Below the pieces are notes generated by a model, which worked only from the letters and a program-made list of their open reading frames with translations, made no database searches and was not told the DNA's origin. From assembly GCA_030562215.1 (NCBI GenBank), contig JAUPFL010000001.1, positions 2,468,501 through 2,532,500 of the forward strand: a stretch of 64,000 nt of DNA, written 5' to 3'. Positions within the stretch are counted from its first letter, which is position 1, and each line of letters begins with the position of its first letter. The translations under genes and the position numbers were made by a program. Positions 1 to 64,000 of this stretch are shown here, piece by piece. Origin of the DNA: Peribacillus frigoritolerans. GTDB taxonomy: Bacteria > Bacillota > Bacilli > Bacillales > DSM-1321.

Positions 1-429
1 GCGCAAATGACTTCTTCTTTTGGTGATTATGCCTCTATCGACATTCTTTTGAGTAATAACAAAACCATTTATATGAATTGGGACTCTTCATATACTCAGT
101 TTTCAAAATGGATGGAGAGTACCGGACAATCGGAACAAGCGCGGTTAATGGCTGATGATATCTCTTATATCCTGGTTGCGAAGACCGACTCGGAAATTTA
201 TCATTCGAATTCTGAAAGTGAACTCGCACAGCAGATTGAACAACAGCCAAATCGCTTGAAAATCAAGACCGTTTCCGAAATCGAGACAGCCATTGATAAT
301 GCACAGATCGATTGGGGCGGAGAGTATTCAGCTGCCTTTTATTATAAAGAAAGCAGAGATGTGGACATCAAGAGTTTTTCTGGCGAACATGTTCCCGGTT
401 TCATTTTGGATCATTTTAATGAAAAATAA
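1..429 (+). CDS. Unknown protein, 5'-truncated by window edge
   Basis: The reading frame is open from the first base of the window to a stop at 427-429. The ATG at position 7 is therefore not necessarily the true start, and the gene probably begins outside the window. The visible 142 residues are soluble and acidic, without a signal peptide or membrane segment. I do not recognise the family. A strong hairpin with a short T-run follows 31 bases after the stop, which supports this as the end of a real transcription unit. Confidence 0.6.
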   Translation, partial: AQMTSSFGDYASIDILLSNNKTIYMNWDSSYTQFSKWMESTGQSEQARLMADDISYILVAKTDSEIYHSNSESELAQQIEQQPNRLKIKTVSEIETAIDNAQIDWGGEYSAAFYYKESRDVDIKSFSGEHVPGFILDHFNEK

Positions 430-460
430 CGTGAATATTTCGTATGTACACATAACGGAA

Positions 461-494
461 AGGATGCCGCCCAATATGGGAGGCATCCTTTTGC
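461..494 (+). terminator. Intrinsic terminator
   Basis: An 8-bp stem (AGGATGCC at 461-468 with GGCATCCT at 482-489) is followed by TTTT. It lies between two convergent genes, so it can serve the upstream partial gene and possibly the csp gene on the other strand. Confidence 0.75.
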
Positions 495-527
495 ATGGCC
501 TATCAATTATGTTTGTGTATCTATGCT

Positions 528-731
528 TTAGAGTTTTACGACGTTTTTAGCTTGAGGTCCGCGGTTTCCTTCTTCAATCTCAAATTCAACCTCTTGACCT
601 TCATCAAGGCTCTTGAAACCTTCTCCTTGAATGGCGGAAAAATGTACGAAAACATCATCTTCGTTTGGTACTTCGATAAAACCAAATCCTTTGTCACTAT
701 TGAACCATTTCACTTTACCTGTTACTGTCAT
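528..731 (-). CDS. Cold-shock protein (CspB/CspD family)
   Basis: A 67-residue single cold-shock domain, the normal length for the family. Such proteins bind single-stranded RNA/DNA and act as RNA chaperones. RNP1 (KGFGFIEV, residues 14-21) and RNP2 (VFVHF, residues 27-31) are intact, as is the C-terminal GPQAKNV segment typical of Bacillus Csp proteins. The start is fixed by an AGGAGGA ribosome site 6 bases upstream on the minus strand. Which B. subtilis paralogue it matches (cspB, cspC or cspD) cannot be settled by eye. The ending NVVKL is most like CspD. Confidence 0.93.
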
Positions 732-951
732 TCGATGAATCCTCCTAAAAAGTTAAAAAATATTAATGGTGATGATTTTACCTAGATGGAAAAATCAATT
801 TCACACATTATCCAGCACCCTCATTCAAGTTAAAATTATCATACGATGATGCTTGATAATATGTGAAAGCCTACAGGAAAAATCAACCCACTAACCTCGG
901 AGCAATTTCCAGTTTTTCAGTATATACCCACCTTTATAAAGGATAAAACAA
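732..951. other. Intergenic region upstream of csp
   Basis: This AT-rich stretch should hold the csp promoter and long 5' leader (cold-shock mRNAs usually have one), read on the minus strand. I could not pick a convincing -35/-10 pair, and I see no gene. Confidence 0.4.
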
Positions 952-1152
952 ATGGAAGTAATTTATACATTCCCATTTGGGGAAAATAATATTAGACAGG
1001 TTTTATACGGGGAAATATAACGGTATTGTCGCGCAGGATTTTCCTGGATTGAAAATTGACGCGGATGCCATGTCCAATACGAAATGCCTTTATGGTTGAA
1101 ATCAGGGAAACAATTTGGCATTGAAGTTTTTCACGAAAATAATCGGGTATAG
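952..1152 (+). CDS. Small unknown gene, frameshifted
   Basis: An AAAGGA site is followed 8 bases later by ATG and 22 codons, then a stop. Removing one G from the run at 1009-1012 continues the frame through KYNGIVAQDFPGLKIDAD. A second single-base shift near 1080 continues through PLWLKSGKQFGIEVF to TAG at 1150-1152. The restored product is about 66 residues and soluble. The ribosome site, the coherent amino-acid composition across frames and the gene that follows 26 bases downstream argue for a real gene damaged by the same indel errors as its neighbours. The family is not recognised. Confidence 0.35.
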
Positions 1153-1178
1153 GATTAGAAAGAAAGGACTGATGAAAA

Positions 1179-1292
1179 ATGAAGAAATTATTAAAAAGGG
1201 CTCTCATTTTTGCTGCTCCAATCATATTCAAGGAAGTAAAAAAACGCTGGAAGAACAAGCGGAATCAAAAATCGATTAAAACTGCAAGGTAA
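1179..1292 (+). CDS. Small basic protein, 37 aa
   Basis: ATG at 1179 is preceded by AAAGGA (1163-1168). The 37-residue product starts with a short hydrophobic stretch (LIFAAPIIF) and ends in a strongly basic tail rich in Lys, Arg and Asn. It could be a small membrane-associated or spore protein. A hairpin with a T-run follows at 1342-1366, so the region looks transcribed. It may form a two-gene unit with the damaged gene at 952-1152. No family assigned. Confidence 0.45.
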   Translation: MKKLLKRALIFAAPIIFKEVKKRWKNKRNQKSIKTAR

Positions 1293-1341
1293 ATAAATAA
1301 ACCATGAATAAATGAACGGTAATCATATGGATTAAGATAGG

Positions 1342-1366
1342 GGCGCTGATTAAGCGTCTTTTGTTT
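1342..1366 (+). terminator. Intrinsic terminator
   Basis: A short GC-rich stem (GGCGCT at 1342-1347 with AGCGTC at 1353-1358, one G-U pair) is followed by a T-rich run. It ends the small-gene unit. The remaining bases up to prfC at 1627 show no gene. Confidence 0.55.
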
Positions 1367-1626
1367 TGCCATCTGAACAAATCCCCTAATGGGTGATTCA
1401 TTCACCTCTACATCTTTCCTTCATATCGTGTTAAAATAGAAAGGTTGATTGAAATGAATGCTGAGTAGCCAATGCTTAAGCCTTATGATATATTTCTTCT
1501 TACATATATTGTGTATGATCAGGATTTTTGCATACAAAGAAAGGTTGCCATTCCAATGTAAAAAATACAGTAAAAACCTCCTATAAATTTTTTTATTGAA
1601 GACTCCAATAATGAAAGGAACATATT

Positions 1627-3201
1627 ATGACTAATTTAAAAGACGAGGTTCAATCCCGACGGACCTTCGCAATCATCTCTCACCCGGATGCCGGGAAAAC
1701 GACTTTGACAGAAAAATTATTGCTGTTTGGCGGCGCGATCCGCGATGCCGGAACAGTTAAAGCTAGAAAAACAGGGAAGTATGCAACAAGTGACTGGATG
1801 GAAATTGAAAAGCAACGGGGAATTTCCGTTACATCTTCAGTCATGCAATTCGATTATGAAGATTTCCGTGTCAATATTCTAGATACACCAGGCCACCAAG
1901 ATTTCAGTGAAGACACATATCGTACACTGATGGCAGTTGATAGTGCCGTGATGATCATCGACTCGGCAAAAGGTATCGAGGATCAAACGGTTAAATTATT
2001 CAAAGTATGCCGGATGAGGGGTATACCGATTTTCACTTTTATCAATAAAATGGACCGACAAGGTAAAACGCCGCTAGAATTGCTTGCCGAACTTGAAGAG
2101 GTATTAGGTATAGAAACATATCCAATGAACTGGCCGATTGGGATGGGAAAAGACTTCGTGGGCATTTACGACAGGTTCAATAATCGGATTGAACAGTTCA
2201 AAACTGAAGGGGAAGAGCGTTTCCTTCCGTTGAATGAAGATGGTGAACTCGAAGTCGATCATAAACTTAAGGATTCCCAGTTATATGAACAAACTTTGGA
2301 AGAAATCATGCTGTTGACGGAAGCGGGTAACCAATTCTCTGAAGAAAACATTGCGAATGGAAAACTTAGTCCTGTATTTTTCGGAAGTGCGTTAACGACA
2401 TTCGGTGTTCAGACGTTTTTGGATGCTTATCTGAAATTTGCACCAGCTCCACAAGCAAGGATGACAACGTCAGGTGAAATGGATCCTGTCAGTAATGATT
2501 TTTCCGGTTTCATTTTCAAGATCCAGGCGAATATGAACCCAAAACACCGTGACCGAATCGCTTTCCTTCGCATTTGCTCTGGGAAATTCGAGCGTGGAAT
2601 GAGCGTCAACTTGAGCAGGACAGGGAAACCGATCAACCTTTCTTCCTCTACTCAATTCATGGCTGATGATCGAAACACCGTAAATGAAGCGGTAAGCGGA
2701 GATATCATCGGTTTATATGATACCGGTAATTACCAAATTGGCGATACGATTACCACAAGTAAAGACATGTTTCAGTTTGAAAGGCTGCCTCAGTTTACAC
2801 CGGAACTATTCATGAGGGTAACAGCTAAAAACGTCATGAAACAGAAACATTTCCATAAAGGAATTAACCAACTTGTACAAGAAGGGGCAATTCAGCTCTT
2901 CAAAACGGTTCGGATGGAAGAATATCTGCTTGGTGCGGTTGGGCAACTTCAATTCGAAGTATTCGAACACCGAATGAGGAACGAGTACAATGTTGAAGTC
3001 GTGATGGAGCGCATGGGCAGCAAGATTACACGCTGGGCTGAAGATGAAAAGCTTGATGAAAATCTTCATAGCTCAAGAAGCATCCTTGTTAAAGACCGGT
3101 TTGATAAATATGCATTCTTATTTGAAAATGAGTTTGCACTTCGTTGGTTCCAAGATAAAAATCCTGACGTGGAATTATATAATCCAATGGATTTGAAATA
3201 A
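1627..3201 (+). CDS. prfC: Peptide chain release factor 3 (RF3)
   Basis: A 524-residue GTPase of the EF-G/RF3 class, which recycles RF1/RF2 from the ribosome after peptide release. The G1 loop is SHPDAGKTT (residues 18-26), where RF3 has Asp, unlike EF-G. G2 contains RGISVT (64-69), G3 is DTPGH (86-90) and G4 is NKMD (140-143). The rest covers domain II and the RF3 C-terminal domain, and length is typical. AAAGGAA lies 6 bases before the ATG. The gene has no frameshift, unlike many around it. It stands alone, with a terminator hairpin directly after the stop. Confidence 0.96.
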
Positions 3202-3205
3202 TGAA

Positions 3206-3229
3206 GAAGCCCGTGTTTATACGGGCTTC
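3206..3229 (+). terminator. prfC terminator stem, left copy
   Basis: A perfect 9-bp stem (GAAGCCCGT / ACGGGCTTC, 6-base loop) lies immediately after the prfC stop but has no T-run. A related stem with a T-run reappears at 3467-3500, on the far side of repeat A. This looks like a terminator split by the repeat. Confidence 0.6.
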
Positions 3230-3466
3230 AGACTGTAGACAAACTCGATGAAAATCAAGTTTGTCTATAGTTTTTTTAGGGTGTGGTGAAAACTCGAACG
3301 TTGATTTCCACTACAGGCACTGCTTTCCGCGGGCGGTCCGTGAGCCTCCTCGACGCTTTTGCGTCTGTGGGGTCTCCCTTGGACGCGTTTTTCCCGCAGG
3401 AGTCTCGCACCTTCCGTTCCAACCAACTTTGTCTTATTTAGATAGGACCCTCTGTCTGCAAACTCG
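3230..3466 (-). repeat. Dispersed repeat, type 1, copy A
   Basis: The core at about 3299-3430 is the reverse complement of copy B (9918-10045) and like copy D (44526-44651). Shared words include CTTTCCGCGGGCGG, GAGCCTCCTCG, GGGGTCTC and CCCGCAGGAGTCTC. It carries its own hairpin arm at 3233-3270. Terminator-like hairpins flank it at 3206-3229 and 3467-3500. No transposase or convincing ORF is inside, so it is a non-autonomous element. Confidence 0.8.
3233..3277 (+). terminator. Intrinsic terminator inside repeat A
   Basis: A 13-bp stem (CTGTAGACAAACT at 3233-3245 with AGTTTGTCTATAG at 3258-3270) is followed by seven T. It is the likely functional terminator for prfC and is carried by the repeat itself. 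The same arm occurs inverted at about 10073-10109. Confidence 0.7.
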
Positions 3467-3500
3467 AACCCCGTGTGTTTTGAATACACGGGGTTTTTTC
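3467..3500 (+). terminator. Terminator hairpin, right copy
   Basis: AACCCCGTGT (3467-3476) pairs with ACACGGGGTT (3486-3495), followed by TTTTTT. The stem resembles the prfC stem at 3206-3229, consistent with duplication around the inserted repeat. Confidence 0.65.
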
Positions 3501-3856
3501 AGTATCTGGAGATATTTTAACGTTACTATTACTTATCGCTTACTTTAAGGTTGATCTTACATACAGGGAATGGGAGTGCCGATTGCTTCCTAATAGTCTC
3601 TAGCGGACTTTTCTCGTAGGAATGTAGGGTGATTTCTTCATAAAGAAGAAGGTCTGTATATAAAACAGGCTATATTGTCCTGGTCGATCATTATGAGAAA
3701 AAAATGTTTCAATATTTAGTCAAGATCAATGGGACAACCAAGGCTTTGCAATTAGCCCAAACTAATTATCGAATCACAATAAAGTCATTATGATGGAATG
3801 AATTGAACATGAAGAGAAATATCATTGGTAAAATCCAAGTCTACTAAAATATTCAT
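3501..3856. other. Intergenic, no gene seen
   Basis: AT-rich, with stops in all frames. A short open stretch near 3704-3790 has no ribosome site and no recognisable product. Confidence 0.4.
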
Positions 3857-3885
3857 TTGACAATCTCCTGAAACTCCTTTATATT
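3857..3885 (+). promoter_or_regulatory. SigA-type promoter for nhaC
   Basis: A perfect TTGACA (3857-3862), a 17-base spacer and TATATT (3880-3885). It points at the antiporter gene about 100 bases downstream. Confidence 0.75.
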
Positions 3886-3990
3886 TAGCTAGTACTTTAG
3901 TGCTTAAAAGCGTTTCAGTAATTGTGAGGAGTGAAAAGGTCCGAGCCTTACCTCAGAGAATATACAACATTGAAAGCGGGGAAATACATC

Positions 3991-5368
3991 ATGCGTCTTG
4001 AAGATGCAAAGCTAAAACTCTCCTTACCTGAAGCAATTGGGGTTTTGGCCATTCTATTCTTAATCATTGCAACTGGTATCATACATTATGGACTTGCCCC
4101 CATATTCCAATTATAGCGGCAATCCTTTTCTTATTTGTTTATGGGAAGATTAAGAAGCTGCCATTTTCAATTATGGAGGCGGCTATAGTCAAAGGTGCAG
4201 TTTCTGGTATGGGAGCCATTTATATATTCTTTTTCATTGGAATGCTGATTTCCATCTGGATGGCAAGCGGGACGATTCCTACCATCATGTACTATGGGTT
4301 TGAATGGATTTCTGGTGAATATTTCTATGCGATCACATTTCTGGTGTGTTCGTTAATTGGGCTCTGTATCGGGAGTTCCCTTACTACATCAGCCACAATA
4401 GGTGTTGCCTTAATAGGTATGGCGGCGGCGATGGATTTATCGTTGGCGATCACAGCCGGCGCAATCATTTCCGGTGCATTTCTTGGGGATAAAATGTCTC
4501 CATTATCCGACTCGACCAACCTTGCATCGGGAACGGTTGGAGCATCATTATTTGAACATATTAATAATATGCTTTGGACTACGATTCCAGGTTTTTTTAT
4601 ATCACTTATCATCTTTTACTTCCTTTCACCAAATGTCAAAGTTACTCGTGTTGAGGAAATCGAAGCCATGACAAAAGCCTTGGAAATGGAAACGAACATT
4701 AGCATATGGAGTTTGATTCCGTTTGTCATCGTTCTAGTCATGGCTTTGAAAAAGGTGTCTGCGATTCCGACATTGTCAGCAGGAATCATTTCGGCGGCTG
4801 TTATTGCTTTCATACAAACGCCAAGTTTGACCGTTGCAAAACTAGCGGATATCTTATACGGGGTTTTGTACTGAAAAGTGGAATGGAACAACTCGACTCA
4901 ATCTTATCGCGGGGCGGGATTGAAAGTATGATGTTCTCCGTTTCGATGGTGTTGTTGGCATTGGCGATGGGTGGACTATTGTTCGAATTGGGAGTCATAC
5001 CTTCTATTTTAAATGCTGTCCAAGATTCATTGACGAGTGTAGCGAAAGTGATTTCCGCTACCGTATTTGCAGGAATCAGTGTGAATTTCCTGGTGGGTGA
5101 ACAGTATTTGTCAGTGATACTGCCTGGGAAAGCCTTTCAGCAGAAATATGAGGATTTAGGCTTGCAGCCAAAAACGCTTGCAAGGGTACTTGAAGATGCG
5201 GGAACAGTTGTGAATCCTCTGGTTCCTTGGGGTGTCTGCGGTGTATTCCTGACACAGGTATTGGGTGTTTCAACCCTTGAATATGCCCCATTTGCATTCT
5301 TCTGCCTACTTTGTCCTTTGCTCAGTCTGATTTCTGGCTTTACGAAAATCGGTATCCATTATAAATGA
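3991..5368 (+). CDS. nhaC: Na+/H+ antiporter NhaC family, two frameshifts
   Basis: A polytopic membrane antiporter of the NhaC family, about 459 residues after repair, which is family length. The sequence breaks at a C-run near 4097 (five C where six keep the frame) and at a G-run near 4861 (four G where five are needed). With both restored it reads continuously through typical segments such as SSLTTSATIGVALIG, GAFLGDKMSPLSDSTNLA and AGTVVNPLVPWG. ATG 3991 is chosen because GGGGAAAT precedes it at good spacing. A GTG at 3931 would extend the protein by 20 polar residues and lies too close to its ribosome site. The gene is monocistronic, with a promoter at 3857 and a terminator at 5370. It probably exports Na+ in exchange for H+. 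Confidence 0.85.
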
Positions 5369-5369
5369 A

Positions 5370-5404
5370 AAAAACAGGCGGTCGGCTTCGACTGCCTGTT
5401 TTTT
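5370..5404 (+). terminator. Intrinsic terminator of nhaC
   Basis: A long stem (AAAAACAGGC..GTCG with CGAC..GCCTGTTTTT, loop GCTT) directly after the nhaC stop, ending in six T. Confidence 0.85.
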
Positions 5405-5430
5405 ACTTCCATAACTTTGAGAGAAGGAAA

Positions 5431-5460
5431 ACCCCTGACATGAACAGAAATGTCAGGGGG
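5431..5460 (-). terminator. Intrinsic terminator of the SEDS gene
   Basis: A perfect ACCCCTGACAT (5431-5441) / ATGTCAGGGG (5450-5459) stem. On the minus strand it is followed by a TTTTCC run, just downstream of the convergent gene's stop. Confidence 0.75.
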
Positions 5461-5478
5461 TAAAGGTTTTGATGTTTA

Positions 5479-6669
5479 TTATGAAGACGCAATCTCATCT
5501 TTTGGGATGGACACGACCTTTTCTTTCTGTTCAAGTAAATTCATTCGCATGACGACATTTTGGAATATGCCCATTGAAAGCATGAGCAGCAGTAAGGAGG
5601 ATCCTCCATAACTGATGAACGGAAGGGTAATCCCAGTAATAGGGATAAGTCCAGTCACTCCGCCAACGTTGATGCCGACTTGAATGCCGATCATGGATGA
5701 GATGCCGATCAATAAAAGACTTCCAAATGGATCTTTGCATTTTGCTGAAAGTACAAATCCCCTTAGGACGATAAAACCTAGTGTCAATAGTACGAACCCC
5801 ACTCCGAATATCCCGAGCTCTTCTGCAATGACGGCCATGATGAAATCAGTATGTGATTCAGGCAAGTACCCGTATTTTTGTACACTGTCACCAAGTCCCA
5901 CTCCAGTAAGGCCGCCGGATCCTATGGCGAATAAGGAATTCACGAGTTGATACCCGCTTTCTCCTGCCTTTCCGAAAGGGTCTGCAAACCCGGTAAAACG
6001 AGACACTTTATTTTCAGAGAGAACGGCTGAGAAATTTCCTGTCACGAGTACCCCCAATGCAAATATGGCAACGAATATCGCAGTGATCAAAGAGAGTTTG
6101 AATATACTCTTAAAAGACATACCGGATGAAATGATCATGGTGCTTGAAATCAGGAAAATGACCGCTGCCGTTCCATAGTCAGGTTGTATTCCGATTAAAA
6201 AGCAGATGAATACCAGAAAGAAAATCGGCGGGATGACGGCTTTATCAATACTATTGATTCGATCCTGCCTTTTTCCGTAAATGGCTGCCAGATAAATGAT
6301 TATGGCTAACTTGGAAAATTCCGCAGGTTGTATTGATGCTGTCCCTAACTTGAACCAGCTTGTGGCATTTCCTGCTGTATGGCCGAAGATAAAGAGCAGC
6401 AAAAGGATACCGGCCATTCCAAACATCATAGACATCAAGAACATTTTGTTTTTGTACATCTTATAAGGAAGAATCATCGTGACGATCATTGCCACGAATG
6501 AAATGAGAAAGGCCGTTTTTTGTTTCTCAAAGAAGTAATCCATCGGCCAGCCGTATCGAGCGACAGCAGTGATCATGCTCGAACTGTAAATCATGACTAA
6601 ACCAAACAAACAGAGTAATACGACAGCGATGAAAATAGGGAAGTCGTATGCTTTAATTATTCTTTTCAC
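5479..6669 (-). CDS. FtsW/RodA/SpoVE family SEDS peptidoglycan polymerase
   Basis: A polytopic protein of about 396 residues, of the SEDS family. These proteins polymerise lipid II into glycan strands together with a class B PBP during division, elongation or sporulation. Family signatures are present: TSWFKLG..SIQPAEFSKLA, the catalytic-Asp region GIQPDYGTA, PESHTDFI..IAEELG and the C-terminal ITGITLPFISYGGSS. The frame is intact. The start is the GTG at 6669 with GAGGTGA 8 bases upstream. A GTG four codons earlier overlaps that ribosome site. It is monocistronic. Without a tree I cannot choose between FtsW, RodA and SpoVE roles. The lack of pbp or mur neighbours gives no help. Confidence 0.88.
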   Translation of the reverse strand: MKRIIKAYDFPIFIAVVLLCLFGLVMIYSSSMITAVARYGWPMDYFFEKQKTAFLISFVAMIVTMILPYKMYKNKMFLMSMMFGMAGILLLLFIFGHTAGNATSWFKLGTASIQPAEFSKLAIIIYLAAIYGKRQDRINSIDKAVIPPIFFLVFICFLIGIQPDYGTAAVIFLISSTMIISSGMSFKSIFKLSLITAIFVAIFALGVLVTGNFSAVLSENKVSRFTGFADPFGKAGESGYQLVNSLFAIGSGGLTGVGLGDSVQKYGYLPESHTDFIMAVIAEELGIFGVGFVLLTLGFIVLRGFVLSAKCKDPFGSLLLIGISSMIGIQVGINVGGVTGLIPITGITLPFISYGGSSLLLLMLSMGIFQNVVMRMNLLEQKEKVVSIPKDEIASS

Positions 6670-7251
6670 TTGTGCGCTCACCTCGAATATGTATGCGCGA
6701 AAAAATCGCCTTCTTATATAGTAACGGAAAATCGATTATATAGATAATAATTTTTATCCTATAATATGAATTTATCCGCCATTACCTCATATTAAACACT
6801 CAAACCGATAAACTGGTCTGCCAGATTTATAGCCGAATTCGGATTCCTATACATTACCTTCGATAGCAAACGTGAATACTCCTTTTTATAGCAGAATTTT
6901 TTACTATATATTCCATTGCGGTGCCATTATGTCTGGAAGAAGACCATTAAAGGTTATTTGTGACAAAACTTGAAGTGAAGCAGTGGATACTGTAAGCGTA
7001 TTTGTTAGAGAAACTCACCTTAAGAGGTATACTTATTTTAGCACCGATTATATGGCACGGAATCGGGCAGGAATAGAGAACAGGTTGTGATCTTGTTTCC
7101 AAGCGATTATATTATACAGGATTGAGTCTCTGCCATTATATAAAGAGGGTTCAAGGATTAGGAAAGGTGTACCTCCTCGGTCGACCTTTATTTAAAGTAT
7201 AAAAATGATATGGAGTACCGATAAAAATAAGTTAAAGCAAGGGGAGTAGTT
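6670..7251. other. Long intergenic region, no gene seen
   Basis: This 580-bp gap lies between divergent genes. It is AT-rich with stops in every frame and has no RNA structure I recognise. It must hold promoters for both neighbours. Confidence 0.4.
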
Positions 7252-8809
7252 ATGGAAGAAATACATGACAAGTTGGAAGTATTTTCTCCGGCAACAGGTG
7301 AAAAGATTGCGGAAATCGTCCCAACGCCATTGAAGTCGATTCCTCATATATATAAGAAATCAAGACATGCGTTCCAATCATGGTCGAATCTTCCCATCGA
7401 GGAACGGTTGCACTATTTAAAACGGCTCCGTTTATTGATGGTTGAAAAAATGGATGAAATAGCGGAAGTCATTTCAAAAGATGCGGGAAAAGTGAAAATA
7501 GAAGCGCTGGTTGCTGACATCATGCCAACGATTGATGCAATCAAGCATATCGAGAAACATACAGTGAAAACTCTTTCCGGACGGAAGGTCACCACTCCAC
7601 TCATGTTAATTGGTAAAAAATCTTCTATCCATTATATGCCCCGTGGAACGATTCTCGTCATTTCACCATGGAATTATCCGCTGCAGCTTTCCATGGTTCC
7701 CATTCTTAATGCTCTGGCAGCGGGAAATACAGTCATCGCCAAACCTTCAGAGGTAACTCCTTTAGTTGGGGTGTGCATCGAAAATCTGTTTCTTGAAGCT
7801 GGTTTCCCAGAAGGAACTATACAGTTTGCCCATGGAGGGAAAGAATTGGGTGCGGCATTAACTGAGCAAAAACCAGATTATATATTTTTTACTGGATCGG
7901 TAAGGACCGGAAAAATGATTGGTGAGGTTGCAGCAAGACACCTGATCCCAACGACTTTGGAGCTCGGCGGTAAGGATCCGATGATCGTTCTGCGTGATGC
8001 TAACCTGGAACGGGCTGTGAACGGGGCTCTTTGGGGGCTTTCACAAATAGTGGTCAGGTGTGCATGAGTGTTGAAAGGGTTTATGTGGAACGTCCTGTTT
8101 ATAAGGAATTCCTAATGCTTCTTAAAGAAAAACGAAGTCCATGAGGCAGGGGGTGCAATCACAGGATGATATCGGTTCAATGACTTTCCCTAATCAAGTT
8201 GATATTGTGGCTGAACATCTGGAGGATGCACTGAATAAGGGGGCCGTACTTGAAACCGGAACACCCCCGAAAGAATGGAAAATGGCGCAGGGCCATTTCA
8301 TTCCGCCGACGATTCTTTCCAATGTCGATCATTCCATGAAAATCATGAAAGAAGAAACGTTCGGGCCCGTGTTGCCTGTTGTGCCTTTCGATACGGAGGA
8401 AGAAGTGATCGCCCTGGCAAATGAAAGTGAATATGGACTCAATTCCAGCGTTTGGACGATGGATAGGGAAAAAGCAAGCAGGATTGCGTCACGGTTAGTA
8501 ACCGGGGCGGTGACGATCAATGATGTGCTGATTACTGTTGCCAATCATCATTTACCATTTGGCGGTGCCAAACAAAGTGGGGTTGGCCGCTATCATGGTG
8601 AGCATGGATTGAAGATTTTCTGCCATGAAAAAGCGATCATGATCGATAAAGGTAAAAACGATACAGAAATACAGTGGTATCCATATGAAGGGAAATACCC
8701 GAGTTTTTTATCGCTGTTTCAGAACTATTTTTCTGCCAAACCGAACTGGATTCGGTTTGGTAAAGAATATTTGAGATTGACAAAAATGTCTAAAAGGAAC
8801 CGAAAATAG
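7252..8809 (+). CDS. Aldehyde dehydrogenase family protein, two frameshifts
   Basis: An NAD(P)-dependent aldehyde dehydrogenase, about 519 residues after repair. The cofactor region ISPWNYPL, the Rossmann turn FTGSVRTGK, the general-base segment LELGGKDP and the catalytic Cys segment NSGQVCMS are all present. The last is visible only when one G is added to the run at 8033-8037. A second break (five A where six are needed, near 8133) follows. The C-terminal part holds EETFGPVLPVV and PFGGAKQSGVGRYHG. GGGGAG precedes the ATG. It is monocistronic. The C-terminal extension recalls fatty-aldehyde or carotenoid-aldehyde type enzymes, but the substrate cannot be read from sequence. Confidence 0.85.
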
Positions 8810-8828
8810 AGCCTTTTATAAAAAAAGA

Positions 8829-8857
8829 TTGTTATTTTCATATCGAGCGCGTATACT
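8829..8857 (+). promoter_or_regulatory. SigA-type promoter of ykoY leader
   Basis: TTGTTA (8829-8834), a 17-base spacer and TATACT (8852-8857). It lies about 30 bases upstream of the riboswitch. Confidence 0.6.
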
Positions 8858-8888
8858 ATTAATATACTTAATAACTGATTTTCCTTTT

Positions 8889-9021
8889 CAAAGGGGAGTA
8901 GCGTTAGGGTTCGCCCTAAAACAAAGTCGTCATTACGTGAATGTTAAACATTCATCGGCTTTGTTGACATGATTTCATGTTCAGCAAGACCTTTGCCTAT
9001 ACGGCAGAGGTCTTTTTATTT
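8889..9021 (+). ncRNA. yybP-ykoY (Mn2+) riboswitch with terminator
   Basis: The conserved start AAAGGGGAGTAGC lies at 8890-8902, then a hairpin (TTAGGG..CCCTAA) and the ACAAAGTCGTCA..ATCGGCTTTGTTGACATG junction. It ends in CAGCAAGACCTTTGCC, which pairs with GGCAGAGGTC and runs into TTTTTATTTT as a classic expression-platform terminator (8986-9019). The known family senses Mn2+ and turns on TerC/MntP-type exporters. Here it sits directly before a TerC-family gene, as in B. subtilis ykoY. Confidence 0.93.
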
Positions 9022-9068
9022 TGCCAATGCCAATAGGAAGGAAATACTAACTATTGGAGGTTGAATGG

Positions 9069-9923
9069 ATGGAAGCATCAATATTATTGGAATATGGCTG
9101 GGTCCTTCTTATCTTGGTTGGATTAGAAGGGATACTTGCTGCTGATAATGCAGTCGTCATGGCTGTCATGGTTAAGCATTTGCCAAAAGAACAACAGCGA
9201 AAAGCCTTGTTTTATGGTCTGATGGGAGCTTTTGTTTTCCGTTTTGCAAGTTTATTCCTTATTTCCTTTCTTGTCGAGGTGTGGCAAGTTCAAGCAATCG
9301 GTGCGATTTATTTACTTTTCATCGCTTTTCAGCACATTTACAAAAAATACGCTGGCAAAGGTGAGAAGGAAATTACAAAACCTAAAAAGCAATCTGGCTT
9401 CTGGATGACCGTGGTTAAGGTTGAAGCGGCTGATATCGCTTTCGCAATCGATTCCATGTTGGCTGCCGTCGCATTGGCTGTTACACTTCCTGCAACAGGC
9501 TGGATGAAAGTCGGTGGTATTGACGGTGGGCAATTCACTGTCATGTTCCTCGGCGGTATGATCGGGTTGATCATTATGCGATTTGCAGCAAATGGATTCG
9601 TGAAGCTGCTTCATCAGCGTCCTTCCCTTGAAACGGCGGCATTTTTGATAGTGGGTTGGGTTGGAGTGAAGTTGGCGGTACACACACTTGCACACCCTTC
9701 ACTTACTGTCATCGATCATCATTTCCCTGAATCAACTCTTTGGAAATCGATTTTCTGGACTGTATTGATTGGAATTGCAGCAGGTGCATGGATCATTTCA
9801 AGCAAAAAAGAAAAAAAGAGAAAGAAGAGAAAAAATACAGGAAGCTTAAAAAAAGGCGTGCCAGTCACGCCTAGAGTTTGTAAACAAAAGTGGTTTTACC
9901 TAAAATTCCAAAAACAAAGTTGA
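9069..9923 (+). CDS. ykoY: TerC-family membrane protein YkoY (Mn efflux), 3' end doubtful
   Basis: A polytopic TerC-family protein with the metal-site motifs GLEGILAADNAVV near the N-terminus and VEAADIAFAIDSM mid-protein. ATG 9069 gives the usual MEAS.. start, with TTGGAGG upstream. The family is linked to Mn export, and the riboswitch upstream supports that role. After a Lys-rich tail near 9805-9850 the frame as written runs through the terminator hairpin and into repeat B, stopping at 9921-9923. Adding one A in the A-runs there gives a stop at 9872-9874 and a 268-residue protein. The last 20 or so residues are therefore probably not native. Confidence 0.88.
   Translation: MEASILLEYGWVLLILVGLEGILAADNAVVMAVMVKHLPKEQQRKALFYGLMGAFVFRFASLFLISFLVEVWQVQAIGAIYLLFIAFQHIYKKYAGKGEKEITKPKKQSGFWMTVVKVEAADIAFAIDSMLAAVALAVTLPATGWMKVGGIDGGQFTVMFLGGMIGLIIMRFAANGFVKLLHQRPSLETAAFLIVGWVGVKLAVHTLAHPSLTVIDHHFPESTLWKSIFWTVLIGIAAGAWIISSKKEKKRKKRKNTGSLKKGVPVTPRVCKQKWFYLKFQKQS
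9854..9873 (+). terminator. ykoY terminator hairpin, left copy
   Basis: AGGCGTG..CACGCCT stem without a T-run. Nineteen of its 20 bases recur at 10115-10134, on the other side of repeat B, where a T-run follows. Confidence 0.65.
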
Positions 9924-10114
9924 TTGGAACGGAGGGTGCGAGACTCCTGCGAAAAAGCGCGTCGAGGGGAGACCCCGCAGGCGCAAGGAGCCGAGGAGAC
10001 TCCCGGACGCCCGCGGAAAGCGAGTGCCTGGAGTGGAAATCAACGGTTGAGGTTTATAAACATTCATAAAAACTGAAACAAACTTGATTTTCATCGAGTT
10101 TGTTTACAGTCTGC
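9874..10114 (+). repeat. Dispersed repeat, type 1, copy B
   Basis: The core at 9918-10045 is the reverse complement of copies A and D: GAGACTCCTGCG, GGGGAGACCCCGCAGGCGC, GAGCCGAGGAG, CCCGCGGAAAGCGAG, GTGGAAATCAACG. An arm at about 10073-10109 is the inverse of the arm in copy A. It is bounded by two near-identical 20-base copies of the ykoY terminator stem. No ORF of its own. Confidence 0.85.
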
Positions 10115-10142
10115 AGGCGTGCCGGTCACGCCTATTTTTTTT
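10115..10142 (+). terminator. ykoY terminator, right copy with T-run
   Basis: AGGCGTG (10115-10121) pairs with CACGCCT (10127-10133), followed by ATTTTTTTTG. With the left copy removed from consideration this is a normal intrinsic terminator. Confidence 0.75.
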
Positions 10143-10463
10143 GCTTCTTAATGTATTTTATGGAGATGACCCTCAAAAGCGCAGGTATGTTTACGAATGA
10201 TATGTTAAAAGATGTGAATATTAAATTCCGGTTATAAAAATGACAATTGTCCCATTGTATTGGACAAATAAACGGAAAAAGATATTTTACTGTAATTGCA
10301 CTGTAACAAACGAGAAAAAACTAAGTATTTTATCATGTTGATATATTATGTGATTTCATTTTTATCGCAAAAATAGTTCTTTTGGTACTGTCTTTTAGAC
10401 TCCCTCCGCTTAAGATAAGTATGTTGATGCGTATTTTATGTTCAACAGGAGCGAGGTGAGCAA
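10143..10463. other. sigI upstream region
   Basis: A gene-free stretch of about 320 bp before sigI. It contains CTCCCTCCGC near 10402, vaguely like the C-rich -35 of self-activated sigI promoters, but I cannot assign a firm promoter. Confidence 0.35.
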
Positions 10464-11206
10464 ATGCTTGGTTTGTTGTTTACAGCATTCAAAAAAAGCG
10501 TTCTTTAGAAGAAACCGTATTGAAAATTCAACAAGGCGATAATAGCCTCCGTAATGATACTATAGAGTCATTCAAACCTTTTATTGCAAAAACAGTCTCA
10601 TCGGTTTGTAAACGTTACATATACGAATCAGATGATGAATTCAGTATTGGAATGATTGCTTTTAACGAGGCAATTGAAAAATACTCCCCGGAAAAAGGGC
10701 GTTCTTTATTGGCATTTGCCGAAACCCTCGTTAAACGAAGGGTTATAGATTATTTAAGAAGCCAGTCCAAACAAAAAGAAGTCCTATTGGATTTATCAAT
10801 GAATGATGATAATGATCAAAGCCAAATATATATCGATAATGAAAATTCCATCAATGAATACGAGATGCAGAAGGAATCGGAAAGAAGAAGAGAAGAAATT
10901 CAGCTTTATATAAGCCATCTACAGGATTTTGGTCTGTCATTTGAGGATTTAGTTGAAAGTTCTCCCAAACATGCAGATGCCAGGAAGGGAGCTATTATGA
11001 TCGCTAAATTGTTAATGGAGGATGACGAATTGAAGGAAATCCTGTTTGCAAAAAAGCGGCTGCCCGTAAAACAGCTTGAGGGAAAAGTGGAAGTAAGCAG
11101 AAAAACGATTGAACGGAACAGAAAATACATCATTGCTGTGGCAATCATAATAAACGGAGATTTTTTGTATTTGAATGATTATATAAAAGGGGCTATCGAT
11201 GAATGA
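10464..11206 (+). CDS. sigI: RNA polymerase sigma factor SigI, one frameshift
   Basis: An alternative sigma factor of the SigI family (heat shock and cell-envelope regulation in Bacillus; polysaccharide sensing in clostridia). ATG 10464 follows GAGGTGAG. The frame breaks after 14 codons in an A7 run (10490-10496), and A8 restores a 247-residue protein. Region 2 is seen in DDEFSIGMIAFNEAIEKYSP and FAETLVKRRVIDYLRSQSK. The C-terminal KQLEGKVEVSRKTIERNRKYI is the SigI helix-turn-helix. The stop overlaps the start of rsgI by 4 bases (ATGA), so the two are translationally coupled, as in B. subtilis. Confidence 0.9.
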
Positions 11207-12470
11207 AAAAAGGAGTAATTCTTTCAGTGAATAAACGATTTGTAACCCTATTGACCCCAGAGGGTGAATTTCTGAAAACCAAAAGGCAGGAAAGGGAATA
11301 TGAAGTGGGTGAGGAAATCACTTTTTCACCAGCAAAACAAAAATTCACTTTAGCCTTTTCCAATATACATTCATCTTTCAAAAAACGGCCGTGCTAAGCA
11401 TTGCTTCCACCTTCTTGATTCTCTTTCGATTCTCCCTTCTTATTTCTCTGGTCCTGTGTCTGCATATATGACGATAGATGTGAATCCAAGCATTGAATTG
11501 GAGCTTGACGATGATTTAGAAGTTCTCAAGCTTACCGGATTAAATGAAGACGGCAAGATTGTGATTGGTCAGCTGAAGGACTGGAAAGGCAAGGATATAA
11601 AGACTGTTACAAACCGAATCGTTGAAACGACGGAGCAACTTGGTTATTTGAAAGGAAATAAACAAATAGTCGTTTCCACAACGTTAAAGGAAAAAAATAA
11701 AGAACTGGATAAGAATTTAAAAGAAGAGATAAAAGAAATATCTAAGCAGGATAATGTTTCCGAAACAAGAATGAAAGTGATCCGGGCAACAAAAGGCGAT
11801 CGGAAGGAAGCAAGGGAACAAGGCATATCCACGGGTAAGTATCTCGAAAAGAAGTTGAATGAAGATAAAGAAAAGGTAAAAGTCAATAAGAGGGAGCCTG
11901 CTCCAGCGCCATATAAAAAGTCGAGGAAAACGTTGTTATTCCGAAAGAGAAGAGCGTAACGCTGAGTACGGAAAACAAATCGGATGGAGAGAAGAAAAAA
12001 GAGAATAATGAAATTGAAATGAAGCAAACGCCGGCCAATGAAGCCAAACCGACTGAACGGAAAAAACCGGGAACGGAATTTACCAAAGAACAAACTGAAC
12101 GGGAAGATACAGTTGGAAAACGGAATTCGATAAATGGATTCAAGGAAAAAAGCAACGAGACTAAAGGGAGTTCCGATAGCGATCACAGCAACCAATCAAA
12201 GAACAAGCAGAAAAATGAACAGAATGATAAAAAGTTCAATGTGAAAAAAGTTTCATCAGCCAAAGAAACTAATAATCCCAATGATCATTTAAGGCACGAA
12301 AATAAAAATAAACAAGTGAATCAAACGAAACAAGTGAAACAAGTGAAACAAGCGAAACAAACGAAACAAACGAAACAGAATAAGCAAAAAAAAAACAAGA
12401 CAAGCAAGATTGGGATAAATCGAAAAGGGGTAAAGGCAATAATGGAAATGGAAATGGACATAATGATTAA
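11203..12470 (+). CDS. rsgI: Anti-sigma-I factor RsgI, four frameshifts
   Basis: A membrane anti-sigma factor that binds SigI through its cytoplasmic N-terminal RsgI_N domain (residues 1-50). A single transmembrane segment of about 20 residues follows (TAVLSIASTFLILFSILPSY after repair of A- and T-runs near 11386 and 11426). Then comes the extracytoplasmic RsgI domain (SAYMTIDVNPSIELELD onward) and a long polar Lys/Gln/Asn-rich tail. Further single-base losses lie in the A-run near 11920 and the A10 run near 12390. With A11 there, the protein ends in a Gly-Asn repeat and stops at 12470, just before the terminator. Restored length is about 423 residues. Confidence 0.85.
12311..12378 (+). repeat. 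9-base tandem repeat in rsgI tail
   Basis: About seven imperfect copies of AACAAGTGA / AACAAACGA encode (K-Q-V/T/A)n in the RsgI C-terminal tail. It is a slippage-prone coding microsatellite rather than a CRISPR. Confidence 0.8.
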
Positions 12471-12471
12471 A

Positions 12472-12498
12472 AAGAGTCCAGCATGCAGCTGGACTCTT
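12472..12498. terminator. Bidirectional terminator between rsgI and ssp
   Basis: A perfect 11-bp stem (AAGAGTCCAGC / GCTGGACTCTT) with a 5-base loop, between convergent genes. Confidence 0.8.
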
Positions 12499-12526
12499 AG
12501 CCATGGATATTTAATTGTGAAAAGAA

Positions 12527-12718
12527 TTATTGACCTTTAAGTTGAGATTGTGCTTGTTGGACAAGACGTTTCGTGATTTCTCCGCCAACTGAACCATTGG
12601 CACGTGCTGAAGTATCGGAACCTAATTGTACACCGAATTCAGATGCAATTTCATATTTGATTTGTTCTAATGCTTGTTCGATTCCTGGAACAAGAAGATT
12701 GTTACTGCTGTTAGCCAT
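12527..12718 (-). CDS. sspD: Alpha/beta-type small acid-soluble spore protein
   Basis: A 63-residue DNA-coating protein of dormant spores. The GPR protease recognition segment [12 protein letters not shown] (residues 22-33) and the conserved [13 protein letters not shown] are intact, and length is normal. GGGGAG precedes the ATG at 12718. B. subtilis has sspD at the same position beside rsgI, which is why I use that symbol. Family membership is certain, paralogue identity less so. Expression is expected under SigG in the forespore, but I did not find a clear SigG promoter. Confidence 0.93.
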
Positions 12719-12952
12719 TTGAATCTCCCCTTTACTTTTTCAACGGCTTTTGCCGCTGTAATGATAGTATAAGTAGAATGTGGAGTTTTACTTATATGAG
12801 CGGCATCAAACTTATTGGTAAACCTGCCTTTTTGTTGTAAGTAAGTCAGTTTTAAAAGAGAATGGAAAAAAAGAATGAAAAAAAGGGTAAACTAGATTTT
12901 TAATGGTTATGTGATTCGCATAACTATAAAGGAGTAAGAAAGGAAACTCTTT

Positions 12953-14302
12953 ATGGTTGCTATCAAAAAATATTATCAAAGTTAACACCAGCTCAGCTTA
13001 TCGTCGGTTATTATTTTTTGGCCGTCAGCATCTCGACCATACTGTTAAGTCTGCCGGTCGCTCTTAAGCCGGGCGTGGAATTTGGATTCATGGATGCATT
13101 ATTCACAGCCGTAAGTGCAGTTAGTGTAACAGGTCTAACAGTTGTAAGTTTGCCCGAAGTGTATAATGAGGTAGGCTATTTCATTCTCATGTTCGTTCTC
13201 CAATTTGGCGGTATTGGCATCATGACACTCGGAACCTTTTTCTGGCTTATAGTGGGCAAGAAAATCGGCTTGAAGGAAAGACAATTGATCATGACAGATC
13301 AAAACCAATCGAATCTTTCTGGTCTTGTTAAATTATTGATCCAAATCATTCAAATATTTGTCGTAATTGAAATGATTGGAGCTCTCGTATTAGGCATTTA
13401 CTTTCTTAATTATTTTCCAAACGGGAAAGAAGCCTTTTAAATGGCTTATTTTTAGCCGTAAGTGCCACCACGAATGCTGGTTTTGACATTACCGGTATTT
13501 CGATGATTCCATTTAAAGACGATTATTTTGTACAGTTCATTACGATTATCCTGCTTACCCTTGGAGCCATTGGGTTTCCTGTCTTGATTGAACTGAAGGA
13601 GTTTTTATCCAATAAGGCCCGTACTTATAAGTTTCATTTTTCTTTGTTCACGAAGCTGACCTCAGTCACTTTCTTTTCCCTTATCGTTGGGGGAACGATC
13701 CTGATTTACCTTCTGGAAATTAATGGATTCTTCAAAGGGAAGAACTGGCATGAATCGTTCTTTTACTCTTTATTTATGTCCTCCAATACGCGAAGCGGCG
13801 GGTTGGCAACCATGAATGTGAGTGACTTTACGGAACCGACCCTTTTATTGTTGAGCATACTGATGTTCATTGGAGCATCCCCAAGTTCAGTCGGGGAGGA
13901 ATCCGGACAACTACACTGGCCATCATGATTCTATTTTTATGGAATTTCATGAGAGGAAGGCGTTCCATAAAAGTGTTCAAACGTGAGATTCATCCCGATG
14001 ATATCCGAAAAGCGACAGCAGTCATGATCATGGGATCGCTTCTTTGCATAATGGCGGTCTTCATTTTATCAATTACCGAAAATTTCACTTTGATGCAAAT
14101 CATTTTTGAAGTATGTTCGGCTTTCGGTTCAGTCGGCCTTTCGATGGGAATCACGCCTGACCTCAGCAATACCGGTAAAATTGTCATTATGATCATTATG
14201 TTCATTGGCCGTGTCGGGATAACCTCCCTGCTGTATATCATAGGCCATAAAGAAGTTACGGAAAATTTCCATTATCCAAAAGAACGCGTCATCATTGGGT
14301 AA
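12953..14302 (+). CDS. ktrD: Ktr potassium uptake channel subunit (KtrD/KtrB), three frameshifts
   Basis: A TrkH/KtrB-family K+ (Na+-dependent) translocating subunit, about 450 residues after repair. The four selectivity-filter loops can be read: SVTGLTVV, TTNAGFD, NTRSGG and AFGSVGLS. Breaks are in an A6 run (12965), a T4 run (13435) and a G4 run (13898), each needing one more base. Without repair the start, the second P-loop and the fourth segment fall in different frames. AAAGGA precedes ATG 12953 at long spacing. It needs a cytoplasmic KtrA/KtrC-type RCK partner, which is not in this window. Its position near rsgI and ssp matches B. subtilis ktrD. Confidence 0.88.
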
Positions 14303-14322
14303 ATGATTTAAGTTGAACAGTG

Positions 14323-14350
14323 ACCTTTCCACCCTTGGAAAGGTTTTTTG
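14323..14350 (+). terminator. Intrinsic terminator of ktrD
   Basis: ACCTTTCC (14323-14330) pairs with GGAAAGGT (14337-14344), followed by TTTTTT. Confidence 0.8.
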
Positions 14351-14499
14351 TGTTGTTTGCAGGAATCATGGATAAAATGTGGAAATTTACCTATAAGTGA
14401 GTGTCCTGCCATTTCTATATACAGAAATATGCTCAATTTGATCCCTTACATGGAATTCGGTCGGAGAAGTATAAATCATTTGGTAAGGAGGTGGAAAAT

Positions 14500-15820
14500 G
14501 TGAAGAAATATACTGGAAGGATCATTGTCCCTGCTCTTTTTTTGTATTGATATTACCCTATATAGGGTGGCTTGGTCATGAAGAACGCAGGTTTTCCGCC
14601 TTTGCAGGAATATATTTAATCGTAATATTAACCATAGCCTGGTGTTTGGGTGCCATTTATGATCATAAACGGAAAACGATTGCTTTATTGCAAGATAGTG
14701 AAGGGCGTTATCGCATTTTCTCCAATTACTCTAAAGAATTGGTCAATAGCTTCAATGAAGTTATTTTCCAAACGGATGATAAAGGAAAATGGCTGTACTT
14801 AAACCCGGCATGGAAATCGATGAGTGGTGCATCCGTAAATGAATCCCTGGGGCTTCACTTTTCTAAACATATGGATAACGATTCTTATCAAGACGTATTA
14901 AAGGCCTTCGCGGACTCCTTTCATCGGGGGAATAAATATTTTCGTGCGGACATTAAACTAAATGCGAAAAAGGGAACAAGTTGGGTTGAGGCATTCGTTA
15001 AACTAATTTACGATGACGCTGGGAAATTCATCGGGACAGCGGGCATATTATCGGAAATTAATGAACGTAAACATGCTGAGGAAAAGCTTGTGAGCCTAAA
15101 CGAACATTTGGCGATCACATCAAGCAAGTTATCAACGGCTGCCCAGCTTGCGGCTGGGATTGCACATGAGGTCAGGAATCCGATGACGGCGATAATGGGA
15201 TTCGTGAAGTTGATTAAAGATGGCGGTGCCGAAAAGCAGGAATATTACGATATTATTTTTTCGGAAATAAATCGGATCGAGAAAGTGCTGAATGAACTCT
15301 TGCTGCTATCGAAACCCGCTGGGGCGGTTTTTCTTGAGAAGGATTTGAAGGAAAGCTGCAACCATGTCGTAACGCTGTTGGAGACAAACGCCGTACTGAA
15401 CAATATTCAAATTCATAAAAATTATGATCCAGAACCTATTTTAATGTACTTTGATGAAAACCAAATCAAGCAAGTACTAATAAACTTGATAAAAAATTCC
15501 ATAGAATCGATGCCGAATGGCGGAAATATTTTGTGAGCATAAATGAAAAAAATGGGGAAGTTTTTTTGAGCATTTTGGATGAAGGGGAGGGCATTCCGGA
15601 AAACTCCCTTCAAAAAGTAGGAGAACCATTTTTCACCACAAAAAGATCAGGAACGGGTTTGGGTCTTTCCGTTTGTTTTAGGATCATCGAAAAACATGGC
15701 GGTAAAGTTTTCATCACAAGTGAACTGAAAAAAGGTACAAAAATCGTTTGTATATTTCCAGCCGTCCAACAGAAGCAAAATAGTGAGAACGAAAAGGTCC
15801 AGATACAGGACGTTGAATGA
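14500..15820 (+). CDS. Membrane PAS-domain sensor histidine kinase, two frameshifts
   Basis: A sensor kinase of about 440 residues after repair. GTG 14500 follows AAGGAGGTGG. Two N-terminal membrane segments are present, the first broken by a T7 run at 14539 where T8 is needed. A PAS domain follows (about residues 75-185), then HisKA with phosphoacceptor His in AAGIAHEVRNPMTAIMGF, and HATPase_c with N-box NLIKNSIESMPNGG, G1 DEGEGIPE and G2 GTGLGLSV. The second break is at a T4 run (15533) inside HATPase. The HisKA sequence is of the sporulation-kinase (KinA-E) type that feeds Spo0F. The signal is unknown. It is transcribed alone, with no response regulator beside it. Confidence 0.85.
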
Positions 15821-15861
15821 CGAGAAAAACAAAAGGTTTAATTGTTGAAAAAATCTGAATG

Positions 15862-15890
15862 TTGTGTATATACTTTAAAAGTAATAACAT
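15862..15890 (+). promoter_or_regulatory. Probable promoter of the acyl-CoA operon
   Basis: TTGTGT (15862-15867), a 17-base spacer and TAACAT (15885-15890). The operator palindrome begins at the last base of the -10, which fits repression by the cluster's TetR protein. Confidence 0.5.
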
Positions 15891-15905
15891 ACTAACCGGT
15901 TAGTA
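15890..15905. promoter_or_regulatory. TetR-family operator 1
   Basis: The perfect 16-bp palindrome TACTAACCGGTTAGTA, 22 bases before the acyl-CoA dehydrogenase start. The identical sequence occurs once more, at 20213-20228. The likely ligand is the TetR protein at 19643-20206. Confidence 0.85.
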
Positions 15906-15927
15906 AGTTTAAAAGGAGGAATTCAAT

Positions 15928-17155
15928 TTGAACTTTGAACATACTCAAAAGGTGAAAAATCTGGAAAAGAAGTTAACGGAATTCATGGAGAAGCACGTTT
16001 ACCCAAATGAATCAATATACAAAAAGCAGCTCGAAGCACAGGAAAGCCGCTGGAGTGAAATTCCCCGATATTATCTGAATTGACGGCAAAAGCAAAAGAA
16101 GAAGGATTATGGAATTTATTTTTACCTGATAGCGGTTATGGCGCAGGTTTAACAAATCTAGAATATGCCCCGCTTTGCGAAATCATGGGTAGATCGTCGA
16201 TAGGACCTGAAATCTTCAACTGTAATGCGCCGGACACTGGTAATATGGAAGTGTTGGTGAGATACGGTTCGGATGAACATAAAGAACGCTGGCTGAAGCC
16301 CTTGCTTGCTGGGGAAATCCGCTCATGCTTCTCGATGACAGAACCGGAAGTGGCGTCTTCCGATGCGACCAATATCGAATGCAGGATAGAAAAGACGGGT
16401 AATGAGTATGTCATAAACGGCCGAAAATGGTGGTCTTCAGGAGCAGGCGATCCACGGTGCAAGATTGCCATCGTCATGGGTAAGACAGATCCTGAGGCGG
16501 CCAAGCATGAACAACAGTCAATGATTCTTGTACCGCTCGACACACCTGGTGTCAAAATCGAGAGAATGCTCCCTGTGTTTGGTTATGATCATGCGCCGCA
16601 TGGTCATGCTGAAATCACTTTTGAAAATGTGAGGGTCCCGGCAACGAATATTCTATGGGGTGAAGGAAAAGGATTTGCGATTGCCCAAGGAAGACTCGGA
16701 CCCGGAAGGATACATCATTGCATGAGGCTGATCGGCGCTGCTGAAAGAGCACTTGAAGAATTATGTAAGCGCATTCAAAACCGTGTCGCTTTTGGTAAAA
16801 CATTGGCGAGACAAGGTGTAGTCATGGAGTGGGTTGCTGATTCAAGGATTGAAATCGAACAAGCAAGACTTCTGACCTTAAAAGCTGCTTACATGATGGA
16901 TACTGTCGGGAACAAGGAAGCGAAGGCGGAGATTGCGATGATAAAAGTGGTTGCACCAAATATGGCATTGAATGTGCTGGACAGGGCCATCCAAGGCTTT
17001 GGAGCTGCAGGGATTTCCGATGATTTCCTTTTGCCGCTCATTGGGCCAATGCACGGACTTTAAGGCTTGCTGATGGTCCCGATGAAGTTCACCGATCACA
17101 AGTTGCTAAAATAGAACTTCGAAAATATCAACAAAAGCATGAGGTGAAAATATGA
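15928..17155 (+). CDS. Acyl-CoA dehydrogenase, ACAD10/11 (LvaC)-like, two frameshifts
   Basis: A flavin acyl-CoA dehydrogenase of about 409 residues after repair. TTG 15928 follows AAGGAGG at the right distance, with no ATG nearby. Motifs include [10 protein letters not shown]-like [12 protein letters not shown], the FAD/substrate loop [56 protein letters not shown] and the C-terminal [11 protein letters not shown]. These match the subgroup containing mammalian ACAD10/11 and Pseudomonas LvaC, which act on 4-phospho-acyl-CoA. Breaks are in a C4 run at 16063 (needs C5) and near 17031 (one G missing), just before the final helix. Its stop overlaps the next start (ATGA). It is first gene of the TetR-controlled cluster. 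Confidence 0.87.
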
Positions 17156-17925
17156 AAGTTACCGACTTATTCGATCTAACTGGAAAGACGGCGATCATAA
17201 CCGGTGGAGGGAGAGGGTTGGGAGCACAAATAGCGACCGGCTTTGCCGAAGCTGGGGCAAATGTCGTACTTTGTTCAAGGAAGAAGGAGGCATGTGACGA
17301 AGTTGCTTCGCAAATCCAAAAGCTTGGAGTCAAGGCGCTTTCCTTCAAGTGTGATATCACCAATCCGTCAGATGTACAGGAAGTTGTTAACGAAACTTAC
17401 CGTGAATTCGGTGCCATCGACATTTTAGTGAACAATAGCGGGGCATCCTGGGGGGCACCGGCCGTCGACATGCCCCTTGAAGCGTGGCAGAAGGTGATGA
17501 ATGTCAATGTAACCGGAACCTTTATCATGAGCCAGACAGCAGGCAGGGTCATGATTGAGCAGGGACATGGGAAAATCATAAACATCGCTTCCGTCGCCGG
17601 ATTAGGGGGTACCGACCCGAGGGTACTCGATACAGTCGGATATAATACGAGTAAAGGTGCGGTCATTACCTTGACGAAGGATTTAGCTGTTAAATGGGGT
17701 CAGCATAATATCAATGTCAATGCAATCGCACCCGGTTTCTTTCCGACAAAAATGACGAAAGCGGTTCTTCAGCAAGGAAAGAATCCTATCTTGGATTCCA
17801 CGCCGCTAAAAAGATTAGGGAGTGATGATGATTTGAAAGGGGCAGCGGTTTTCCTTGCCTCGAAGGCATCTGACTTTGTGACTGGCAATATCTTGATCGT
17901 CGATGGTGGTTCACATGCAAAGTAA
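17152..17925 (+). CDS. SDR-family oxidoreductase
   Basis: An intact 257-residue classical short-chain dehydrogenase. The cofactor motif TGGGRGLG lies near residue 18, then NNSGAS, the active-site Ser in IASVAGLGG, and YNTSK supplying Tyr and Lys. It is translationally coupled to the acyl-CoA dehydrogenase (4-base overlap). In the Pseudomonas lva cluster a comparable SDR (LvaD) accompanies the dehydrogenase. Here it could interconvert a keto and a hydroxy group of the substrate, or serve as a 3-hydroxyacyl-CoA dehydrogenase. The exact substrate is not readable from sequence. Confidence 0.9.
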
Positions 17926-17959
17926 TGCAAGGTAAGTAAATATGGCTGGAGGGTATGAA

Positions 17960-19570
17960 ATGATGAATGAAAAAAATGGCTTTCCGTTTATCCTGATTCA
18001 ATTTCAAAGGAAATAAAAGTCCCTGAGTTTCCGATGCAAAGAATCCTTCAAAATGCAAGTCAGTCCCATCCAACCAAAACAGCTATTACTTTTTATGACC
18101 GAAAGATATCTTATCAGGAACTTTTTCATGCGTCGCAAGCCTTTGCTTCAGCCCTGCAAAAAAGGGTGTTCAAAAAGGCGACCGTGTCGCCATCATGCTG
18201 CCTAACTGCCCGCAATACGTCATAGCTTATTATGGATCATTGACAACAGGAGCCATTATCACCCAAATCAACCCAATGCTGGTTGAAAGGGAGCTACAGC
18301 ATATTTTACAGGACTCCGGTGCAGAAACGATTGTGGTATTGGACGGATTATACCCGAAAGTGAAAAGTGTGCAGCAACATGCAAATCTGAAAAATATTAT
18401 CGTCGTAAGCCTTCAGGCATCGGATGCAGATTTCAAGCCTGATGCTTCTTTTGACCAATTCATGAAGACGGGAGACGGCAAAATCAATCCCGTATCAATC
18501 GATCCTGAAAATGATATAGCCGTTCTTCAGTATACAGGAGGAACGACTGGCCGTTCAAAAGGGGCGATGCTGACTCACAGCAATATTCTGGCCAATGTCG
18601 TTCAAACGTATGAATTCTTCAAGCATGAATTAAAAATAGGTACTGAAAGAACGCTGTCGGTCATCCCGCTATTTCATGTTTTTGGAATGTCGTCCGCAAT
18701 GAATTTATCCATATATATTGCGGGTGACTCCATCATGCTGCCACGATTCGAAATAGAAGAAGTGCTGGAAACGATTAAGCGTGAACAGCCGACCACTTTT
18801 CCTGGTGTACCGACCATGTATGTAGCGTTGACGAATCATCCAAAGGCAGAAGAATATGGAATGGGCTCAATTCAGGTCTGTAACAGCGGAAGTGCACCGA
18901 TGCCCGTGGAACTGCTGCGTGAGTTCGAACGAAAATCGGGTGCGAAGATATTGGAAGGCTACGGTCTTACGGAAGCTTCGCCAACAACGCATTGTAACCC
19001 GGCATTTGCAAAAAGGAAACCTGGGAGCGTCGGGATAGGCATCCCTTCGACTGAATATAAAGTGATGGACCTGGGAGACGGGACAAAAGAAGTGGCATCT
19101 GGCGAAATGGGGGAATTGGTCGTCAAAGGACCCCAAGTGATGAAAGGTTACTGGAATATGCCTGAGGAAACGGCGGTGACCCTTAGGGATGGTTGGCTTT
19201 ATACGGGGGATATCGCCAAAGTTGATGAAGATGGGTATCTCTATATTGTCGACAGGAAAAAGATTTGATCATCGCAAGTGGTTATAATATATATCCGCGA
19301 GATGTGGAGGAGGTACTCTATGAACATCCTGCTGTCCAGGAAGCGGTTGTCATCGGAGTTCCGGATGCTTACCGAGGGGAGTCGGTAAAAGCGGTCCTTG
19401 TACTTAAAAATAATAAAACGGCAAATGAACGGGAAATCATCGATTACTGCCGGGCAAACCTATCGGCCTATAAAGTTCCGCATTTCGTTGAATTTCGTGA
19501 AGAGTTACCGAAAACTAATGTCGGAAAGATTTTAAGGCGGGCTTTAAGAGAAGAACTTTCCAGGAAATAA
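17960..19570 (+). CDS. Long-chain acyl-CoA synthetase (AMP-forming), three frameshifts
   Basis: An ANL-superfamily acyl-CoA ligase of about 537 residues after repair. GGAGGG precedes tandem ATGs at 17960/17963. P-loop YTGGTTGRSKGA, A5 motif GYGLTEASP, A7 GWLYTGDIA and A8 region DRKKDLIIASGYNIYP are present, and the C-terminal domain holds the catalytic Lys in TNVGKILRRAL. Breaks sit in A-runs at about 17970 (A7 for A8), 18160 (A6 for A7) and 19258 (A5 for A6). The last one splits the A8 hinge. It activates the acid substrate of the cluster to its CoA ester (LvaE role in the lva comparison). Confidence 0.88.
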
Positions 19571-19642
19571 GAGGGCTTTGATAGTACGAAAGCGTATGAT
19601 ATCAATTCAGCTGAAATTTTAACAGATTGCGAGGATGCAAAC

Positions 19643-20206
19643 ATGAAAGAAAAAATGACAGAACATAGCATACGCTTATTTGAAAAGAAGGGCTTTAGTG
19701 AAACGTCGATTTCTGATATCGTCGAATCGGTCGGGGTGACGAAGGGAACGTTTTATTATTACTTTACGAGCAAAGAGCAGTTGCTTATGGATATTCATCT
19801 AGCTTATATAGACGAGTTGCTTAGTGAGCAGGAAATAATCATGTTGGAACCTGGGAAAAGCTGCAAGGATAAGCTTTTCGATATCGTATTGATGCTTTTA
19901 AAAAGCATCAAAACCAAAAAGTCCAGCGCAACGGTCTTTTTCCGTGAAATGAAGAATCTAAGTGACGAAAAACTTGCAGAAATCCTTCCTAAGCGGGATG
20001 AGTTCCGTAATAAAATCGAGCAAGTGCTGATAAGTGGCATCGAGAGCGGAGAACTACGTTCCAATCTCGATGCATCCATCATCTCTTTTGCTATTTTGGG
20101 TGTGGCCAATTGGAGCTATCATTGGTTCGACCCAGAAGGTGAAAAAACCGAACAGGAAGTTGCAGCCATTTTTATGGGGATGATTCTGCAGGGAATTGAA
20201 GCGTGA
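19643..20206 (+). CDS. TetR/AcrR-family transcriptional regulator
   Basis: An intact 187-residue TetR repressor. The N-terminal helix-turn-helix reads from TSISDIVESVGVTKGTFYYYF (about residues 21-41), and the rest is an all-helical ligand domain like those that bind acyl-CoA or fatty acids. It lies inside the cluster. The two identical palindromes at 15890 and 20213 flank the cluster's first half and the stretch just after this gene, so both halves of the cluster, and this gene through operon read-through, should be under its control. An acyl-CoA intermediate is the probable inducer (inference). Confidence 0.9.
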   Translation: MKEKMTEHSIRLFEKKGFSETSISDIVESVGVTKGTFYYYFTSKEQLLMDIHLAYIDELLSEQEIIMLEPGKSCKDKLFDIVLMLLKSIKTKKSSATVFFREMKNLSDEKLAEILPKRDEFRNKIEQVLISGIESGELRSNLDASIISFAILGVANWSYHWFDPEGEKTEQEVAAIFMGMILQGIEA

Positions 20207-20212
20207 GTTATA

Positions 20213-20228
20213 TACTAACCGGTTAGTA
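20213..20228. promoter_or_regulatory. TetR-family operator 2
   Basis: A second perfect TACTAACCGGTTAGTA, 7 bases after the tetR stop and 17 bases before the 3-hydroxyacyl-CoA dehydrogenase ATG. TATACT (20211-20216) overlaps it and may be a -10 for an internal promoter. Confidence 0.85.
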
Positions 20229-20245
20229 GAAGGGAGATAGAAGGC

Positions 20246-21128
20246 ATGACCAACAAGCAAATTCAATCAATTACCGTTATTGGGGCTGGGCAGATGGGGC
20301 ATCAAATTGCGATGCTTGCTGCACTTGGAGGTTACGAAACGATTCTTCAGGATGTTCAGGAAAACGCTTTGAACACAGCCAAAGAAAAACTGGACGTCAT
20401 TTTGACTAAATGGGTCCAAAAAGGAAAATTGTCTGAAGATCGTAAATTGGCTGCTTTTAGCCGTCTTCAATATACCACCGATCTTGAGAAAGCGGCCAGT
20501 GGAGCTGATTTGATCATTGAAGCGGTAGTTGAAAAACTTGATGTGAAACAGGAAGTTTTCGCTAAACTTGAAGAATTGGCCCCAGCAGAAACCATCTTTG
20601 CAACGAATAGTTCAACGATTGTCAATAGCCTGATTGCGAGTGTGACGAATCGTCCGGATAAGTTCTTAAATATGCATTTCTTTTTCCCGCCTCTAGTGAT
20701 GGATTGTGTTGAGGTTGTGATGAGTGACCAAACATCTGAGGAAACAGCGAAACTTGCGATGGAAGTCACGGAGAATATGAATAGGACAGGAGTTTTGTTG
20801 AGGAGGGAGATATCGGGATTCGTAGCCAACCGAATCTTGGGAGCGTTGCAGCGTGAGGCCTTATATTTGTATGAAGAAGGAATTGTTGATTATAAGGATA
20901 TCGATTTGATTTGCAGGAAAGCTTTAGGCCATCCAATTGGTCCTTTTGAACTGATGGATCTATCAGGTATTGATGTGGGATATTTTGTCATGCAGCAGCG
21001 TTACAATGAAACGGAAATCAGAAGACAAGCCGAATGCTTGTATAGAAGAAAAGGTGAATAAAGGACATTTAGGAAGGAAAACTGGCAAGGGCTGGTATGA
21101 TTATCCAAACCAAGGAGTGAAGAATTGA
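20246..21128 (+). CDS. 3-hydroxyacyl-CoA (hydroxybutyryl-CoA) dehydrogenase, frameshifted near 3' end
   Basis: An NAD-dependent 3-hydroxyacyl-CoA dehydrogenase, about 294 residues after repair. The Rossmann motif GAGQMGHQIA begins near residue 12. ATNSST and NMHFFFPP mark the active site (His in MHFF), and ALGHPIGPFELMDLSG lies in the C-terminal dimerisation domain. After 21008 the frame slips by two missing bases (or one extra). Then DKPNACIEEKVNKGHLG and KTGKGWYDYP follow in the new frame up to TGA 21126-21128, which overlaps the next ATG. It catalyses the third step of beta-oxidation. Confidence 0.87.
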
Positions 21129-21912
21129 TGACAAAATTAATTAGAGTGATTAAGGAAAAGGAAAATAAGCTTGCGGTCATCACCATCGATAATCCTCCAT
21201 TAAACGTAATCAGCAAACAAGTATTCAGGGAATTGGGAGAAACATTCGATGAACTTTCAAAAGATACTGAAACTGTTGCGGTACTCATAACCGGTGCAGG
21301 CAATATCGCATTTGCGGCCGGTGCTGATATAAAAGAATTCCCTAGCATGATGGGGAATCCAAATATGAAAGAAATGGTAAAGGAAAGTCATGCCGTCCTA
21401 ACTAAAATCGATCTGTTTCCTAAACCTACCATAGCTGTATTAAATGGCCTGACTTTGGGCGGCGGATGTGAACTGGCTCTGGCCTGTGATTTGCGAGTGG
21501 CCGAAACACAGGTCCAAATTGGTCTGCCGGAAGTGAAATTAGGCTTATTCCCTGGAGCGGGCGGTACACAGCGTTTGTCAAGACTTGTCGGGAATGCAAA
21601 GGCAAAAGAGATTATATTTACCGGTGATCCGCTTAGTGCCATGGAAGCGGAAAAAATCGGGCTTGTCAATAAAGTCGTTGAGCAAGGAAGCGGCTTATCG
21701 GAAGCGAAAATCTTGGCCTCACGAATGACAAGGCACTCACTTCAGGCACTTTCAAGAATCAAAAAGGCGATTAATGAAGGAAGTGAGACAACGCTTGAAC
21801 AAGGTCTAGAGATTGAAACGAATCTTTTGAAGAAATCTTCCAAACTGAAGATGTTAAAGAAGGGGTTTCCGCTTTCTTGGATAAACGTAAACCTGCATTC
21901 GTACATCGTTAA
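21128..21912 (+). CDS. Enoyl-CoA hydratase/isomerase, one frameshift
   Basis: A crotonase-fold enoyl-CoA hydratase of about 261 residues after repair. The oxyanion-hole segments are FAAGADIKEF and GLTLGGGCELALACD, and the catalytic Glu region is GLPEVKLGLFPGAGGTQRL, where both hydratase glutamates appear. The frame breaks at a T4 run near 21825. T5 restores LFEEIFQTEDVKEG and a stop at 21912, while the written frame runs on over the next gene. Its ATG overlaps the dehydrogenase stop (TGATG), so the two are coupled. Confidence 0.88.
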
Positions 21913-21927
21913 TCAAGGAGGGGTCTT

Positions 21928-22329
21928 ATGCATGAATTGGAAGTCAATGTCCGTTTTTCCGAAACGGATGCTTTGGGCCACATCAATAACACAAGCTATT
22001 TCATATACCTCGAAGAAGCACGCATGAAATTTTTTGAAGCTTTAGGCCTAGCGACAAATGTAGAATCTTGGAATTTTTTGTTAGCCTCCACTAAATGCGA
22101 CTTTATTGCTCAGGGATATTTCAATCAACTCTTGACCATTCGTACCTCTTTGACAAAGATAGGTACGAAAAGCTGTGAAATGGTCCATGATATCCTCTGT
22201 TCACAAACTGGGGAAGTGATTGCTAAGGGAAGTGCTGTATTAGTCTGTTTTAATTTTTTGAATCAAAAAAGTGAACCCATTCCAGAATTTATTAAAGAAA
22301 AGCTCATTTCACATCTTGTTCATAATTAG
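21928..22329 (+). CDS. Acyl-CoA thioesterase, 4HBT/FadM type
   Basis: An intact 133-residue hot-dog-fold thioesterase. RFSETDALGHINN near the N-terminus carries the catalytic Asp of the 4HBT (YbgC/FadM) class. AAGGAGGGG precedes the ATG. In catabolic operons such enzymes release dead-end acyl groups to free CoA. The substrate is unknown. Confidence 0.88.
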   Translation: MHELEVNVRFSETDALGHINNTSYFIYLEEARMKFFEALGLATNVESWNFLLASTKCDFIAQGYFNQLLTIRTSLTKIGTKSCEMVHDILCSQTGEVIAKGSAVLVCFNFLNQKSEPIPEFIKEKLISHLVHN

Positions 22330-22358
22330 AATGACAAAGTCTAAAGGAGTGGAAGAAC

Positions 22359-23418
22359 ATGGTTGACGATACGATTCCTGTTCGGCCCGGCGAGGAACTG
22401 AATATTGGTGCATTAGAAGGTTTCCTAAGAAAAAATATATTGGAACTTCCAAATGAACCTTGGAATTACAACAATTTTCTACGGGCTATTCCAATTTGAC
22501 CTATCAGCTGAAAATTGGTGAGTGGGAGGCTGTTCTAAGAAGGCCACCGCTTGGCCCTGTTGCTCCCAAGGCACATGATATGAAGCGTGAACATCATATC
22601 CTTTCCTCAATCAACCCGTATTTTCAAGCAGCTCCCGAGCCTATTCTGTTCTCGGATGATGAATCGGTTGCGGGGGCCCCTTTTTCCTAATGGAAAGGAA
22701 ACATGGAATTGTAATAGATACCGAATTTCCCAAGGGAATCAAGCCGACTGTTGAAAAGTGCCGACAGCTTTCTTATGTCATGGTGAATCGGCTTGCTGAT
22801 CTTCACTCGATTCCCTATGAGAAAACGGGATTGGTCGAAATTTCCAAACCTGAAGGGTTCATTGAAAGACAAGTACACGGATGGATTTCCCGCTATGAGA
22901 GAGCAAAGACAGATGAAATCAAGGAAATTCGTCCGCTTATCAATTATTTTCAACAGAATATTCCGAAGTATAGCCAGACTTCAATTATCCATTATGACTA
23001 TAAAATCAATAATGCCATGTTTAATCAGGACCTTACAGAGATGGTTGGTTTATTTGATTGGGAAATGTCCACCGTTGGTGATCCGCTAGCCGATCTAGGA
23101 GTGGCTCTAAGCTACTGGACGGAAAGCGGTGACCCGGAACTTATCAAAATCGGTGTGGGTCAAGCGTCCGTCACGACTTTAACTGGTTTCCTGACACGAA
23201 GGGAATTTATCGAGACATATGCAGCAAGAAGTGGCAGAGATGTTACCAACGTCGATTTTTATTTAACCTTTGGTTATTTTAAGTTAGCTGTCATCCTTCA
23301 GCAAATCTATTATCGATTTCAAAAAGGCCAGACTGATGATCCCCGTTTTTCCAATCTTGGCAAAACGGTTAAAAGCTTACTCACTCATGCTGCAAATGTA
23401 GCTGCGAAGGAAGTTTAA
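22359..23418 (+). CDS. APH-fold phosphotransferase, ACAD10/11 N-domain or LvaA-like, two frameshifts
   Basis: A kinase of the aminoglycoside phosphotransferase fold, about 353 residues after repair. The catalytic HxDxxxxN is intact in IIHYDYKINNAMF, and the Mg site is the following DWEMSTVGDPLADLG, a signature of the ACAD10/ACAD11 kinase domain. FSTGYSNLTYQL is the nucleotide loop and AVLRRPP carries the ATP-binding Lys/Arg. Breaks are in a T2 run at 22460 (T3 needed) and a T5 run at 22684 (T6 needed). In known systems the partner kinase phosphorylates the hydroxyl of a 4-hydroxyacyl-CoA, and the acyl-CoA dehydrogenase then removes the phosphate. Sharing a cluster with such a dehydrogenase supports that job, not antibiotic resistance. 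Confidence 0.86.
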
Positions 23419-23422
23419 TAGA

Positions 23423-24179
23423 ATGGGATATATACAAAACATTCATTTACTACTAAAAAAGAAGAGATAGATGTGGAAAAGCTTCAAGAAGGGGAGAAAG
23501 TCGCGGTCATCCTTGATGTGTTATTAGCGACCACAACGATTATTTCAGCACTTCATGATGGAGCACGCCAGGTGATACCTGTCATGGATCCAGTGGATGC
23601 CTTGGGGAAAAGCCAGGAATTGGTCCATGGGGATTTTATAGTGGCAGGAGAACTAAAAGCAAAGCCGGTTGATGATTTAATGTATCCAAGTCCGACGCTA
23701 TTGAGTAAGTTGGTACGCGGCAAAACATTAATACTGTCCACGACTAATGGAACGGTTGCGTTGAAGAATTCAGCCGCTGCCAAAAAGGTTTATATCGCTT
23801 CTTTGTTGAATAATCCGTCTGTTGCGGAAAAAAAAAAAAACATCATAAAACAGAAACGATCATCATCGTTTGTTCGGGAAATTCAGGTGAATTCAGTCTG
23901 GAAGACTTTTACGGTGCAGGTCATTTGATAGATTGCCTGATTTCTGGATCACAAGGTACGTTCATACTCAACGATGCAGCAAAGGCTGCCAATGCGCTTT
24001 ATCGCAAAAATAGCGAAAATGCCTTTGATATCCTGAAATCATCGTATGTTGGACAGTTGTTTGACAAACATAGTTTGATCGCCGATTTGGAATTGGCAGC
24101 GCAAATAGGTTCGTTAGATCTTGTGCCAGAGTTGGTTGATGGAAGGATCGAAGCAGAATTGAAAAGGCAGGAAACGTAG
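23423..24179 (+). CDS. ComB-family 2-phosphosulfolactate phosphatase, two frameshifts
   Basis: About 252 residues after repair. The N-terminal VAVILDVLLATTTIISALHDGA, AGELKAKPVD and TLILSTTNGTVAL, and later IIIVCSGNSGEFSLEDFYGAG, are the signature blocks of the ComB family of Mg-dependent phosphatases (coenzyme M synthesis in archaea; YitC in B. subtilis). The frame breaks in an A6 run at 23457 (A7 needed) and in an A13 run at 23828-23840 (A14 needed). It is placed between the hydroxyacyl kinase and an SDR with short gaps. No phosphosulfolactate synthase is nearby, so a substrate within the acyl pathway is possible (inference). Confidence 0.85.
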
Positions 24180-24207
24180 TTCGAAATTCGGATAAGGAGT
24201 GAAGGGG

Positions 24208-24987
24208 ATGAGGTTTTCACAGTCAATAGCGGTGGTGACAGGTGCAGGCTCTGGTATTGGGAAAGCTACGGCGATGCGCTTGTCGGACGAAGGGGCAAAA
24301 GTGTTGTTGGTAGGGCGGACGAAAGGAAAGCTGGAGGAAGCAGCTGCAGAAATCAATGCCAGGCACACGATTCCCGTTGCTGATATTTTCCCTGCAGATG
24401 TTACCGTCGAGGAAGATGTAATAGAGCTGGCCAAGTATGTGAAGGAACAATATCGTGACCTTCACATTTTAATCAATAACGCAGGTGGTTCAAAGTCCTC
24501 GAAGCTCCTGGATACATCTGCAGCTGATTGGGATATGATTCAACATGTCAATTTGAAAAGCGTCTTTCTAGTTTCCAAGTACTTGGGGAAATTGATGGAA
24601 GAAGGAGCTACCAGCGGAAATGAAGGTTCGATCAATCGGGCAATCGTGAATGTGGCTTCACTGTCAGGGCATCAGGCAGGAGCATTCATCCCGCATTACA
24701 GCTCTGCTAAAGCCGGGGTCATCAGTTTAACGAAATCTTTGGCACTGGAACTTGCTGCAGTCGGCATTCGGGTCAATTCCGTATCACCGGGATTCATTGA
24801 AACGCCATTAACGGAGGATGGATTGCAAAATGAAAAATTCGTAAAGTCCATTCAACGGAACACGGCACTGGAAAGAGTGGGGAAAGCGGAGGAAATAAGT
24901 AATGTCATTACCTTTGCTGCTTCCCCGGAGGCTTCCTATATGACTGGGACGGATTTATTGGTGGATGGCGGCTGGTTGATCAAATAG
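24208..24987 (+). CDS. SDR-family oxidoreductase
   Basis: An intact 259-residue short-chain dehydrogenase with TGAGSGIG (cofactor), NNAGG, active-site Ser in VASLSGHQAG and the YSSAK catalytic Tyr/Lys. ATG 24208 is preferred because AAGGAG at 24194-24199 overlaps the alternative GTG at 24199. It is the second SDR of the cluster and resembles FabG and 2,4-dienoyl-CoA-reductase-like members. The substrate is unknown. Confidence 0.88.
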   Translation: MRFSQSIAVVTGAGSGIGKATAMRLSDEGAKVLLVGRTKGKLEEAAAEINARHTIPVADIFPADVTVEEDVIELAKYVKEQYRDLHILINNAGGSKSSKLLDTSAADWDMIQHVNLKSVFLVSKYLGKLMEEGATSGNEGSINRAIVNVASLSGHQAGAFIPHYSSAKAGVISLTKSLALELAAVGIRVNSVSPGFIETPLTEDGLQNEKFVKSIQRNTALERVGKAEEISNVITFAASPEASYMTGTDLLVDGGWLIK

Positions 24988-25003
24988 AAAAGGGGATGTG
25001 TAT

Positions 25004-25780
25004 ATGTTAAAAGAACACTTATTGACAGAAGTAATCGATAATGTAATGATCCTGACTTTGAATCGTCCTGAAAGCTTGAATGCATTTAGTCCGGATATGA
25101 TTGCAAGCTTAACGAAAGCGATTAAGGATGTAAAACAAACACCGCATATAAGGGCAGTCATCATCAAAGGTGCGGGAAGGTCATTCACTGCAGGAGGTGA
25201 CGTCAAGTCAATGGGGAAGGCCTCTGCAGGTCAATTGTATGATCATGTTGGCAGAATGAATGAATGCATATTGGCTCTGGATGCTTCCGAGGTTCCCGTA
25301 ATCGCTGCCGTCCATGGATTTGCTGCTGGGGCCGGATTCAATTTGGCACTCGCCTGTGATTTGATCGTGGCTTCCGATGATAGTCAATTTGCCATGAGTT
25401 TTTCACAGGTAGGCCTGATCTCCGATGGAGGGGTTCATATTTTTACCTAAATTAGTAGGGCCCCACCTTGCAAAGCAGCTCTTCTTTTCAGCTGAGCCAA
25501 TTTCTGCGGAACGCTTATATCATTTGGGTGTCATTAATTATATATATCCACTCAATCAACTTGAAGAGGAATCATTGAAACTTGCGGAAAAGCTGGCAAA
25601 TGGACCGACAAAAGCATATGGGATGATGAAAAAGCTCGTTAGCCATTCATTTACGGCTACACTTGATGAAATACTGGAACAGGAACGTATAACGCAAACC
25701 TTGATGGCCTCCACAGAAGATCATCTGGAGGGAGTTGCAGCATTCAAAGAAAAAGAAAACCGGAATTTACAGGAAATTAA
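25004..25780 (+). CDS. Enoyl-CoA hydratase/isomerase, frameshifted
   Basis: A second crotonase-family protein, about 259 residues after repair. The N-terminal part has AGRSFTAGGDVKSM and GFAAGAGFNLALACDLIVA (oxyanion hole). Then SQVGLISDGGVH ends in a T-run slip at about 25439, with two bases missing. The rest continues as FLPKLVG, ISAERLYHLGVIN and so on. A third slip (A5 for A6 near 25753) removes the true stop at 25778-25780. As written, the frame runs straight into the downstream oxidoreductase. ATG 25004 is chosen because AAAAGGGGA is well spaced. It has Asp rather than Glu at one hydratase position (VGLISDGG), so isomerase-type chemistry is possible. Confidence 0.84.
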
Positions 25781-25796
25781 TAAGGGAGGGATAAAG

Positions 25797-26774
25797 ATGA
25801 GGGCTATTCATTTTGAAGAATACGGCGGACCGGAAGTACTGAAATTGACTGAAATGGAAAGACCTGTGCCAACAGGGCATGAAGTTCTGATTGAAATCGA
25901 TTGTGTCGGCGTCAATTATGCAGATACAGCCAGGAGGGAAGGGCAATATGTAGTACCTACGCCGCTTCCGTTCATTCCAGGTGCGGAAGTGGCTGGCGTA
26001 GTGGTGGAAGTTGGTGGAAAGGTGACCAAAATCAAACCTGGAACAAGGGTCGTCAGTTTAATTGAATCTGGTGGATATTCAGAATATGCCCTTTCTGATG
26101 AATTCTCGGCCATCCCGCTTCCTGATGCCATTCAGTTCCATGAAGCTGTTGCCTTGCCCCTCCAAGGTCTGAGCGCCTATCATATTCTGAAGACAATGGG
26201 ACGCATGCAACAGGGGGAAACGGTATTGGTCCATGCTGCTGCAGGGGGAGTGGGAACGATTGCCGTACAGTTGGCCAAAATCTTCGGGGCTGGAAAAGTG
26301 ATTGCCACCGCCAGCACAGTGGAAAAGCTGGAACTGGCTAAAGAGATGGGAGCAGATGAACTCATCGATTACACGAAAGAAGGATGGGAAATGAAAGTCC
26401 GTGAGGTCACGGGAGGAAAGGGAGTAGACGTCGCGCTGGAAATGGCTGGAGGGGATATTTTCAATAAAACTTTGAAATGTTTGGCTCCATTTGGACGTCT
26501 TGTTGTTTTTGGTAATGCAAGTCGTAAGCCTTATACGATGAATCCGCAGCAATTAATGAGGCGCAATCAATCCGTCGTGGGTTTTTTCCTGCCACAGATC
26601 ATGAAACACCCAGATTTGCTGTTGCCCAGCATTCAAGACCTTTTTGCATACGTTGCGTCTGGGGAGCTTAAGCTAACTATCGGAGGCATCTATCCAATTG
26701 AAAAGGCAGCAGCCGTTCATGAGGAAATGAACGCCCGTCAAACGAAAGGGAAGTTGATTTTGCAGGTGAAATGA
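25797..26774 (+). CDS. NADPH:quinone reductase-like zinc-free MDR oxidoreductase
   Basis: A 325-residue medium-chain dehydrogenase/reductase of the quinone oxidoreductase class. An N-terminal GroES-like domain (GVNYADTARREG) precedes the Rossmann domain with VLVHAAAGGVGTIAVQLAK. No zinc ligands are seen. It starts at ATG 25797 after GGGAGGG. It is the last gene of the cluster and is followed by a hairpin. It could act as an enoyl-CoA/enone reductase or a quinone reductase. The upstream open frame joined to it is an indel artefact, not a domain fusion. Confidence 0.9.
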   Translation: MRAIHFEEYGGPEVLKLTEMERPVPTGHEVLIEIDCVGVNYADTARREGQYVVPTPLPFIPGAEVAGVVVEVGGKVTKIKPGTRVVSLIESGGYSEYALSDEFSAIPLPDAIQFHEAVALPLQGLSAYHILKTMGRMQQGETVLVHAAAGGVGTIAVQLAKIFGAGKVIATASTVEKLELAKEMGADELIDYTKEGWEMKVREVTGGKGVDVALEMAGGDIFNKTLKCLAPFGRLVVFGNASRKPYTMNPQQLMRRNQSVVGFFLPQIMKHPDLLLPSIQDLFAYVASGELKLTIGGIYPIEKAAAVHEEMNARQTKGKLILQVK

Positions 26775-26776
26775 GA

Positions 26777-26804
26777 AGAAGGGGTGTATGATGCACCCCC
26801 TTCT
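26777..26804. terminator. Hairpin ending the acyl-CoA cluster
   Basis: AGAAGGGGTG (26777-26786) pairs with CACCCCCTTCT (26794-26804, one bulge). There is no real T-run, so it may be a weak terminator between convergent genes. Confidence 0.5.
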
Positions 26805-26840
26805 AGGACTTCAATTGTCCCTTTGCCCCTAAAGAACGCC

Positions 26841-27176
26841 TCAATCCGTATCATTGCTAACATCTTTATCTGGATGCATGAAAGGCGGCTGCGGCGCTTT
26901 TTTAGACTCTAACAGTTCACGGTTTTCAGTTGAATTCCAGCCTATATCATTTGTGGGGTGTATCCATTCGTCTCCAGCCATGATTTCCGGGTCTGTATCT
27001 TCGCTCCAGTTTTCGAGTGGTGAGTTTTCAGATGCATATTTACTGTCGCCAATGACGACTCCATAATCATTGATGAATGGAGCCTGTGGTTTTATGCCGG
27101 TCCCTTTAAAGCTTGGTGCGTTAATTTGGTGTGGTTGTGTATCGTCGATAATTGGTGAATCCAATTTCTTTTTCAT
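26841..27176 (-). CDS. Conserved Bacillus protein, probably DUF3905
   Basis: A 111-residue acidic soluble protein. The central PLENWSEDTDPEIMAGDEWI and DIGWNSTENRELLE blocks and the PFMHPDKDVS ending match my memory of the DUF3905 family of spore formers, function unknown. GGGAG precedes the start at 27176. Transcribed alone, convergent to the acyl-CoA cluster. Confidence 0.7.
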   Translation of the reverse strand: MKKKLDSPIIDDTQPHQINAPSFKGTGIKPQAPFINDYGVVIGDSKYASENSPLENWSEDTDPEIMAGDEWIHPTNDIGWNSTENRELLESKKAPQPPFMHPDKDVSNDTD

Positions 27177-27298
27177 ATCGTGTCTCCCTTTCCGTTTTAC
27201 AGTTATGTTTCTCGTCTGTCCCTATATTATCCCTGAATAATTTCCGGCATTTTTACCCCATTCTAAAAGGTAAACTATATTAAAAAGGATGGATGAAA

Positions 27299-27463
27299 AT
27301 GAAACGGAAAGCCAATGTGGATGGTGCTGTTAAAGCGAGTAAAACGCCAAAAAGAAACCAAGCTGAAAATGAATTTTCCAATGAGTTCGCAATGGAGGAA
27401 AATGCAATGAAAGGTGCCAACCGCAATTCAAAGCAAGGCAGAAAAGGAAGAAGTAATGGATAA
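27299..27463 (+). CDS. Small basic protein, possible spore protein
   Basis: A 54-residue Lys/Arg/Asn-rich protein with AAAAAGGATGG before ATG 27299. It begins MKRKAN, as SspO-type proteins do, and contains NEFSNEFAMEENA, loosely like a GPR-cleaved spore-protein site. Identification as a minor small acid-soluble spore protein is a guess. It overlaps the next gene by 8 bases. Confidence 0.5.
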   Translation: MKRKANVDGAVKASKTPKRNQAENEFSNEFAMEENAMKGANRNSKQGRKGRSNG

Positions 27464-27602
27464 AGAAAAACGGAACAGCGGGGAAAAGATGGGAGAACAT
27501 GTACGAACTGAATTTGGAATCGAATTCAGCGGCGATATGAACGCAACTAAAATTTATGAAATTTTGGCAAAAGAAAACAAAAAACGTGAAAGTGATAAGT
27601 AA
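27456..27602 (+). CDS. Small conserved-looking protein, 48 aa
   Basis: ATG 27456 follows AAGGAAG. The 48-residue charged product contains TEFGIEFSGDMNATKIYEIL. It is coupled to the gene at 27299 by overlap and followed at once by a strong terminator, so the pair forms a short operon. Family not recognised; a spore-associated role would fit its size and partner. Confidence 0.5.
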   Translation: MDKEKRNSGEKMGEHVRTEFGIEFSGDMNATKIYEILAKENKKRESDK

Positions 27603-27637
27603 ATAAGGACGGACCCGAATCTTGGGTCCGTCCTTAT
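27603..27637. terminator. Bidirectional terminator
   Basis: A perfect 14-bp stem (ATAAGGACGGACCC / GGGTCCGTCCTTAT) with a 7-base loop and flanking T and A runs, between convergent genes. Confidence 0.9.
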
Positions 27638-27639
27638 TC

Positions 27640-29398
27640 TTAAAGCATGATGCTGCCGGATTTTGAGAGAGGGAAAATCGTTGATCCTTTACCACTCGGA
27701 TCAAAATAGGCAAGCATGAACGATGGTTTATCGACGATTGTTCCCTCAGCTAAATACGTTTCCAAATCAAAGGGAAGTGCCTCTAGCAATGTGTGTTTGT
27801 GTATTTCCTTTTCGTTAAGAGCTAAAGCTGTGAAAGAGGAACCAAGCTGTTCAGGCTTATTCAGAATATATTCATATATCTCTTTCCGGCCATTTTTATC
27901 TAATGAAGCTTCCCACCAAGGTTTACGTGGTTTGTATTTTTGATTCATGAAATAATCCAATTTCATGAGTCCGATAATGTTTTTCAGTTCGGCAGATTCC
28001 CGGTAAGCCAAAAACTGCTGTAAACGTCTGAACAAGTCTTCAAGCTGATGTCCGATTCGTGACCAACCTTGTTCATCCCAATAGGTACCGAAATCTTGAA
28101 AGAAGTCAAACGGTGATTGAAATACCGTTTTGACAAGATATTCCGTAGTATGATCCATTCTATGGTCGTTCCAGTATTTTTCAAGGACATCTTCAACTTG
28201 TTTAATGCGGACGATGTCATCGAAGGATAAAACATTATTCCCCAGGATTTCATATGGAGCATGTTCGCTGTATATATATTGGTGTTCATCGGCACGTATC
28301 CGTAAACCAGTGCCCCGAAGCATCTTTAAGAAACCAAGCTGCATCTCTTCGGGTCTTAGCTCGAAAACATCATTGAAAGTCTTTCTGAAAGAATGATAAT
28401 CTTCTTCTGGTAAACCGGCAATAAGGTCTAAATGCTGATCAATTTTCTGGCCTTCTTTTACCATGGTTACGGTCCTGGTCAGTTTTTCGAAATTCTGCCT
28501 TCTCATTACTAGATCATTCGTATGATCATTCGTCGATTGTACCCCTATTTCAAAGCGGAACAGTCCTGCAGGGGCATTATCGTTCAAGAACTGGATAACT
28601 TCCGGACGCATGATGTCCGCCGTGATCTCGAACTGGAAAACCACACCGGGATGATGTTCATCTATTAAGAATTGAAACATTTCCATGGCGTAACTTCGGC
28701 TGATATTGAAGGTTCGGTCAACGAACTTTATGGTCTTTGCACCATTAGCCATAAGGTACCTTATATCTTCTTTGATCTTTTCACGATCAAAATACCTGAC
28801 ACCCACTTCAATCGATGAAAGGCAAAATTGGCAGCTGAATGGGCACCCTCGGCTAGTTTCGATATATGTGACGCGTTTAGATAGGTCGCCACGGTCTTCC
28901 TCCAAACGATATGGAGTAGGGAGGGATTTCAAATCAACCTTGCCGTTCTGAGGCTGGATGATTTTCTTCCCATCCTGTCGATACGCAATGCCACCGATCC
29001 TCTTATAGTCATTCGAACCTTCAATTTCAGATAAAGGGCTTTGAAGGTGACTTCACCTTCTCCAATTACGATGAAATCAGCCCCAGGAATCTGATCAAGC
29101 CATTCCCCAACATCATAAGTGACTTCAGGTCCGCCCAGAATGATAACCAATTCCGGGTTGATCTTCTTCAGCATGGCTACCACTTTCATTGTTTCCTCGA
29201 TGTTCCAAATATAGCAGCTGAACCCAATGACATCAGGTTTTTGGAATGAAGGTCACCAACTATGTTCATAATTGGATCTTTTATCGTATATTCTGCCAGC
29301 TGTACATCATAATCCGGCTGGGCATAAGCTTTTAAATATCGGATGGATAGCGATGTATGGATATATTTTGCATTAAGAGTACTGATTATTATATTCAT
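27640..29398 (-). CDS. B12-binding radical SAM protein (DUF4080 type), two frameshifts
   Basis: About 586 residues after repair. An N-terminal cobalamin-binding domain (IISTLNAKYIHTSLSIRYL; ILGGPEVTYD) is followed by a radical SAM domain whose CxxxCxxC is RGCPFSCQFC, then a long C-terminal domain of the DUF4080 type. Breaks are in A-runs near 29249 (five for six) and in a T3 run near 29042 (minus-strand reading). Start ATG 29398 gives the usual N-terminus, though the nearest AGGAG is 25 bases upstream, so the start is uncertain. The reaction catalysed by this family is unknown. Methylthiolation or methylation is the usual chemistry of B12 radical SAM enzymes. Confidence 0.82.
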
Positions 29399-29548
29399 GT
29401 TGAATGGCGTAAAAGAAACGCCTGGCTCCTTTCGTGTACATGTCTTTTTAAGCCAACAAGCACTAACGAGTAATTTTACCATAGCGTGCTTCATTTGAAA
29501 AATGAGTTATTGTATTGGGGAATCTTTACAGATTGAAATTTGATTGAA

Positions 29549-29585
29549 AAAAACGGATAAAGCAGAAAATGCTTCATCCGTTTTA
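29549..29585. terminator. Terminator of the acyltransferase gene
   Basis: AAAACGGATAAAGC pairs with GCTTCATCCGTTTT with A- and T-runs on both sides. It ends the minus-strand acyltransferase. Confidence 0.8.
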
Positions 29586-29586
29586 T

Positions 29587-30611
29587 TTAAAAAGCTTGTT
29601 TAATATACTCTTTAGTTTTAGTCATGAAACGCTTTGGTTTGGTCGCCTTCAATTCGATGATCGGCTGGGCCATGGTAGCGATCATTTCACTTGATAATAA
29701 CACGGTAATCAAGAAGGAGAGGCCGGCGAGCATGATAAAGCTCTCTGTATTGCTGAAGTATTCCTGTATAGTGCTTTCACGGAAGAACCGAATGAGGAAA
29801 CCATGCAGCAGATAGACATAAAGGGTTTGTTTACCCCAATTCGTAAAGAAATATTGTCCGCGTGGGATGAATGAAAGGAAGCTGAACACTGAAATGATGC
29901 TCAATCCATAAAACCCCAGACGTTTAAACATGGACACGATTGTCGCATCTTCAAGTTCGGCATATGGTTTCGAACCGAGCAGCCATTTATAATTGATATC
30001 GGTATTTAAATAAAAACCGATAAAAATCACTAACATGATACAAAGCGAAGCCAAACGAACTTTGGGAGTGAAGAGTTTTTTTAAATGTTCCTTGCTTAAA
30101 TGGTACCCGATCAAAAACATCGGGAAAAAACGAATGTCCTGGAGAGACTGAGATAATTGGAGATATTGTCAATATATCCAATCAATAATGCGATTATAAT
30201 AGATAAACCTATGCCTACTGAAGGCTTTATCTTTGAGAAACCAAGCAGCATGATGTTCCAACAGAATAAACTGATCAAGAACCACAGCGACCATTGGGGG
30301 TCAAGCAGGTCTACAGTGATGGCAGAACGTTCATATAAGAAATAATAGTAGACGGTATATATCAATTGGAAAATGATGTAGGGTAAAATCAGTTTTTTAG
30401 TAATTTTCCCTAAATACCCTTTTTGATAAAAACCTTTTGCAAAGAACCCTGAAACAAGGATAAAGGCAGGCATGTGAAAGGAATAAATGGTTTTATATAA
30501 AGCATATATCGTTTCACTGTCATGTATATACGTATTCAGCAAATGTCCAAAGACGACAAAAGCCATGAGAATGAACTTGGCGTTATCAAAGAAAAAATCA
30601 CGTTGTTTCAT
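29587..30611 (-). CDS. Acyltransferase family 3 membrane protein (YkrP-like), one frameshift
   Basis: A polytopic membrane protein of about 341 residues after repair. It begins RDFFFDNAKFILMAFVVFGH, the arginine- and histidine-containing first helix of the OafA/acyltransferase-3 superfamily, and has about ten membrane segments. One break, a T6 run (minus strand, near 30131) needing T7, splits it. ATG 30611 is chosen for the GGAGG 7 bases upstream, over an ATG at 30623. B. subtilis has the similar ykrP next to kinE, the same order as here. Probable O-acetylation of a cell-surface polymer. Confidence 0.83.
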
Positions 30612-30887
30612 TATTGCCTCCATTTAATAAATTTTTAAGGTAGCTAGAAAGCATTGTTATTTCTTATTCCCTAAATACCTTGTACTAAATCAATATTTAT
30701 TAAATTTATTATAAAAACCTTAAATTAAGCTTAACGCTAAGTTTTACAGGATTCAATATACTATAATTTGATATATAGGATAATTTTGGCTCTTAATGAT
30801 TGCGCCGATTTTCGAAAAATACCGAGGAAAATCAAGATGGATGTCGAATAAAGTTGGTAAGTATGGGTTTTGATGAGGGGGGTTAAT

Positions 30888-33046
30888 ATGAATATCGGTT
30901 ATAAGAATGAAACGGAGTATAAACAGGAAATCTTAAAATTGAATAAACAAATCGAAGGGTTTTTAAACGTTTTCAATTCGATGTCAGAGCCTTATATTAG
31001 GGTTGATGAGGAACTGCGTCTCACTTATGCCAATGATGCAGCTTGTGCTTTGCTGGAAACAGTGAAAGATCAGCTGGAGTCCATGAAGATTACTGATTTT
31101 CTCGATGTTATCCCATTAAATAACCAGGAAGTGTCAAGCACCCTAAAAACCTCGAATGAAAGTGAAAGGCAAATTATCCAGCTACATACCGGAGCCCTTA
31201 AGCAAATAGAGTTCATACCAATGGGATCACTTTCCGAAGGACAGCAGTTCTATCGTTTGGGGGATGTGTCATTGGATGTTTCTTCGTCAAGGGAAACAGG
31301 GATGTCAAGGCAGATGTTTTTGGACATTTTCGATACAGCCATAGAAAGCATCGTTCTATTCGACAGTTCAGGAATAATAATGGAAGTGAACCATGCCTTT
31401 ATCCATGTCTTGGGCATCCCGAAAAAAGAGATTGTCGGTAAAAATATGAGGGACCTCATATCCCCAGATTATAGGGGATATTGGGATGTGAGTGTACAAA
31501 GAGCCTTTGATGAGTCGAACTACAAAGGAGAGGTAGAGATAAAGGTTGGCGAAGAACTGCATCATTTTACTTTCTCGATAAGTTCAACGGTAGGAAATGA
31601 ATTATATATGTCGGTGCTTCGACGAATTACAGAATCAAATATTATAGAAAAAAGTTAGAGACGAGCGAAAGGATTTTTGCGGAATTATTCGACCAGTCCA
31701 TGGATGCGATCATATTCTGGAATGATGACGGAATCATTTTTCGGGTCAATCATTCAGCATGTAAAATATTCGAATCCAGCAGAGAGGATTTGATAGGCAG
31801 TTATATCTGGAAATATGTGTACAGCAACAATCACCATTTCAGTGAGATGATGGAAACGTTTGAAAGAGACACCCAGGTGCGGGGTGAGTTGATTTATAAA
31901 ATGCCAAATAACCAAATTAAATTGCTTGAATTGACTGCCAAAAAACATGAAGGTGACGGATATAACGTAACGATCTTTCGAAATGTCAGTGAGCGCTGGC
32001 TGATTGAGAAGGAATTAAGGGATAGTGAGAAGAAATTCAGGAAGATCTTTGAGGGAACATTAGACGGCTTGATTTTATGGAATCATGAAGGGTTCACGGA
32101 TATTAATGAAGCGGGTCAGAAAATATTGGAGATTTCGAAGCGCAAACTGCTTTCTTTATCTGTAAAGGGATTCATCGAAAAAATTCCTGAAAACGCTCCT
32201 GACTTGAACGCTCACATTGAAAATGTTTATAAGCATGAGGTCTACTCTTCCATCATTCCGATAACATTCGAAGATGGAAGAGTTAAGCATATTGAATTTT
32301 TGACGAGGAAAAATTTATATTCGAACCTGAATTTAAGCATTTTCCGTGATGTGAGTAAAAATCTCGAAATGCAGGAACAAATACGAAAATCGGATACTTT
32401 GAATGTCGTTGGTGAATTGGCGGCAGGAATCGCTCACGAAATCAGGAATCCAATGACAGCCTTAAAAGGTTTTATACAGTTGCTTGAGGATGGTGTTAAA
32501 GGGGAGTTTTCCACATATTTTCATGTGATTACATCCGAAATTAAACGAATCGAAACCATAATCACGGAATTTTTGGTACTGGCAAAGCCGCAAGCGTTAA
32601 AAATTTTCAAACAGGATGTTCATACCATATTGAGAGAGACACTCGAATTGATGGCCGCTCAGGCACTGTTGGAAAATATTCAGTTCGAGACAGACTTTGA
32701 AGAAGATGTATTTAAGGTATTATGTGAAGCGAACCAGTTAAAGCAAGTGTTCATTAATATCATCAAAAATGCACTGGAAGTCATGCCGGATGGCGGATCT
32801 GTTCACATTAAAACAAGCCGATTTTCAGAGAAATACGTTTGCATTTCTATTACAGACAAAGGCATGGGGATTTCAACGGAAATGCTAAAAAAATTGGGTG
32901 AACCTTTTTATACGACGAAGGATAGGGGAACAGGGCTGGGGCTCATGGTCAGCTATAAAATCATTGAAGAGCACAATGGCTATATAGAAGTGGAAAGCGA
33001 AGTGGGAAAAGGGACGAGCTTTCATATTTATTTGCCATTCGAGTAA
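30888..33046 (+). CDS. kinE: Cytoplasmic multi-PAS histidine kinase (KinE/KinA-like), one frameshift
   Basis: About 719 residues after repair, without membrane segments. Four PAS-like modules can be traced (around residues 25-85, 145-245, 265-370 and 380-490). Then come HisKA with His in AAGIAHEIRNPMTALKGF, and HATPase_c with N-box NIIKNALEVMPDGG, G1 DKGMGIS and G2 GTGLGLMV. A missing A near 31640 interrupts it between PAS 2 and 3. ATG 30888 is used because GAGGGGGG ends 5 bases before it. It is longer than B. subtilis KinE, with more PAS domains. Its position beside the ykrP-like gene and its HisKA type point to a Spo0F-directed sporulation kinase. Confidence 0.83.
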
Positions 33047-33105
33047 TTTAGAAGGGAATGCTCTATACCTTTCTTAAGTTAACTGAAAGCATGGATATTT
33101 CATTG

Positions 33106-33130
33106 GGGATCCTTTATTGGATTCCTTTTT
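33106..33130 (+). terminator. Intrinsic terminator of the multi-PAS kinase
   Basis: GGGATCC (33106-33112) pairs with GGATTCC (33119-33125, one G-U), followed by TTTTT. Confidence 0.65.
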
Positions 33131-33523
33131 AGTTCCATCATTATTATCCTGGGATTAAAATTGAGGTTAAAACTATGATAAACATTTTTGTTTCCCTTTC
33201 AGGGGCTTTCCTTCTTTTAAATCATTGAAAGATTGGTCCTTGTTTGCTTTTGTGGGTAGCTGCCGAATTAAATAAGCGGAAACTAATAATAGAATCCAAA
33301 TTGGGAGATCTTTCGAAGTAATCTTCGGAGCTGTCTTCATATGGAATCTTCCTAATCAATATAAGATGCTTATGCTTAGAAATTTCCGTCATATCCTGTC
33401 TGCTGATGGATAAAGCCTTATCGCAATTTAAGAAGTTTTGTCTTTTTTTGCGAATCTATTTACATATAAGGCATATTTTGTAATACTTCTTTATTATAAT
33501 GTAACTTTAAAAGGGCAGGAGTA
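33131..33523. other. Intergenic, no gene seen
   Basis: AT-rich with only short open stretches lacking ribosome sites. TATAAT at 33495-33500 may be the -10 of the Spo0E-like gene, without a standard -35. Confidence 0.4.
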
Positions 33524-33535
33524 GTGAATGTAGTT

Positions 33536-33778
33536 ATGAATTCTAGGTGTGCAACGGAAATTTGTTCTGAGATTCGAATGAAGCGTTGGGAAATGATGGA
33601 GTTGGCCAAAATGTATGGACTTGGCCATGAGTATACCCTTCGTCAAAGTGAGCAGCTTGACAAACTTATAAATGAGTATCTGATCCTTCAACATCATTCA
33701 TCATTGGAAGTGAGAAATAAGCGAGACGAAATGGTTGTTATTGTACAGCAGCCCTTTAATGATGACATTACCTTTTAG
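33536..33778 (+). CDS. Spo0E-like aspartyl-phosphate phosphatase
   Basis: A small protein of about 80 residues. The family motif SxxLDxLI is seen as QSEQLDKLINEY, preceded by a helix pair (IRMKRWEMMELAKMYGL). Spo0E-type proteins dephosphorylate Spo0A~P and delay sporulation. The start is uncertain: GGGCAGGAG lies 14 bases before ATG 33536, while an in-frame GTG at 33524 is too close to it. Its location next to a sporulation kinase is apt. Confidence 0.82.
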   Translation: MNSRCATEICSEIRMKRWEMMELAKMYGLGHEYTLRQSEQLDKLINEYLILQHHSSLEVRNKRDEMVVIVQQPFNDDITF

Positions 33779-34035
33779 AAGGAACTGAATGCATGACTTT
33801 TTAAATTAGCACGCAAGAGACAATCAACTTTGCGTAATTTCTGGTGAAATGAACCTTTGCAAACATATCATGAAAACAATTCAAAGAAAGACTTATATAA
33901 ACAAGAATATATCTTATGAATTTCCTATGGATTTGATTTATCGAGGGGAGGCCACCAGAAGGTGTCCTTCATGCATTGGATTGTTTAGAAGTCTTAATTC
34001 TTCTGAATGAATTACACTGAGAAATAAAAAGTAAG
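33779..34035. other. Intergenic, no gene seen
   Basis: AT-rich sequence between convergent genes. Nothing supported. Confidence 0.4.
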
Positions 34036-34061
34036 GGCTGACTCACTTGATGGAGCCAGCC
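34036..34061 (-). terminator. Terminator of the ZIP transporter gene
   Basis: On the minus strand GGCTGGCTC pairs with GAGTCAGCC (one G-U), followed by CTTACTTTTTATTT. Confidence 0.7.
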
Positions 34062-34076
34062 ATGGAAGTTCCGCAA

Positions 34077-34808
34077 TTATAAAACTTCCAATAATATTAC
34101 CATGAACAAAAGGCCGACAATGAAGGAATAGGTAGATGTGCGTTCATTACCATCCCCATGGCTTTCAGGGATCAGTTCCTTATAAACGATGAAAAGCATG
34201 GCCCCGGCGGCGAAAGCTAGGCCGTATGGAACCAGGAACCCAATGTAAGAGGTTAAATAATAACCCAATAAGCCCGTAATTATTTCGATGGTACCGGTTA
34301 AGGTTGCTATCAGGAATGCTGTGAGTTTACCGATTTTTTGATTAATTAAAAACAAGGCGACAAGTAAGCCTTCCGGAGCATTTTGCAGGCCGATGGCAAA
34401 AGCGATCAAGTTACCTGTATCAGCTGTATCAGAGGCGTAACTGACCCCGACAGAAAGCCCCTCAGGAATATTATGGAGTGTAATGGCAGTGATGATGAGT
34501 AAAGCCTTTTCATCGAACTGAATGCCACTTTTCGTATGGCTGAGATCGATATGAGGAATGTTTTGTTCCATGATCGTTAATGTCATTACCCCGAGAAAAA
34601 CCCCAATTACTAGCTGAACATACCCTCCGGTGGCCAGAGACTCCGGGATCAGGCTCAATAACGAAGCAGCCATCATGATTCCAGCGGTAAATGCCAATAG
34701 TGTGTCTCTGAATCGATGTGTGATTGAACCTTGAATGAACAAGATCGGTAACGCACCAAACCCTGTAGACATAGCAGATAGGATGCTGCCTAATAAAACT
34801 CCACTCAT
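34077..34808 (-). CDS. ZIP-family divalent metal transporter
   Basis: An intact 243-residue membrane protein of the ZIP (ZupT-like) family. The metal-binding helices are clear: HNIPEGLSVGV in TM4 and QNAPEGLLVAL in TM5, where the second HxxPEG is replaced by NAPEG as in ZupT. AAGGAG precedes ATG 34808. It probably imports Zn, Mn or Fe. Monocistronic. Confidence 0.92.
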   Translation of the reverse strand: MSGVLLGSILSAMSTGFGALPILFIQGSITHRFRDTLLAFTAGIMMAASLLSLIPESLATGGYVQLVIGVFLGVMTLTIMEQNIPHIDLSHTKSGIQFDEKALLIITAITLHNIPEGLSVGVSYASDTADTGNLIAFAIGLQNAPEGLLVALFLINQKIGKLTAFLIATLTGTIEIITGLLGYYLTSYIGFLVPYGLAFAAGAMLFIVYKELIPESHGDGNERTSTYSFIVGLLFMVILLEVL

Positions 34809-34921
34809 AAATTTCTCCTTTGTAAGGTACTTATCGTTACTTCTTTGTGAATTTTTGGGTGAAACAATAATTCATTGTATTTAGACATAAAGAATATGTT
34901 CCAGGAAAAACCCATTTTGCA

Positions 34922-36145
34922 TCAATCTTCTGCATACCATTTTTTCAATGTTAGATCAGTCGGCAGCAATATGCTGATGATTCCCAGTAATGGCAGGAAT
35001 CCCACTAGCTTAATCATGGATTCGATTCCAATTATATCTGCAATGGCCCCCAGTGAAACGGATCCAATGGCACCCATTCCAAAGGCTAAACCTACAGTCA
35101 AGCCTGCCATCGTACCGACTTTTCCCGGGACTAATTCCTGTGCGTATATTACAGTGACGGAAAAACTGCTCATTATAATGAATCCCGCCATCAATAATAA
35201 GATAAAAGCGGCTGTAGGAGGTACGAATGGTAAAAGTGCGGTTATTGGCATGCTGGCAGCGAAAGAAAAGAAAATGATATTTTTACGCCCGAATCTATCA
35301 GCAAGCGGACCTCCGAAAAACGTACCTACAGCACCAGCTGCTAAAAAGGCAAATAGGAAATATTGTGCGGCCTTTATCGTGAAAGAATACTGCTCGATTA
35401 AGTAAAAACTATAAAAGTTTGTCATGCAAGATACATACCAGGAACGTGCAAAGATTATGAATAAAATCAATACAAGGGCTTTGGCCACTTTATGCGACCG
35501 CTCTTTATTGATTATTTTTGCAGCAAGCTTTTTAGGCTGGAAGTGAACTAATTTTTGGGAATACCACTTGGCAATATACAGCAATAGGATAACGGCCATT
35601 AAGGCAACCAGGGCAAACCAGAGGGCACCTTTTTGACCAAACGGAACAAGTACGATGGCTGTGATGAGTGGGGCAAGTGCCTGCCCGCTATTCCCGCCGA
35701 CCTGATAAATGGATTGTGCCAGGCCTCTCTTTGGTCCGCCTGCCATGTAGGCAACCCTGGAGCCTTCCGGATGGAATATGGCCGACCCTAAGCCCATCAA
35801 GATGACTGCACCAAGGATAATGGTATAGTTTGGGGCAATTGCGAGGATGATGACCCCGATTAAAGTACTGGTCAACCCGATGGGCAATGCATATGGAAAT
35901 GGTTTTTTATCCGTATAGAACCCAACTGCCGGTTGCAGGAGCGATGAGACGATATTCAGGCAGAATGCAATCATTCCCAGCTGTGTATACGTTAGCGACA
36001 TTGATTTTTCGAGAATTGGGAACATGGCAGGTACGACGGCCTGAAGAGAATCATTCATTAAATGGCATATGCCTATGATCACCATGATTTTAAGAGTCAT
36101 ATCTTGTTTTTGCGGTTTTGTTTTAATGGCAGCGATACTTCCCAT
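34922..36145 (-). CDS. MFS transporter, fosmidomycin-resistance (Fsr) type
   Basis: An intact 407-residue major facilitator protein with 12 membrane segments. GLGSAIFHPEGSRVAYMAGG and YQVGGNSGQALAPL are characteristic of the Fsr family of drug efflux pumps. ATG 36145 is preferred over an upstream in-frame ATG because AAGGAA lies 8 bases before it and the resulting protein has family length. The substrate is unknown, and many members of this family are not resistance genes in practice. Confidence 0.88.
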   Translation of the reverse strand: MGSIAAIKTKPQKQDMTLKIMVIIGICHLMNDSLQAVVPAMFPILEKSMSLTYTQLGMIAFCLNIVSSLLQPAVGFYTDKKPFPYALPIGLTSTLIGVIILAIAPNYTIILGAVILMGLGSAIFHPEGSRVAYMAGGPKRGLAQSIYQVGGNSGQALAPLITAIVLVPFGQKGALWFALVALMAVILLLYIAKWYSQKLVHFQPKKLAAKIINKERSHKVAKALVLILFIIFARSWYVSCMTNFYSFYLIEQYSFTIKAAQYFLFAFLAAGAVGTFFGGPLADRFGRKNIIFFSFAASMPITALLPFVPPTAAFILLLMAGFIIMSSFSVTVIYAQELVPGKVGTMAGLTVGLAFGMGAIGSVSLGAIADIIGIESMIKLVGFLPLLGIISILLPTDLTLKKWYAED

Positions 36146-36288
36146 CTGTATATTTCCTTCTTCCTGATTAAGATTTTTACCTATTCCATAAATAGATTCA
36201 AGAAGCATGCACCGTATGCATGACACCTATAAATAAATCGGAATCGTTACTAGTCTTCATGAAAAATCAAAAACCCTTCAAAGTATTG

Positions 36289-37785
36289 CTAAGGGTGGTC
36301 TTTTATAAGCGGCAAGCTGATTGTAACGGTTGTACCGTTCAGAGGTTTACTTGAAAACTCGATGGTGCCGTTAAAAGATTCAATTATTCGTTTACACACG
36401 AATAGCCCTAATCCCGTTCCTTCCTTTTTCGATGTATAGAAGGGATCGAACACCTTCCCTATATCTTTTTCATTCAGTCCTTGACCATTATCGATGATCA
36501 TGATTTTAGCCCATTCATTTTCATGGTGAATTCGAATCCTTAACTTTTTCCCATCTTCCATGGCCTCGAAACCGTTTTTGGCAATGTTGAGAATGACTTG
36601 TTTGAGTTGGTCCTTTGTACAATGAACCAGGATGGGCTCCTTTATGATATTCCATTCCACTTCAATAGTGAAGTGACGTGCTTCTGATTCTATTATTGGT
36701 CTCAATTCAGCAATGATACTGCGAATATCATATAAGGATAAAGTCTGTACCATTGGCTTCCCTAAAATCAAAAATTCACTGACAATACTATTGATCCGTT
36801 CAATTTCCTTCATGATGACAGAGTAATAGAACTGATCTTGTTCTTCAGGGTGTTTTTCAACCAGTAACTGCACTAGCCCCTTTATGCCGGTAAGTGGGTT
36901 TTTTATTTCATGGGCAGTACTGGCAGCCAATGTACCGACAAAATCTATTTTTTGGCTTTCGTTTAGTAACTTTTGGTTTTTGGCATTCCTGCGAACGATC
37001 AGTTCCTCCACGATGATATAGATCATGTGAGTAAAAAAGAAGGTGAAAAAGACAAGCATTAAAAAAACATTCATGTTATTTGTGTTAATCTTGTCGGGCA
37101 CTTTGACGGACAGTGTCCAATCGACTTCGGTCAAAGGAACATCCACCCATGTTGATTGTCCAGTGAATCCCTCGGCATTTATATCTAAAATTCGTGTTTT
37201 GTCCTTTGTTTCCAATATAAAGGTATGACCAGGGCTGAGCATTTTTAATATTTTTTCCATATGATCCAGCCTGAGATGTGCCAATAAAAACCCTTGCACT
37301 TTTTTATCATGATCCAGTATGGGAGCAAAAATGGAAAAATAATTAAAATCAGCGTTATATAGCTCCTTTGTTCCTGCAACAACTGCTTTTTGAGTTTTTA
37401 CTGCACGTTCAATATCATTTTGTTCAATTAAATAGGAATGGTGGAAATTCTTATTTGTACCTGAAATGGAAACACCGTCGCGATTTAGCCAATATACTCC
37501 GGCATACCTGGAATCTGTATCTTTGATCCAGTTCATAAGAAGTTCGGTTTTTTTGTCATCCATATAAAGCACGGAACTGCTAAGGCTAAGCAGCTCAAGA
37601 TTTTCCTTCGTTTCCTTTATAACTTGATCTATGTATTCCTGATAAACCGTTCCTGCCCATTCTGCTTGTTCCTGTCTTTCTTTTTGAAGGGAACGTTCTA
37701 AATGCATCCAATAAATGATTGAGAGAAAAATTAATGGTAAAATAACAATAAGTAGATATGTGGTGAATTTATGCCTTGTTTTCAT
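36289..37785 (-). CDS. kinD: Membrane sensor histidine kinase, KinD-like
   Basis: An intact 498-residue kinase. A membrane segment at about residues 8-28 is followed by a roughly 220-residue extracytoplasmic dCache-like sensor domain, and a second segment (VFLMLVFFTFFFTHMIYIIV). HisKA has His in AASTAHEIKNPLTGIKGL, and HATPase_c has NIAKNGFEAMEDG, DNGQGLNE and GTGLGLFV. B. subtilis kinD has the same length and architecture and lies beside mhqR, as here. It is divergent from mhqR with a 156-bp gap. Likely a Spo0F kinase in the sporulation/biofilm phosphorelay. Confidence 0.87.
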   Translation of the reverse strand: MKTRHKFTTYLLIVILPLIFLSIIYWMHLERSLQKERQEQAEWAGTVYQEYIDQVIKETKENLELLSLSSSVLYMDDKKTELLMNWIKDTDSRYAGVYWLNRDGVSISGTNKNFHHSYLIEQNDIERAVKTQKAVVAGTKELYNADFNYFSIFAPILDHDKKVQGFLLAHLRLDHMEKILKMLSPGHTFILETKDKTRILDINAEGFTGQSTWVDVPLTEVDWTLSVKVPDKINTNNMNVFLMLVFFTFFFTHMIYIIVEELIVRRNAKNQKLLNESQKIDFVGTLAASTAHEIKNPLTGIKGLVQLLVEKHPEEQDQFYYSVIMKEIERINSIVSEFLILGKPMVQTLSLYDIRSIIAELRPIIESEARHFTIEVEWNIIKEPILVHCTKDQLKQVILNIAKNGFEAMEDGKKLRIRIHHENEWAKIMIIDNGQGLNEKDIGKVFDPFYTSKKEGTGLGLFVCKRIIESFNGTIEFSSKPLNGTTVTISLPLIKDHP

Positions 37786-37862
37786 GTTTGTCACTACTTT
37801 AGCTTTTTTTTCAAGTATATCAAAATGATTGATTAAACAATAGTGCATACTAACAGGGCAGA

Positions 37863-37891
37863 TTGACAAAAAATCCTTTATGTCATATAAT
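37863..37891 (+). promoter_or_regulatory. SigA promoter of mhqR
   Basis: Consensus TTGACA (37863-37868), 17 bases, consensus TATAAT (37886-37891). An AT-rich TTCAAGATATTTTAA just downstream could hold a repressor site, but no clean palindrome is seen. Confidence 0.8.
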
Positions 37892-37941
37892 AACTTTTAA
37901 TTCAAGATATTTTAATTAAAAACTTTTAAGGTTGTGAAGTT

Positions 37942-38379
37942 ATGGAGAATAATAACATCCAACAGTCTTTGAAACTGTTCATTGTGATGTCTAGAGCTCA
38001 TCGATCCATTAATGATGTGGTAAATAAACATATAGCTGAAGAGGGGTTGAATCCCACTGAGTTTGCAGTACTGGAATTACTTTATCATAAAGGGGATCAG
38101 CCTCTTCAGCAAATAGGCGGAAAAATCCTGCTAGCTAGCGGCAGCATTACCTATGTCGTGGATAAACTTGAACAGAAGGAATATCTGCAGCGTATAGCAT
38201 GTAAAGAGGATCGCCGTGTAACCTTTGCAAAAATAACGGATAAAGGAAAGGCCTTTATTGAAGGAGTATTTCCAGAGCATGAAAAAAGAATCGATGATAT
38301 CATGAGTGTACTTACGCAAGATGAAAAGGCCACCGTGATCGAATTGCTTAAAAAGATTGGGTATTCCGCTCAAAATTAG
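37942..38379 (+). CDS. mhqR: MarR-family regulator, MhqR-like
   Basis: An intact 145-residue winged-helix regulator. LNPTEFAVLELLYHKGDQPLQQIG, GSITYVVDKLE and DRRVTFAKITDKG trace the helix-turn-helix and wing. The sequence and its place beside a KinD-type kinase fit B. subtilis MhqR, which represses methylhydroquinone/quinone and azo-compound detoxification genes. It has its own strong promoter and terminator. Confidence 0.87.
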   Translation: MENNNIQQSLKLFIVMSRAHRSINDVVNKHIAEEGLNPTEFAVLELLYHKGDQPLQQIGGKILLASGSITYVVDKLEQKEYLQRIACKEDRRVTFAKITDKGKAFIEGVFPEHEKRIDDIMSVLTQDEKATVIELLKKIGYSAQN

Positions 38380-38385
38380 CTAAAG

Positions 38386-38423
38386 AACCAGCACCAGGAT
38401 TTGACTACAGGTGCTGGTTTTTT
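38386..38423 (+). terminator. Intrinsic terminator of mhqR
   Basis: AACCAGCACC (38386-38395) pairs with GGTGCTGGTT (38410-38419), followed by TTTT. Confidence 0.88.
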
Positions 38424-38598
38424 ATGTCTCATAAAACAGGAATTTGTTTTGGGGACATAAAAAGGTTTTTAATATCGCTGTGGCGAATTAAATTATATTA
38501 CGATAACCGTGATAATGCTGAAGGTGTCTTGGAAACGAACTCGATTGGATAACGTCATAGAGGAAAAAATGTTTTTATATTCGAAAAGGAGCCTGCAT

Positions 38599-40293
38599 AT
38601 GAAATTTAATGAGTATGAATACAAACGTCCTGAAATGGATGAAATTAAAACCCGGTTCATGAAAGCTTTGGAAAAGTTTACTGACGCTGCAAATGCCGAT
38701 GCACAAATAAAAGCCATGGAAGAAATAAACGGAATTCGAAATTATGTAGGTACGATGTTTAATTTGGTCTATATCCGTCATTCCATTGATACCAATGATG
38801 TTTTTTATAAAGCGGAGAATGATTATTTAGATGACTTTTCCCCTGAAATGGAAGAATTGACCTCCAAATTTTACAATGAACTCGTTCGCTCGAAATTCCG
38901 TAAGGAGCTTGAGGAGAAATGGGGAACTCAACTATTTGACTTGGCTGAGGCCCAACTCAAAACTTTTTCGCCCGAAATCATACCACAGCTGCAAAAAGAA
39001 AATAAATTATCAAGTGAGTATTCACAATTAATTGCCTCTGCAAAAATTCACTTTGATGGAAAAGAATTAACACTAGCGCAGCTTCAGCCTTTTATGGAGT
39101 CCTCGGACCGTGAGTTAAGGAAAAATGCAAGTGAGGCATATTACGGTTTCTTTGAAGAAAAGCAGGAGGAATTGGATCGTATATTCGATGAACTTGTCAA
39201 GGTGAGGAATGGGATTTCGACAGCGCTAGGTTATGGGAATTTCGTGGAACTTGGGTATTATCGAATGACTAGGACTGATTATGATGCTGAAATGGTTGCA
39301 GCATTCCGCAAGCAGGTGAAAGAGGAAGTGGTACCGCTTGTCACACGGCTGAAGGATCGGCAGCGGGAACGTCTTGGATTGGAGAACTTGAACTATTATG
39401 ATGAGAATTTTCATTTCAGAACGGGTAATGCCATTCCAAAAGGCGATGCTGAGTGGATCATCGAAAATGGGAAAAGGATGTACCATGAACTATCTCCTGA
39501 AACGAATCAGTTTTTCAACTATATGATTGATAATGATTTGATGGACCTTGTGGCGAAGAAAGGAAAAGAAAGCGGTGGCTACTGTACTTTTATAGAAGAC
39601 TATAAAGCTCCATTCATCTTTTCTAATTTCAACGGTACTTCCGGGGATATAGATGTTTTGACACATGAGGCAGGTCATGCATTCCAAGTGTATCGCAGCC
39701 GTGATCTTGACATTCCTGAGTATTATTGGCCTACATATGAAGCGTGTGAAATCCATTCGATGAGCATGGAATTTTTAACTTGGCCATGGATGGAGCTATT
39801 TTTCAAGGAAGATACGGAAAAATATAAGTTTTCCCATTTAAGCGGTGCCCTCATATTCCTCCCGTATGGGGTAGCTGTTGATGAATTTCAGCATTTTGTC
39901 TATGAAAATCCTGATGCCTCCCCCATTGAAAGAAAGAAGGCTTGGCGTAAAATCGAGATGGAATATTTACCGCATCGCGATTATGAAGGAAATGAATTCT
40001 TGGAGAATGGCGGGTATTGGCAGCGGCAAAGCCATATTTATCAATCACCTTTTTATTATATCGACTATACATTGGCCCAGATTTGTGCTTTCCAATTCTG
40101 GAAAAGGTCGACTGAAAAAGATGAATCGGCTTGGGAGGATTATTTGAATCTGTGCCAACTTGGAGGCAGCAAGTCCTTCCTTGATCTCGTTGAATCTGCG
40201 AATCTGAAATCCCCATTTGTTGACGGTACTGTACAGTCCGTTGTGAAGGTGATAGACGAATGGCTCTCCACTGTAGATGATAAGGCATTATGA
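38599..40293 (+). CDS. M3-family oligoendopeptidase
   Basis: An intact 564-residue zinc metallopeptidase of family M3B. The zinc site is LTHEAGHAFQ (HExxH), with the third ligand region EACEIHSMSMEF about 25 residues on. ATG 38599 has GGAG 8 bases upstream; an in-frame ATG 30 codons earlier lacks a ribosome site. The length matches the M3 group that is shorter than PepF. It degrades oligopeptides in the cytoplasm. Monocistronic. Confidence 0.92.
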   Translation: MKFNEYEYKRPEMDEIKTRFMKALEKFTDAANADAQIKAMEEINGIRNYVGTMFNLVYIRHSIDTNDVFYKAENDYLDDFSPEMEELTSKFYNELVRSKFRKELEEKWGTQLFDLAEAQLKTFSPEIIPQLQKENKLSSEYSQLIASAKIHFDGKELTLAQLQPFMESSDRELRKNASEAYYGFFEEKQEELDRIFDELVKVRNGISTALGYGNFVELGYYRMTRTDYDAEMVAAFRKQVKEEVVPLVTRLKDRQRERLGLENLNYYDENFHFRTGNAIPKGDAEWIIENGKRMYHELSPETNQFFNYMIDNDLMDLVAKKGKESGGYCTFIEDYKAPFIFSNFNGTSGDIDVLTHEAGHAFQVYRSRDLDIPEYYWPTYEACEIHSMSMEFLTWPWMELFFKEDTEKYKFSHLSGALIFLPYGVAVDEFQHFVYENPDASPIERKKAWRKIEMEYLPHRDYEGNEFLENGGYWQRQSHIYQSPFYYIDYTLAQICAFQFWKRSTEKDESAWEDYLNLCQLGGSKSFLDLVESANLKSPFVDGTVQSVVKVIDEWLSTVDDKAL

Positions 40294-40349
40294 AATATTA
40301 GCCTTTAAGATACGAACCGGATTCTTGAAAGGAATGGCCTAACTCCGAA

Positions 40350-40530
40350 AACCAAGATTATAAAAGAAGACTTGGTTATCTTTCATGAACAGTTTTTATT
40401 TAGAAAAACCTATTGAATTGATGAAATTTTCCACACTCCTGCCGTAGCCGAGACCCCACAGCGCTTACTTTGATGAGGCTTGGCAGACAGTCGTCGGAAA
40501 GAAAGCGTATTTCTGAAATCATCTGGAACT
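40350..40530 (+). repeat. Dispersed repeat, type 2, copy E
   Basis: Closely matches copy C (44281-44466) over its length: ACACTCCTGCCG, GCCGAGACCCC, GATGAGGCTTGGCAGACAGTCGTCGG, and CTGAAATCA.CTGGA at the end. The upstream flanks also match (AACC..GATTATAAAA.AAGAC). It shares the GAGACCCC(G/A)CAGGCG core idea with type 1 copies. It lies between the M3 peptidase and an intrinsic terminator. Confidence 0.75.
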
Positions 40531-40553
40531 TTTATTAATTATTGTAGAGTTTG

Positions 40554-40584
40554 AACGCTTGGGGAGTACTCCAAGCGTTTTTTT
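40554..40584 (+). terminator. Intrinsic terminator
   Basis: AACGCTTGG (40554-40562) pairs with CCAAGCGTT (40571-40579), then TTTTT. Probably the peptidase terminator, displaced from the stop codon by repeat E. Confidence 0.8.
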
Positions 40585-40699
40585 AAATCTTTCATACGTT
40601 CGGGATGAAGGGAGTTTCAGACTGCACAATGAGAGAATGCAACCCAGGAAAAAACAGCCGACGAAAGTAATATTGCTCGGCTTGTCTTAAATGTCTCTT

Positions 40700-40719
40700 C
40701 CCTACATATAAATGTAGGG
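40700..40719 (+). promoter_or_regulatory. Hairpin abutting the ykvI ribosome site
   Basis: A perfect 8-bp stem CCCTACAT / ATGTAGGG (loop ATAA) ends at the base before GGAGGGG and 13 bases before the ykvI ATG. It could affect ribosome access. Confidence 0.55.
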
Positions 40720-40732
40720 AGGAGGGGAGAGT

Positions 40733-41771
40733 ATGCTGTCAAGGTGGTCAGGGAGTTTTCAGATTGCAGCGGTTTATGTAGGCACAGTCGTCGGTGCAGG
40801 ATTTGCAACTGGAAAAGAGATTGTCGAGTTTTTTACCCGTTATGGTTTTTATGGCTTTATCGGGATTTTAATAGCAGGTTATATTTTCATTTTCACTGGG
40901 ACGAAAATCATGCTGATTTCCGCAAGGATCAGAGCATCTTCTTATGAGGAGTTCAATCAATTTCTTTTTGGCAGGAAAATAGCAGGAATCATCAACTTCT
41001 TTTTCCTTATCATGCTGTTAGGGGTGACGGCTGTCATGATTTCGGGTTCAGGAGCCGTTTTTGAAGAACAACTTGGCGTGCCTAAAAGTATAGGAAGTTG
41101 GTCTACGATCATACTGGCATCCTTGGTCCTGATGATGGGCATGCGCGGTGTTTTCACTGTGAACTCTTTTGTTGTACCAATCATGATTTGTTTTAGCGTG
41201 ATCCTTTTTTTCTCGACTTTGGGTAATGGGGATTTCTTTAAGACCCTTACAAAAGTTCCTGATGAAGTGATCACCGTAAAAATGATTTTGTCACCCTTTG
41301 CCTATACAGCCTTTAACCTTGCTTTGGCACAGGCTGTGCTGGTTCCGGTTGCGTATGAGGTTCGAGATGAAAAAGTCATTAAACATGGTGCAATTCTTGG
41401 AGGGATATTCCTGACAATCATTTTATTGACGGGGCACTTTTCACTTATGACACTTCCTGACGTGAATAGTTTTGAAATTCCTTCAGCAGTTATTATGAGA
41501 ACGGCGGCCAGTCAGTTGTATTGGATGTTCATTTTGGTGATATACGGGGAGATATTCACTTCGGTCATCGGAAACATATATGGATTACAGAGGCAAATCA
41601 GCAGTTATATTAAATTGCCAGGCATGCTGATCATAGCGGTGATTTTTTAATAGCTTTAATCATTAGTGAATTCGGATATGGAAGGTTACTAGGATATATT
41701 TATCCGGTTTTTGGATACATAAGCCTCCTTTTTTAGTGCTGGTCTGGAAAAGCAAGGCAGGGAAGGAGTGA
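40733..41771 (+). CDS. ykvI: Membrane protein YkvI, two frameshifts
   Basis: A polytopic membrane protein of about 346 residues after repair, with roughly ten segments. GTVVGAGFATGKEIVEFF near the N-terminus is reminiscent of amino-acid/sodium symporter-fold carriers. It matches the YkvI family of Bacillus, function unknown. Two T-runs (T6 at 41644 and T6 at 41729) each need one more T. The restored stop is TGA 41769-41771. GGAGGGG precedes ATG 40733. Confidence 0.85.
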
Positions 41772-41821
41772 TGAAGAACGGGGGCCTGACCCTAGCCCTC
41801 CGTACCAGGGGGAATCAATGA

Positions 41822-42446
41822 TCATCCTATCATCAGCGTCTTAGCCATCTCTAGAAAGGCATCCCGGTAATCTCTATCTTTTTTCGTGAACATAGTTAAG
41901 CGGACGGGTGCTTTTTCATCCTTGAGCAATATGGAAGTGATGACATCATCCCCATTTTCCACTTCAAATCCTGTACCGCTTTCGATATCAGTGAAGGATC
42001 CCTAATCGTTTCTGAAATGCCTTTCAGCTGGGCTTGAACATTTTTTTCCACCTCATCCCAACTGACATCGGCCTTCAACAATTCGATTCTCATATAAATG
42101 GAGTCATCTTCAATCAGGAACACAATATCTTTTCCTGGTTCTTCGGCACTTAATTTGAATTGTTGCAAAACATAGAGGCTGAACGGTTGATTATCACTTT
42201 TTTTAGGAACGCTGTTTTTTCTTTTGCTTCCCCGTTAATGTTATACTGCAGGTTTTGCTCCATCAGTCTTATTTTGTTATCGCTTCGGTTATTGCGATTG
42301 CCTCTTTGAGAAGTATTCCCTTCGTTCCCATCTTCTATTGAATCTTCCTGTGGCTCATCTGCATTTTCGTCTGTAGTCGCACCGCAGCCAGTCAGCAGAA
42401 AAGCGGCGAATGTGACACAGCCAATATAACGTGTCCAACTAGTCAT
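41822..42446 (-). CDS. Putative lipoprotein, two frameshifts
   Basis: About 208 residues after repair. The N-terminal signal peptide ends in a lipobox, FLLTGC, with the Cys near residue 21, then an acidic Asp/Glu/Asn-rich linker (about 25-55) and a folded domain. Breaks: A7 for A8 near 42198, and one C missing near 41999 (minus-strand reading). The product probably anchors to the outer face of the membrane. I do not recognise the family with confidence. It converges on ykvI. Confidence 0.72.
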
Positions 42447-42595
42447 GTGTTTCCCTCATCTTTCCGATAGAAATTTCAATCTGGATATTCCTGCATCACA
42501 TACAGGTGCTTTGCCCTTTAATGAATTAGACGGCATGAAATGGAAATGGTTACAAAAAGCGGGGGAATCAATTGGGACGATTGCTAAAAAGTGAA

Positions 42596-42628
42596 AAACG
42601 GAATGGTCATCTAGTAACCATCCCGTTT
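42596..42628 (-). terminator. Intrinsic terminator of ykvS
   Basis: AAACGG.ATGGT pairs with ACCAT.CCGTTT (a 12-base stem with one mismatch). On the minus strand it is followed by TTCACTTTTT. Confidence 0.7.
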
Positions 42629-42640
42629 GAGTACATTGAA

Positions 42641-42817
42641 TTATCCTATGATTTTATAATTTTTATGGTTTACGACGGTTTTTTGTTCAAGTTCCAAATC
42701 ACGATAATTTTCCATATACGTGACGTCCACGATTACTGAGTTCTCGTTCACTTTCTCGACGATTCCTTTTAAGCCTTCTCTAAATTCAATGATATTTCCA
42801 ACTTCCGCTTTCTTCAT
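42641..42817 (-). CDS. ykvS: YkvS, DUF2187 family
   Basis: A 58-residue protein with a KOW/SH3-like fold expected from the DUF2187 family (VGNIIEFREGLKGIVEKV). The start is ATG 42817 after AAAGGATG; an in-frame ATG 10 codons earlier lacks a site. The function is unknown. B. subtilis carries ykvS in the same region. Confidence 0.87.
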   Translation of the reverse strand: MKKAEVGNIIEFREGLKGIVEKVNENSVIVDVTYMENYRDLELEQKTVVNHKNYKIIG

Positions 42818-43271
42818 GGTAATCATCCTTTCCCATTTTGTTTCCAATGATCAAAAAGTAACAATGGAGTAATTGGATTATTCGAACATCTTGCCGTTTA
42901 GATTTTGACGTGGGAAGTGCTAGTAAGAGAAATAGTTATCTCTTATGTCGGTACAGTAAGCTAAACTTTTAAAAGGAGGTACGATTCTTGTAATGGAGCA
43001 GCTGTAAAGATATGGCATAATTTGGTATATCTTGAAAACGCAGTTATGCGAACCAGTATGTAATTCCCAAGTACAAAAAATGCCAATCATTTTACATTAT
43101 GATATTTTAATATACAGTTTGCACTATTTTAAAGCATTCGTAAAGAATAATGTAGTGAGTGGGGCTCAAAAAGTTCTGATTTATATTAAGTGGCAAGCTT
43201 ATGTTAAAATGAAAACGGAATTTCTCCTGTCTGAAAATGATGGAACATTCGATAATTAAGGGGGATAATAT
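42818..43271. other. Intergenic with a strong orphan ribosome site
   Basis: AAAAGGAGGT at 42970-42979 is followed by ATG 42993 and only four codons before TAA. Adding one G gives about 23 codons to TAA near 43064. No other supported gene; a 75-codon open frame at 43032 lacks a ribosome site. Confidence 0.4.
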
Positions 43272-43465
43272 ATGAACGCAGAAGAAGCAAAAGGTGTACT
43301 CGATAAATTGGCAAATCGGGAAATGGAAGAATTCCGGATAACAAAAGAAGAATTTTTAGCTTTTCGTGAGGTTCTTGTTAAAAGGGAAGACTTTAAACAT
43401 TTTCGGGGAATGCACAACATAACGGTGTGATAATTTATACGTATTTAGATGAAGCTAGAAGTTGA
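43272..43465 (+). CDS. Small conserved Bacillus protein, one frameshift
   Basis: ATG 43272 has AAGGGGGA upstream. The protein reads EEFRITKEEFLAFREVLVKR, then breaks at a G4 run (43405). G5 gives an ending in IIYTYLDEARS and a stop at 43463-43465, about 64 residues, 11 bases before a perfect terminator. I believe this is a conserved short soluble protein of Bacillaceae, function unknown. Confidence 0.7.
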
Positions 43466-43475
43466 AGGATGTATG

Positions 43476-43509
43476 ATTTGGGGTGGCTTATGATTGAGCC
43501 ACCCCAAAT
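43476..43509. terminator. Bidirectional terminator
   Basis: A perfect 13-bp stem ATTTGGGGTGGCT / AGCCACCCCAAAT between convergent genes. Confidence 0.88.
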
Positions 43510-43512
43510 TAT

Positions 43513-44003
43513 TTATAATGGACAAATCAATTGTTTCCTTAATTTATTTAATGCGGACTTTCTCCATGATTTGACGGCTGCTGCAGTAACTTGATATATC
43601 TCAGCGATTTCAGTAACCGTTTTGTTTTCAAGGTATGTCTGTATAAGCCAGCGTTGCTGATTCAGTGTCAATCCTTCCGTGTAGGTTAATATATTATCGA
43701 TGGCAAAGGCCTCTTCATGCATTGAAAAAGGATCTTTAATCTCTAATATGAAGGAATCAAAGGGTTCGGTACGGATGTCATATTTATGTTGATGCTTTAA
43801 TTCGTTCAGAATTTTGCCTTTGATCACCGTATAGGCATAGTTGGAGAATTGTCCGTATTCCTCATTGAATTTCCTAATGACTCCCATAAAGCAATCAAGC
43901 CTACTTGAAAATATTCTTCCTTATTTTTATAAATGGAAAGTGAGCGGATAATATGATGGATCATCGGGGTGAATTCTTCCGTTAGCGTTGAGAAATCTTT
44001 CAT
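43513..44003 (-). CDS. Sigma-70-like factor (small, orphan), one frameshift
   Basis: About 163 residues after repair of an A3 run near 43882 (A4 needed). Region 2 is seen in HHIIRSLSIYKNKEEYFQVG, IALWESLGKFNEEYGQFSNYA and the VIKGKILNELKHQ segment. Region 4 holds LTLNQQRWLIQTYL and the helix-turn-helix TVTEIAEIYQVTAAAVKSWR. ATG 44003 follows AAAGGTGA. No anti-sigma gene adjoins. It resembles the small Xpf/ComX-type sigma-like proteins of Firmicutes. Target genes are unknown. Confidence 0.75.
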
Positions 44004-44203
44004 AAAGCAAGTCACCTTTAGAAAGTGCACTTTCCTGTATTCCCGGGTGCTTCTACCATAAATAAATCGATCGGATTTAGCCAAATGGCATTAACCGAAA
44101 AATGGAGATGGAAAAAGTGGGTCTTGAGGGTGCTATAGTGAACCTTATTGAAGGAGAAAAGGATGATTAAGGTAATATTGCGTGGGGGGTGACCAAATGA
44201 AAA

Positions 44204-44225
44204 ACACATCCTAATATTGGATGTG
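44204..44225. terminator. Terminator stem, left copy, without T-run
   Basis: ACACATCC..GGATGTG lies at the left edge of the C/D repeat block. GATGTGTTTTTC with an imperfect stem reappears at 44760-44771 on the other side, beside the nuclease gene. Confidence 0.5.
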
Positions 44226-44280
44226 CCGAAGCATGATGTTCAGTTTGTCGACAAGCGAGTTTGGAATGGTCTCATTTAAG

Positions 44281-44466
44281 AACCTTGATTATAAAACAAG
44301 ACAAATCACCCTTCGTGTTTTTTAGTGTAATTTTATAGGATTAAAGAAATATGCGACACTCCTGCCGAATAACAGGCTGGCCGAGACCCCGCAGGCGTTT
44401 GCTCTGATGTGGCTTGGCAGACAGTCGTCGGCGGAAAGGGAGTGGAATTCTGAAATCAACTGGATC
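44281..44466 (+). repeat. Dispersed repeat, type 2, copy C
   Basis: Homologous to copy E (40350-40530), including flanks. Contains GAGACCCCGCAGGCG, shared with type 1 copies, and TTGGCAGACAGTCGTCGG, particular to type 2. Confidence 0.8.
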
Positions 44467-44525
44467 TTTTTAAATAAAGGCTGTTTTCACATACTTTGTT
44501 GCTATTTACCAAGTAGTGCGGTGTG

Positions 44526-44651
44526 GTTGATTACCCCTCCAGATGCTCGCTTTCCGCGGGGCGGGCGGTGAGCCTCCTCGGCGTAAACGCCTGTGGGGTC
44601 TCACCTGTCCCGCTGCTCCCGCAGGAGTCTCACACTTCCGCTCCAATCAAC
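44526..44651 (-). repeat. Dispersed repeat, type 1, copy D
   Basis: Same orientation as copy A: GCTTTCCGCGGG, GAGCCTCCTCGGCG, CTGTGGGGTCTC, CCCGCAGGAGTCTC, TCCAATCAAC. It faces copy C across about 60 bases. Confidence 0.85.
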
Positions 44652-44709
44652 CTTAAATAGTTTCGTTTTAAAAAACAACAATCTTTACGAAAAGAGCCTA
44701 AATAAAAAA

Positions 44710-44746
44710 CTGCAGGCAAACTGATCTTCTTTAAATTTGTCTGCAG
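44710..44746. repeat. Repeat-associated hairpin arm
   Basis: CTGCAGGCAAA (44710-44720) pairs with TTTGTCTGCAG (44736-44746, one G-U). It is the same type of arm as at 3233-3270 and 10073-10109, marking the outer end of the element. Confidence 0.65.
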
Positions 44747-44853
44747 TCTGACATATAAAGATGTGTTTTTCTTATTCCAGATGAATTTTCCAAACATCAT
44801 TTACCGGTTATTGTGATTTCAGAACAGGGTATATTATTAAACCATTGTATTTG

Positions 44854-45672
44854 TTAACTTTGCGATTTTCGGAATCCAGCATCCTGTGCGTCTTGTTCAG
44901 TACAAAACATTTCTTCTGGTTTAGTTATTTCGTAATATTGGCCCGAAGGAATGTGATAAATTTTATTGCCTTTGGAATTTATATTCCCTTTAATTTGCGG
45001 GTTATTGCAAGACCCAGTGGGTTTTTCCACGGATGCTTCTTTTGACTTCGAATCATCAAACCCTTTTGAAGTTGCATAGTTTTCAATTGACCAAATACCG
45101 ATTTCGTCTTGTTGCGCTTGTTTTTGAATATTTTCCAATTCATCAAGGTATTTCGTGTTCGGTGCATAAACATAGGCTACCCTTGCCAGTCCTTTTTCCA
45201 GCAGGAGTTTATTCACCATTTTACCATCAACATAAAAATAGGCCAGCAGCCGGCCATATTTATCTCTTTCACCTATGCCGGTTTCTACTTCCACTTTAGA
45301 GCCTGCAGGCATAAGTTCCTTGGCGAACTTGCTTGCTTCAGGTCCAAAAGGCTGAACGGGCTTGGATGGGTGCACGGTTTCTGGAGTATCTATCAAAAGG
45401 AGCCTGACCGTTTCTTCATTTCCATTAGCCATATTGATTTTTACTGTATCTCCGTCAATAACTTTGATGATCTCGGCTGTGAATGTCTTGCCTTTTTCTT
45501 CATTTGAAGAATCCGAATTGGATCGGATGTCTTCGTTGGAAAGTGAATCTTCCTGTTTGGATTGATTGATCAGGTTATCCGATGCTGCCTGGCAGCCAGA
45601 TAACGTGATCAGGCAAAGTGCAGTAAGGAGAAAAACATTCAGGTAAGAATTTAAAAAGGATTTTCCGTTCAT
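44854..45672 (-). CDS. Thermonuclease-family lipoprotein
   Basis: An intact 272-residue secreted nuclease. The signal peptide ends in lipobox ITLSGC and is followed by a Ser/Asn-rich linker. The SNase domain starts at DGDTVKI, with catalytic Arg and Glu in VRLLLIDTPE and the second Arg in DKYGRLLAY. A C-terminal module with NNPQIKGNINSKGNKIYH and MFCTEQDAQDAGFRKS is common in such nucleases. ATG 45672 follows GGGA. It acts on nucleic acid at the cell surface, e.g. nutrient scavenging. Confidence 0.9.
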   Translation of the reverse strand: MNGKSFLNSYLNVFLLTALCLITLSGCQAASDNLINQSKQEDSLSNEDIRSNSDSSNEEKGKTFTAEIIKVIDGDTVKINMANGNEETVRLLLIDTPETVHPSKPVQPFGPEASKFAKELMPAGSKVEVETGIGERDKYGRLLAYFYVDGKMVNKLLLEKGLARVAYVYAPNTKYLDELENIQKQAQQDEIGIWSIENYATSKGFDDSKSKEASVEKPTGSCNNPQIKGNINSKGNKIYHIPSGQYYEITKPEEMFCTEQDAQDAGFRKSQS

Positions 45673-45847
45673 GATAAGTCCCTCCATTTATTAAGGTGTT
45701 TTCCACGTACGTCACGGATATATTCAGCAGGACTAATACTAACCTATAAAAATCCGAAAGAAAATGAAAATCTTTACATGCATCGATACCCCATATCATG
45801 ATAGTTTCTTATAATGATAGGGTGGAGTAAGGGAGGCAGGCGGCAAA

Positions 45848-46477
45848 ATGATATTCAGGCTAGAAAATATTGAGTATAAAGGGATTTTGAAAATTGATGA
45901 TTTGAAAATACCGGCAGGCATGGTCACTTGTTTGACTGGGGAAAGCGGTGCAGGAAAAACCTCACTGCTACGATTATTGAACAGGATGGATGACCCGGAT
46001 AGCGGGTCGATTTATTTTCAAGATCAGTTGCTGGATAAATTCAACCCGATAGAGCTCCGGCGTAAAGTCACAATGCTTTCTCAGGCACCGTTCACTTTAC
46101 CGGGTACGATTGAAGAAAATCTTCAGGTTGGCCTGGAATTGACAGAGCGGGAAAAAAGATAAGGCAGAATTGGTTAAAGCACTTGAAACCGTCCAGTTGC
46201 AGAAGTCTTTAGACGAGAGTGCGGAGAATCTTTCTGGCGGGGAGAAACAGAGGCTGGCACTGGCAAGGTTACTTTTATTGAACCCCGAGGTGTATTTACT
46301 GGATGAGCCGACTTCAGCTCTTGATGAGGAAGCCGAGCTGACGGTCATGAGCCGATTTTTAGAAGAAGTAAAGCGGGAAAAAGGAACGGTCATCATGATA
46401 ACCCATTCAAAACAGCTGGCGGACATTTGTGCTGAAAAAGGATCGTTCTGAAAAAGGCGAAGGAGGGTGACTATTAA
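45848..46477 (+). CDS. fetA: ABC transporter ATP-binding protein, FetA-like, frameshifted
   Basis: About 210 residues after repair. Walker A is GESGAGKTS, the Q-loop TMLSQAPF, the signature [15 protein letters not shown] and Walker [13 protein letters not shown], with switch His in MITHSK. The frame slips at GGGAAAAAA near 46152 (one extra G or two missing A) and in an A5 run near 46437. The restored stop TAA 46475-46477 overlaps the permease ATG. Paired with a UPF0014 permease it forms a FetAB (YbbL/YbbM) iron-export or stress system. Confidence 0.83.
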
Positions 46478-47262
46478 TGGAGGCGAATGGGATAATAGAT
46501 ATTGAGTTCTGGCGTCTTTGTGCAGCCTACGTGTTTGTAGTGATTCTGCTCATAATCGTGAAATGGCGCGGGATTTCACGGGAAAAGCAAATCATGCTCG
46601 CTACGGTGCGGATGACTGTCCAACTCATTCTCGCAGGATATGTTTTGACATATATCTTTGAAAATCCCCACCCTTTACTTTCTTTAGGGTTTTTATGTGC
46701 GATGGCCATGTTTTCCATCCATAACATTTTTAAGCAAGTGTCCCATACACTCAATAAGAAAATCAAAAGGATGGTTATCTTAAGTATGTTGTCAGGTCCC
46801 ATGGCTGCCTTGTTTTATTTTAATGTGGTCGTGATCCATTTCACGCCATGGTACGAGCCGAGGTATTTCATTCCAATTGCAGGGATGATCGTGGGGAATG
46901 CGATGACAGGAGTGACATTGGCGCTTAAAAACCTCCATGATGGGATTAGCAGTAATCGTGAAAAGGTAGAGGCGATGTTGATGCTTGGAGCGACTCCAGC
47001 GAGGGCTGTTAAGAAATATGTGGATGCTGCATTCGACTCGGCTGTGCTCCCGACTTTGAACAATATGCTCGGGATGGGGATTATCTTCCTTCCAGGAATG
47101 ATGACAGGGCAAATCCTGTCGGGGATAAGCCCGCTCATAGCTATTGAGTACCAGATTGCGATACTAATCGGGATTCTCGGAAGTGTTTCATTAACGGTGG
47201 TCCTTTTCATTATGCTGAGTTTCAGGGCTTTTTTTACCAAAAATGCACAGCTGTCCATTTAA
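46477..47262 (+). CDS. fetB: ABC transporter permease, FetB/UPF0014 family
   Basis: An intact 261-residue membrane protein with about seven segments. GNAMTGVTLALKNL, EAMLMLGATPARA and MLGMGIIFLPGMMTGQIL are signature blocks of UPF0014/FetB. It is coupled to fetA by a TAATG overlap. In E. coli FetAB exports iron and improves resistance to oxidative stress; the same role is inferred here. Confidence 0.9.
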   Translation: MEANGIIDIEFWRLCAAYVFVVILLIIVKWRGISREKQIMLATVRMTVQLILAGYVLTYIFENPHPLLSLGFLCAMAMFSIHNIFKQVSHTLNKKIKRMVILSMLSGPMAALFYFNVVVIHFTPWYEPRYFIPIAGMIVGNAMTGVTLALKNLHDGISSNREKVEAMLMLGATPARAVKKYVDAAFDSAVLPTLNNMLGMGIIFLPGMMTGQILSGISPLIAIEYQIAILIGILGSVSLTVVLFIMLSFRAFFTKNAQLSI

Positions 47263-47474
47263 TCATTGAAGAATCTGAAAAGTAATAGTTGCAGTTCCAT
47301 CTATATTTTTGTACTATTTTGTAGGTACCAATAGTTTTGGTTTGTTTGTTGGGAATGATAATGCTATCCTGATAAGGAAAAGGGCATTTCTTTTTTCATT
47401 TCTTCCTGATTGGATGGAGAAAACCCCTTACATAACCTATTTTTGTTAATTTATCTTAAAGGAGATTGATTTAT

Positions 47475-47741
47475 ATGGTAGAAAAAACATTTACAGTAAC
47501 TGCAGAAACAGGAATTCACGCTCGTCCGGCTACATTGCTTGTACAAGCTGCAGGAAAATTTGATTCAGAAATAAACCTTGCATATAAAGAGAAAAAAGTG
47601 AACCTTAAGTCCATTATGGGTGTAATGTCCCTAGGTATCGGCAAAGGGGCGGAAATTACGATTTCTGCTGAAGGAAGCGATGAAAATGATGCACTAAACA
47701 CACTTGCTGAAACGTTGAACAGAGAAGGATTAGCAGAATAA
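47475..47741 (+). CDS. ptsH: Phosphocarrier protein HPr
   Basis: An intact 88-residue HPr of the sugar phosphotransferase system. The phospho-His is in GIHARPAT (His15), and the HPr-kinase site is in [12 protein letters not shown] (Ser46), as in Gram-positive catabolite repression. ATG 47475 follows AAAGGAG. The stop overlaps the ptsI start (TAATG). Unlike B. subtilis there is no ptsG immediately upstream; FetAB is there instead. Confidence 0.96.
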
Positions 47742-49459
47742 TGTCCACTTTGATTAGTGGGATAGCAGCTTCAAACGGAATAGCCATCGCTAAAGCCTAT
47801 CGACTGACTGAGCCAGATTTATCGATTGAAAAAGAAACATAGAAGATGTCGGGGCTGAAATATCCCGTTTTAAGGAAGCTATTCAAAAGTCAACAAATGA
47901 ATTGGAAATAATCAGGGATAAAGCCGAAAAGGATCTAGGGGCCGATAAAGCCGCGATCTTTGACGCGCACCTGCTTGTTTTGGCTGATCCGGAACTTATC
48001 ACTCCGATTCAGGATAAAATACAATCAGAAAACGTCAACGCTGAGTTTTCCTTAAATGAAACCGCAAGCATGTTCATTACGATGTTTGAACAAATGGATA
48101 ATGAATACATGAAGGAACGTGCAGCGGATATCCGTGACGTCACGAAACGGGTGCTGTCACATCTTTTAGGTGTTCATATTCCAAATCCGAGCATGATTGC
48201 TGAAGAAGTGATCATCATTGCGGAGGATTTGACTCCATCCGATACAGCACAGTTGAATCCGGCATATGTTAAAGGATTTACGACCGATATCGGTGGACGT
48301 ACATCCCATTCAGCCATAATGGCACGTTCATTGGAAATTCCAGCAGTCGTTGGAGCGAAGTCAGTGACCACGTCCATTGAAAATGGTGACTTGGTCATAA
48401 TTGACGGGTTAAAGGGTGAAGTTCACATCAATCCTACTCCTGAACTCGTGAAACGCTACGAAGAGGAGCAGGAAGCCTATGCTAGGCAAAAAGCTGAGTG
48501 GGCGAAGCTGGTTAATGAAAAAAACCGTTACGAATGATGGACATCATGTGGAATTGGCAGCCAATATTGGCACGCCGAAAGATCTGGAGGGCGTCCATCA
48601 AAATGGCGGTGAAGGCATCGGGCTATATCGTACGGAATTTCTTTATATGGGCAGAAATGACTTTCCAAGTGAAGAAGAACAGTTCGAGGCATACAAAGCG
48701 GTGCTGGAAGGAATGTCAGGTAAGCCTGTAGTCGTCAGAACGCTTGATATAGGCGGAGACAAGGAGTTGCCTTATTTAGAGCTTCCAAAGGAAATGAATC
48801 CTTTCCTTGGATACCGTGCGATTCGCCTTTGCTTAAATGAGCAGGAGATTTTCCGGACTCAGCTCCGTGCCTTGCTTCGTGCAAGCATTTACGGGGATTT
48901 GAAGATCATGTTCCCGATGATTGCCACACTGGCTGAATTCCGCGAAGCTAAAGCCGTCTTGGCTGAAGTCAGGCAGGAATTGCTTGATAATGGTATACAA
49001 GTTGCCGAAAAGATTGAAGTCGGAATCATGGTTGAAATCCCTTCAACTGCAGTGATGGCTGATATATTTGCTAAGGAAGTCGATTTCTTCAGCATAGGCA
49101 CTAATGACTTGATTCAGTATACGATGGCCGCTGACCGAATGAATGAGAGAGTATCTTATTTATATCAACCATACAATCCAGCGATTTTACGCTTGGTTAA
49201 AATGGTCATAGATGCAGCTCATAAAGAAGGGAAATGGGCCGGAATGTGCGGGGAAATGGCTGGAGATGAAGTGGCCATCCCGATTTTGATCGGATTGGGC
49301 CTTGATGAATTCTCAATGAGTGCCACTTCGATTCTGAAAGCACGTTCTTTAATTAGCCAACTTTCGCTTGAAGAGATGAAAAAACTATCTCAGGAAGTTT
49401 TAGGGCTGGATACGAATGATAATGTGAAAGAAGCGGTTGTTAACGCTTTGAAGAAATAA
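47741..49459 (+). CDS. ptsI: Phosphoenolpyruvate-protein phosphotransferase (enzyme I), two frameshifts
   Basis: About 572 residues after repair, the usual length. Active-site His lies in [19 protein letters not shown]-binding segments include [33 protein letters not shown] and [18 protein letters not shown], and the C-terminal Cys is in GMCGEMAG. One base is missing near 47837 (GAAAC[C]ATAG). An A7 run at 48520 has one A too many, a rare expansion. It catalyses PEP-dependent phosphorylation of HPr. A core gene broken twice is strong evidence for sequence error. Confidence 0.92.
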
Positions 49460-49476
49460 TTAAAATCAGGAAAAAC

Positions 49477-49515
49477 GCACCCCATCCATATAACCTTCGG
49501 ATGGGGTGCTGTTTT
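49477..49515 (+). terminator. Intrinsic terminator of ptsHI
   Basis: A perfect 11-bp stem GCACCCCATCC / GGATGGGGTGC followed by TGTTTT. Confidence 0.88.
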
Positions 49516-49642
49516 CTGTCCTGTTAATTCTTGCTTGAATATTTGAGAAAAAGTGTTTATTGCACCAAAATGGGGGTAAATAAAAAGCAAGCACAGTTGT
49601 TTAGCTCTATTAGGGCAGCTGACATTCTCATTTCCCCCTTTG

Positions 49643-49674
49643 AGCCGGTTGGTTATCCAGCCGGCTATTTTTTT
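49643..49674 (+). terminator. Orphan intrinsic terminator
   Basis: AGCCGGTTGG (49643-49652) pairs with CCAGCCGGCT (49657-49666, one G-U), then ATTTTTTT. It lies 130 bases past the ptsI terminator, and no convincing ORF precedes it. Confidence 0.7.
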
Positions 49675-49776
49675 GCAAATAAAAAAATCATAAGAATGAT
49701 TATTCAGATTTTTCACTTTACGGTTATGACGATATAATGGAATTATATTTTTAAGAAGATGGAGGTTAAATATTAT

Positions 49777-50562
49777 ATGGAATTACATTTGGAAAAGAAA
49801 AATGCCTTGATTTTAGCTTCAAGTCAAGGTTTGGGGAAGGCTATGGCAGCCGAATTGGTTAAAGAAGGAGCAAATGTCATGCTAGCCAGCCGTGATGGAG
49901 AAAAGCTAGCCGCCGTACAAAGGGAATTATCGCAGCTTGGGACTGGAAAAGTTTCTTATATGGTAACGGATATAACAAAAGCTGAAGATATTAAAAGCCT
50001 GGTTGGGCAAACTGCTGAGGAATTCGGCGGTATCGACATTCTTATTAATAACGCCGGAGGTCCTCCAGGGGGTTCGTTTTCAGATTTCAATGATGAAGAA
50101 TGGCAACAATCTTTCGAACTTAATTTGCTAAGCTTCATAAGGACGATTCGTGAGAGCTTGCCACATTTAAAAAAACAGGGCGGCAAAATCGTTAATATTG
50201 CTTCTTCATCCATTAAGGAACCGATCCCAGGACTGATATTATCGAATACATTCCGGACGGCAATCGTTGGATTGTCAAAGACATTAGCTTCAGAATTAGC
50301 ACCAGACAGGATTTTGGTCAATACAGTCGGACCAGGAAGAATCGCAACGGACCGCGTTCAGCACCTTGATGAAATGAATGCAGAGAAACTAGGCGTCACT
50401 CCTGAGGAGGTGACTGAACAATCCATTAACAAAATCCCTCTTGGCCGTTATGGGGAACCCGAGGAATTTGCAAAGTTCGTTACTTTCCTTGTTTCAGGTG
50501 CTAATACATATTTGACAGGGCAGTCCTATTTAGTTGACGGAGGAATGATAAAGTCCATTTAA
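49777..50562 (+). CDS. Atypical SDR-family protein lacking the Tyr-Lys pair
   Basis: An intact 261-residue SDR-fold protein. GGAGG lies 12 bases before ATG 49777. The cofactor loop is ASSQGLGKA rather than TGxxxGxG, and NNAGGPPGG and IASSSI are present. Where YxxxK should stand, the sequence reads SNTFR (in LILSNTFRTAIVGLSK), so the catalytic Tyr and Lys are missing. A known SDR subgroup resembling FabG has this arrangement. Its reaction is uncertain. It is followed 40 bases later by ykwC. Confidence 0.85.
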   Translation: MELHLEKKNALILASSQGLGKAMAAELVKEGANVMLASRDGEKLAAVQRELSQLGTGKVSYMVTDITKAEDIKSLVGQTAEEFGGIDILINNAGGPPGGSFSDFNDEEWQQSFELNLLSFIRTIRESLPHLKKQGGKIVNIASSSIKEPIPGLILSNTFRTAIVGLSKTLASELAPDRILVNTVGPGRIATDRVQHLDEMNAEKLGVTPEEVTEQSINKIPLGRYGEPEEFAKFVTFLVSGANTYLTGQSYLVDGGMIKSI

Positions 50563-50602
50563 GTTTTTTTTGAAACAAAATGATTGGGAGGAATCTGCAG
50601 TG

Positions 50603-51472
50603 ATGCAATCGAACAAAGTGATCGGATTCATAGGTTTAGGAGTTATGGGAAAAAGCATGGCCGCACATCTACTTAAGGCGGGATTTGAGGTATTTGTTTA
50701 TACAAGGACGAAAGATAAGGCAAATGAACTGCTCTCACAGGGTGCGAAGTGGGCATCTTCACCAAAGGAAATTGCCCAAAAAGCTAATGTGATCATTTCC
50801 ATGGTGGGATACCCTAGTGATGTGGAAGAAATCTATCTTGGGGAAAATGGGCTTATCGAGAACGGGAAACAAGGAACCCATTTAATCGATATGACGACCT
50901 CCACTCCAACTTTGGCAGTGACAATAGCAGAGGAAGCCAAGAAAAGGGGCATGGAATCATTGGATGCACCGGTTTCCGGAGGAGATATCGGTGCTCGTGA
51001 TGCAAAGCTCACGATCATGGTCGGCGGGTCTAGTGAGGCATTTGAAGCGGTCCGGCCCATTTTTGATATCATTGGCAGCAATGTTGTCCATCAAGGCCCG
51101 GCTGGCTCAGGACAGCATACGAAAATGTGCAATCAAATCGCCATTGCATCCAATATGATCGGAGTGACTGAAGCGATTTCCTATGCCAAAAAAGCGGGGT
51201 TGGATCCGGACCGGGTATTAAGAAGCATATCATCGGGGTCTGCCGGGAGCTGGTCATTGTCCAATCTTGTACCGCGGATGGTTGAAGGCGATTTTGAACC
51301 TGGTTTTTATATCAAGCATTTTATCAAGGATATGAAGATTGCACTTGATGAAGCGGAAAGAATGGGAATGGACGCTCCTGGATTAAGCCTGAGCAAATCC
51401 CTGTATGAGGGGCTGGCAGAAGCTGGCGAAGAAAATAGCGGTACACAGGCATTATATAAACATTATAATTAA
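50603..51472 (+). CDS. ykwC: Beta-hydroxyacid dehydrogenase YkwC
   Basis: An intact 289-residue NAD(P)-binding oxidoreductase of the 3-hydroxyisobutyrate dehydrogenase family. The Rossmann motif GFIGLGVMGKSMA lies at the N-terminus, with DAPVSGGDIGA and the catalytic Lys in GSGQHTKMCNQ. ATG 50603 follows GGGAGGA. Position and sequence fit B. subtilis ykwC. The physiological substrate is not known. Confidence 0.9.
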   Translation: MQSNKVIGFIGLGVMGKSMAAHLLKAGFEVFVYTRTKDKANELLSQGAKWASSPKEIAQKANVIISMVGYPSDVEEIYLGENGLIENGKQGTHLIDMTTSTPTLAVTIAEEAKKRGMESLDAPVSGGDIGARDAKLTIMVGGSSEAFEAVRPIFDIIGSNVVHQGPAGSGQHTKMCNQIAIASNMIGVTEAISYAKKAGLDPDRVLRSISSGSAGSWSLSNLVPRMVEGDFEPGFYIKHFIKDMKIALDEAERMGMDAPGLSLSKSLYEGLAEAGEENSGTQALYKHYN

Positions 51473-51537
51473 GTGCTAGCATTTCTTTATCATGAATAAG
51501 CTGATAGCGACAGCCTTTACAAAAAGGAGTGAAAGCT

Positions 51538-51903
51538 ATGGGCGAATTCGATGATATCAATATGAAATTCCAGGAATTAGAAGATGGTAGATATATTGTA
51601 AGGATTGAAGGATTTAAACGAGAAAAAACCATTCATCAAACAAAGCCCATTCGTTGGGATCTGAAATTAATGAATGAAAGTCCGCTAATCTTGCCGGTGA
51701 AATTCAGTCATATCGAAACGAATGCCGGTTTTCAGATACTGATGCGCGAATTGAAGAACTTAGGTTTTTCAAAGCCGCGCTCCGCAAAGGAATTTGAAGA
51801 AGTGATGGCTGATTTACTTGGGTCCATCGTCGAAGTGAGCCTTACCACGACAAACAAGGAAGAAGGATATCGGGAAATTCGTTTTTTACGGAGATTGTAT
51901 TAG
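51538..51903 (+). CDS. Unknown soluble protein, 121 aa
   Basis: ATG 51538 follows AAAAAGGAG; an in-frame GTG at 51529 overlaps that site and is rejected. The product looks beta-rich in its first half (EDGRYIVRIEGFKRE) and helical later, with no membrane segment. The layout loosely recalls OB-fold DUF669 phage proteins, but I cannot support that. It shares a terminator with convergent patA. Confidence 0.7.
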   Translation: MGEFDDINMKFQELEDGRYIVRIEGFKREKTIHQTKPIRWDLKLMNESPLILPVKFSHIETNAGFQILMRELKNLGFSKPRSAKEFEEVMADLLGSIVEVSLTTTNKEEGYREIRFLRRLY

Positions 51904-51954
51904 TTGGCTTGCTTGGTGAAAAAACTTAGGTAGCCTGACATCATTGAAAATAGG

Positions 51955-51996
51955 AAAGTGGCCTTCAATTGTCCATTCAATTGAAGGCCACTTTTT
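51955..51996. terminator. Bidirectional terminator
   Basis: A perfect 16-bp stem AAAGTGGCCTTCAATT / AATTGAAGGCCACTTT with an 8-base loop, between convergent genes. Confidence 0.92.
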
Positions 51997-51999
51997 CGA

Positions 52000-53148
52000 T
52001 TACTTTTTAGCTAAAAAAGCTTCAATACGGTCCAAGGCCTTTTCCAGGGTCTCCATGGAATAGGCATAAGATATCCTGAAGTAACCTTCGCCAAGGGGAG
52101 AGAAGGCATCTCCAGGGACCACTGCCACTTTTTCCTGTTGAACAAGCTTGAGGCAAAAATCAAGGGAAGAGGCAAAGCCTTCAGGCAGCTTTATAAAGAA
52201 GTAAAAGGCACCATTCGGTTTGACTATTTCCAGTTTCATCGCTTGTAAGCGACTGTATACGTATTCCCGTCTCCGTGCATACTCGGTCTTCATGGGTATT
52301 GCATCATTTCTGCCTGCCGTCAATGCTGCCAAGGCAGCTCTCTGCGATATGGAGGCGGCACATGTCACATTGTATTGATGAACCTTCAGGAGATGCTGAG
52401 AGATGGCTGCAGGTGCAAACAGAAGGCCGATCCTCCACCCGGTCATGGAATGGGACTTGGACAGTCCGTTCAGGACGATGGTTTGTTCTTTTAAGAAAGT
52501 GGCAATCGAAACATGCTCCTGATCGAATACCAGTTCACTGTAAATCTCATCAGCCAATATGAAGATGTCCTTGCCCCTAACAAGTTCGGCAATGTCCAAT
52601 AATTCTTCGGCAGATAATGTGACCCCGGTCGGATTCGACGGATAGGGCAGAACGATGCACCGAGTATGTTCAGTTATGTACTTTTCAAGTATATCTGCAG
52701 TCAAACGAAATCCATTTTTTGTTGTATCGGCATAAACAGGTGTTGCACCGCACATCTTAATGATGGGTTCGTATCCCGGATATACCGGACCCGGTAATAT
52801 TACTTCGTTCCCTGGGATGAGGATTGTCCGAAAGGTAATGTCTATGCCTTCGCTGGCACCAGAGGTCACTATCACTTCATTCGCCGGATCATAGCCAAGC
52901 TTGTATTTATCTTTTACATAATTTGAAGCGGCTTCCCTTAACTCCAAATAGCCCGCATTGTGAGTATAAACGGTATAGTCATTATCGATGGCTTGTTTTG
53001 CCGCTTCTTTAATATGCATCGGAGTTGGAAAGTCAGGCTGCCCTATCGTTAAGGAAATGGTGCCTTCGATATCGGCGACCATATTGTAGAATTTACGGAT
53101 TCCTGATATTTGAACGTCTTTTACTAGAGGGTTTATTAAATGTTCCAT
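52000..53148 (-). CDS. patA: Aminotransferase PatA (class I/II, PLP)
   Basis: An intact 382-residue fold-type I aminotransferase. The PLP Lys is in NGLSKSHSMTGWRIG, with SNPTGV and DEIYSEL as cofactor contacts and FRISYA near the C-terminus. GGGAGG precedes ATG 53148. B. subtilis patA, an N-acetyl-L,L-diaminopimelate aminotransferase of the lysine/peptidoglycan route, lies in the same neighbourhood next to cheV and ykyB. Confidence 0.9.
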   Translation of the reverse strand: MEHLINPLVKDVQISGIRKFYNMVADIEGTISLTIGQPDFPTPMHIKEAAKQAIDNDYTVYTHNAGYLELREAASNYVKDKYKLGYDPANEVIVTSGASEGIDITFRTILIPGNEVILPGPVYPGYEPIIKMCGATPVYADTTKNGFRLTADILEKYITEHTRCIVLPYPSNPTGVTLSAEELLDIAELVRGKDIFILADEIYSELVFDQEHVSIATFLKEQTIVLNGLSKSHSMTGWRIGLLFAPAAISQHLLKVHQYNVTCAASISQRAALAALTAGRNDAIPMKTEYARRREYVYSRLQAMKLEIVKPNGAFYFFIKLPEGFASSLDFCLKLVQQEKVAVVPGDAFSPLGEGYFRISYAYSMETLEKALDRIEAFLAKK

Positions 53149-53302
53149 CTATGAATATCCTCCCTTTTCTAACTACATGAATTATGTACTGTTTGACTCA
53201 TTCATTCTATTTTATCATTTAGTTTGGAGGGGGAGAAATCTTTTTGAGATTAATGAATTAAAGGTATAATGTATGATAAGAAAATTTTGAGGGTTGATAC
53301 AT

Positions 53303-54277
53303 ATGATAAGGACTTGCGCAATTACTTCAAATCATGAAGTCAGTTTTGGTTTACCGCTAACGGAAATGAATAATCCGGATATCGAGTGGTACTGGGTGGA
53401 TTTTTCCAATCCCACAAACAAGGAAATCGAACTTTTAACCAATCATTTTCACTTTCATCCGCTGGCAATTGAAGACTGCCTGGATGATTTTAACCAACGT
53501 CCCAAAATGGATTTTTATGAGGGCTACCAATTTCTTGTGATTCATGCTCTAAGGGAGAAGGTATTTAAAGCAGTGGAATTGGACATGTTTGTTGGTGAAA
53601 AATGGATAGTCAGTTTTCATAAGGAGGATTTGCTTGAACTGGAAAAGGTTTGGGAAGAAATTGCTGGTAATAAAATGTTGAAGCAAAGTCCTTTTTTCTT
53701 GTTGCATAGGATAATTGACAGGATCGTCGATGAATTCTTCCCGCCTGTTTATAAAATTGAAAGCGAATTGGGCAGCATAGAGGAAAATACTGAAAATGAC
53801 TCGATTAACGAATTGATGGATCAGCTTTTCGATTTACGGACAGATATGTCCAGGCTCCGTCGGACCATATTGCCGATGCGTGATTTATTGTACAGAATGA
53901 TTTCATCAGAGCGTCTGAATTACTTGAAAGATCAGCATCTTTATTTTAATGATGTGTACGATCATCTTCTTAAATTGACAGAAATGCTTGAATCGTATCG
54001 AGATTTTTCGTCCGATATCCGTGATAGCTATTTGTCTGTGAACTCTAATAATATGAATTCAACGATGATGACATTGACTGTGATCACTACCATTTTCATG
54101 CCGCTGACCTTCATAGTGGGCGTTTATGGGATGAATTTTGAATATATGCCGGAATTAAATTGGCATTATGGTTATTTCCTCATTCTTGGAATGATGGGCT
54201 GTATTGCCTTGATGATGTTTTTATTCTTTGTAAAAAAAGGTTGGCTCAATCCAAAGAAAAGGTCACGAAAGAGATGA
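53303..54277 (+). CDS. corA: CorA-family magnesium transporter
   Basis: An intact 324-residue CorA protein with a long cytoplasmic funnel domain, then two C-terminal membrane helices. The first ends in the GMN motif (VYGMNFEYMPEL). ATG 53303 follows GAGGG. TATAAT at 53265-53270 with TTGAGA 15 bases before may be its promoter. It conducts Mg2+ and possibly Co2+ or Ni2+ inward. Confidence 0.92.
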   Translation: MIRTCAITSNHEVSFGLPLTEMNNPDIEWYWVDFSNPTNKEIELLTNHFHFHPLAIEDCLDDFNQRPKMDFYEGYQFLVIHALREKVFKAVELDMFVGEKWIVSFHKEDLLELEKVWEEIAGNKMLKQSPFFLLHRIIDRIVDEFFPPVYKIESELGSIEENTENDSINELMDQLFDLRTDMSRLRRTILPMRDLLYRMISSERLNYLKDQHLYFNDVYDHLLKLTEMLESYRDFSSDIRDSYLSVNSNNMNSTMMTLTVITTIFMPLTFIVGVYGMNFEYMPELNWHYGYFLILGMMGCIALMMFLFFVKKGWLNPKKRSRKR

Positions 54278-54405
54278 GTATCAGTTGAGAAATTGGTGAA
54301 TAAGCTGGGTTTTGTTTGCTCAGTTAGAATTATTGAGGAGGTTAGAGGCAGGCCTTACGATCGATAGGTTGGCCGGAATGGCAGTGGTGAAAAATGGGCT
54401 TGGAA

Positions 54406-54434
54406 AAAGGGGACTCTGATGGGTCCCTTTTTAG
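54406..54434 (+). terminator. Intrinsic terminator of corA
   Basis: AAAAAGGGGAC pairs with GGTCCCTTTTT, about 130 bases after the stop. The rest of 54278-54607 has no gene. Confidence 0.65.
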
Positions 54435-54483
54435 TTTGGCTTTAATAAATGATTACTTATTGATTCTTTTTTTACCTGTGCTC

Positions 54484-54510
54484 TAAACAAAAGAAATATT
54501 TAACCGAATT
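54484..54510 (+). promoter_or_regulatory. Candidate SigD promoter of cheV
   Basis: TAAA (54484-54487), 15 bases, ACCGAATT (54503-54510), close to the flagellar-sigma consensus TAAA-N15-GCCGATAT. It lies 98 bases before a chemotaxis gene, as expected. Confidence 0.55.
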
Positions 54511-54607
54511 ATTAGGTATGAGTTCATTGATAAAACCATGATTTTTTCCTAGCGGTTAATTGATTATGGAATTATGAAATGAAAAAGCAGAAGGGCGAGA
54601 TGAAACA

Positions 54608-55513
54608 ATGGAAGCAAATAAAGGAATATTACTGGAAAGTGGAACGAATGAGCTTGAGATAGTGGAATTCGGTCTCGGAAAGAATAAATTCGGCATTAAC
54701 GTAATTAAGGTGAAGGAAATCATTAATCCTGTCCCCATCACGCTTGTCCCTCATTCCCATCCAAATGTGGAGGGGATCATCGAGCTTCGCGGAGAAGTCC
54801 TGCCAGTTGTGAATGTCGCGGATGCTTTAGGATTTCCGCCATCTGAAACTCCTGAGCAGGATAAATTCATAGTGGCTGAATTCAATCAGCAAAAAGTGGT
54901 TTTCCATGTCCATACCGTAACACAGATCCACCGTATTTCCTGGTCCCAAATCGAAAAGCCTTCGGATATGTATCAAGGCCTTGAAAGTCAGATTATCGGA
55001 GTAATAAAATTAAATAGTGAAATGTTACTGTTACTCGATTTTGAAAAAATAGTGGTCGAAATCAATCCAGAATCAGGAATAAACATCCAACAGGTTAAAA
55101 AGCTTGGTATCCGGCAAAATTCAGACAAGAGAATCCTGATTGCGGAAGATTCTCCATTACTGAGAAAGCTGCTGTTTGATACATTGTCAGAAGCCGGATT
55201 CAAGTACTTGGAGTTTTATGAGAATGGACTTGATGCATTTAATTATCTGGAGAATTTGATTGAATCAGGAAAAGTGGTTGAAGATGAAGTGCAACTGGTG
55301 ATTACCGATATTGAGATGCCTCAGATGGATGGACATCATTTGACTAGAAGAATAAAGGAAAACGGGGAACTCGCTGGTTTGCCAGTGATTATTTTCTCTT
55401 CTTTGATTACTGACAGTCTGCGTCATAAAGGTCAGGTCGTAGGGGCTGACGCACAAATCAGCAAACCTGAAATTGCAGAGCTTATAAAGTTGATAGACAA
55501 ATTGGTATTATGA
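54608..55513 (+). CDS. cheV: Chemotaxis coupling protein CheV
   Basis: An intact 301-residue protein with an N-terminal CheW domain (about 15-160) and a C-terminal receiver domain. The phospho-Asp is in VITDIEMPQMDGH, the acidic pocket in LIAEDS, the switch Ser in IFSSL and the Lys in ISKPE. It couples chemoreceptors to CheA and mediates adaptation. Monocistronic, with a strong terminator. Confidence 0.95.
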   Translation: MEANKGILLESGTNELEIVEFGLGKNKFGINVIKVKEIINPVPITLVPHSHPNVEGIIELRGEVLPVVNVADALGFPPSETPEQDKFIVAEFNQQKVVFHVHTVTQIHRISWSQIEKPSDMYQGLESQIIGVIKLNSEMLLLLDFEKIVVEINPESGINIQQVKKLGIRQNSDKRILIAEDSPLLRKLLFDTLSEAGFKYLEFYENGLDAFNYLENLIESGKVVEDEVQLVITDIEMPQMDGHHLTRRIKENGELAGLPVIIFSSLITDSLRHKGQVVGADAQISKPEIAELIKLIDKLVL

Positions 55514-55519
55514 ATGTGA

Positions 55520-55555
55520 AAACGGGCCGATGAGGTGTTACCTCACGGCCCGTTT
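55520..55555. terminator. Terminator of cheV
   Basis: AAACGGGCCG pairs with CGGCCCGTTT, with an inner TGAGG/CCTCA stem. Confidence 0.85.
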
Positions 55556-55568
55556 GGTTTATCAATGA

Positions 55569-56074
55569 TTAATACTTGGAACCTTTTCCTAAAAAGGAGG
55601 ATGGGAATGGATTGTGAAAAGGTTGCTTGACCGACCCGCGCCCGTGAGCCCTTTTCTCGGTGTTGGTTGGGTTCGGTTGTTTTTCACCTGCTTGTCCAAC
55701 ATAAGATTGCAGGATCTGTTTTGCTTTGGATAATGACAACGCGGCTTTAGGGTTCCGTATGGAGGCTGCCCGGCTGCCGAGGTGGGGTAGTTTTTTCAAA
55801 TCTTCCTTAGTGGGAGGTAAATGAAAAACATATGATCCGCATTCGACAATGACGTCGGATTGTTGTGCTGCAAAGCGAGGGTTATCAGAGAAATGAAGTC
55901 CAATCTTCTTCGCTTTTCCTTCTTGCATAAGCTTGCTTAATGCGAGCCGTTTTAAATTATATAAATTCTTGGGCTCCAATGCAGTCTTTGCATGTTTATT
56001 GACAATAAACACGGCTTGGGCAAGGAGTTTATCGAAAACTCATCCCTTTCAGAATGTCCTTTCGTTTGGTTCAT
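55569..56074 (-). CDS. ykyB: YkyB-family protein, one frameshift
   Basis: About 168 residues after repair. Conserved blocks are AVFIVNKHAKTALEPKNLY, KKIGLHFSDNPRFAAQQSDV and HLPPTKEDLKKLPHLGS. One T is missing from a T4 run near 56027 (minus strand) in the N-terminal 20 codons. ATG 56074 has AAGGAG upstream. It is a conserved Bacillus protein of unknown function adjacent to cheV, as in B. subtilis. Confidence 0.85.
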
Positions 56075-56334
56075 TAGTGGAAACTCCTTTTCTTAATAAG
56101 GTTAGAAGGACGTTACAAACAGACTTCCTTCAGCAAAAACCTGTTTTATATATTGGTTGAAATAGAGACATGTGTGCAACCAGGCAGAAAATAGCGAAAC
56201 AATTATGCATGTACATCTCTAGGGTATGACCATCATTTCCCAACACTTTACCATCTATTCATTTTCATATTATACCACTTCAAAATATATAGGGAAGTAA
56301 AATTCAATCGGACTCCCTTTTGGTCCAAGAAAAA

Positions 56335-56355
56335 GAAGGCGTTTATGTCGCCTTC
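56335..56355 (-). terminator. Terminator of the coat-like gene
   Basis: On the minus strand GAAGGCG..CGCCTTC is followed by TTTTTC. Confidence 0.75.
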
Positions 56356-56365
56356 TGTCCAACCC

Positions 56366-56722
56366 TTATTGAGTGTATATATTGATATTTTCAGATACCC
56401 CAGCCTGTGCGCCGAATTGTTGTTGCTGGTAACCCTGAAAGCCTTGATAGGGAGGGTACGCTGGATAAGCAGGGTAAGGAGGGTAAGCGGGCGGGTATGG
56501 AGGAGGATATGGAGGATAGACAGGTGGACGGTTATTGAATAGCAACGGTCCAATTGCCAATCCTGCAACAAAAGCTACAGGCGCCAATAGCGGAAAGAAA
56601 GGAAAGTAGCGCTGGTCATTCCAATATTCAGGTCCATATTTATTCCCATATGCATTTCTGTAATCGTTCTGCAGCATTATGGTCTGCGGATAGTGGTAGT
56701 AAGGAAAATACTGTGTTTGCAT
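56366..56722 (-). CDS. Pro/Tyr-rich protein, spore-coat-like
   Basis: A 118-residue protein, intact. The N-terminus is Tyr/Asn-rich, then a membrane-like stretch LLAPVAFVAGLAIGPLLF, then about six PPYP/YPAYP repeats and a Gln-rich end. GGAGG precedes ATG 56722. Composition resembles proteins of the spore coat or exosporium. Not an identified family. Confidence 0.65.
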   Translation of the reverse strand: MQTQYFPYYHYPQTIMLQNDYRNAYGNKYGPEYWNDQRYFPFFPLLAPVAFVAGLAIGPLLFNNRPPVYPPYPPPYPPAYPPYPAYPAYPPYQGFQGYQQQQFGAQAGVSENINIYTQ

Positions 56723-56838
56723 AATTAGCCTCCTTTTCTCAAATTCTTTACATAGTATGGATTTTTTTAGAAAAGAGCCTGTTTCATCTTAATCTGTTAT
56801 AATGAATCTACTTATGAGAAAAATTTGGGGGGACCTTG

Positions 56839-57219
56839 ATGGATCGATTTAAAGGCATTTTTGCAGTCGGTTTTGGAGGAGCGGCTGGAGCGATGTTGCG
56901 TTATTGCGTAATCTTGACTGCGGGCCATTCCTTCTTTCCGTTTGGAACCCTTTTAATAAATATAGTAGGCAGCTTTTTACTTGGAATGATAAATGGGTAT
57001 TTCGCCTCGAAAAAGAAATCGTTTGTTTTTTTGGCGCTGGGCAGCGGGTTTTGCGGCGGTTTCACCACGATGTCCACATTTTCCCAAGAAGTGGTGAATC
57101 TCCTGCAGACTTCTCTGCAATTGGCGGGACTGTATCTTGGAGCCACGCTTTTATTTGGTTTGGTGGCCGGTTTCCTCGGACTGGGCCTGTTTAATAGACG
57201 GAGAGGTGAGACTCTTTGA
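56839..57219 (+). CDS. crcB: Fluoride channel subunit CrcB/Fluc (first copy)
   Basis: An intact 126-residue protein with four membrane helices. GGAAGAMLRY, the pore Asn in LLINIVGSF and the TM3 break GGFTTMSTFSQE are Fluc signatures. ATG 56839 follows GGGGGGACC. In Bacillus two different Fluc proteins form a heterodimer; the second gene follows with a 4-base overlap. No fluoride riboswitch is evident upstream. TATAAT at 56798-56803 may be the -10. Confidence 0.93.
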   Translation: MDRFKGIFAVGFGGAAGAMLRYCVILTAGHSFFPFGTLLINIVGSFLLGMINGYFASKKKSFVFLALGSGFCGGFTTMSTFSQEVVNLLQTSLQLAGLYLGATLLFGLVAGFLGLGLFNRRRGETL

Positions 57220-57578
57220 TTGAGGTTCTTTCGGTTTTTATAGGAGGATTTTTTGGAGCGGCCTCTAGATATGTCTTGCAGATTATTTTTAATAGGCTAT
57301 TGCCATCTGTCTCGATACCCATTAGCATTTTACTGATTAACCTTATAGGTTCCTTTGGGCTGGGAATGGTGTTGCCACAGAAAGAAAGCTGGGCTTTATC
57401 TTTGCAGGTTTTTCTGACGATTGGTTTCCTGGGCGCTTTTACGACCTTTTCTACATTCAGTATGGAAACACTTGAACTTATTAGAAAACACCGTTATATA
57501 GATAGCCTTATCTATATAACGGTGTCTGTTTTAGGTTGCATCGGCACTTTCCTGTGTGGTTATTTAAGTATGGTATAA
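57216..57578 (+). CDS. crcB: Fluoride channel subunit CrcB/Fluc (second copy)
   Basis: An intact 120-residue partner subunit. GFFGAASRYVL, LLINLIGSFGLG and GAFTTFSTFSMET match the family. TTG 57216 overlaps the end of the first copy and has GAGAGGTGAG upstream. The 3' part carries a perfect 17-bp inverted repeat within the coding sequence (57488-57525). Confidence 0.92.
   Translation: MIEVLSVFIGGFFGAASRYVLQIIFNRLLPSVSIPISILLINLIGSFGLGMVLPQKESWALSLQVFLTIGFLGAFTTFSTFSMETLELIRKHRYIDSLIYITVSVLGCIGTFLCGYLSMV
57488..57525. repeat. Perfect 17-bp inverted repeat in crcB coding sequence
   Basis: ACACCGTTATATAGATA (57488-57504) and its exact reverse complement (57509-57525), loop GCCT. It encodes KHRYIDSLIYITVS with the frame intact. 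Confidence 0.9.
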
Positions 57579-57749
57579 CCTTTATGGCAATTACCATTGG
57601 TACTGGTAAAAAAAACCTGGTTTTCTCAGATATACTTCTAATGCTATAATTCATAGGAGTCGATTACAAATGATTCATGGCAACAAGTTGTTTTATCCGC
57701 ACAGGTTTTGTTAATAAGTCTGGCGGTTTTTCCCTGTGTTCTTTTTCTA

Positions 57750-58623
57750 TCATTTTTCGGCTTGGAATTCGTAAACAGTTAACTCCGGACGTGAAAGAAA
57801 ACGATATGGGAGACGGGTAGTGCCAAGTCCTCTATTAACATGTAACGTTAATGAATCGATTTCATATGTGCCTTCCCGGTACTTTTCAGCGTATGGAGGA
57901 GTTACTAGGGCACCGGCAAAGGGGATTTGTACTTGACCTCCATGACTGTGACCGCTTATTTGATACTGGATGTCATAAGTCCTTGATATGTCGGCAAGGT
58001 CAGGGGCATGCGAAAGCATAATGGTGAACACTTCTTCCGGGATGCCAGAAAGTGCTTTTTCAAAATCCGGTTTTCCAAGCATGGCATCATCAACACCGGC
58101 AATGACTATTTCTTCATCTGTTAATAAGGTAATTTTAGTGGAGGTATTTTTGCAACATGGTAAAATGGGATTTTTCCATGATATCGCTGTAAATTTCTGA
58201 GCCATATCCCCCATGATCATGGTTACCGTAGATGCTGAATTTTCCAAGCGGCGCTTTGAGCTGTTTCAAAACGAGAGGGATTTCCTGGTGAGCCTTGTAT
58301 TTATTAGGCTGGTCCATCAAATCTCCGGTAAATAAAATAACATCAGGGTCCAGTTCGTTTATCTTATTGACAATTGCTTGTAAATCTTTAAGCTGAAATT
58401 GAAAGCCTAAATGCGTATCACTGAATTGGGCCATTTTCATGCCATGAAAACCTTTTGGGATAAGCGGGTGACTGATAATTTTATGCTTGATTTCTAACCA
58501 TTTTGGCTCCAAATTGTGGGCATAATAGCTTCCGCCGATACCTAAACCGGTTAAGGTAGCCAAAGTGCCAAGACTTTTCTTTAAGAATGTTCTTCTGGAT
58601 ATGGGTTTATTCAAATTAATCAA
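57750..58623 (-). CDS. ykuE: Tat-exported metallophosphoesterase YkuE, one frameshift
   Basis: About 290 residues after repair. The N-terminus has the twin-arginine motif SRRTFLKKS and a hydrophobic stretch. Metal-binding motifs are FSDTHLG, FTGDLMD, GNHDHGG and GHSHGGQ, as in the calcineurin-like superfamily. The frame slips in an A5 run near 58150 (one extra or two missing). B. subtilis YkuE is a known Tat substrate located at the cell wall. The start is uncertain: only a TTG at 58623 fits the signal peptide. Confidence 0.87.
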
Positions 58624-58774
58624 CCTATCTAATATAAAAATGTTACTTCCTCATACTAACAAACAATATACATAAAAAGAAGAAAATATCTTCTATAAGC
58701 CTATGAAAAACATGTAAACTGGGGTTTGATAAAACCGTATCCGGTTTGAAATTGAACATCTATACGGAGGTAAC

Positions 58775-60632
58775 ATGATGACCGAACCAATGTTTATTAC
58801 ACTGATTATACTTCTATGCGCGATTGCGCTTTTTATACAAGGAAAATTTCGAGCAGATTTAATTGCACTTAGTGCACTATCCATTCTGGGTTTACTGGGG
58901 ATTCTTACATTGGATGAGCTAGTGGCAGGTTTTGCGAATCAAGTGGTCATCATGCTGGCTGGACTATTTATCGTCGGTGCCGGCCTGTTAAATACAGGAA
59001 TCGTGGAAAAGGCAGGAAATAAGTTATTGGGTTTATGTGGGGGCAGTGAATGGAAATCGCTGCTTATCGTCATGCTGACAGCAGGAATATTAAGTGCTTT
59101 TTTAAGCGGGGCAGGAATTGTTTCCATACTGCTTCCGCTCGTTATGAGCATGGCGTTACAACAAAAAACAAGTCCGACAAGGTATTTATTGCCCCTTGCC
59201 TATGCAAGCAGTATTGGAGGGCTATTAACACTGACAGGTACTCCCTCCAATATGATCGTTGCTGATGTATTACGGCAAAACGGAATAGGGACTTTAGCAT
59301 TTTTTGACTTTACACCTGTGGGCTTAATCGCCTTTGCGGCAGGGTTATTCTTCATGCTGACACTCGGACGCCTGTTGCTTCCCGAAAAGACCATTGCCGC
59401 GAACAATAGTGTCAAGGGACTGTCGGCAGGGAGCTTGCCGGCATGTACAAAGTATATGATCGATTGCATTATCTGCATATACCCGCTACTTCCGATATTG
59501 TTGGGGAAAGGCTGTCGGACCTCCAGCTTCCTATTCAGTATGAATTGACTTTGATTGAAATCCAGCGGAAGGCAAAGGATAAGCAATTGCCGCTGTTGCA
59601 AAGGCAGCAGACGATTTCAGCCAGGGCGGATGAGGTTCTTCACCCTGAAGATATCATTTTGGTGTTTGGAGAAGAAGAAGCAGTTGAGAGATTGGCACTT
59701 AACTATGAACTGGAATTTAAACATTTCAATACCGAACAAATAAAGAAACATTTTCTTAGCAGTAGATTTGGATTGACGGAAATATTGATCGTCCCGAACT
59801 CGGATTATGAAAATCAAACCTTGATAGATGTCCATTTTCGTGAGAAATACCAATGTAATGTGCTGGCAATCAATCGGAATGGGGAATATATTCAAGCGGA
59901 TGTCGGAACGGAACGCCTGAAACCGGGGGATGCAATCCTGATACATGGAGAATGGGAAAACATTGAAAGGATTTCCTCGGATTTACAGGATGTCATCGTT
60001 ATTGGGAGTACATCGGAAGATGGCTCTCCGGTGAACTCAAGGGCAAAGCATGGATTGCCTTGGGAATCACTGCTTTGATGGTCATTCTTTTATCGATGGA
60101 GTCTGTCCCTGCTGTACTGTCGGTGCTGACGGCAGCATTGTTGATGGTGATTACCGGCTGTGTCCGTTCGATGGAGGATGCTTACCAAAAGATTAACTGG
60201 GAACCTGTTCTATTGATTGCCGCCATGTTCGGAATAACGGCTGCATTGGATAATACGGGTGGAGTGAGAATGATAAGTGATTGGCTGGCCGTTTTATTCA
60301 GTAATATCGGGGCACACGGCATTTTAGCGGTCTTTTACCTCCTGACACTGATCCTGAGCCAATTCATCCCGTATGGAGCCGCGACGGTTATTATGACGCC
60401 TATTGCCCTGACATCTGCCGTTAATCAAGGAATCGATCCACTTCCTGTATTTCTATGCCTTGCCGTTGCTGGCAGTTTGGCGTTATCCACTCCAAGGGTT
60501 GCCACTACCAACGCGCTTGTCATGACGGCAGGTGATTACAAGCATAAAGATTTTATCATGATCGGGATATCCATACAGATCTTCATTGGGGTTATCATGG
60601 TGATCACGATACCATGGTTCTTCCCTTTTTGA
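58775..60632 (+). CDS. SLC13-family permease with RCK_C domains, two frameshifts
   Basis: About 619 residues after repair. The N-terminal half has TM segments with SGAGIVSILLPLV and GGLLTLTGTPSNMIVADVL, the DASS/SLC13 substrate motif. A central soluble part has two TrkA_C/RCK_C-like modules (around SARADEVLHPEDIILVFG and AINRNGEYIQADVGTERLKPGD). The C-terminal membrane half includes FIPYGAATVIMTPIAL. Breaks: G3 for G4 near 59432, A3 for A4 near 60046. GGAGG precedes tandem ATGs. A sodium-coupled anion transporter is likely; the substrate is unknown. Confidence 0.85.
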
Positions 60633-60640
60633 TAAGACAT

Positions 60641-60672
60641 AAGGCATTGTCCATTTATGGGCAATGCCTTTT
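60641..60672 (+). terminator. Intrinsic terminator of the SLC13 gene
   Basis: AAGGCATTG pairs with CAATGCCTT, followed by TT. Confidence 0.75.
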
Positions 60673-60758
60673 CAGTGTGCTTCTTTCCAATTGGATAGGA
60701 TGAATGGGGAATTTTAATGTACTGAAAAAGAGTTATGCAGTAGGAATAAAAATTATTT

Positions 60759-60788
60759 ATTATCAATGCAAGAAACTAATGGTATAAT
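60759..60788 (+). promoter_or_regulatory. Possible promoter of ykuI
   Basis: TTATCA (60759-60764), 18 bases, TATAAT (60783-60788), 43 bases before the ATG. The -35 is weak. Confidence 0.5.
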
Positions 60789-60830
60789 TTTGGCATATTG
60801 GTGTTTTCGTAATTAGGGGGAAGATGCATC

Positions 60831-62037
60831 ATGGATACAGAAAAGATATTGAAGAATTTAGACAGGGTGACACCATTCTTTCAACCGATTTTCAGTGCAG
60901 ATCAACATCAGGTAATCGGATATGAAATTTTAGGGCGCTATGAGGAACAATCTGAATATAAAAGCCTTGGCCCATTTTTTCACGATTCTGCGGTGCCGGA
61001 AGAGTATAGGGTGGAAGTGGATAATTACGTACTTGAAATTGCCTTGGAGAGAATAAAAGACTATGGTGAAGATTTTCTTATCTTTATCAACAGAGATCCT
61101 AATTTGCTTATGCTGGATCATGGCGAAGAATTCATGGAGATTTTACATCGTCATTTTCAACCGGAGGAAATGCACCGGATCGTGTTGGAATTATCAGACA
61201 CGATCAGTCCGGAAAACTTAGATCCTCTGCAGCATGTGCTTGCTTACTTTAAAACATATGGGATTAAGATAGCTTTAGATCATTTAGGACAAGATACGCA
61301 ATTGGACCGAATCGCGCAGATTTCTCCGAATATTTTAAAAGTTAACCTGGATCAGCTTCGCATCTCAGGCGGAGATGCCTATCAGGTCATCCTGTTTTCT
61401 TTAAGCATGCTAGCACGTAAAATCGGGGCCAACTTACTATTTGAAAACATTGAGTCCGAATACCAGCTTCGCTTTGCATGGAAGAATGGGGGACGATATT
61501 ATCAAGGGTATTTTTTGGCGAAACCGGAAGGCGAATTCATTAATAAAGATTTACTTCGTGAAAAATTCCATCAAGAATGCCAGTCCTTCATTTCTTTAGA
61601 GACCAAGAAGCTTGAAGCCGTTTATCAAAAGACTTTGCAATTCAACGAGAATATGCAAAATTTCTTAAAACAGCAAAAAGCGTGCCGGCTCCCATGAAGA
61701 GTTTCTCGGTGTTTTGGCGAAAAAATTGGATTCCGTATGTTTTCGTCTTTATATTTGTGATGAAGAGGGGTATCAAAAATCCCCCAATATCCTCCATAAG
61801 GACGGGCAATGGTTAGTCCAACCCAGTTATATGAATAAAAATTGGAGCTGGAGACCTTATTTCCTCGAAAATATCGTAAAGATGCGAAATGAGAAAAAAG
61901 GAATACTATCCGATTTATACAGTGATATCGAAACGGGGGAAACCATTCGGACCTTTTCATATCCACTGAATAATAAGGAATACATTTTCTGTGATCTTTC
62001 TTATAGTTATTTATATGAAAATGAAGCACTATTATAA
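60831..62037 (+). CDS. ykuI: EAL-domain protein YkuI, frameshifted
   Basis: About 402 residues after repair. The N-terminal EAL domain (1-245) carries EILGR in place of EAL, ELSDTI and ALDHLG in place of the usual DD motif, then LKVNLDQ and YQGYFLAKP. The C-terminal YkuI_C domain (PAS-like) includes KKLDSVCFRLYICDEEGYQ. One A and one C appear lost around 61668-61697, between the domains. B. subtilis YkuI binds c-di-GMP but has little or no phosphodiesterase activity, consistent with the altered motifs. Confidence 0.88.
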
Positions 62038-62111
62038 AAAACGATTCATGAATATTATCGCTTTAAATGTGTAACGATAAGCAGAAATGATGCGCTTGGA
62101 GGAGACATATT

Positions 62112-62365
62112 TTGAGCACGTACATCTGGATTCTAATCATAATCGTTACAGTCATGGCGTTATATCTGCTCTTTTATACTTATTCTGTAGCAAGGGCACA
62201 GAAAGTGAAAGTCAGATATGATTCGACTATCGATGATTCAGTTAAGGAACACCCTTATTTAAAGAACCCGATATTCGTTTCTCTTTTTATTGGTACGATT
62301 TTGGTTGCCGGTTTTTTTTTACTATGCTTTTCGATAATTGTAAGAAGAAGATTTCAATATCATGA
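62112..62365 (+). CDS. Small two-helix membrane protein, one frameshift
   Basis: TTG 62112 follows GGAGGAGA at 7 bases. An N-terminal membrane helix (WILIIIVTVMALYLLFYTY) and a second one (IFVSLFIGTILVAGFF) flank a charged loop. A T8 run at 62312 needs one more T. The restored frame ends at TGA 62363-62365, exactly within the terminator stem, as compact Bacillus genes often do. About 84 residues, family unknown. Confidence 0.65.
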
Positions 62366-62379
62366 AATCTTCTTTTTTA
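62346..62379 (+). terminator. Intrinsic terminator
   Basis: A perfect AGAAGATTTCA / TGAAATCTTCT stem followed by TTTTTA. Confidence 0.85.
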
Positions 62380-62519
62380 TTGTGAAGGATGGGCAATGGT
62401 TTCAAGGTCTAACGGAGAATGTGATTTTGTAGTTTGGCTTTGATTCTTGACGGGTATTGAAAGACATAGGCAAAAATCCGAATCAGTAGGAGAAATTCTA
62501 TAACTAGGAGATGATTGTA

Positions 62520-62999
62520 ATGTGTAAGTATTTAGTTGCATGTCTTGCCAGCGTCCTTTTATTTTTAAGTGGGGGGTTCACTGCTTCAGCGGAGGGCTTA
62601 CATAGAGAGGAAGTACTATCTTTAGTACAAGATGCCATGGAGAATCAAGGTTCTATCAGTGAGGAAGTACGTTCTAAGGAAGCTATTGAAGGAATGTTGG
62701 ATCAACATTTCACAGATGATTTCATCGAGAAGTTTGTCCAAGCGAATGTAGTGAAAGTCGATGGCGGTTATATCGCATTTGGTTCAGATTTCGCTCCTTA
62801 TTATATCCCTTTTTTCAGTTACGACAAGAATACTGAAATTGTATATGGGAAAAACGGTGATGTCATTTATGTTCAGGAAGAATTCCAGGACACTGGGGAC
62901 GGACCTGTATCGATGGGAAAACATGTTGAATCAGTTACTTTGAAAAAGGAAAATGGCGTTTGGAAGGTAATGGATGTAAAGTATGAAAAGGGAAAATGA
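62520..62999 (+). CDS. Secreted protein, possibly DUF3993
   Basis: An intact 159-residue protein with a Sec signal peptide (CKYLVACLASVLLFLSGGFTASAEG, shown here as two parts: a hydrophobic core at residues 4-18 and an ASA-type cleavage site near residue 24). AGGAG lies 9 bases before ATG 62520. The mature part is acidic, with EVLSLVQDAME and FTDDFIEKFVQANV. My memory places such proteins in DUF3993, but this is unconfirmed. The Cys at residue 2 is before the hydrophobic core and is not a lipobox. Confidence 0.72.
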   Translation: MCKYLVACLASVLLFLSGGFTASAEGLHREEVLSLVQDAMENQGSISEEVRSKEAIEGMLDQHFTDDFIEKFVQANVVKVDGGYIAFGSDFAPYYIPFFSYDKNTEIVYGKNGDVIYVQEEFQDTGDGPVSMGKHVESVTLKKENGVWKVMDVKYEKGK

Positions 63000-63053
63000 A
63001 ATGGAGATATTAAAGGAAAGTCCTTCAAAGTTAAAAAGTATTGGGCTGAAATG

Positions 63054-63093
63054 AAAAAGTCTAGAGGAGGCCACAGCCTTCTCTAGACTTTTT
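63054..63093. terminator. Bidirectional terminator
   Basis: AAAAAGTCTAGAG (63054-63066) pairs with CTCTAGACTTTTT (63081-63093), with an inner AGG/CCT pair. It lies between convergent genes. Confidence 0.9.
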
Positions 63094-63094
63094 A

Positions 63095-63328
63095 TTATAT
63101 ATTCAGTTCTTTTTTTATTTCTTCCAATTCAAAACCAATAATGGCTTTCCCGTCGATGACGACCGTTGGTGTGGAATAAGCCCCATATTTATTGGTTAGT
63201 TCTTTACGTGCATGCCCATCTGCTTTAATATCTTTTTCTTTGTATACTATATTATTATCATCAAAGAACATTTTCATGATTTTGCAGGGAGGGCAATCAG
63301 GTTGGGTATAAAGTGTAACGTCTTTCAT
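63095..63328 (-). CDS. Glutaredoxin-like protein (NrdH-type)
   Basis: An intact 77-residue thioredoxin-fold protein with active site CPPC (QPDCPPCKI, about residues 10-13) and the cis-Pro in YSTPTVVIDG. ATG 63328 follows GGAGG; an in-frame ATG upstream adds 19 residues without a ribosome site. It probably reduces disulfides or serves as an electron donor. No ribonucleotide reductase gene is nearby. Confidence 0.87.
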   Translation of the reverse strand: MKDVTLYTQPDCPPCKIMKMFFDDNNIVYKEKDIKADGHARKELTNKYGAYSTPTVVIDGKAIIGFELEEIKKELNI

Positions 63329-63419
63329 TTCATTCCTCCATATATGCTTTAGGTAAGGTTCACTTTTCATTATAGAGAATGCCAAGACATTTGAATAGGG
63401 ATAAACCTTAAGGATCGTT

Positions 63420-64000
63420 TTACCGATCTTTCTCCTGTTTTACAAGATAGTCTATCAATCCCATGGAACAAACGTTCAGGTCCATGGCAATAATATCAAA
63501 AACAGGATGATCAGCGGTAATTCCTTTTTCGCTTAAATGAACAGCGACTTCCGTGAAAATATTTTTACTGGTTGCTGCCACTTGATCCTCGAAGCTAGCA
63601 TATTCCCTATATGCCGATTTGGCAGTCTCCACAAATATAGGCAACCAGTAATGAAGTTGTTTATATACTTCCTTAGGATTTTCCGATACCCCGTAATGGC
63701 CGAAATATATACGTTCGACGCCGATGCTTTCATACAATTCCGCTGCAGCAAGCATCGCATCGGGATTAAATTGGTTTGGCGATGTTGAAGGTAAGTAAAA
63801 TTCCAAACCTTCTTCATCGAGTTCACGATAATAGATGCCTACGGTGTCACCTGAAAACATCCCTTTGGAAACCGAATCGTAAATGCTTAAATGATGGTTC
63901 GCGTGTCCTGGCGTATCATAAAAGGTCAACGTGGAAGTTTCACTTGTTTTTAGGGATTCCCTATCTTGTTTAATCAGCATTCTTTCAAATGGAATAGGTA
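63420..64000 (-). CDS. Metallo-beta-lactamase-fold hydrolase, N-terminus outside window
   Basis: The frame is open to the window edge, so the N-terminal part with the main HxHxDH site is missing. The visible part has DTPGHANHH, SGDTVGIYY and FGHYGVSEN, which supply the third His, bridging Asp and last His of the MBL fold. It then continues as a helical C-terminal region. Substrate unknown. The ATG at 63980 is internal (upstream in-frame residues PIPFER). Confidence 0.82.
   Translation of the reverse strand, partial: PIPFERMLIKQDRESLKTSETSTLTFYDTPGHANHHLSIYDSVSKGMFSGDTVGIYYRELDEEGLEFYLPSTSPNQFNPDAMLAAAELYESIGVERIYFGHYGVSENPKEVYKQLHYWLPIFVETAKSAYREYASFEDQVAATSKNIFTEVAVHLSEKGITADHPVFDIIAMDLNVCSMGLIDYLVKQEKDR

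Follow-up and report, generated by a model that had tools for sequence, protein, structure and literature searches.

The locus studied here raises the question of why a gene cluster for acyl-CoA catabolism in Peribacillus frigoritolerans carries, directly after a kinase gene, a gene of the ComB family (PF04029). In the window (the whole 64,000-nucleotide stretch of DNA that was analysed), a preliminary description had reported twelve co-directional genes and named eleven of them. We found the eleven named genes, and all twelve lie at the reported place on the + strand (15928-26774); the twelfth, which had been counted and left unnamed, proved to be the PF04029 ComB gene. In this assembly, with a completeness rating of 87% for the genome, frameshifts interrupt seven genes: ACAD, ligase, 3-hydroxyacyl-CoA dehydrogenase, both crotonases, kinase and ComB. 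All seven are intact in close relatives. One relative, G013 (locus L031), has all twelve genes intact in identical order, and the end coordinates given below for frameshifted genes come from reading the window sequence against L031.

15889..15905, no strand, TetR operator candidate 1, ATACTAACCGGTTAGTA, 5' of the ACAD gene
15928..17155, +, ACAD10/11/LvaC-type acyl-CoA dehydrogenase, frameshifted, with signature motifs including LADGPDEVH
17152..17925, +, SDR 1, candidate 4-oxoacyl-CoA/4-hydroxyacyl-CoA oxidoreductase with a predicted LvaD-like role
17942..19570, +, acyl-CoA ligase (AMP-binding), frameshifted
19643..20206, +, TetR regulator (TetR_N, TetR_C_24)
20212..20228, no strand, TetR operator candidate 2, ATACTAACCGGTTAGTA, 5' of the 3-hydroxyacyl-CoA dehydrogenase gene
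20246..21128, +, 3-hydroxyacyl-CoA dehydrogenase, frameshifted
21128..21912, +, enoyl-CoA hydratase/isomerase 1, frameshift close to its end
21928..22329, +, 4HBT-type thioesterase
22359..23418, +, APH-fold kinase of the ACAD10/11/LvaA kind, frameshifted; 353 aa intact in L031
about 23423-24179, +, kinase-linked ComB-family (PF04029) phosphatase, frameshifted, with DVLLAT (Arg-to-Leu); 252 aa intact in L031
24199..24987, +, SDR 2
25004..25780, +, enoyl-CoA hydratase/isomerase 2, frameshifted
25797..26774, +, quinone reductase-like, zinc-type alcohol dehydrogenase family

The dehydrogenase had been proposed to resemble ACAD10/11 and LvaC, and every marker residue of that type was present. Using phmmer, the window-type enzyme scored 476 bits against ACAD11 (2wbi) and 147 bits against the best ordinary ACAD. 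It has equivalents of R626, H634, R637 and D753 of mouse ACAD11, which were reported for the phospho-substrate (Rashan 2025), and the window DNA encodes the ACAD signature LADGPDEVH past a frameshift. Together with the general Arg631, the set Arg626/His634/Arg637/Asp753 was complete in 104 of 151 locus ACADs (three PDB references included), which share 40-100% identity with the window type, and in none of the remaining 47 (21-33% identity). In a tree of 54 sequences picked from the 151, with ACAD10, LvaC and P. putida LvaA outside our trees, the window type fell with human and mouse ACAD11 in a 26-row clade (support 100/100) within a 34-row clade (100/99). Grouping with ordinary ACADs, which had been named beforehand as evidence against the proposal, was not seen. 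The kinase, likewise assigned earlier to the ACAD10/11 type, carries the motifs HYDYKINN and DWEMSTVGDPLADLG in the window. It resembles the ACAD11 kinase domain, with the catalytic Asp and the downstream Asn aligned (D220 and N225 of ACAD11), and H212, D214, N219 and D234 were invariant across 13 kinases aligned to ACAD11.

Judged from sequence, the proposed 4-hydroxyacyl-CoA pathway is well supported by the ACAD residues and clade and by the kinase type, and the cluster very probably degrades 4-hydroxy acids as human ACAD10 and ACAD11 do. The gene order common to close relatives and the palindromic candidate operators further support the core pathway. We infer the individual reactions and substrates as follows: the ligase would convert a 4-oxo or 4-hydroxy acid into its acyl-CoA, SDR 1 would interconvert the two oxidation states at C4, the kinase would place phosphate on the 4-hydroxyl and the ACAD10/11-type flavoenzyme would eliminate it, yielding a 2-enoyl-CoA for entry into beta-oxidation through the crotonases and 3-hydroxyacyl-CoA dehydrogenase, with TetR as the regulator. 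The same kinase-elimination chemistry might instead act on a different hydroxyacyl-CoA, such as that of a branched or cyclic acid or one hydroxylated away from C4, in keeping with the additional genes of the window cluster (SDR, crotonase, thioesterase and quinone reductase-like) and with the MaoC-type hydratases or further ACADs added in related clusters. However, ACAD10-bearing cells formed phospho-acyl-CoA from 4-hydroxyhexanoate and not from 5- or 6-hydroxyhexanoate (PMC11342911), and the binding residues are identical here, which makes a different substrate improbable.

The cluster had also been placed under one TetR, and this is plausible, since a tetR gene is present together with a candidate operator palindrome that occurs twice. 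The palindrome ATACTAACCGGTTAGTA occurs with zero mismatches at 15889 and 20212, ahead of the first gene and of the gene following tetR, and 0 of 100 window shuffles gave an equal number of matches. With up to two mismatches, a form of it was found in 37 of 50 relatives' loci versus 4 of 50 shuffled loci (one shuffle each). Genome-wide, only the two cluster sites matched with at most one mismatch; this absence elsewhere carries little weight because a backward-read control pattern gave 7 matches. TetR may plausibly control the cluster through these palindromic candidate operators.

The P. putida lva operon (Rand 2017, as described in PMC6692424, PMC11342911 and PMC12440821) shares with the window separate kinase, ACAD, SDR and ligase genes in one cluster, and its LvaC-type ACAD has the phospho-substrate signature seen here (PMC12440821). 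The window differs in having TetR in place of LvaR and, behind the kinase, ComB in place of LvaB; it adds a thioesterase, two crotonases, a 3-hydroxyacyl-CoA dehydrogenase, a second SDR and a quinone reductase-like gene, and its twelve genes include no transporter. The mammalian enzymes are alike in that the window ACAD falls in the ACAD11 clade with the R626/H634/R637/D753 set and the kinase is like the ACAD11 domain; they differ in that the window proteins are separate and that the partner is ComB, not the fused HAD domain of ACAD10. We think that the ComB partner is the newer part of the finding relative to this known pathway. In the literature we found no earlier report tying ComB to the 4-hydroxyacyl-CoA pathway and no paper mentioning 9O56; two metagenome surveys mention both 2-phosphosulfolactate phosphatase and acyl-CoA dehydrogenase.

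ComB was closely linked to the kinase in the relatives of the window genome. Within the family, it was present in the cluster of 33 of 33 kinase-bearing genomes (kinase cut-off E 1e-20) and directly adjoined the kinase in 32. In a sample of 249 genomes from the order (cut-off E 1e-60), 97 had the kinase and the ComB type, 17 the kinase only, 2 ComB only and 133 neither, counted as raw genomes with relatedness ignored. ComB adjoined the kinase in 83 of the 97, and in 81 of these 83 it lay directly downstream on the same strand. The ComB type comprises the PF04029 matches classed as strong rather than weak by a limit of 145 bits, which was chosen after the scores were known and falls at no clean gap, the nearest scores being 144.2 (G062, distant from its kinase) and 151, and the fragmentary matches G000 and G045 were entered as strong by hand. 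When any PF04029 gene was counted with no bit line, it was present in 102 of 114 kinase-bearing genomes and in 15 of 135 others. In a sample of 299 genomes from the phylum, only 6 had the kinase (2 of these in the window's order) and at least 162 had PF04029. ComB was distant from the kinase in three of the kinase carriers, which belong to a single genus from outside the order; L196, the one of these that was read, kept the Arg discussed below. A phylum-wide link was rejected on these grounds, and we therefore regard the link as a trait of the window's order. In G450, a fourth kinase-bearing genome outside the order, the place of ComB was absent among the matches listed. Plasmids gave two ComB matches, both from Cetobacterium with <35% identity across 58% of the query.

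The kinase-linked ComBs formed a single clade with support 100/100 in a tree of 50 of 64 sequences, the remaining 14 being the broken L178 and 13 near relatives. The structure of a member from L081 matched that of canonical ComB 1vr0 (TM 0.85/0.93), and the conserved core of acidic and polar residues was retained in 48 of 48 kinase-linked sequences, two of which do not adjoin the kinase (L108, several genes off, and L200, on another contig). In contrast to 11 of 11 canonical sequences, the Arg of D(V/M/I/T)xRA(T/S), equivalent to R35, was found in 0 of the 48, Lys or Arg at position 82 in 1 and the N89 equivalent in 0. The kinase-linked clade has the PF04029 fold and the acidic core of canonical ComB (1vr0, 2yyv, 2z0j) and differs from it in lacking the R35, K82 and N89 equivalents and in its place in a catabolic operon. 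Of ten divergent loci with ComB from Bacillales, only four entered the alignment after the phmmer cut, none being among the 11 canonical sequences; three have the Arg and one has Ser. Because fold and core are retained while R35, K82 and N89 are lost, the kinase-linked ComB is probably a live enzyme with an altered substrate, its substrate-binding residues being predicted from conservation rather than from a ligand complex. The family name PF04029, and nothing else, favors a chance neighbour with the canonical phosphosulfolactate job; given the linkage in 97 of 114 genomes, the separate clade (100/100) and the loss of R35 in 48 of 48, we give this almost no credence.

Another phosphatase fold was found beside related kinases. 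A PF00300 histidine phosphatase family was represented at a distance of up to 4 kb from the kinase in 25 of the 49 non-Bacillota loci whose kinase could be read, and in 0 of 29 such Bacillota loci. Of the 30 genomes with this family, 24 have a member inside the kinase locus; outside Bacillota it would often stand in ComB's place. Its absence from Bacillota is not strict, because a Firmicutes MAG contig (L144), on which the kinase runs past the contig end, gave a partial match. In annotated plasmid regions, it adjoined the kinase in 9 of 14, with no phosphatase seen in the other 5. The arrangement is already noted, with a precedent in one strain: Habe 2019 (PMC6692424) describes the levulinate cluster of Pseudomonas citronellolis LA18T, in which, as in the window, a gene of a phosphatase family comes after the kinase; homologues of LvaC and LvaD follow, and the partner there is named a histidine phosphatase. 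No HAD phosphatase was recognized by one simple motif among the ORFs of 150-900 aa lying up to 5 kb from the kinase in 78 loci, a weak test. The partner is dispensable, because 17 of the 114 kinase-bearing order genomes keep ACAD and kinase without the ComB type and a phosphatase is missing from 5 of 14 plasmid regions. The 17 ComB-less clusters had neither a common small protein in the kinase-adjacent slot nor a member of the histidine phosphatase family, the window slot being PF04029. A substitute gene in that slot was rejected, as in 13 of the 17 the next cluster gene begins at most 45 bases from the kinase end, and the thioesterase was rejected as ComB's special partner since many of these clusters retain it.

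In human ACAD10, an HAD domain is fused to the kinase. The phosphatase activity of this domain is negligible, and its mutation gives more phospho-product (Paquay 2024). In the histidine phosphatase family, the canonical second His is Ser in 13 of 13 members; with the negligible ACAD10 HAD activity, this leaves the phosphatase chemistry of the partners uncertain. The main role of the phosphatase-fold protein could instead be to regulate the kinase or to support it structurally; it would then stand in for LvaB and for the restraining ACAD10 HAD domain, which still restrains the kinase with half of its DxD motif lost; the missing second His would fit as well. PMC6692424 reports that the 12-kDa LvaB of P. 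putida binds LvaA and is required for levulinate growth, and that in P. citronellolis LA18T, without lvaB, a histidine phosphatase adjoins the lvaA homologue; by locus number, lvaB would lie between lvaA and lvaC in P. putida. However, a bare scaffold would be expected to lose the core that ComB keeps in 48 of 48, and some clusters have no ComB, so we consider a mainly regulatory or structural role rather unlikely. ComB could also be a productive forward step that dephosphorylates 4-phosphoacyl-CoA, as Habe 2019 proposed for the histidine phosphatase (PMC6692424), and its place directly 3' of the kinase would suit this. Yet hydrolysis would merely regenerate 4-hydroxyacyl-CoA, the full phosphate-binding residue set in the ACAD implies that elimination should need no help, and the ComB type is missing from 17 of 114 genomes; a forward step is very improbable.

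The best reading is that unrelated phosphatase folds were recruited beside the 4-hydroxyacyl-CoA kinase and limit the phospho-intermediate or the kinase itself. More specifically, we tentatively propose, at somewhat less than even odds, that the partner was acquired at least three times independently (many phyla would have taken up a histidine phosphatase, the window's order ComB and the ACAD10 lineage HAD) and that the kinase-linked ComB is a new phosphatase of 4-phosphoacyl-CoA or the 4-phospho acid derived from the coenzyme M biosynthesis fold. ComB would hydrolyze unproductive or excess 4-phospho-acyl-CoA, or the free acid once CoA is lost, and so keep CoA and substrate from being trapped; free 4-phospho acid was found in cells, probably through CoA-ester hydrolysis (Paquay 2024). 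A strict dead end formed by the wrong enantiomer is without support, because the ACAD10 kinase and ACAD domains both accept R and S forms. For the whole reading, a Bacillaceae 4-hydroxyacyl-CoA pathway with a kinase-linked ComB re-targeted as phosphatase of the 4-phospho-intermediate, we estimate a probability of about 0.58.

Paquay 2024 left open why ACAD10 has an HAD domain that barely hydrolyzes the intermediate yet restrains the kinase. If bacteria repeatedly pair such kinases with unrelated phosphatases, the pathway would have an intrinsic requirement for control of the phospho-intermediate, which could be measured in the bacterial kinase-phosphatase pairs as simple systems. If true, the finding would also assign a function to a ComB clade currently annotated after coenzyme M biosynthesis. 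It would extend the known range of the levulinate/4-hydroxy acid pathway by many culturable Gram-positive bacteria, which may be useful for biomass-derived feedstocks.

The twelve co-directional genes claimed in the preliminary description were all found, on the + strand at 15928-26774, in the following order.

15928-26774, + strand, island of twelve genes:
acyl-CoA dehydrogenase (ACAD)
SDR 1
acyl-CoA ligase
TetR
3-hydroxyacyl-CoA dehydrogenase
enoyl-CoA hydratase
thioesterase
APH-fold kinase
PF04029-family protein (ComB)
SDR 2
second enoyl-CoA hydratase
quinone reductase-like dehydrogenase

Frameshifts interrupt 7 of the 12 genes in the window assembly, which is rated 87% complete. Because all twelve genes are intact and identically ordered in the close relative G013 (locus L031), we infer that these frameshifts are sequencing errors, and L031 proteins were the source for most comparisons. 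Within 15928-25780 the frameshifts resemble those of an unpolished long-read assembly, one of them adjoining a long poly-A run (23829-23840). In the annotated cluster of Cytobacillus spongiae (L209), the kinase is followed by a pair of small genes for MaoC-type hydratases and by one more SDR, and gene pairs of similar size to the MaoC-type pair occur in the clusters of four relatives (L043, L046, L047 and L109). In several genera (L042, L044, L045, L099 and others), a second ACAD of ~590 aa that lacks the phospho-substrate residues lies after ComB or after the kinase; the window island has no such gene. The palindrome ATACTAACCGGTTAGTA was found at 15889, before the ACAD gene, and at 20212, before the gene that follows tetR; none of 100 shuffles of the window reached as many matches. 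With at most one mismatch, the 5.4-Mb genome holds only these two sites, but this restriction is not evidence of enrichment because a backward-read control pattern matched 7 times. With at most two mismatches, counted anywhere in the locus, the palindrome was found in 37/50 relatives' loci versus 4/50 in one shuffle each. The island likely comprises two transcription units under TetR control.

In phmmer searches of the PDB, the window-type ACAD scored 482 bits against 4hr3, 476 bits against human ACAD11 (2wbi) and 463 bits against mouse ACAD11 (8v3u), versus 147 bits for the best ordinary ACAD. In mouse ACAD11, phosphate is described as held by R626, H634 and R637, with D753 as the catalytic base (Rashan 2025, PMC12440821). 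Equivalents of these four residues and of R631 were complete in 104 of 151 ACADs of the loci (three of the 104 being PDB references), which share 40-100% identity with the window type, whereas the remaining 47 (21-33% identity) all lack the complete set. A tree was built from 54 of the 151, with ACAD11 representing ACAD10/11 and LvaC. Its signature-bearing rows formed one 34-row clade (support 100/99), and the window type grouped with ACAD11 in a 26-row subclade (support 100/100); long-branch warnings fell on rows outside the 34-row clade. The earlier assignment as an ACAD10/11- and LvaC-like dehydrogenase thus holds, the full signature being present and the protein lying in the ACAD11 clade and not with ordinary ACADs. 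Of solved structures, 9o56 is closest to the kinase (471 bits across 344 residues); 3dxp (145 bits) and the kinase domain of ACAD11 (134 bits) follow. The 9o56 protein, titled an aminoglycoside phosphotransferase, is very closely related to the cluster kinase and probably a 4-hydroxyacyl-CoA kinase itself; we found no paper citing this PDB code. D214 and N219 of the cluster kinase, invariant in 13 kinases, align with D220 and N225, reported for ACAD11 as the catalytic Asp and a downstream Asn (Rashan 2025, PMC12440821), and together with the match to the ACAD11 kinase domain this agrees with the ACAD10/11-type APH-fold kinase proposed previously. We put the probability at roughly 85% that the island encodes a 4-hydroxyacyl-CoA kinase and a phosphate-eliminating ACAD, whose 2-enoyl-CoA product would feed beta-oxidation.

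The preliminary description left the ComB gene unnamed. The kinase and ComB occur together. In the window's family, the kinase was detected in 33/43 genomes (E 1e-20), and all 33 carry a cluster-type ComB, directly adjoining the kinase in 32 and ~5 kb off within the island in genome G004; among the 10 kinase-less genomes, one has a PF04029 gene, which is divergent. Across 249 genomes sampled evenly from the order, 114 contained the kinase (E 1e-60), 117 some PF04029 gene and 102 both. With a strong-ComB line of 145 bits, chosen once the scores had been seen, 97 genomes combined the kinase with a strong ComB, 17 had the kinase alone, 2 a strong ComB alone and 133 neither (Fisher p 2.8e-48, a statistic that ignores relatedness). 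Compared by hand, the two tables place the 97 under 31/47 family labels. The thermophile Geobacillus zalihae (L093) likewise carries the trio of kinase, ACAD and ComB. Kinase and ComB lie at most 400 bases apart in 83 of the 97 (ComB downstream on the same strand in 81, upstream in 2), within 15 kb in 7 and on different contigs in 7. As for the two ComB-only genomes, the G262 gene keeps the canonical Arg and the G164 gene is broken; the latter (L178) is split into two ORFs and looks like a decaying gene. Some Bacillaceae have, away from the kinase, members of a divergent second PF04029 group (e.g. with a DVIRAFT motif), and PF04029 is common in other Bacillota (at least 162/299 genomes), nearly all without this kinase.

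We compared 48 distinct ComBs of kinase-bearing genomes (46 in the kinase cluster, 2 not adjoining the kinase) with 11 canonical ComBs (three solved structures, seven from other Bacillota and one from a kinase-less order member). D32, G76-E77, T108-N109-G110-T111, N130, G153, D162, G167 and D185 are kept in 48/48. In contrast, R35 is Arg in 11/11 canonical and 0/48 kinase-linked ComBs (Leu 43, Phe 3, Ile 1, Met 1), position 82 is Lys/Arg in 11/11 versus 1/48, and N89 is present in 11/11 versus 0/48, where it is always Pro. The lost residues presumably bound the acidic substrate in canonical ComB. The kinase-linked ComBs form one clade (35 tree rows, support 100/100), and the predicted structure of the L081 ComB (mean pLDDT 90.9) superposes on 1vr0 with TM 0.85/0.93.

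Outside Bacillota, a ~240-aa gene near the kinase encodes a histidine phosphatase (PF00300 in 10/10 tested). From a scan with the kinase alignment, the best 80 of at least 590 kinase-relative stretches were taken; 30 of these are Bacillota loci (L081-L110), and the other 50 include L144, a Firmicutes MAG. Among these best 80, a profile built from 13 histidine phosphatases, themselves all among the 25 positives, found the family in 25/49 loci outside Bacillota with a readable kinase ORF (L142 weakly and L114 as a partial match), overlapping the kinase by 4 bases at the nearest and 3.8 kb from it at the farthest. It matched in none of the 29 Bacillota loci whose kinase could be read; many of the contigs are short. 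The family was present in 30 of the 50 whole genomes (E 1e-20), in single copy in 28, and lay in the kinase locus in 24 of the 30, or 25 counting the partial L144 gene. Among plasmid records, the kinase was found in at least 77 and the histidine phosphatase in at least 36, lower bounds because a single query was used; among 60 listed kinase records, the two lay at most 1 kb apart in at least 24 and 24 kb apart in one. Two PLSDB "plasmid" records of ~4 Mb each (CP064203 and CP104448) look like whole chromosomes. Fourteen annotated plasmid regions were inspected, the first six from the first 20 rows and the next eight mostly (7/8) from records without a phosphatase match. A histidine phosphatase gene adjoins the kinase in nine (Azospirillum, Pseudoalteromonas, Ideonella, a Rhodobacteraceae strain, Deinococcus radiodurans, Streptomyces, Azoarcus, Sulfitobacter and Deinococcus gobiensis; all six checked match the profile) and does not in five (Cupriavidus, Rhodococcus, Cytobacillus spongiae, Natrinema and Ruegeria).

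Given the core pathway, we favor ComB as the phosphatase of the kinase's phospho-intermediate. For Pseudomonas citronellolis LA18T, where LvaB is absent and a histidine phosphatase adjoins the kinase, the authors proposed that this enzyme may remove phosphate from 4-phosphovaleryl-CoA (Habe 2019, PMC6692424). Apart from that one-strain remark, we did not find this kinase paired with unrelated phosphatase folds across phyla in the open-licence literature, and the main texts of PMC12440821 and PMC11342911 say nothing of Bacillus, of Gram-positive bacteria or of histidine phosphatases in bacteria. A partner that acts as a regulator instead is rather unlikely, given the same pathway, but several facts leave room for it. 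The histidine phosphatases carry Ser at the superfamily's second His (13/13, aligned to phosphoserine phosphatase 4ij5), and the HAD domain of ACAD10 is described as retaining half of its DxD motif and showing negligible phosphatase activity, although its mutation raises the phospho-product (Paquay 2024, PMC11342911). LvaB, the 12-kDa partner of LvaA in P. putida that LA18T lacks, is reported to be needed for growth on levulinate (PMC6692424). Furthermore, the partner can be lost, since all 17 kinase genomes without a strong ComB keep a full-signature ACAD in the locus and no histidine phosphatase of the profiled family was found in those loci. By analogy with the known systems, levulinate, 4-hydroxy fatty acids and gamma-lactones are candidate substrates of the pathway.
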